Positions 1-22,856 of a stretch of DNA of 22,856 nucleotides are shown one piece after another. Within the stretch, counting starts at the first letter, position 1. Every line of letters starts with the position of its first letter. Source of the stretch: a virus; the IMG/VR virus record IMGVR_UViG_3300037189_017653, positions 1-22,856 of that record. One strand, written 5' to 3'. A program made the translations under genes and the position numbers. The notes under the pieces were generated by a model. The model did no database searches and was not told where the DNA came from. It saw nothing but the letters and a program-made list of their open reading frames with translations.

Positions 1-55
1 TAATGCCTTCGGCTCTACCTCTTTCCGACAACTGTTGAAAAATATAAGCTGTCAT
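1..55 (-). CDS. Start of an unidentified gene (5' end only, runs off the left edge)
   Basis: On the minus strand an ATG at 55-53 overlaps the stop codon of the upstream nuclease gene in an ATGA arrangement. It opens a frame that stays open to the window edge. The 18 visible residues begin MTAYIFQQLSERGRAEGI. The four-base overlap implies translational coupling with the gp4-like gene, so the product is probably another late morphogenesis protein. The fragment is too short to assign a family. The start is well supported by the overlap; the identity is unknown. Confidence 0.6.
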   Translation of the reverse strand, partial: MTAYIFQQLSERGRAEGI

Positions 56-483
56 TTACCGTAAATATCCTTTTCGGTCATTATTTGAAATTTCCATTTT
101 CGGTCCTTGCAATATTCTTCTGCCGCAGACCATTTGGCGGAATTTACACCCCAAGTATACACTTCATTAATATATCGTTTAGTTGGAGTCTTTTGTTTCT
201 TAGGTTCAATTGTTTGAGCCAAAGGTTTTACTTCGATCATAATCGTTTCTTTATTCTTTGTATTTATTATAAAGTCAGGAAAATATCTATGAATTTTACC
301 ATCAATTGGTGAACGATATTGAACAACATATTCTTCGGATGACCACCATACAATATCTTGATGTGCATCAAAATGAGACATTAGCCGTAATTCCCAACTT
401 GATCTATACACAATATTAGTTGGATTACCTTTGTATTTATTAGGGTTTAAAGGTTTAAAAAAGCCTTGTAGATATTTTGCCAT
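52..483 (-). CDS. gp4: Head-completion nuclease, T4 gp4-like
   Basis: A 143-residue protein close in length to T4 gp4 (about 150) and sharing its order of motifs: an N-terminal K-Y-x-G-(D/N)-P segment (residues 17-21), Y-R-S-x-W-E (26-31), R-Y-F-x-D (66-70), an I-E-V-K segment (83-86) and a C-terminal N-E-(V/I)-Y-T stretch followed by V-N-x-x-K-W. D70, E84 and K86 fit a PD-(D/E)xK nuclease centre, with E31 a possible extra acidic ligand. In T4 this protein acts after DNA packaging, when filled heads are made ready for tail joining, and it has been described as carrying nuclease activity. Here it is transcribed away from the baseplate genes, probably from the left-facing late promoter at 515-522. 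The ribosome site before the ATG is weak. The family assignment is firm; the catalytic role is inferred from the residues. Confidence 0.9.
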   Translation of the reverse strand: MAKYLQGFFKPLNPNKYKGNPTNIVYRSSWELRLMSHFDAHQDIVWWSSEEYVVQYRSPIDGKIHRYFPDFIINTKNKETIMIEVKPLAQTIEPKKQKTPTKRYINEVYTWGVNSAKWSAAEEYCKDRKWKFQIMTEKDIYGK

Positions 484-496
484 TTTGTTTCGTCAG

Positions 497-504
497 TATA
501 AATA
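497..504 (+). promoter_or_regulatory. Late promoter box, right-facing
   Basis: TATAAATA is an exact match to the T4 late promoter element recognised by the phage sigma factor gp55 with the sliding clamp. It lies in the only real intergenic gap, 35 bases before the first baseplate gene. Transcription would start near position 510, giving a leader of roughly 28 bases that contains the AAGGA ribosome site at 525-529. Chance matches are common in such AT-rich DNA; the placement, not the motif alone, makes this call. Confidence 0.7.
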
Positions 505-524
505 AGAATAATAATATTTATTCT
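505..524. repeat. Short inverted repeat in the divergent gap
   Basis: AGAATAA (505-511) and TTATTCT (518-524) are perfect inverted copies around a six-base loop. The stem is seven pairs and AT-rich, hence weak. It lies between the right-facing late box and the AAGGA ribosome site of the gp48-like gene, and it overlaps the left-facing late box. It could be a weak leader hairpin, or simply a by-product of two mirrored promoter sequences. Confidence 0.4.
515..522 (-). promoter_or_regulatory. Late promoter box, left-facing
   Basis: On the minus strand this reads AATAAATA, one base off the T4 late box and matching the looser NATAAATA form used by marine T4-like phages. It is 31 bases before the gp4-like start codon, so the transcript leader would be about 24 bases. 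Together with the box at 497-504 it forms a compact back-to-back promoter pair. Confidence 0.5.
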
Positions 525-538
525 AAGGAAAAATAATA

Positions 539-1612
539 ATGGTCGCACAAGCCGCACTAGCCGCACCTGTTGTAGTACCTGCTTTAATACGAGGCGCCGG
601 GGCTGCGGCTCGACTTGCAAGAGCAGCATCATCACGTTTACAAACAGCGGTTGTTGGTGGTATAGCTGTAGGTGGTGTACTTGCTTTAAATGATGCTGCG
701 TCGCTTTATAATAGCAGAATAAATAAGGCTAATCAATATCAAGAACAGCATGAATTTCCAAATGATTTAACTGGCATTACACCATTTTATATGTCTTTTC
801 TTTTTCAAACATATGAAAAAAGAGCTATTAGGAATTCACCGTTCCTAAGATCACGAGGTACTATTAGATTACCTATTCCCGATTCTTTAAAAGATACAAC
901 ATCCGTAACTTATACACCAACTTCATTTAGTGGTCCAGCCGGATTGGCCGTAGGTGCGGGACTTGAAGAACTTTCAGGACAAGCGCCATCAAGTGGATCA
1001 ATTGAGTCAATTAGAAATGGCGCAGATTTTGCTACAGGTGTCTTTAAAGGTGCTGGCGCCGGTGCTCTTCAGGCTATTTCTGGCCCAGTTGGTCAAGCCG
1101 CACAAGCTTATTATGGTGTCACGCTCAATTCATATCAGACTATTCTTTTTGAAAAACCAAATTTTAAAAGTCATTCTTTTACCTGGAAATTAGTACCAAC
1201 AGATTATGATGAAAGTACTACAATACGTGATATTATTCGAACCTTTCAATATCATATGTTACCTGGTGTAAGTGAAGGTATTGGTTTATTCTTCTCATTT
1301 CCAAGCATGGTTACAGTTAGTTTATTTCCATCAAGTGAATTCTTATATAGATTTAAGCCATGTGTTATTGACAATGTGACAGTAAATTACTCACCGGGAG
1401 CGACACCTTCATTTTATAGAGGTACAAATGGTGCTCCAACGGCTGTTACAATTACAGTTAGTCTAAAAGAGATTGAATACTTTACTGATAAAGACTATGT
1501 AGGAAATAGTTTTAATGATGCAATTGCCGAGGGTAATCAAACAACGAGAAATACGAATCAAAGAAATCAACAAGCTAATTTTGGTGCACAATTTCCTACA
1601 GGTGGGGGATGA
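539..1612 (+). CDS. gp48: Baseplate tail-tube cap protein, gp48-like
   Basis: A 357-residue protein, nearly the length of T4 gp48 (364). In T4, gp48 and gp54 sit on top of the baseplate hub and nucleate tail-tube polymerisation. The C-terminal third has the signature shared by that pair: a phenylalanine-rich region, then F-K-P-C-V-I-D-N-V, V-N-Y-S-P-G, and finally a T-I-T-V-S-L-K-E-I-E strand before the end. An upstream block (P-F-Y-M-S-F-L-F-Q) and the later S-F-T-W-K-L-V-P also fit. The first 60 or so residues are Ala/Val/Gly-rich and hydrophobic, which is unusual for a tube cap. A strong AAGGA lies 9 bases before the ATG. gp53 follows after 15 bases. gp54 is the alternative; position beside gp53 favours gp48. 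Confidence 0.75.
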   Translation: MVAQAALAAPVVVPALIRGAGAAARLARAASSRLQTAVVGGIAVGGVLALNDAASLYNSRINKANQYQEQHEFPNDLTGITPFYMSFLFQTYEKRAIRNSPFLRSRGTIRLPIPDSLKDTTSVTYTPTSFSGPAGLAVGAGLEELSGQAPSSGSIESIRNGADFATGVFKGAGAGALQAISGPVGQAAQAYYGVTLNSYQTILFEKPNFKSHSFTWKLVPTDYDESTTIRDIIRTFQYHMLPGVSEGIGLFFSFPSMVTVSLFPSSEFLYRFKPCVIDNVTVNYSPGATPSFYRGTNGAPTAVTITVSLKEIEYFTDKDYVGNSFNDAIAEGNQTTRNTNQRNQQANFGAQFPTGGG

Positions 1613-1627
1613 TAAGGAATTTAAAAA

Positions 1628-2497
1628 ATGGCTGAAAAATATTTTGAAAAATTTCCTATTATTAGATATAACGGTATACCTGTTCGTAATATTACCGAAC
1701 GTGCAATTGTTTTAAATTCTGTTTATAATAGTCCGATTTTTTACTATCCATATGATATTCAACAAGGTGAGCATCCTGATGAAATAGCTGATCGTTATTA
1801 TCAAGATGAATATATGGGCTGGGTTCTTCATATAACAAATAAAGTTGTTGATCCATATTATGATTGGTATCTTGATCAAGCAACTTTTAATGATTTCATT
1901 ATTAAAAAATATGGTAGTTTGGAAAATGCTACAACAAAAATAAAATATTATAGAAATAATTGGTATTCTAATGAAGGTACAATTTCTATATCTGCTTTTG
2001 AAAATTTAACCTCAACTGCTAAGAGATTTTATGAACCAATTTATGCTGATATTCTTTTTTCTACCACACCGCTTGGATATAGACGAAAACAAATCGATTG
2101 GAAACTTACAACAAATAGTATTGTGCAATATACTGTAAATGGTTCCAGTTTTATAAAAGATGAAATAGTTGATGTATATAATAATACAACTATTATAGGA
2201 AATGGACAAGTTTGCAGTAATAGTAGTTCTTTACTTATGATTCAACATACATTGGGTAATGTGACACAAAATGGTGCATTGCATTATGTTATGGGCAGAG
2301 AAAGTAAAGTTAAAATTCTTTATACTAATGCGACTCTTATAACAAATAATATTCCAACAAATGAATCAACTTATTGGAGTCCGGTTTATTATTATGATTA
2401 TGAGACAGAAATCAACGAAAAAAATAAATCAATTCAAGTTTTGAAAAAACAATATTCAGGTCAAATTGCAAGTGAACTAAGGACTTTGTTAAAATAA
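1628..2497 (+). CDS. gp53: Baseplate wedge protein gp53, enlarged
   Basis: gp53 joins neighbouring wedges to each other and to the hub during baseplate assembly. Residues about 45-85 hold the family core: E-x-P-D-E-I-A, a tyrosine-rich turn, G-W-V-L-H-I, N-K-V-V-D-P-Y-Y-D-W, which parallels the T4 sequence with W-V-L-L and D-P-Y-Y-G-W and is thought to adopt a LysM-like fold. The C-terminus has the expected Y-W-x-P-V then Y-E-x-E-x-N-E motif. At 289 residues it is much longer than T4 gp53 (196). The extra length lies mainly in residues about 150-245, part of which resembles the beta-repeat seen in gp7 and gp8. AAGGA at 1614-1618 is a good ribosome site. The stop codon abuts the next ATG. Confidence 0.88.
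   Translation: MAEKYFEKFPIIRYNGIPVRNITERAIVLNSVYNSPIFYYPYDIQQGEHPDEIADRYYQDEYMGWVLHITNKVVDPYYDWYLDQATFNDFIIKKYGSLENATTKIKYYRNNWYSNEGTISISAFENLTSTAKRFYEPIYADILFSTTPLGYRRKQIDWKLTTNSIVQYTVNGSSFIKDEIVDVYNNTTIIGNGQVCSNSSSLLMIQHTLGNVTQNGALHYVMGRESKVKILYTNATLITNNIPTNESTYWSPVYYYDYETEINEKNKSIQVLKKQYSGQIASELRTLLK
2150..2326 (+). repeat. Beta-repeat module inside gp53
   Basis: Residues 175-233 of gp53 follow the pattern seen in gp7 and gp8: an aromatic residue, then (D/E)-x-V, a loop, G-x-V, an N-S-S-x-L stretch, a short hydrophobic strand, Gly, and a final strand near G-x-x-S-x-x-K-I. T4 gp53 has no counterpart. The alignment is by eye and short, so homology rather than convergent beta sequence remains to be shown. 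Confidence 0.45.
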
Positions 2498-3742
2498 ATG
2501 GGAAATAATATTTCGATTGGTGATGTAAGAGTAGAAAGACTTATTTTAACTTCTTCTCGTGGTTCTCTAACACTCACGACATCATTTTTGTCAGCATCAA
2601 TTTATGAAAGTATTTTTACGCCAGGAATAGTTTGTGATATAACTGTTCTTGATTCGCAAGATATTGTAGGCAATTTGCGCCTGCTTGGCGATGAATTAAT
2701 TGAATTTAATATGATAAGCCCAAGTGATGAAAGAGCAAATTATAAGTTTGCATTGTATGAACGTGGCGAGGGCCAGCAATTAGCAAACCAAAGAGCAAAA
2801 ACATATGTACTAAAATGTGTTAGTATTGAAGCAATGTATGCTCAAAATGAATATGTACAAAAAGGTTATGAAAATGTTCTTAATTCTGAAATAGTTGAGG
2901 ATATAACAAAAACATATCTTCGTTCCGATAAACAAATAATTACAGAACAAACTAAAAGCCCACAAATGTTACCTATTAGTAATTTGAGTCCATATAAAGC
3001 TATTAGCTTAGTAAAATCAAGATCAATATCAGTTGAAAACCAGTCATCATCTTATGTATTTTTTGAAACCAGACAAAATAGTGAACAAATATTTAAATTC
3101 GTTACTATTGAAAATTTATTTGCTACAGAACCAGTTAAAAATTTCACACAATCAAGCGCTATAAATATTAATGCGTTAAGTCCAGATCATGATAGAAATA
3201 TTTTATCATATCAAGCACCTACCGCATTATCGGCTCTTGATCGTATAAGTTATGGTGGTCCAACAAGAGTAACCACATTTAATTTTACTACATGGGAATA
3301 TAATATTAATGATGAACGAGTAAGTGATACAGTTTTTAAAGATGGTGGCGATAGTAGTGGTGGTACTGATGTTTCGAGTGAATTTAAAAGTAGATATTTG
3401 AATCCAAGAATACCACCACAATCATTTATTCCGGTTGATAATTCACAAAGACCTGTAACTTATATTCCTGAAGGAACTCCAGGTTTACAGGCATATATAG
3501 CATTATTATTACAAAATGCAGTAAAGATAAGAGTGCCTGGTGATTTTATTTTAGCTCCTGGGGTTACTATTAATTGTGCATTTCCAAATAATTCTGCTAC
3601 TACCGGCAATGTTAAAGAGGATACAATGCTATCCGGTAAATTTCTTATCTCTAGAATACATCATAAAATAGGTCTTGTCGCCGAAAAACCTAGATATACT
3701 TGTATTGTTGAATGTCTAAAAGGTCGTTATAGAGAGGGTTAA
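2498..3742 (+). CDS. gp27: Baseplate hub protein, gp27-like
   Basis: A 414-residue protein close to T4 gp27 in length (391). gp27 is the trimeric hub that connects the tail tube to the gp5 spike. The N-terminal 60 residues contain a block typical of hub proteins: S-I-Y-E-S-I-F-T-P-G followed by D-I-T-V-L-D-S and a G-D-E-L-I-E-F strand. The C-terminal part has P-G-D-F-I-L-A-P-G, then S-G-K-F-L-I-S-R-I-H-H-K, the usual hub ending in which a barrel strand precedes a conserved His-containing strand. It lies directly before the OB-fold gp5-like gene, as expected for a hub and spike pair. Its ATG abuts the gp53 stop without a gap. Sequence identity to T4 gp27 looks low, so the call rests on motifs plus position. 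Confidence 0.75.
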   Translation: MGNNISIGDVRVERLILTSSRGSLTLTTSFLSASIYESIFTPGIVCDITVLDSQDIVGNLRLLGDELIEFNMISPSDERANYKFALYERGEGQQLANQRAKTYVLKCVSIEAMYAQNEYVQKGYENVLNSEIVEDITKTYLRSDKQIITEQTKSPQMLPISNLSPYKAISLVKSRSISVENQSSSYVFFETRQNSEQIFKFVTIENLFATEPVKNFTQSSAININALSPDHDRNILSYQAPTALSALDRISYGGPTRVTTFNFTTWEYNINDERVSDTVFKDGGDSSGGTDVSSEFKSRYLNPRIPPQSFIPVDNSQRPVTYIPEGTPGLQAYIALLLQNAVKIRVPGDFILAPGVTINCAFPNNSATTGNVKEDTMLSGKFLISRIHHKIGLVAEKPRYTCIVECLKGRYREG

Positions 3743-3745
3743 ATC

Positions 3746-5383
3746 ATGGTTCAGAGAAATCTTGGTCAAAATATGATATATTGGATTGGCGAAGTTGTTG
3801 ATGTAAATGATCCTCACCAATCCGGAAGAGTTAAAATTAGAGTGTATGGCTATCATGATGATAGGACCAATATACCTGATTCCGCTTTACCGTGGGCACA
3901 AGTAACACAATCTCCAACATCTGCAGCTATCGGTAGAATAGGATCAGCACCTGTTGGTCTTGTGGTTGGTTCTCGTGTTGTAGGTTTTTGGGCAGATAGT
4001 AGCGATCTTCAATACCCATTAGTAATTGGCAGTATGGGTAAAGCTGGTGATCCAATAAGTGGTCAAATGTTAAATGGATCACCAGCAATTGATACAAGTT
4101 TGGGTAGTATTCCTCAATCATCTAATGGCAATCCAAATAATCCATATTCTTCATTAAATGATAGCAGAGTTTCAGTTTCGGATATTGATTCGGGTAGTGC
4201 AAATGTTACTTCCGTAAGCAGTAATACAGGCGGGGTACTTACAACTCTTGTAGAGTCAAAGATGGCCAGTGCTACATTACCAACAGTTGCTTCATATAAT
4301 AAAAATAGTAATAACAATGTTTTGGATATTGTTAATGCGGTTGATCCGGTTGGTGCATTATCTTCGCTCCCTTGTTTGAATAATAATCTTATTTCGATTA
4401 GTTCAATACTTAATTTTCTAGGTAATACTGTCCAAGGTGTTGTTTCTGGAATTGTTAATACTGCTGTCGGAGCAATTAAAAACGCTATTTTAAAACTGGC
4501 TCAAAAAGTTGGTTTATTTAAATTATTAGGAACGTTAAATGGCGCTGTTTCAAAAGTGCAAGAAGTACAAAAACTTATTAATACATTAAATGTTAGAGTT
4601 TGCGGCGCCAATCCTATAAATCAAGGTATATTTGATACGGCAAATTATGCGATGGCCTCTGTTATTGGTGGGTTGAATTCCACTGTTGGTGCAATAACTG
4701 GAGGTATTAACAATGTTATTAATTTGGGTACTGGGGCTGTAACCGCTGCTGGTTCTGCAGTTAGTGGTGCCACTAATTCTGCAATAAATTCTTTAATTAA
4801 TTCAGTACCAAAAGTACCTGCGATAGCAGTAGCTACTGCCACATCCCCAAGGCCTTTAACAATTAGTATTGTACAAACGCCACCTGATAATTATATTCAA
4901 CAGTATTACACCATTGATCGCGATCCTTATCCAGGATATATTGAATGGAAAGACCCAACAAGTACCGAGTCTTCAGTTTATACATTAAGAAATGGTGAAC
5001 CAAATTACGCAAATGCACAAGAACATACTACATTTGCAGCACAAAATCATTTTACATCAACTATTGGTGATACATTACTTAGTGGACAACCTTTATCATT
5101 TGATACATTATCACAGGCGGTATCAGGTAGTCTTAATTTTACTCAGGGGTTTGGTTTATCAAAAGTTCTAGGCGCAGGTTTTGGTACGGCTAAAACTTCG
5201 GGTGTTCTTGCAGCACTTATACCTACGGTTATTTCTGGATTAAATACATTATTTCAATCGGGTAATAGTCAGGCCAAATATACTGGCGATACTACCACCG
5301 AATCGGTAAATAATTTTATGCAGTCGCAAGGATTATTGGCAAGACAAAGTGCTTTAATGCGCGCCGGATTAAATAGGACTTAA
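3746..5383 (+). CDS. gp5: Baseplate hub spike protein, gp5-like OB-fold part without lysozyme
   Basis: Residues 10-95 match the N-terminal OB-fold of T4 gp5: W-I-G-E-V-V-D, D-P-x-x-S-G-R-V-K-I-R-V-Y-G, L-P-W-A-Q-V, then G-L-V-V-G-S-R-V-V-G-F and P-L-V-I-G-S-M-G. This domain binds the hub. T4 gp5 continues with a lysozyme domain and a beta-helix in one 575-residue chain. Here no lysozyme motif is visible. Residues about 208-365 are instead Gly/Ala/Asn/Ile-rich with amphipathic or hydrophobic helices, and residues about 385-430 form a Tyr/Trp/Pro-rich segment. The C-terminal part is again Gly/Leu-rich and ends in a charged helix. The needle function appears as the next gene. GAGAGG shortly before the ATG is a good ribosome site. 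The OB call is firm; the role of the remainder is unknown. Confidence 0.82.
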   Translation: MVQRNLGQNMIYWIGEVVDVNDPHQSGRVKIRVYGYHDDRTNIPDSALPWAQVTQSPTSAAIGRIGSAPVGLVVGSRVVGFWADSSDLQYPLVIGSMGKAGDPISGQMLNGSPAIDTSLGSIPQSSNGNPNNPYSSLNDSRVSVSDIDSGSANVTSVSSNTGGVLTTLVESKMASATLPTVASYNKNSNNNVLDIVNAVDPVGALSSLPCLNNNLISISSILNFLGNTVQGVVSGIVNTAVGAIKNAILKLAQKVGLFKLLGTLNGAVSKVQEVQKLINTLNVRVCGANPINQGIFDTANYAMASVIGGLNSTVGAITGGINNVINLGTGAVTAAGSAVSGATNSAINSLINSVPKVPAIAVATATSPRPLTISIVQTPPDNYIQQYYTIDRDPYPGYIEWKDPTSTESSVYTLRNGEPNYANAQEHTTFAAQNHFTSTIGDTLLSGQPLSFDTLSQAVSGSLNFTQGFGLSKVLGAGFGTAKTSGVLAALIPTVISGLNTLFQSGNSQAKYTGDTTTESVNNFMQSQGLLARQSALMRAGLNRT

Positions 5384-5392
5384 AGATATATT

Positions 5393-6214
5393 ATGTCAGA
5401 CCCAAACAACAGACGTCACCCAGAATCTACATTCGAAGCAACATACCCTTATAATCAATCAACGATTACTCGCAGTGGGCATGAGATTCATATTAATGAT
5501 ACTCCAGAAAAAGAAAGTCTGAGAGTTGCCCACACTAAAGGTTCATATGTAGAGATTGATAAAGATGGTAGAACAGTAATTAATTCTGTCGGTAAAGCTT
5601 ATTACTATATGTGTGATGGGTTTACCACTACAGTTGATGGCCATTATGACTTAAAAGTAAAAGGTGTAATGAATGTTAATGTAGACGGATCGGTAAATGA
5701 ACAAACCGCAGGTAATCGCTATACTTCAGCAGGTGGTGAATATACAGTAGGTGTTGGTGGCGCTTTAACACAAATAGTTGTCAGCGATAAAAATGAAGAA
5801 ATCGGCGGTAAAAGTACAATTGCAATTAAAGGTGATGAAAATAAACAAGTTGATGGTGAGTCAGTAACACAAAATAAAGGTTTAAAACTTGATTTATTAC
5901 AAAAAGATTGGGCCGTAAATCAATCTTCTGCTGGTAATATTGAAATCATTAGTGGTGGTAATATACGATTTAAATGTAAGAATTTTGAAGTTGAAGCAGA
6001 TTCAATCACTTTAAAGACCATTGGCGGTGATGTAATCATTACTTCTTCGGCTCAAGTAATATCTACGTCTGCACAACTAACGAGAATTGAAGCAACTACG
6101 GCGCAAATACAGACAACTGGTGGTGATGTAAGTATCACTTCTACGGGCAAGGTAATGTCGACATCCGTCGGTCAAACAATTCTCACCGCAAGCAAGATTA
6201 TTTTGAATGGATAA
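5393..6214 (+). CDS. Spike needle protein, equivalent to the gp5 C-terminal beta-helix
   Basis: Residues 18-70 carry the sequence that leads into the T4 gp5 beta-helix: Y-P-Y-N, then S-G-H-E-I-x-x-N-D-T-P and a segment with G-S-Y-V-E-I-D-x-D-G. The remainder is short alternating strands with many Gly, Val, Thr and Asp, as in trimeric beta-helical needles. Two C-terminal units start G-G-D-V-x-I-T-S about 31 residues apart (near residues 211 and 242), suggesting an internal duplication. The protein would continue the spike made by the preceding OB protein and help pierce the outer membrane. No PAAR tip protein (T4 gp5.4) is encoded nearby. It is nine bases from the previous gene. The needle fold is well supported; a trimer is inferred from the family. 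Confidence 0.82.
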   Translation: MSDPNNRRHPESTFEATYPYNQSTITRSGHEIHINDTPEKESLRVAHTKGSYVEIDKDGRTVINSVGKAYYYMCDGFTTTVDGHYDLKVKGVMNVNVDGSVNEQTAGNRYTSAGGEYTVGVGGALTQIVVSDKNEEIGGKSTIAIKGDENKQVDGESVTQNKGLKLDLLQKDWAVNQSSAGNIEIISGGNIRFKCKNFEVEADSITLKTIGGDVIITSSAQVISTSAQLTRIEATTAQIQTTGGDVSITSTGKVMSTSVGQTILTASKIILNG

Positions 6215-6217
6215 ACA

Positions 6218-7312
6218 ATGACAATAAACCTTTCAGAACTTATTCCAGATGTTGGTTGTCCCGCCACTCTTTTACCAAAACCCGGTGATCTTGCTATACC
6301 ATTAAAAAAAATAGCTTCATTGCCGGCAATATTGACTGTTCTTGGTTATAAAGAAATAGCAGATCAAATTAGAGCAACACTTCAAACAATTGACGATATA
6401 CTTGGCAATTATCCTATTTCCATATCAAAACCTCTTTATAGTGCATTTTCGTCACTTGAAATTGAATGGGAACTTAAAGCAAGGGCGATAGTTTACGAAT
6501 TTAAATTATTTGTTCTTGCAAAATGTCTGGAAATTATTGGTTCAATTATCAGTAATTTAGTTACAATTCCTGTACCATTTCTTGGTAATGTAAACATTTT
6601 ACAACTTTTTACGGATCCTGAATATAGAGCTGAAGTAAAATCAAGAATAACAAATAATTTAAGTGGTGCTGTTGCCGCAGTTGGTAGACTAGGTAAATCA
6701 TTTAGTGGTGAATTTGGTCTTGAAATACCTGAAATGCAAGTCCAAGAAATTTGGTCTTGGTTTGTAATGGAGATGACAAATCTTGCTACGAATATACTGC
6801 ATCAAGCATTAAATGCATTAATTAGTATATTCAATAATATTTGGAGATCTCTAGGATTGCCTCCACTCGTGGCTCTAGTTACTTTAGATATTGAAGCTAT
6901 TATAGAAAGTGCAATTGCATCGGTTTCTAAACTCTTACCGATAGAACAATATTATAAAATGGTAATAGCGGCTTTAAAATCAATTAATATTTTTGGTTTT
7001 AGTCTTTTAGATTTATTAGGTGGTGCTTATGAAGATTTTACAGAATCTGCTGAACTTACAATAAATAGGTTGATATCTGCGGCTAAAGATTTTGCTGTAA
7101 AATGGCCACTTTATTTGATTGAACAATGGCTACAAATTGTGACAGGATTTTTTAATCGTATTGGTCTTGGTGCATTATTACAGTATATACCTTTTACATT
7201 TTGTAGTTTTCTTCAATTAATTGGATTTCCTACTTCTTTTGCTGGATTAATACCAGCTACTTTACCGGTAACAGAAGATCAAATAACACCACCACCAAAT
7301 GTATCAGGATAA
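6218..7312 (+). CDS. Hydrophobic helical protein of the hub region, function unknown
   Basis: I do not recognise a T4 homologue. The 364-residue chain is almost entirely predicted helix, with long Ile/Leu/Phe-rich stretches near residues 94-130, 177-222 and 296-350, several broken by Pro and Gly. It ends in a polar P-P-P-containing tail. There is no signal peptide. It lies three bases after the needle gene and four before gp25, and both neighbours are virion proteins, so it is very probably made late and built into or chaperoning the hub. Possible roles are a hub plug, a tape-measure-associated factor (T4 uses gp26, gp28, gp29 and gp51 for hub assembly) or a protein that enters the host membrane on injection. 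None of these is shown by the sequence. Confidence 0.7.
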   Translation: MTINLSELIPDVGCPATLLPKPGDLAIPLKKIASLPAILTVLGYKEIADQIRATLQTIDDILGNYPISISKPLYSAFSSLEIEWELKARAIVYEFKLFVLAKCLEIIGSIISNLVTIPVPFLGNVNILQLFTDPEYRAEVKSRITNNLSGAVAAVGRLGKSFSGEFGLEIPEMQVQEIWSWFVMEMTNLATNILHQALNALISIFNNIWRSLGLPPLVALVTLDIEAIIESAIASVSKLLPIEQYYKMVIAALKSINIFGFSLLDLLGGAYEDFTESAELTINRLISAAKDFAVKWPLYLIEQWLQIVTGFFNRIGLGALLQYIPFTFCSFLQLIGFPTSFAGLIPATLPVTEDQITPPPNVSG

Positions 7313-7315
7313 GAA

Positions 7316-7738
7316 ATGTCAACAAGAGCCGATAATTTTACACAAACAAAGTTAGTACCGGATCTGTTTTCGGATTTCCTTGATGATCTTACACCACACC
7401 CAATTACCAAAGATCTTGTTCGTGTAAAAAATGAACAGTCGATAAAACAAGCACTAAAAAATTTACTTTTAACTAATCTAGGTGAGAGAAGATTTAATCC
7501 AAATTTTGGTTCAGATGTTAACAATTCTTTATTTGAACCAAATGATGTTATTCTTCAAGAAAATTTAAGAAATGCTATAACAAATGCCATACGATTTCAT
7601 GAACCAAGAGTCAATTTACTTTCTGTACAAATTTATAATTATCCAGAAGAAGATCGTTTAGCAGTAAATCTTATTTTTTCTATAATAAATAGTATTACAC
7701 CGCAGAGTTTAAATCTGATCCTTAGACGAGTACGTTAA
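7316..7738 (+). CDS. gp25: Baseplate wedge protein gp25
   Basis: A 140-residue protein, near T4 gp25 (132). It has the two hallmarks of the gp25/lysozyme-like baseplate family: L-G-E-R-R-F-N-P-x-F-G-S (residues 55-66) and the E-P-R motif (96-98) followed by hydrophobic strands. gp25 sits in the inner wedge next to gp6, gp7 and gp53 and provides the handshake that templates the sheath. Despite the family name it is not a working lysozyme. AGGATAAG just before the ATG is the ribosome site. gp6 follows after two bases, the usual gp25-gp6 pairing in contractile systems. Confidence 0.92.
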   Translation: MSTRADNFTQTKLVPDLFSDFLDDLTPHPITKDLVRVKNEQSIKQALKNLLLTNLGERRFNPNFGSDVNNSLFEPNDVILQENLRNAITNAIRFHEPRVNLLSVQIYNYPEEDRLAVNLIFSIINSITPQSLNLILRRVR

Positions 7739-7740
7739 GA

Positions 7741-9564
7741 ATGGCAAATAATTCAATTAGTCTCGTAAATCTTGACTTTGATACATTAAAAGCAAATCTC
7801 AAGACCTATCTAAAATCACAATCGCAGTTTAGTGACTACGATTTTGATGGATCTAACATGTCTGTATTATTGGATATTCTTTCATATAATACACATTTAA
7901 ACGCGTTTTACATGAATATGGCTGTATCAGAGATGTTCTTGGATTCTGCCCAACTTCGTAATAGTGTTATTTCTCGCTCTAAAGAACTAAATTATATACC
8001 AAGATCAGCAAAATCATCTCAAGCTTTGATTAATATTCGGATTCAACAATCCAATCTTTCATCATTTACTATCCCATTCGGTACAAAATTTACCGGTAAA
8101 TCCAGCAATGGAACATTCCAGTATTCAACTGATAGAGGATATATTATTTATCCAGCAAACGGTGTCTTTCAAGCTAATGTCAGCATCTATGAGGGTAGAT
8201 ATTTAACTGAGGCTTTTGTTGTGGATGAATCAATTGAAGCGCAAAGATTCATTATGTCAAACGATAATATTGATACAGACTCGTTGACTATTTTACTATC
8301 CGAGAACGATGGGCAGGTTAATACATATTTGACCAAAGCTGAAAATCTATATGGACTTAAGGCAAATTCATCTATTTACTTCTTGCAAGCAACTGAAGAT
8401 ACTAGATATGAGATTGTATTTGGTGATGGTGTATTTGGACGTAAGCCACTCGATAATTCAGTGATATACTCGGAGTATAGAGTGTGTTCAGGTGCAAATG
8501 CTGATGGATCAACTAACTTCACTCTTGATGATAATCTAGGACCTGTTAATGGTATTGGATCTATCTCATCTACAATTACAGTAATTAATCCAAGTTCTGG
8601 TGGAGCTGGTGCTGAGACATTAGAGTCTATTAGATTTAACGCACCCAGATATTTTCAGACACAAGAACGGGCGATTACCACAAACGACTTCTCTGCTATA
8701 ATAACACAGCAATATCAAAATATCAAAAATGTATACGTATATGGGGGCGAATTAGCTCTAGGTACACCAAAATTCGGAACAGTTCTAATTGCTCCTATTA
8801 CCTATTCTGGTGCTATTTTGTCACAAACAGAAAAAAATTCTATTGAAACCTTTCTAAAACCAAGAACGACTATTGGAATCACTCCAGTTATAGTCGATCC
8901 AGATTACTTGTATGTGTTAATAACAACTAACGTTAAATATAACAGTCGCGCAACTATACTTTCCGATATCGATATACAGTCACTTTGCAAACAAGCTATA
9001 CAAACCTATAATAACGATGAGCTTTTAAATTTCAATACTGAATTGAATTTATCAAGACTAGAAAATATCATCAATGATATTGATGCATCGGTAATAGGTA
9101 ATCAATCCGAGATCATGATTAAAAAAATCTTTAAGTCGGAAGTGTTCGAAAATTCATTTCCGTCAATAGCGTTTCGTAATGAAATTGTACCAGGAACGCT
9201 AATTTCTAGCGAATTTTTATCACTAGGTAAAAGATATCAATATACGGATTTTAATCCTAATAATAATACCTTAGTCGTAGATATAATTGATGGCAAGACA
9301 GTCATAAATAATAAGAGTAATGTTGTCTATATTAAAGACATTACTAACCCAGCTTCGATATCGTACCAAAATTCCGGTACTATTGATTATGTGGCAGGCA
9401 CAGTTAGTATTAATTCTATACAGTTCACCTCTTTCGAAGGTAAGACGGGATTGGAATTTTCTGCAAAACCATTATTCCAAGATGTATCTTCAAAAGAAAA
9501 CGATGCCATAGCTATTGATGTGCAGGCTGGGATACAAGTAAATATCCGGAGTGTTGACGGTTGA
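7741..9564 (+). CDS. gp6: Baseplate wedge protein gp6
   Basis: A 607-residue protein, somewhat shorter than T4 gp6 (660). Two gp6 copies per wedge form the ring that holds the baseplate together and rearranges on contraction. The N-terminal 95 residues contain the family block: D-F-D-G-S-N-M, L-L-D-I-L-S-Y-N-T, M-A-V-S-E-M-F-L-D-S-A and S-R-A/S-K-E-L-N-Y-I-P-R-S. Further on are F-G-D-G-V-F-G-R-K-P (about residue 227) and G-G-A-G-A-E-T-L-E-S-I-R (from about 287) leading into A-P-R-Y-F-Q-T-Q-E-R-A, the baseplate J-type core. Its TGA stop overlaps the TTG start of gp7, so the two are likely translated together. Confidence 0.93.
   Translation: MANNSISLVNLDFDTLKANLKTYLKSQSQFSDYDFDGSNMSVLLDILSYNTHLNAFYMNMAVSEMFLDSAQLRNSVISRSKELNYIPRSAKSSQALINIRIQQSNLSSFTIPFGTKFTGKSSNGTFQYSTDRGYIIYPANGVFQANVSIYEGRYLTEAFVVDESIEAQRFIMSNDNIDTDSLTILLSENDGQVNTYLTKAENLYGLKANSSIYFLQATEDTRYEIVFGDGVFGRKPLDNSVIYSEYRVCSGANADGSTNFTLDDNLGPVNGIGSISSTITVINPSSGGAGAETLESIRFNAPRYFQTQERAITTNDFSAIITQQYQNIKNVYVYGGELALGTPKFGTVLIAPITYSGAILSQTEKNSIETFLKPRTTIGITPVIVDPDYLYVLITTNVKYNSRATILSDIDIQSLCKQAIQTYNNDELLNFNTELNLSRLENIINDIDASVIGNQSEIMIKKIFKSEVFENSFPSIAFRNEIVPGTLISSEFLSLGKRYQYTDFNPNNNTLVVDIIDGKTVINNKSNVVYIKDITNPASISYQNSGTIDYVAGTVSINSIQFTSFEGKTGLEFSAKPLFQDVSSKENDAIAIDVQAGIQVNIRSVDG
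9548..9551 (+). promoter_or_regulatory. Ribosome binding site that supports a TTG start for gp7
   Basis: GGAG lies 9 bases before the TTG at 9561-9563. No in-frame ATG or GTG lies close upstream, and the next in-frame ATG would remove the conserved N-terminal motif of gp7. The site sits within the last codons of gp6, and TTGA carries both the gp7 start and the gp6 stop. Confidence 0.6.
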
Positions 9565-11807
9565 GCTCAATAGAAAAGTTTATATCGCCCTTTATTCAGC
9601 AACAGTTTCCATCGTTCTATAAGACAGAGGGTCCTAACTTTATTGCGTTTGTTAAAGCTTATTATGAATGGCTCGAACAAGATGCACAGGCGATTGGACA
9701 CGCGCGTTCATTGCTTAACTATAGAGATATAGATGTAACTCAAGAACAATTTATTAAATACTTTAAATCCGAATTGATGTCCAAGATTCCAGAATCTATA
9801 GTCACAGACAAAAGATTGCTGTTGAAACACATTACTGACCTTTACAAAGCAAAAGGGTCGAAACGTGCATATGAACTCTTGTTCAGAATAGTATTTGGCG
9901 AAGATATAGATGTATACGTTCCTAATGAATACATTTTTAAGCCATCAGATAATGTATGGAAAGTCCCAAGATATATTGAGGTGACATCCCATCCTAATCT
10001 CAATCAATTAGCTGGAACCCAAATACAAAATACTAGTAATACAGCATCCGCCGTTGTTGAGAATGTGAGCTCAAAAATTGCCAACGATAAAACAATTAAC
10101 ATTCTTGAATTGTCATCAATCCGAGGTGAATTCTCACGCGGTGATCGCGTATATCAAACATCGGAAGAATTTATTAGTTTAAATGAAGCCATTCGTATAA
10201 CTGGTTCTTTGACTGCAGTAGCTATATCTCAAGGAGGTACGGATTATTCTGTTGGCGATCTTATTAACGTATTAGGAGAATCCGGTGGTATAGATGCAAA
10301 AGGTCGAGTATCGTCCGTAATTGATGGATATGTAGGTGCTTTACAATTTACCATCGGCAATGGCGGGAGTGGCTATACAACAAATGCAGTTGTATCAGTT
10401 ACTACAACACTAAATTTAAATATTACTGGTCAATTAGGGTTTATAAACTCTGGAGATGTTGTTACCGATTCAGTTACCGGGGCTAATGGATCCGTTGTAT
10501 TTTCTAATTCATCTGCAGTGAGTCTGATTGGTTTCTCAACATCTCCAAGTTTTCAAATTAATGGAAAACTATTAGGTCCATTTGGAAATGCTACGATAAC
10601 ACGTGTTATCGGCGGTACAGGTTTCGATGGTAATTTTAATGTTGGTTCTATAACTAATAAAGAAATCATATCCTATAACAATACATTAATAGATTCTTAT
10701 CTAACATTGAATTTAGATTCCTTATCAAATACATTACAGATAGCTATAACAGGTACATCAGGTGTATTTTCCGTGTCTGATACTGTTCAAGGAAGTGCTA
10801 ATGTATTACATCTTGAAGGAATTACCGTAACACCTAATAATATAACGAAGGGTGAATCCTTATCAAATACAACATTAGGCATTTCAAATTTGTTTGTTTA
10901 TAGATCAGATGAATCATTGGTATTTTGTACCGGACCAGATTCCAATTTAACTAACGCAAATCTTGTTGCTGGTACAATTTTAATTAGCAATACTACATCA
11001 TCAGTCTTTCAATTAATAAATAAACCGGTTAAACAACAGTCAATTGCGAATGCTGCTATAGCGAGTGTTAACGCTACTTCAATTGTTGTTAATTTGCAAA
11101 GTGGTTATTTCGTTCAATCATCAACAATAACAGATATTACCAGTTCCGCTACTGCAACTATATCAAATGTAGTGAGATTAACTGATTGGAATCTTCAAGG
11201 ATCAATTTCAAATAATGATAATCTAGATACTTTGATTCAAAACGGATTAGCGTTGACAACAGTTGAAGTTGGCACCATTGCATCTTTATCACAAGTGAAT
11301 CCTGGATTAAACTACCTCACTACCCCATATATAACAGTCGTGGAACCTGAAATTGCATCGCTTTATTTGCTTGATTCTAATCTTACACAAAAAGGTAATA
11401 ATGCAATTATAACATCAACGATTTCTGGTAGTAATGGTGCTATAACTGGCATAGAAATTACAGATTCAGGATTCGGATACTCAGAAAACGAGAATTTGAC
11501 ATTGGTGAGTAATACTAATCCAAGTATTGCAAGAGGTATTTCAATTGTTTATAAGGCAGGTAAAGGCGAAGGCAAGTGGTTGAATAGGAAGAGTTTTTCA
11601 AGTGACGAAATGTACATACAAGATGGCTTTTTTTATCAAAACTATTCATACCAGATAATAGCCGAAAGAATGCTTTCATCATATGAAACACTCGTCAGAG
11701 ATCTTATTCATCCCGCCGGTATTGCTTTATTTGGTGCCTATCGTGCTATAGATTATGTTAATAGTGATACCGATGTAATCGTTCAATCTTCAATTTTACA
11801 ACAGTAA
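9561..11807 (+). CDS. gp7: Baseplate wedge protein, gp7-like
   Basis: A 748-residue protein between gp6 and gp8, the position of gp7 in T4 (1032 residues), where it initiates wedge assembly by binding gp10 and gp8. The N-terminus has Q-Q-F-P-S-F-Y-K-T-E-G-P then F-V-K-A-Y-Y-E-W-L-E, common in marine T4-like wedge proteins, and a K-G-S-K-R-A-Y-E-L-L-F-R-I-V-F-G segment near residue 115. The C-terminus has Q-D-G-F-F-Y-Q-N-Y-S-Y and H-P-A-G-I-A-L-F-G, a widespread myovirus ending. Between them lie Gly/Asn/Ser-rich beta segments, including two stretches like the gp8 repeats. The start is TTG, supported by GGAG upstream and overlap with gp6. The structural role is secure; the gp7 label depends partly on gene order. 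Confidence 0.72.
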   Translation: MSSIEKFISPFIQQQFPSFYKTEGPNFIAFVKAYYEWLEQDAQAIGHARSLLNYRDIDVTQEQFIKYFKSELMSKIPESIVTDKRLLLKHITDLYKAKGSKRAYELLFRIVFGEDIDVYVPNEYIFKPSDNVWKVPRYIEVTSHPNLNQLAGTQIQNTSNTASAVVENVSSKIANDKTINILELSSIRGEFSRGDRVYQTSEEFISLNEAIRITGSLTAVAISQGGTDYSVGDLINVLGESGGIDAKGRVSSVIDGYVGALQFTIGNGGSGYTTNAVVSVTTTLNLNITGQLGFINSGDVVTDSVTGANGSVVFSNSSAVSLIGFSTSPSFQINGKLLGPFGNATITRVIGGTGFDGNFNVGSITNKEIISYNNTLIDSYLTLNLDSLSNTLQIAITGTSGVFSVSDTVQGSANVLHLEGITVTPNNITKGESLSNTTLGISNLFVYRSDESLVFCTGPDSNLTNANLVAGTILISNTTSSVFQLINKPVKQQSIANAAIASVNATSIVVNLQSGYFVQSSTITDITSSATATISNVVRLTDWNLQGSISNNDNLDTLIQNGLALTTVEVGTIASLSQVNPGLNYLTTPYITVVEPEIASLYLLDSNLTQKGNNAIITSTISGSNGAITGIEITDSGFGYSENENLTLVSNTNPSIARGISIVYKAGKGEGKWLNRKSFSSDEMYIQDGFFYQNYSYQIIAERMLSSYETLVRDLIHPAGIALFGAYRAIDYVNSDTDVIVQSSILQQ
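10020..10170 (+). repeat. Beta-repeat module in gp7, copy 1
   Basis: Residues 154-203 read I-Q-N-T-S-N-T-A-S-A-V-V, a loop, then I-L-E-L-S-S-I-R-G-E-F-S-R-G-D. The gp8 copy at 14493-14668 reads V-Q-N-T-S-N-A-T-G-I-V-V, a shorter loop, then L-Q-L-K-D-V-R-G-T-F. The match covers two strands and the Gly turn, with a longer loop in gp7. Confidence 0.5.
10440..10615 (+). repeat. Beta-repeat module in gp7, copy 2
   Basis: Residues 294-351 follow the full pattern: G-D-V-V, A-N-G-S-V-V-F-S-N-S-S-A-V, a strand, F-Q-I-N-G-K-L-L-G, then N-A-T-I-T-R-V. The gp8 copies at 13746-13919 (A-N-G-T-V-A-Y-S-N-S-S-A-L) and 15037-15201 (A-N-G-K-V, ending N-A-T-I-Q-Q-V) are closely similar. Confidence 0.6.
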
Positions 11808-11819
11808 GCGATAAAAGAA

Positions 11820-14800
11820 ATGAATTCACAACTAACAATCAATCACTATATAGATAAAGCAAATTCATTTATCGATTCAGTAAAAAACACAGAATCAACA
11901 TACTATGTCTACACAGCCAGACCTCAACCATGGACCAATGCTGCAGGAAGTGCGGATGATACTGCGGTTGAAGTTGTTAACAACTCTGTGAATCAAGTGG
12001 AACTTGACGTATATCGCGATCTTTTATATGGTAAACTAATAAGTAATACAGATGTTATACATGTTGTTCCTCGCTATACCTGGACAACAAATACTGTATA
12101 TGCAAATTATGATCAAAGAGATGCAAATTTATATTCCAAGAATTTTTATGTTGTTACAACCGATAATAATGATCAATACAACGTTTTCAAATGTATTGAT
12201 AATAACGGAAATACCTCTTCAATTGTAAAGCCTTCATTGCAGTCAACAACCGGCACGTTTAAGACTGGTGATGGGTATACATGGAAATACATGTATACCG
12301 TAGATGTTACTGCTAACACTAAATTTACGTCGGCTAATTTTATTCCAGTTATTTCAAATACAAATATTATTGCTGGCGCCGTACCTGGTACAATCGATGT
12401 ATTAAGACTTGTAAACAATGGCATAGGCTATTCCGTATATGAAACTGGTTTTCTAGAATCAATTATCGATAATAATTCGATCAAATTACCAGATAATTCA
12501 TCTGCACTTAATAATTACTATGCAAATTCATCGATTTACTTGAAGTCGGGGTTTGGTGCAGGACAAGTCAGAGAAATTTCTAGTTATATTGGATCGACAA
12601 AGACTGCAATATTATCGTCTCCTGTGGATTCTTATTTAAGATTGGATTTTGCTAATTCATCTTTGATTACAGGTGGCACTGTAGGTGAATCTGTAAAACA
12701 AATTATTGACACTCTATCTTTCACTTCATCTGTTGGTTATTTTAATATTAATGATACAATTGTTCAAACAGATACAGGTATTGTGGCTTCAGTTCTTACA
12801 GCAAATACAACAGCTCTAAGAGTGTCTAGACTTAATAAGAGTCAACAATTATTGATCGATGATCCATTCAGAAATGTTAACGATTCGGGTACTGTAAAAA
12901 CCGATAAAGCCAACATTTCAAACTCTAGTGCACTCACACTATCAGTAGTTTTAACCAATGGTAGCGGATATACATCGAACACAACTGTTACGATCACATC
13001 AAATACAGGTTCCAGTGCTACGGCGAATGCTCAAGCTAATTCGACCGGTAAAATTATAGCTATTAATATAACCAATGCTGGTAACAATTACATTACAGAA
13101 CCATCTGTAATAGTAGCGGCACCAGTCGCGCAAACATTTAATTCAAATACAGCCGTCACCGGCGGAACAGGTGAAGGCAGCAATAACGTAATTACTCTAT
13201 CAAGTGCAGCTGCATTTGTTCAAGGGGATAGGATCAGATATAATGTAAACGCTGGTAATACAGTAATTACTGGTCTATCAAATAATACAACTTATTTCAT
13301 ACAATTTGCTAATGCAACAACAATTGCTCTTTCAAATACATCAAACACGGCGGCAGGTAATCGATTGCCACTAACACCAGGATTGAATCAAACTGGGCAC
13401 GTATTGCAAGGCATTTCAGCAATAGCAAGAATACTACCTAGAGCTTTATATGCTACAAATGCCGCTTCAGGTGCAACATTTACTAGTGATTATTCTAATA
13501 ACGATTTTATTCGAATCGGAGAAAATGCTAACTCAAATATTAGAAAAATTGAATCTGTAAATTCGACTGTTATAGTAGTTAATAAAGGATTCGTAAATAC
13601 TATCTCGAGTGCTAATACATTTAAGATATCTACAGCCGCTTTGCCTACATCTATTGTTATTCAACAGGCAAATGGTATTATCTCTAATACTAATTTGGAC
13701 TCAATAACTATTGCAATTACTAATACCTCGGTTAACGGCGCTTTATTCATAATCGGAGAAAAAGTAAAGTTAGTTGATTCGTCTAATGCATCATTGAATG
13801 CTAACGGAACGGTTGCATATTCTAATTCGTCTGCTCTGTTCATATCATCAATTCAAGGCACATGGTTAGTAAATCAGAGAGTCAGAGGTGATTCCTCTGC
13901 TCTTATTTCTGATATTTCGACAATCGATTCTAGACCTAATATTACAGTTAAAAATCCAATTGGCGACTTCGTCATGGGCCAACTAGTTGATTTTGTAACA
14001 CCGGCAGGTGGAAATTCGGGTATTGCACAATTGATCGGTTCAGTAGATCTTAGTGAAAATAGTATTGAGTATTATATTGGACCTACTGTCAAGATAACAG
14101 GTGATGGTACTGGTGCTATTGCAATTGCGGATGTCAATACATCTATTGGATCGAGTAATAGTATCTCAAGAATTACAGTGATTAATCCAGGATCTGGATA
14201 TACATATGCAAATGTCCAAGTGTATGCAAATACACTATATGGATCAAATGCGGTGATTTCTCCTGTAATCTCCCCTGTTAATGGTCATGGATCAGATCCT
14301 GTTCGTGAGCTAGGAGGAAGATATGCTGCTATATCTACAAAGTTCAATGCGTTGTCGAGTGAAAGTTGGTATTATCCTTCAACAGTTTCATTTAGAAAAA
14401 TTGGTATTTTAAATACCCCAGAGTTTGCTAATACGACTCTTACGGTGTCAAATTTTACAAGAGTTCAATTAGGACTTTCATTACAAACTGGTATTTGGAC
14501 AGAAAACGAAGTGGTTGTTCAGAATACCTCAAATGCTACCGGTATCGTTGTATCCGGTAACTCCACGGTTCTACAGTTGAAAGATGTTAGAGGTACATTC
14601 GTACAATCTAATACGCTATACGCATATAGTTCAGGTTCCACTGCAAATGTGGTCTCTGTTGCAACCAAAACATTTGTATCAAATGAGACTATTACACAAG
14701 CAAATACAGGCGCTAGAGCTAGAGTGGTTTCATCACAAAGTAACACTGTATATTTAACCGATGTCATAGGTCAGTTTGCTAATGGTATGGTAATTTCAGG

Positions 14801-15425
14801 ATCCACATCTAATGCTCAAGCCACAATTACACAGATTAAAACCTCAGATGGAACAAAGGATATAACAACTACATTTGCTAATAGATTTAATCAAACATCA
14901 AGAGTTACACTATCGAGTGTAACAGGATCATTCCAGACATTTGAATATGTAGTTCAGGCAAATACAAACGCTAAAGGTAGGGTTATAAATAGGACGAGTG
15001 ATATTGATCTTACAATTTCGTTAACATCTGGTAATTTTTCAGTTGGTGATACTGTTACAAACTCTAATACATCTGCTAATGGTAAGGTAACATTTGCTAA
15101 TACATCTTATATTAAAGTTACAAGTGTTTCCAATTCAGCTTCATTTTCTGGTAACAATGTGATTGTTAATGGAATTGGCGCTAATGCAACGATTCAACAG
15201 GTCAGATCTGTTCTTATTCTTTCCGATATCGAAGGGAATAATTTTCAAGTAGGGGCTTCATCCATCACTGGACAAAATTCGGCAGCTCAGGGTATTGTAA
15301 GTTTGACCACTAATCCTGATCTTATAAGAAATTCTGGTAAGGTAATCTATACGGAAGCTTCCAATTCAGTTATACATAGAACTACATCTACGACCGAAGA
15401 AATAAGAATTATAATTAAATTTTAA
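11820..15425 (+). CDS. gp8: Baseplate wedge protein gp8, greatly enlarged
   Basis: T4 gp8 is a 334-residue outer wedge protein; this one has 1201. The T4-like parts are at the ends. The N-terminus has A-R-P-Q-P-W (residues 33-38), V-V-P-R-Y-T-W and T-G-D-G-Y-T-W-K-Y-M-Y (149-159; T4 has P-G-D-G-Y-V-W-E-Y-L-F). The last 30 residues run from S-G-K-V-I-Y-T-E to E-E-I-R-I-I-I-K-F (T4: S-G-E-M-I-Y-M-E ... E-E-I-N-I-L-F-T-F). A middle conserved block holds G-H-G-S-D-P-V-R-E-L-G-G (about 822-833) and F-R-K-I-G-I-L (about 858-864). Between these blocks are Asn/Ser/Thr-rich beta repeats: about 600 residues in the first insertion and about 280 in the second. No stop or frameshift interrupts the frame. 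Ribosome site is weak and A-rich. Confidence 0.88.
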   Translation: MNSQLTINHYIDKANSFIDSVKNTESTYYVYTARPQPWTNAAGSADDTAVEVVNNSVNQVELDVYRDLLYGKLISNTDVIHVVPRYTWTTNTVYANYDQRDANLYSKNFYVVTTDNNDQYNVFKCIDNNGNTSSIVKPSLQSTTGTFKTGDGYTWKYMYTVDVTANTKFTSANFIPVISNTNIIAGAVPGTIDVLRLVNNGIGYSVYETGFLESIIDNNSIKLPDNSSALNNYYANSSIYLKSGFGAGQVREISSYIGSTKTAILSSPVDSYLRLDFANSSLITGGTVGESVKQIIDTLSFTSSVGYFNINDTIVQTDTGIVASVLTANTTALRVSRLNKSQQLLIDDPFRNVNDSGTVKTDKANISNSSALTLSVVLTNGSGYTSNTTVTITSNTGSSATANAQANSTGKIIAINITNAGNNYITEPSVIVAAPVAQTFNSNTAVTGGTGEGSNNVITLSSAAAFVQGDRIRYNVNAGNTVITGLSNNTTYFIQFANATTIALSNTSNTAAGNRLPLTPGLNQTGHVLQGISAIARILPRALYATNAASGATFTSDYSNNDFIRIGENANSNIRKIESVNSTVIVVNKGFVNTISSANTFKISTAALPTSIVIQQANGIISNTNLDSITIAITNTSVNGALFIIGEKVKLVDSSNASLNANGTVAYSNSSALFISSIQGTWLVNQRVRGDSSALISDISTIDSRPNITVKNPIGDFVMGQLVDFVTPAGGNSGIAQLIGSVDLSENSIEYYIGPTVKITGDGTGAIAIADVNTSIGSSNSISRITVINPGSGYTYANVQVYANTLYGSNAVISPVISPVNGHGSDPVRELGGRYAAISTKFNALSSESWYYPSTVSFRKIGILNTPEFANTTLTVSNFTRVQLGLSLQTGIWTENEVVVQNTSNATGIVVSGNSTVLQLKDVRGTFVQSNTLYAYSSGSTANVVSVATKTFVSNETITQANTGARARVVSSQSNTVYLTDVIGQFANGMVISGSTSNAQATITQIKTSDGTKDITTTFANRFNQTSRVTLSSVTGSFQTFEYVVQANTNAKGRVINRTSDIDLTISLTSGNFSVGDTVTNSNTSANGKVTFANTSYIKVTSVSNSASFSGNNVIVNGIGANATIQQVRSVLILSDIEGNNFQVGASSITGQNSAAQGIVSLTTNPDLIRNSGKVIYTEASNSVIHRTTSTTEEIRIIIKF
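12741..12900 (+). repeat. Beta-repeat module in gp8, first insertion
   Basis: Starting at residue 308 the pattern F-N-I-N-D-T-I-V-Q-T-D-T-G is followed by a V-x-x-A-N-T-T-A-L-R-V strand. The second half departs from the consensus, so this is a diverged or partial copy. Confidence 0.4.
12930..13125 (+). repeat. Paired G-x-G-Y beta units in gp8
   Basis: Two adjacent units of about 37 residues: T-N-G-S-G-Y-T-S-N-T-T-V-T-I near residue 380 and T-N-A-G-N-N-Y-I-T-E-P-S-V-I-V near 417, separated by an Ala/Asn-rich link. Similar units occur once more in gp8 (N-P-G-S-G-Y-T-Y, near 788) and in gp7 (G-G-S-G-Y-T-T-N and D-S-G-F-G-Y). This is a second repeat type, distinct from the 55-residue module. Confidence 0.55.
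13165..13410 (+). repeat. Single 'T-T-Y-F' beta domain within gp8
   Basis: Residues about 449-530 read N-N-V-I-T-L, F-V-Q-G-D-R-I-R-Y, I-T-G-L-S-N-N-T-T-Y-F-I, A-T-T-I-A-L-S, then L-T-P-G-L-N-Q-T-G-H. This order is one I recognise from marine phage fibre and baseplate proteins as a free-standing small beta domain. A looser relative appears near the C-terminus of the 2054-residue protein (N-V-I-T-I-S-N, T-T-I-K-L-S). Confidence 0.45.
13746..13919 (+). repeat. Beta-repeat module in gp8, full copy in first insertion
   Basis: Residues 643-700: F-I-I-G-E-K-V, then A-N-G-T-V-A-Y-S-N-S-S-A-L, I-Q-G-T-W-L-V-N-Q-R-V-R-G and S-A-L-I-S-D-I. It is the closest relative of the gp7 copy at 10440-10615; 38 bases can be aligned without gaps at DNA level (13801-13838 with 10483-10520). 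Confidence 0.6.
14493..15323 (+). repeat. Tandem array of beta-repeat modules in gp8, second insertion
   Basis: About five consecutive units fill residues 892-1168, with unit starts near bases 14493, 14671, 14932, 15037 and 15210. Units are 35-60 residues. The core is (E/D)-x-(V/I)-x-Q-x-N-T-x-A-x-(G/A)-x-V, a strand ending V-x-G-x-F, then a final A-x-(I/V) strand. The unit at 14932 is shortened and runs straight into the next; the last is partial. The units differ too much in DNA to be recent slippage products. Confidence 0.65.
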
Positions 15426-15440
15426 AAGAGGAATATCTGG

Positions 15441-18400
15441 ATGCCTTTAGAGACAAATTTTGATGCAACACCATATTTTGATGATTATGATGCAAATAAT
15501 AATTTTCATAGAGTCTTGTTTAGACCTGGCACTGCAGTTCAAGCTAGAGAACTAACTCAATTACAAACAATCCTACAAGACCAGATCGATAAATTCGGAA
15601 GTCAAATTTTCAAAGATGGTTCCATTGTGGATGGTTGTGGTGTAAGTCTTGAACCAAATTATAATTATATTAAAATAACAGATACGACTGTAGCTGGTTC
15701 TACTATTTCCGTGTCTGATTTTGTTGGGAATAGAGTTGTATCATCTTCTAATCTACAAGCAGTTATTGTAAACTCAATCCAGGGTCTAGAGTCAAATAGT
15801 CCAAATCTCAATACGTTATATATCAAATATATTAACTCAGCAAATTACGCAAATGGTTCTCAACAGAAAACATTCGATGCCGACGAGCCGATTTCGGTTG
15901 TTTCTCCAGAAAACGTCACTATTTCCTCTATTGCTATTGCTAATTCTTCATATTCTCCGGTTGGCAGTGGTTATGCAATGTCAATTACAGAAGGTACCAT
16001 TTTTAAGAATGGTTTTTTCGTTCGTATAAATCCGCAGACTGTAGTTGTATCAAAGTACTCAACTAATGCCGGCAACTCTTCGGTTGGGTTTGTCATGTCT
16101 GAATCAATTGTGACTGCAGATGCCGATCCTACCTTATTTGATAATGCTCTTGGTTCCACTAATTATAACGCACCTGGTGCTAATCGACTAAAGCTCGCCG
16201 GTGTCTTAACAGTGAGAGAATCTGTATCAAATACATCTAATTTTTTCTCAATAATCAATTTTAATTCTGGACAACCTTCGATTCAATTGAAAGATCCAAA
16301 GTATGGAAAACTCGCGGCAGAAATGGCCCGTCGTACATATGAGGAATCTGGTAACTATATCGTAAGTCCGTTTGAATTAAGTGTGGTATCCAATACGACA
16401 AATTCAAACAATCTCGTCCTCGAGGTTAGCAAAGGGTTAGGTTATGTTCAAGGTTATAGAGTAGAATATTCGGATAAAGTTCGTACTGATATTCGTAAGG
16501 GAACTGATACAGTATATTTTCCCAATCAGATTATTACAGCCAATTATGGTAATTATACCTATGTGAAGGAATTGGCTGGACCATTTGATACTAACAATTT
16601 AGATGAAGTTGGTCTATATGCCGTTGCTTCGACAAAATTAACGTCTGCTAATTACACCGTAGGTGGATCGGCTCCAGCAACTCAGATTGGTACCGCAAAG
16701 ATTCGAGCATTAGATCATTTTTCCGGAACTCCAGGTACACCTGATTGTCAATATAAAATGTATCTGTTCGATATTAAAATAACGGCAAGCGGTTTTAGTT
16801 TTGAAGATGTTCGTTCAATCTACGCAACTAATTCAGCCGGTGTTGCAGCATATGCTGATACTGTAACATCCAGTGGTGTTGCTGTTCTTCGTGAAACAGC
16901 ATCGCCCGATCTAATCTTTAATCTAGGCAGTAATGCCGTGCGCAATATCAATACAACTGCAACTTCTTTTTTCTATAAGACAAATACAACCCGCACATTC
17001 CAGGCAAATGGTACAGCGACTCTAACACCACCAACATCACATCCAGGTGGTACAGATGTAATTGCCTTGACTGGTTCTCTATCCGAAGCGAATGAGTTGA
17101 GATTTTTAGTAATTGCTAATACATCTGCGCGTGCAACAAATTCTACGGGTGTTGTATCGATTACAAGTACTTCTAATGTTATTACTGGATCGGGAACATC
17201 TTTTACTACAGAATACGCAGTTGGTGATTGGGTTTATATTGGAGATGTGTCTACATTTAATACTGGAAGAATTACGACTATTTCTAACAATGTATCTATG
17301 TCTGTAGCTAATGCATTCACCTTGTCTCTTGCGAGCAATAATATTTCTCGCTTTTTCCCAGCAGGTGTCCCTGTTTCTTTCTCTAGAGAAGACTCAGCTA
17401 ACGTTTCGGTAGCCTCTGATGGTTCTTCTGCTATATTTAATCTAGGTACTAATCTTGCATCTACATTCGTTGCTTCAATATATTATGATGTGTTTAGAAC
17501 AGGTGCTGTACAAGCAGCAAAAACAATTAATAAAAATCGATATGTAAAGATTCGAGCTAATACTCATCCTACTGCAACTTCTGGCCCATGGTGTCTCGGC
17601 ATTGCTGATGTAACTAAGATTCGCGGTGTTTATCAAGGTACGACATATAGTAATACAAATCCAAACCGATCAGATTTCTTTGTCCTAGATAGTGGGCAAA
17701 GAGGTGGATTGTATGACTATGCATATCTATCATTGAAGCCAGGAAGTGGTCATACTGTGGGTTTAAATGATGTACTTCTTATCGAATTAGATCACTTGAT
17801 ACCTAACTATTCTGGTGGTATTGGTTATTTCTCTGTTGCATCGTATCCGATAGATGATGCGAATACAGCAAATACAACGGCGATTACTACTCCAGAAATT
17901 CCTGTCTTTATATCAGATACAGGCAATGCGTATGATCTCAGAGACACTATTGACTTTAGACCATATGCAAATAATACAGCAAATAGCGCAACAGTTATAG
18001 CAAATGCTACAACCAATCCATCTGCTAATGTTGTTTTGAATATCGATCCAGATGGTGCATATGCACCATCGCCTGATACAAACTTCAATACAGCATTCAC
18101 ATATTATCTGGGGCGCAAGGTTAAGATTGCATTGTCTCAAGACGGTAATATCAATGTTGTTGAAGGTGCGCCGTCGCCTTCTCCAATAAGTCCGCGTGAT
18201 CAGGATGGAACAATGACACTTGGGACTGTGACAATTCCTCCTTATCCTTCATTATCACAACCTGATGTTAGAACTTATAATAGATACGACTATGGTGTAT
18301 CTATTGATCTACAACAACATCGCAGATATACAATGCGAGATATTGGGGTAATCGATAAGAAAGTCGCTCGTCTTGAATACTATACCTCTCTATCACTACT

Positions 18401-21400
18401 TGAGACATCTGCCAAGACTCTGAGTATCAAAGACGATGCGGGTCTAGATAGATTCAAAAATGGTTTTGTGGTAGATTCATTTAAAGGATTTTCTGTATCA
18501 GATACGGCTAATCCGGAATATAAGGCAGCAATTGACGTCAAGATGCAAGAGTTGTCTCCTACAATTAAACGAACATATGTCGATATCAATTTTGATGCTA
18601 ATAACAGTGTTAATGTGGTAAAGGAAGGTAGTTTAATTACACTTGCAAGTAATACTGTTCCTTACATCGAGCAATCATTTGCTTCGAAGACAAGAAACTG
18701 TGTTGAAAACGTATTATATGTCTGGACCGGCAATTTACTATTAAATCCCGAAGGCGATGCTCAACCAGATATTGATGTTGGACCCGATATCGTTGGTAAT
18801 ATTGACTTATCTGGTTTGACAAATTTCATTAATGGTCTTCCGAATTTGATTGGCCCCGAACGTGTTATTTCAACAACCACAACAGGTACAAACGTAAGAA
18901 CATCGGTAAGTACCACGGGGAACAGGATAACTACTACCAGAACAACAGATATTGTAGCTACAACTACTGAGACGACTCAAAGTCAACAGTTAGATTTTAG
19001 TGCTACAAATCTTAATACTGCTTTTGATTTCGGCGAAATTGTACAAGACGTTTCGATTCAACCATTCATTAGACCTCGCCGCATATTCTTTTCAGGGTTC
19101 AATTTAAAGCCAAGCACAACACTGTTTGCTTATTTTGATGGGATAGCAGTATCGCAACATTGCACGCCTACAAATTCATCTGGTGTTCCGACTGGGAATA
19201 AAGGTTCATCACTTATAAGTGATTCAACTGGTGTTGTATATGGTTATTTTGATATTCCAACACAAACATTTAAAACTGGTGATAGAGTATTCAGATTATG
19301 TGATACAGATGATATTAATAATGCATCTAGTTCCATTACAACTCAATCTTCAAGCACTTATACAGCAAGTAATATTTCAATTACAAAAGCGCGATATGGA
19401 TTAAACACAAGAGTTCCACAAATTACATCAACACTTGTTTCTGGTGCAAACGTTTCGTCTCGAGTAGTCTCGTCTAGAGTCTTATCGAGCTCATCAACTT
19501 CAACATCAGTTACAATTCCTCCGCCGGGGGTTGATCCTATTGCTCAGACATTCCTCATTTCGGAATCCGAAGAAAATTCTGGAGTTTTTATCAATAAAAT
19601 TGATGTGTATTTTAGATCAAAGCATCCTACATTAGGTGTAGAGTTGCAAATTAGAGAAGTTGATAACGGCTTTCCTGCTCCAAAAATTTTACCATTCGCA
19701 ACTAGAACATTAACCCCCGCGCAGGTGAACACGAGTACTGATGCTTCTCTTGCAACATCATTTACCTTTGATTCTCCTGTATTTTTACAAGCAGGTTTAG
19801 AGTATTGCTTCGTTGTTATTCCAGTCGGTTCAAACGAAGGTTATAATATTTGGGTAGGTGAAGTTGGTAGCAACGATATTACAACAAATACACCAATCTT
19901 TGTTAATAATTCTACAGGTATATTGTTTACATCTTCTACCAACAGAATTTGGACCCCGTTCCAAAAAGAAGATATTAAGTTTGTAATTCACAGGAAGCAA
20001 TTTACATCACAATCCGGCACTATTCTATATAAAAATAGTGATACGGAGTTTCTAACAGCTAATAACTTCGCCGGTGGATTTATTGTAGGTGAAAAAGTAT
20101 ATGTATCCAATAGTACTTTAGCAATTGGATCTAACTCTGTAACTTCTACAACTAATACGACTGTATCTGTGATTGCTAATGGTACCGTAAATGCACAGAC
20201 CACATTTACTACCGGTAGATCGATATATATTAGTTCTAATGGAAATGTCATTACAAATATTCGTACAATTACGTCTATACCAAATACAACTCATATCGTA
20301 TTGAACACTGCCCCAACGTTTGCTGATTCAAATGCATCGATCGGTCACATGTATTCAAATGGAGCATTGTTCGGGTATTTGAATAGAATAGCACCATCTA
20401 CAAACTATATACAACTGGAACGAAGTACCGCAAATTCTATTGTTGGTTTTGGTAATGTTGTTTCGGCAAACGCTTCAGCAATTTTGATTGGTGGTGAATC
20501 TGGGGCAAGAGCAAATCTAGTATCGGTAGATAATGTACTATACTCAACTATAATTCCTCAATTTTCATACTGCGCACAAATTGGTTCGACAGTCAGTATT
20601 CAGATGAAAGGCACAAGTAACACCGGAATAATGGATTCAGAATGGACCACGACAACATCTGATATGGAAACATTCTTCACCGATAAAGAGCGTATTGTTA
20701 GATCAAGATCAAATGAACTTCAATTTGGAAGCGGTTCTAAATCTTATCAGATTCAGATTCCCATTTCTTCAAGTTCAACAAAGGTATCACCTTTCTTTGA
20801 TGATATTAAGTCCAATGTTATTGCAATTGAAAACATCATAGATGGTAACACTTATAATGAATCTTCACCCGATGGTGGCGTTGCTAAAGCTAAGCATATC
20901 TCCAAAAGAGTTGTACTTGCTGAAGGTCAAGATGCTGAAGATTTGAATGTTTATCTAGCTGCTTATAAACCTTCAAATACAAATATCTTCGTATATGCTA
21001 AGTTGTTAAATGGTGAAGATTCTCAATTAATTGATCTAAAGAGTTGGACTCCATTAACTCAAATCACTCCTGCATCTTCTGTAAGCAGCAGAGTTGATAG
21101 AAGTGATTTCGGAGAGTTTGTCTATGGTTTGTCAACAAAGTACTCAGTCAATACGAGTTCAAACACTGCAATGTCTGATTATGCAGTGTATGGCACGTTC
21201 GGAAATACTAATATCTCCGCGAATGTGATAACGATATCCAATACAACACCTCTTGATATTGGATCTCTCGTGTACTACAGAGGAGATGTTTCAAATACCA
21301 TAGCAAATGGTTTTTATAACATACTTCAATCAAATACAACAACAATTAAGCTATCAACAGCCGGAACTTCAACAGAAGTACTGATAACACCTGCTGCTTC

Positions 21401-21605
21401 AAGTAATACGGCGTCTATTTACTATGTTCCTTTCACAGGATTTAAAGACAGGTATCAAAGTAACATCGTTTCGTATTATACATCAACAGGTGCTTTGTTC
21501 CATTCTTATAAAACTTTCTCAATTAAGATTGTAATGACATCCGAAGAAGGATCACACATCGTCCCTAGAATTGCTGATATGAGAGCAATTGCTCTACAGG
21601 CTTAA
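15441..21605 (+). CDS. Giant DUF4815-type virion structural protein
   Basis: A 2054-residue protein. The N-terminus (about residues 22-60) has F-H-R-V-L-F-R-P-G, V-Q-A-R-E-L-T-Q-L-Q, then D-Q-I-D-K-F-G-S, which I recognise as the start of the DUF4815 family of large myovirus proteins. Residues about 1144-1178 are a Thr/Arg-rich low-complexity linker. Next is a block with I-R-P-R-R-I-F-F and F-A-Y-F-D-G (about 1203-1234). A Ser/Arg linker (1339-1358) leads to D-P-I-A-Q-T-F (from about 1363), a jelly-roll-like segment with I-D-V-Y-F and V-E-L-Q-I-R-E-V. The C-terminus has S-I-K-I-V-M-T-S and P-R-I-A-D-M-R-A-I-A-L. It occupies the place of the T4 peripheral baseplate genes. A role as outer baseplate or fibre platform is inferred. 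AGAGGA lies 8 bases before the ATG. Confidence 0.85.
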   Translation: MPLETNFDATPYFDDYDANNNFHRVLFRPGTAVQARELTQLQTILQDQIDKFGSQIFKDGSIVDGCGVSLEPNYNYIKITDTTVAGSTISVSDFVGNRVVSSSNLQAVIVNSIQGLESNSPNLNTLYIKYINSANYANGSQQKTFDADEPISVVSPENVTISSIAIANSSYSPVGSGYAMSITEGTIFKNGFFVRINPQTVVVSKYSTNAGNSSVGFVMSESIVTADADPTLFDNALGSTNYNAPGANRLKLAGVLTVRESVSNTSNFFSIINFNSGQPSIQLKDPKYGKLAAEMARRTYEESGNYIVSPFELSVVSNTTNSNNLVLEVSKGLGYVQGYRVEYSDKVRTDIRKGTDTVYFPNQIITANYGNYTYVKELAGPFDTNNLDEVGLYAVASTKLTSANYTVGGSAPATQIGTAKIRALDHFSGTPGTPDCQYKMYLFDIKITASGFSFEDVRSIYATNSAGVAAYADTVTSSGVAVLRETASPDLIFNLGSNAVRNINTTATSFFYKTNTTRTFQANGTATLTPPTSHPGGTDVIALTGSLSEANELRFLVIANTSARATNSTGVVSITSTSNVITGSGTSFTTEYAVGDWVYIGDVSTFNTGRITTISNNVSMSVANAFTLSLASNNISRFFPAGVPVSFSREDSANVSVASDGSSAIFNLGTNLASTFVASIYYDVFRTGAVQAAKTINKNRYVKIRANTHPTATSGPWCLGIADVTKIRGVYQGTTYSNTNPNRSDFFVLDSGQRGGLYDYAYLSLKPGSGHTVGLNDVLLIELDHLIPNYSGGIGYFSVASYPIDDANTANTTAITTPEIPVFISDTGNAYDLRDTIDFRPYANNTANSATVIANATTNPSANVVLNIDPDGAYAPSPDTNFNTAFTYYLGRKVKIALSQDGNINVVEGAPSPSPISPRDQDGTMTLGTVTIPPYPSLSQPDVRTYNRYDYGVSIDLQQHRRYTMRDIGVIDKKVARLEYYTSLSLLETSAKTLSIKDDAGLDRFKNGFVVDSFKGFSVSDTANPEYKAAIDVKMQELSPTIKRTYVDINFDANNSVNVVKEGSLITLASNTVPYIEQSFASKTRNCVENVLYVWTGNLLLNPEGDAQPDIDVGPDIVGNIDLSGLTNFINGLPNLIGPERVISTTTTGTNVRTSVSTTGNRITTTRTTDIVATTTETTQSQQLDFSATNLNTAFDFGEIVQDVSIQPFIRPRRIFFSGFNLKPSTTLFAYFDGIAVSQHCTPTNSSGVPTGNKGSSLISDSTGVVYGYFDIPTQTFKTGDRVFRLCDTDDINNASSSITTQSSSTYTASNISITKARYGLNTRVPQITSTLVSGANVSSRVVSSRVLSSSSTSTSVTIPPPGVDPIAQTFLISESEENSGVFINKIDVYFRSKHPTLGVELQIREVDNGFPAPKILPFATRTLTPAQVNTSTDASLATSFTFDSPVFLQAGLEYCFVVIPVGSNEGYNIWVGEVGSNDITTNTPIFVNNSTGILFTSSTNRIWTPFQKEDIKFVIHRKQFTSQSGTILYKNSDTEFLTANNFAGGFIVGEKVYVSNSTLAIGSNSVTSTTNTTVSVIANGTVNAQTTFTTGRSIYISSNGNVITNIRTITSIPNTTHIVLNTAPTFADSNASIGHMYSNGALFGYLNRIAPSTNYIQLERSTANSIVGFGNVVSANASAILIGGESGARANLVSVDNVLYSTIIPQFSYCAQIGSTVSIQMKGTSNTGIMDSEWTTTTSDMETFFTDKERIVRSRSNELQFGSGSKSYQIQIPISSSSTKVSPFFDDIKSNVIAIENIIDGNTYNESSPDGGVAKAKHISKRVVLAEGQDAEDLNVYLAAYKPSNTNIFVYAKLLNGEDSQLIDLKSWTPLTQITPASSVSSRVDRSDFGEFVYGLSTKYSVNTSSNTAMSDYAVYGTFGNTNISANVITISNTTPLDIGSLVYYRGDVSNTIANGFYNILQSNTTTIKLSTAGTSTEVLITPAASSNTASIYYVPFTGFKDRYQSNIVSYYTSTGALFHSYKTFSIKIVMTSEEGSHIVPRIADMRAIALQA
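17140..17390 (+). other. Embedded 'G-T-S-F-T-T' beta domain in the giant protein
   Basis: Residues about 567-650 have V-V-S-I-T-S-T-S-N-V-I-T-G-S-G-T-S-F-T-T, then V-G-D-W-V-Y-I-G-D and G-R-I-T-T-I-S-N-N. This sequence order is a common small beta domain of phage fibre and baseplate proteins. It is present once and breaks up the DUF4815 part of the protein. Confidence 0.5.
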
Positions 21606-21610
21606 TAAAT

Positions 21611-21823
21611 ATGAAATATATAAAAGTTAAAGATGCAGAAGAATTGGTTAGAGACGTCAACTCTTCTGCTATATTAAATACTGATAATTCCGGACTTGCG
21701 CAATATAAAACAAGAAAGCAAAAAGAAGCTATGGTCGACCGAATCATACAAGAGCAAATAGAGCTAAGGAAAGAAGTCGGTGAGATCAAAGATATTCTTA
21801 AGCAGCTTATAGGACAAAAGTAA
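21611..21823 (+). CDS. Small helical protein, 70 residues, function unknown
   Basis: The protein is charged and helical. Residues 1-25 include A-E-E-L-V-R-D and N-S-S-A-I-L-N-T-D-N; residues 32-70 alternate Lys/Arg/Glu with Ile/Leu in a heptad-like pattern suggesting a coiled coil. I recall similar small genes with a V-R-D ... A-I-L-N-T-D motif in marine T4-like phages, always without function. It lies five bases after the giant gene and abuts the next ATG. Its upstream ribosome site is poor, so translation may depend on coupling. A fibre-assembly chaperone or minor virion protein is possible, but neither is shown. Confidence 0.75.
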   Translation: MKYIKVKDAEELVRDVNSSAILNTDNSGLAQYKTRKQKEAMVDRIIQEQIELRKEVGEIKDILKQLIGQK

Positions 21824-22495
21824 ATGACGATTACGGTTACTCAGATAGCTAATACTCAAACATTCGGCACTTGGTTGGCAACGACAAATCGTCTTGCCAA
21901 TCTAATGTCACAGAATGTAGTAACGGCGGACGCGTCGCTCGGAGGATCAGTCACTACTGGTAATACATATATTGATGGACATTTCGGTGCACAATATGTC
22001 TACGTTGCTAATACGTTAAAAGGTGGTAATCTATCTTCCAACGGTGCTCTCACTATTCAGGCAAATCTAGCAGTCACCAATGGTTCAAGTAATATCTTTT
22101 TTGTCACTGCAAATTCTACAACATCAGTTTTATCTTTCTCTGGTAGTGTAATACTAAATTCAATTGGTCATCAATTTGCAAACAGTTACACTTTTTTAAA
22201 TAGCTCTACTGCTGCAAATATTGATGTTGTTTCTGCTTCTCTATATCGCTCATTTGAATATTTGGTTCAACTTGTAGATTCTACAATTACACCTAATCCT
22301 TATTATCATTCTACAAAAATTTCAATTATACATGATAATACAACCGCTTATATAACTGAATATGGTACATTGTTTAATAGTGTATCTTTGGGTTCTTTCG
22401 ATGTTCTCGTCGGCGGCGGTAATATTGGATTGCAGTTAACACCAACTACGGCAAACGTTGTCGCTAAATTCATCAGAACTTCTATAGTTCCGTAA
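21824..22495 (+). CDS. Small fibre-like virion protein
   Basis: A 223-residue protein. The N-terminus (F-G-T-W-L-A-T-T-N-R-L-A-N, residues 14-26) resembles the attachment segment at the head of many marine T4-like fibre proteins, followed by short strands with T-T-G-N-T-Y and L-K-G-G-N. From about residue 130 a compact domain begins: I-D-V-V-S-A-S-L-Y-R-S-F-E-Y, then K-I-S-I-I-H-D-N, Y-I-T-E-Y-G and L-G-S-F-D-V. I recognise this as a C-terminal cap common in such fibres. The product looks like a very short fibre with attachment and cap but little shaft. AGGA at 21811-21814 is a good ribosome site. Confidence 0.72.
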   Translation: MTITVTQIANTQTFGTWLATTNRLANLMSQNVVTADASLGGSVTTGNTYIDGHFGAQYVYVANTLKGGNLSSNGALTIQANLAVTNGSSNIFFVTANSTTSVLSFSGSVILNSIGHQFANSYTFLNSSTAANIDVVSASLYRSFEYLVQLVDSTITPNPYYHSTKISIIHDNTTAYITEYGTLFNSVSLGSFDVLVGGGNIGLQLTPTTANVVAKFIRTSIVP

Positions 22496-22504
22496 GAGGT
22501 TAAC

Positions 22505-22828
22505 ATGGCACAAAAACTTAATCTAGTTATTGATCAAGGTGCGACTTTCAGCAAATCGTTCACCGTGAATGATAGTGATGGCATGCCGATGGATTTGTCA
22601 TCTTATACCGCAAGAAGCAAGATAAAGAAATCTTATTCCTCTAGTAACTCTTATGCTTTCACTGCAACTTGTAATAGTTCGGGTGTTGTCGTATTAGCAA
22701 TGAATTCAAATGTATCAGCTTCAATTGTTGCTGGCAGGTATGTATATGACGTTGAACTAGATAATGGTTCATATGTGTTTAGAACTGTTGAAGGAATAGT
22801 GACGGTAACACCTCAAGTAACAACATGA
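22505..22828 (+). CDS. Small beta-rich virion protein
   Basis: A 107-residue protein with L-N-L-V-I-D-Q-G-A-T-F near the start, then P-M-D-L-S-S-Y-T-A-R, an alternating strand region and G-R-Y-V-Y-D-V-E-L near residue 80. This order is typical of small immunoglobulin- or BppU-like modules in phage tail fibre clusters, where they act as connectors. AGAGG ends five bases before the ATG. The stop overlaps the next start in ATGA. The structural class is likely; the exact position in the virion is not known. Confidence 0.7.
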   Translation: MAQKLNLVIDQGATFSKSFTVNDSDGMPMDLSSYTARSKIKKSYSSSNSYAFTATCNSSGVVVLAMNSNVSASIVAGRYVYDVELDNGSYVFRTVEGIVTVTPQVTT

Positions 22829-22856
22829 CAACCATCACTATCGGTTATCCTTCACA
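22825..22856 (+). CDS. Start of a further gene (5' end only, runs off the right edge)
   Basis: An ATG overlaps the stop codon of the preceding gene by four bases and opens a frame to the window edge. The ten visible residues are MTTITIGYPS. The overlap suggests coupled translation and therefore another structural or fibre protein. The fragment is too short to name a family. Confidence 0.55.
   Translation, partial: MTTITIGYPS

Follow-up and report, generated by a model that had tools for sequence, protein, structure and literature searches.

In the baseplate of phage T4, as described in the available text of PMC3004832, gp7 and gp8 are peripheral, with gp8 touching gp10, gp7 and gp6, while gp53 belongs to the central gp6-gp25-gp53 part around the hub; that text describes no contact between gp53 and gp8. 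The DNA analysed here, a 22.9-kb virus record (referred to as the window, meaning the whole stretch), has the gene order of a T4-like baseplate region and codes for a gp48-like protein, gp53, hub proteins, gp25, gp6, a gp7-like protein, gp8 and a DUF4815 protein. The baseplate genes of Caulobacter phage Cr30 and Pelagibacter phage HTVC008M follow a similar order. The gp5-like hub region of the window (3746-6214) is divided between ORFs at 3746-5383 and 5393-6214, the second of which possibly codes for a separate needle protein. The N-terminal domain of the window gp53 is T4-like, scoring above the cut-off of Pfam model Phage_gp53 (PF11246, E 4e-7) and matching the sequence of a solved structure, T4 gp53 chain 5hx2_F. 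The N-terminus of the gp7-like protein aligns with residues 645-762 of T4 gp7, and alignment of its family to T4 gp7 extends through domain V (hhalign), whereas nothing in this ORF corresponds to the first 640 residues of T4 gp7. The window gp8 belongs to phrog_438, and alignment of its family profile to T4 gp8 covers three segments that make up a conserved core including the C-terminal segment.

A module of about 60 residues recurs in these three proteins, once in gp53, three times in the gp7-like protein and six times, plus a fragment, in gp8. The first-pass annotation had recognized by eye a family of repeats common to the three wedge proteins, and BLAST, profile and profile-profile comparisons bear this out, every interval that it listed in gp53, gp7 and gp8 containing a copy. 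The unit of about 55 residues that it described does recur, but its length is nearer 60 and it is built of two similar ~30-residue halves (hhalign score 26.1 compared to a maximum of 10.8 in 200 shuffles). We called the six copies in gp8 and two of those in gp7 with a profile grown from gp8 units, which has the consensus TGTFSVGETVTQSNTGANGTVVSANSTTLRLTNVNGTFSNGDTITGSTSNATATVSSVNV. Plain blastp also aligned gp7 277-349 with gp8 1055-1128 at 39% identity (E 1e-6). The copies and the T4-like segments that flank the inserts are listed below.

1628..1987, + strand: gp53, T4-like N-terminal domain (aa 1-120), matched by Phage_gp53 and T4 gp53 chain 5hx2_F
2114..2347, + strand: gp53, module (aa 163-240) inserted after the T4-like N-domain and ahead of the C-terminal helix; family alignment, profile tests and AlphaFold strands at 164-240
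2384..2494, + strand: gp53, T4-like C-terminal strand and helix (aa 253-289), weakly aligned with T4 gp53 152-188
9978..10175, + strand: gp7 module 1 (aa 140-205), equivalent to T4 gp7 domain V; gp7-family hhalign with T4 gp7 and gp8-unit profile match
10437..10601, + strand: gp7 module 2 (aa 293-347), E 1e-9; the copy aligned with gp8 by blastp
11028..11171, + strand: gp7 module 3 (aa 490-537), E 4.8e-7 with the gp8-unit profile
12735..12917, + strand: gp8 module 1 (aa 306-366), E 2.6e-12
13746..13928, + strand: gp8 module 2 (aa 643-703), the copy closest to that of gp53, E 3.5e-12; E 1e-6 with the gp53-only profile
14487..14663, + strand: gp8 module 3 (aa 890-948), E 2e-17
14667..14843, + strand: gp8 module 4 (aa 950-1008), E 2.4e-16
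14922..15062, + strand: gp8 module 5 (aa 1035-1081), sharing part of a half-unit with module 6, E 1.4e-10
15027..15206, + strand: gp8 module 6 (aa 1070-1129), E 4e-13; its barrel aligned to aIF2-gamma domain 3
15243..15314, + strand: gp8 trailing half-unit (aa 1142-1165), below threshold; F-x-x-G...G-x-x-S-x-A-x-G-x-V by eye, 0.3 bits over aa 1149-1161
15315..15422, + strand: gp8, T4-like segment at the C-terminus (aa 1166-1201) that follows the array, aligned with T4 gp8 300-334

The six gp8 copies were detected with E values of 1e-10 to 2e-17. Four of them, together with the trailing half, form an array that sits at a site matching residues ~285-297 of T4 gp8, which runs directly from ~285 to 297 where the window gp8 has some 300 residues. 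Both gp7 copies pointed out by the first-pass annotation are present, but a third (aa 490-537, 11028-11171) had been overlooked. The gp7 copy at 10020-10170 is weak alone; comparison of its family profile with the gp8-unit profile gave an hhalign score of 32.0 (E 1.2e-5), the best of 100 column shuffles reaching 16.3. Judging from their sequences, the gp7 modules probably have the same fold as the rest of the family. Beside module 2, residues 706-751 of gp8 (~13935-14072) gave a sub-threshold match to the Pfam model Gp7_5th (15.3 bits) and may be another diverged copy. A second candidate motif, GSGYT...G-x-G-A-x-A...I...G-x-x-Y, is independent of the module and occurs in gp7 (aa 219-275, ~10215-10385) and twice in gp8 (aa 378-433 and 781-830).

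Information in the module profile peaks at F4, G19, V21, V10, F38, N25, I44, G2 and G46, all core or turn positions. The surface of the module is rich in Ser, Thr and Asn, and the profile contains no conserved aromatic or charged surface patch. A Pfam search with the gp8 tandem region and 23 single units returned sub-threshold, inconsistent matches only: no Pfam model covers the gp8 units, Gp7_5th matches none of the 23, and its score on the window gp8 falls short of the curated cut-off of 27 bits. PHROGs touches the units only inside large families, and searching PDB sequences with the tandem profile yielded nothing relevant. At the level of titles and abstracts, the literature holds no description of such a repeat that we could find, which does not prove that none exists.

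AlphaFold models of gp53 (pLDDT 86, pTM 0.72; ~87-95 pLDDT in the module block) and of gp8 886-1176 (pLDDT 85, pTM 0.52, a tandem model built on 13 sequences) have the same strand order, and in each of them the N-S-S/T motif falls on the hairpin turn that links strands 2 and 3. The best matches of gp53 163-240 (Z 6.4) and of a gp8 module (model residues 175-245, corresponding to gp8 1060-1130; Z 6.8) were to the same domain 3 of a/eIF2-gamma (aIF2-gamma ~326-415), with rmsd values of 2.5-3.1 over ~70 residues, although a VIA Z score below 8 may mean no more than a common arrangement without true relation, and values of 6.3-6.8 would not alone prove the fold. Since both models land on the same chain region, as one fold predicts, the gp53 and gp8 modules appear to share a fold, which at this middling Z is probably a translation-factor-type beta-barrel. 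The likeness to aIF2-gamma domain 3 and EF-Tu type barrels (Z 6.3-6.8 over ~70 residues) implies no sequence or functional relation. A Foldseek search of the PDB with the tandem gp8 model gave no match with E below 0.001. Fold comparison had been proposed at the outset as a check on the shared module; the gp53 and gp8 models agree, in predicted strand order as in the solved fold that they match.

Among gp8 relatives, the number of detected units ranges from 1 to 10 and protein length from 454 to 1275 aa. The nearest of them (L053 and L079-type) have the same copies at the same positions with 49-82% identity, compared to ~30-40% between paralogs, from which it follows that the array is older than their split. 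The gp8 proteins of Cr30, HTVC008M and syn9 also match the module profile, but with only one or two copies, and none was found in gp53 of the named phages tested. The family is not wedge-specific, being found also in further large structural proteins from phages of the cyanophage type: in HTVC008M and syn9 the module occurs in large proteins that are gp7-like or structural, cyanophage structural proteins match the gp8 model, and the gp8-unit profile also matches structural proteins of Salinibacter phages. Some DUF4815 proteins have the module, as does a separate protein that starts with PIAQTF; in the relatives L095:16528-18039, L088:17141-19363 and L102:14018-14815, this separate, module-bearing gene appears to be a part of the DUF4815-type protein. 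The profile further matches a large S-CAM8 protein (L165:1-5485, ~2,490 aa) annotated as 'neck protein', a doubtful label, its length and neighbours suggesting a large structural protein; we therefore make no claim of a neck location for the module from this match. The profile search suggested by the first-pass annotation recovered copies in gp8, gp7 and, through families, gp53, but none that was significant in the window's 2054-residue protein, which was dropped as a carrier, as was gp6. Some relatives of the 2054-residue protein do carry the module.

The gp53 copy is diverged and, at the sequence level, appears to be the weakest link among the three carriers. The likeness of gp53 could in principle be convergence, an unrelated small beta-barrel of similar Asn/Ser/Thr-rich composition, with only gp7 and gp8 truly sharing the module. 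In line with this reading, the gp8-only profile scored a non-significant 2.4 bits on the window's own gp53, and gp53 showed no direct match to gp7 module 1 (hhalign 0.5%), the two being linked only through gp8. However, the same profile scored 28.0, 17.7 and 16.7 bits on gp53 relatives in the same register, where none of 618 shuffled gp53 sequences exceeded 6.5. Conversely, a profile made only from gp53 inserts recovered window gp8 632-686 in register (E 1e-6 in a search of the 13 window proteins, 1e-4 in one of 1,342 proteins), and its best non-gp53 matches among the 1,342 were gp8 proteins. Profile-profile comparison of gp53 with gp8 scored 31.7, and still 21.0 without the three best gp53 sequences, whereas 100 column shuffles reached at most 13.6. 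Given these results and the common strand order and fold matches of the two models, we find convergence far-fetched; the gp53 and gp7 copies both emerge from profile comparisons, that of gp53 from its family rather than from a single sequence. The insert occurs in most uncultured gp53 relatives, all carriers keeping it without frame disruption, and in none of eight named phages including T4. In one relative (L057:380-1549, 390 aa), the module is itself interrupted by an additional ~100 residues.

Taken as a whole, the explanation that we find reasonably probable is that the repeats are homologous copies of a single beta-barrel domain of ~60 residues, which is duplicated internally and related to T4 gp7 domain V. 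The extra copies occupy loops of conserved T4-like cores, just before the C-terminal helix in gp53 and as the row of four with its trailing half in gp8. They would serve as rigid spacers or as packing domains, making the wedge larger and burying surface where subunits meet, rather than as a conserved catalytic or ligand-binding site. Such a spacer or packing role is the most likely one. An arguable though unlikely alternative is that the virion displays the modules on its surface for glycan binding or host adhesion, in a way comparable to the Ig-like domains of other phage structural proteins; the occurrence of the same module on many different structural proteins, its variable copy number and a Ser/Thr/Asn-rich surface resembling that of many adhesive beta domains would all fit. 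However, the conserved positions are hydrophobic residues of the buried type, glycines and residues of the hairpin turn, the best-matching folds are barrels of translation factors and ATPases, not lectin domains, and gp53 should lie centrally in the baseplate, close to the hub, going by the available text of PMC3004832. Because the conserved residues occupy core and turn positions, we favour the structural spacer over glycan binding, which the first-pass annotation had raised and which found no positive support; these positions show no sign of a conserved binding site, and a site varying between copies may be compatible with them. The continuous skirt of sibling domains on neighbouring subunits, proposed in the same annotation, is unsupported because in T4, according to that text, gp53 is central while gp7 and gp8 are peripheral, a geometry from which this phage may differ.

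Going further than a spacer role, the module could be a mobile virion domain that derives from a gp7-type barrel and has moved among unrelated baseplate proteins of one virion. Its copies would then be interchangeable parts that interlock, and the wedge of this lineage would owe part of its cohesion to sibling modules touching one another on gp53, gp7 and gp8, an idea that we consider quite unlikely. Nor do we lean towards neutral filler, i.e. insertions tolerated in exposed loops and kept by recombination and drift with no specific role. The wide variation of gp8 copy number and length and the absence of the gp53 insert from the eight named phages are what such filler would produce, but the gp8 copies are conserved by position, well above the identity between paralogs in the L053/L079-type relatives, and every module-bearing gp53 retains an intact frame. 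These two observations suggest selection, and we consider filler quite unlikely.

Whether spacer or not, the module is a recurring building block of cyanophage-type virions in proteins annotated only as 'structural' or 'baseplate wedge', where it stayed hidden because no Pfam model covers the gp8 units and PHROGs includes them only within large families. Recognizing it as a unit for annotation explains much of the size variation of gp8.

According to the first-pass annotation, T4 gp53 and gp8 have no equivalent of the module, and alignments to both reveal no such insert: T4 gp53 has none before its C-terminal segment and is a compact chain of 196 aa, unlike the window gp53 of 289 aa with its module at 163-240, compactness not being strictly a defining trait. 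In T4 gp7, the region aligned with the first gp7 copy of the window is domain V, and the corresponding Pfam model, Gp7_5th (PF21427), matches 4 of 43 gp7 relatives. The gp8-unit profile alone gave no significant match to T4 gp7, the link running through the window gp7 family. The gp8 model also matched residues 761-848 of chain 9f4a_A0 (rmsd 3.8 over 84 residues), at a Z of 6.6 that is below the level excluding a common arrangement; we take this chain of 1031 residues to be KP1 gp7, since gp7 of that entry has 1032. Domain V is thus likely a relative of the module, so that T4 is not devoid of it. Its position in gp7 is homologous, but it differs in being a single copy with a longer hairpin, absent from T4 gp53 and gp8. 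Most simply, a relative of gp7 domain V was copied into other proteins and became the module, a direction in which T4 gp7 domain V would resemble the ancestral copy. This suggests that baseplate proteins become larger by acquiring copies of a domain which in T4 seems to have stayed in gp7.
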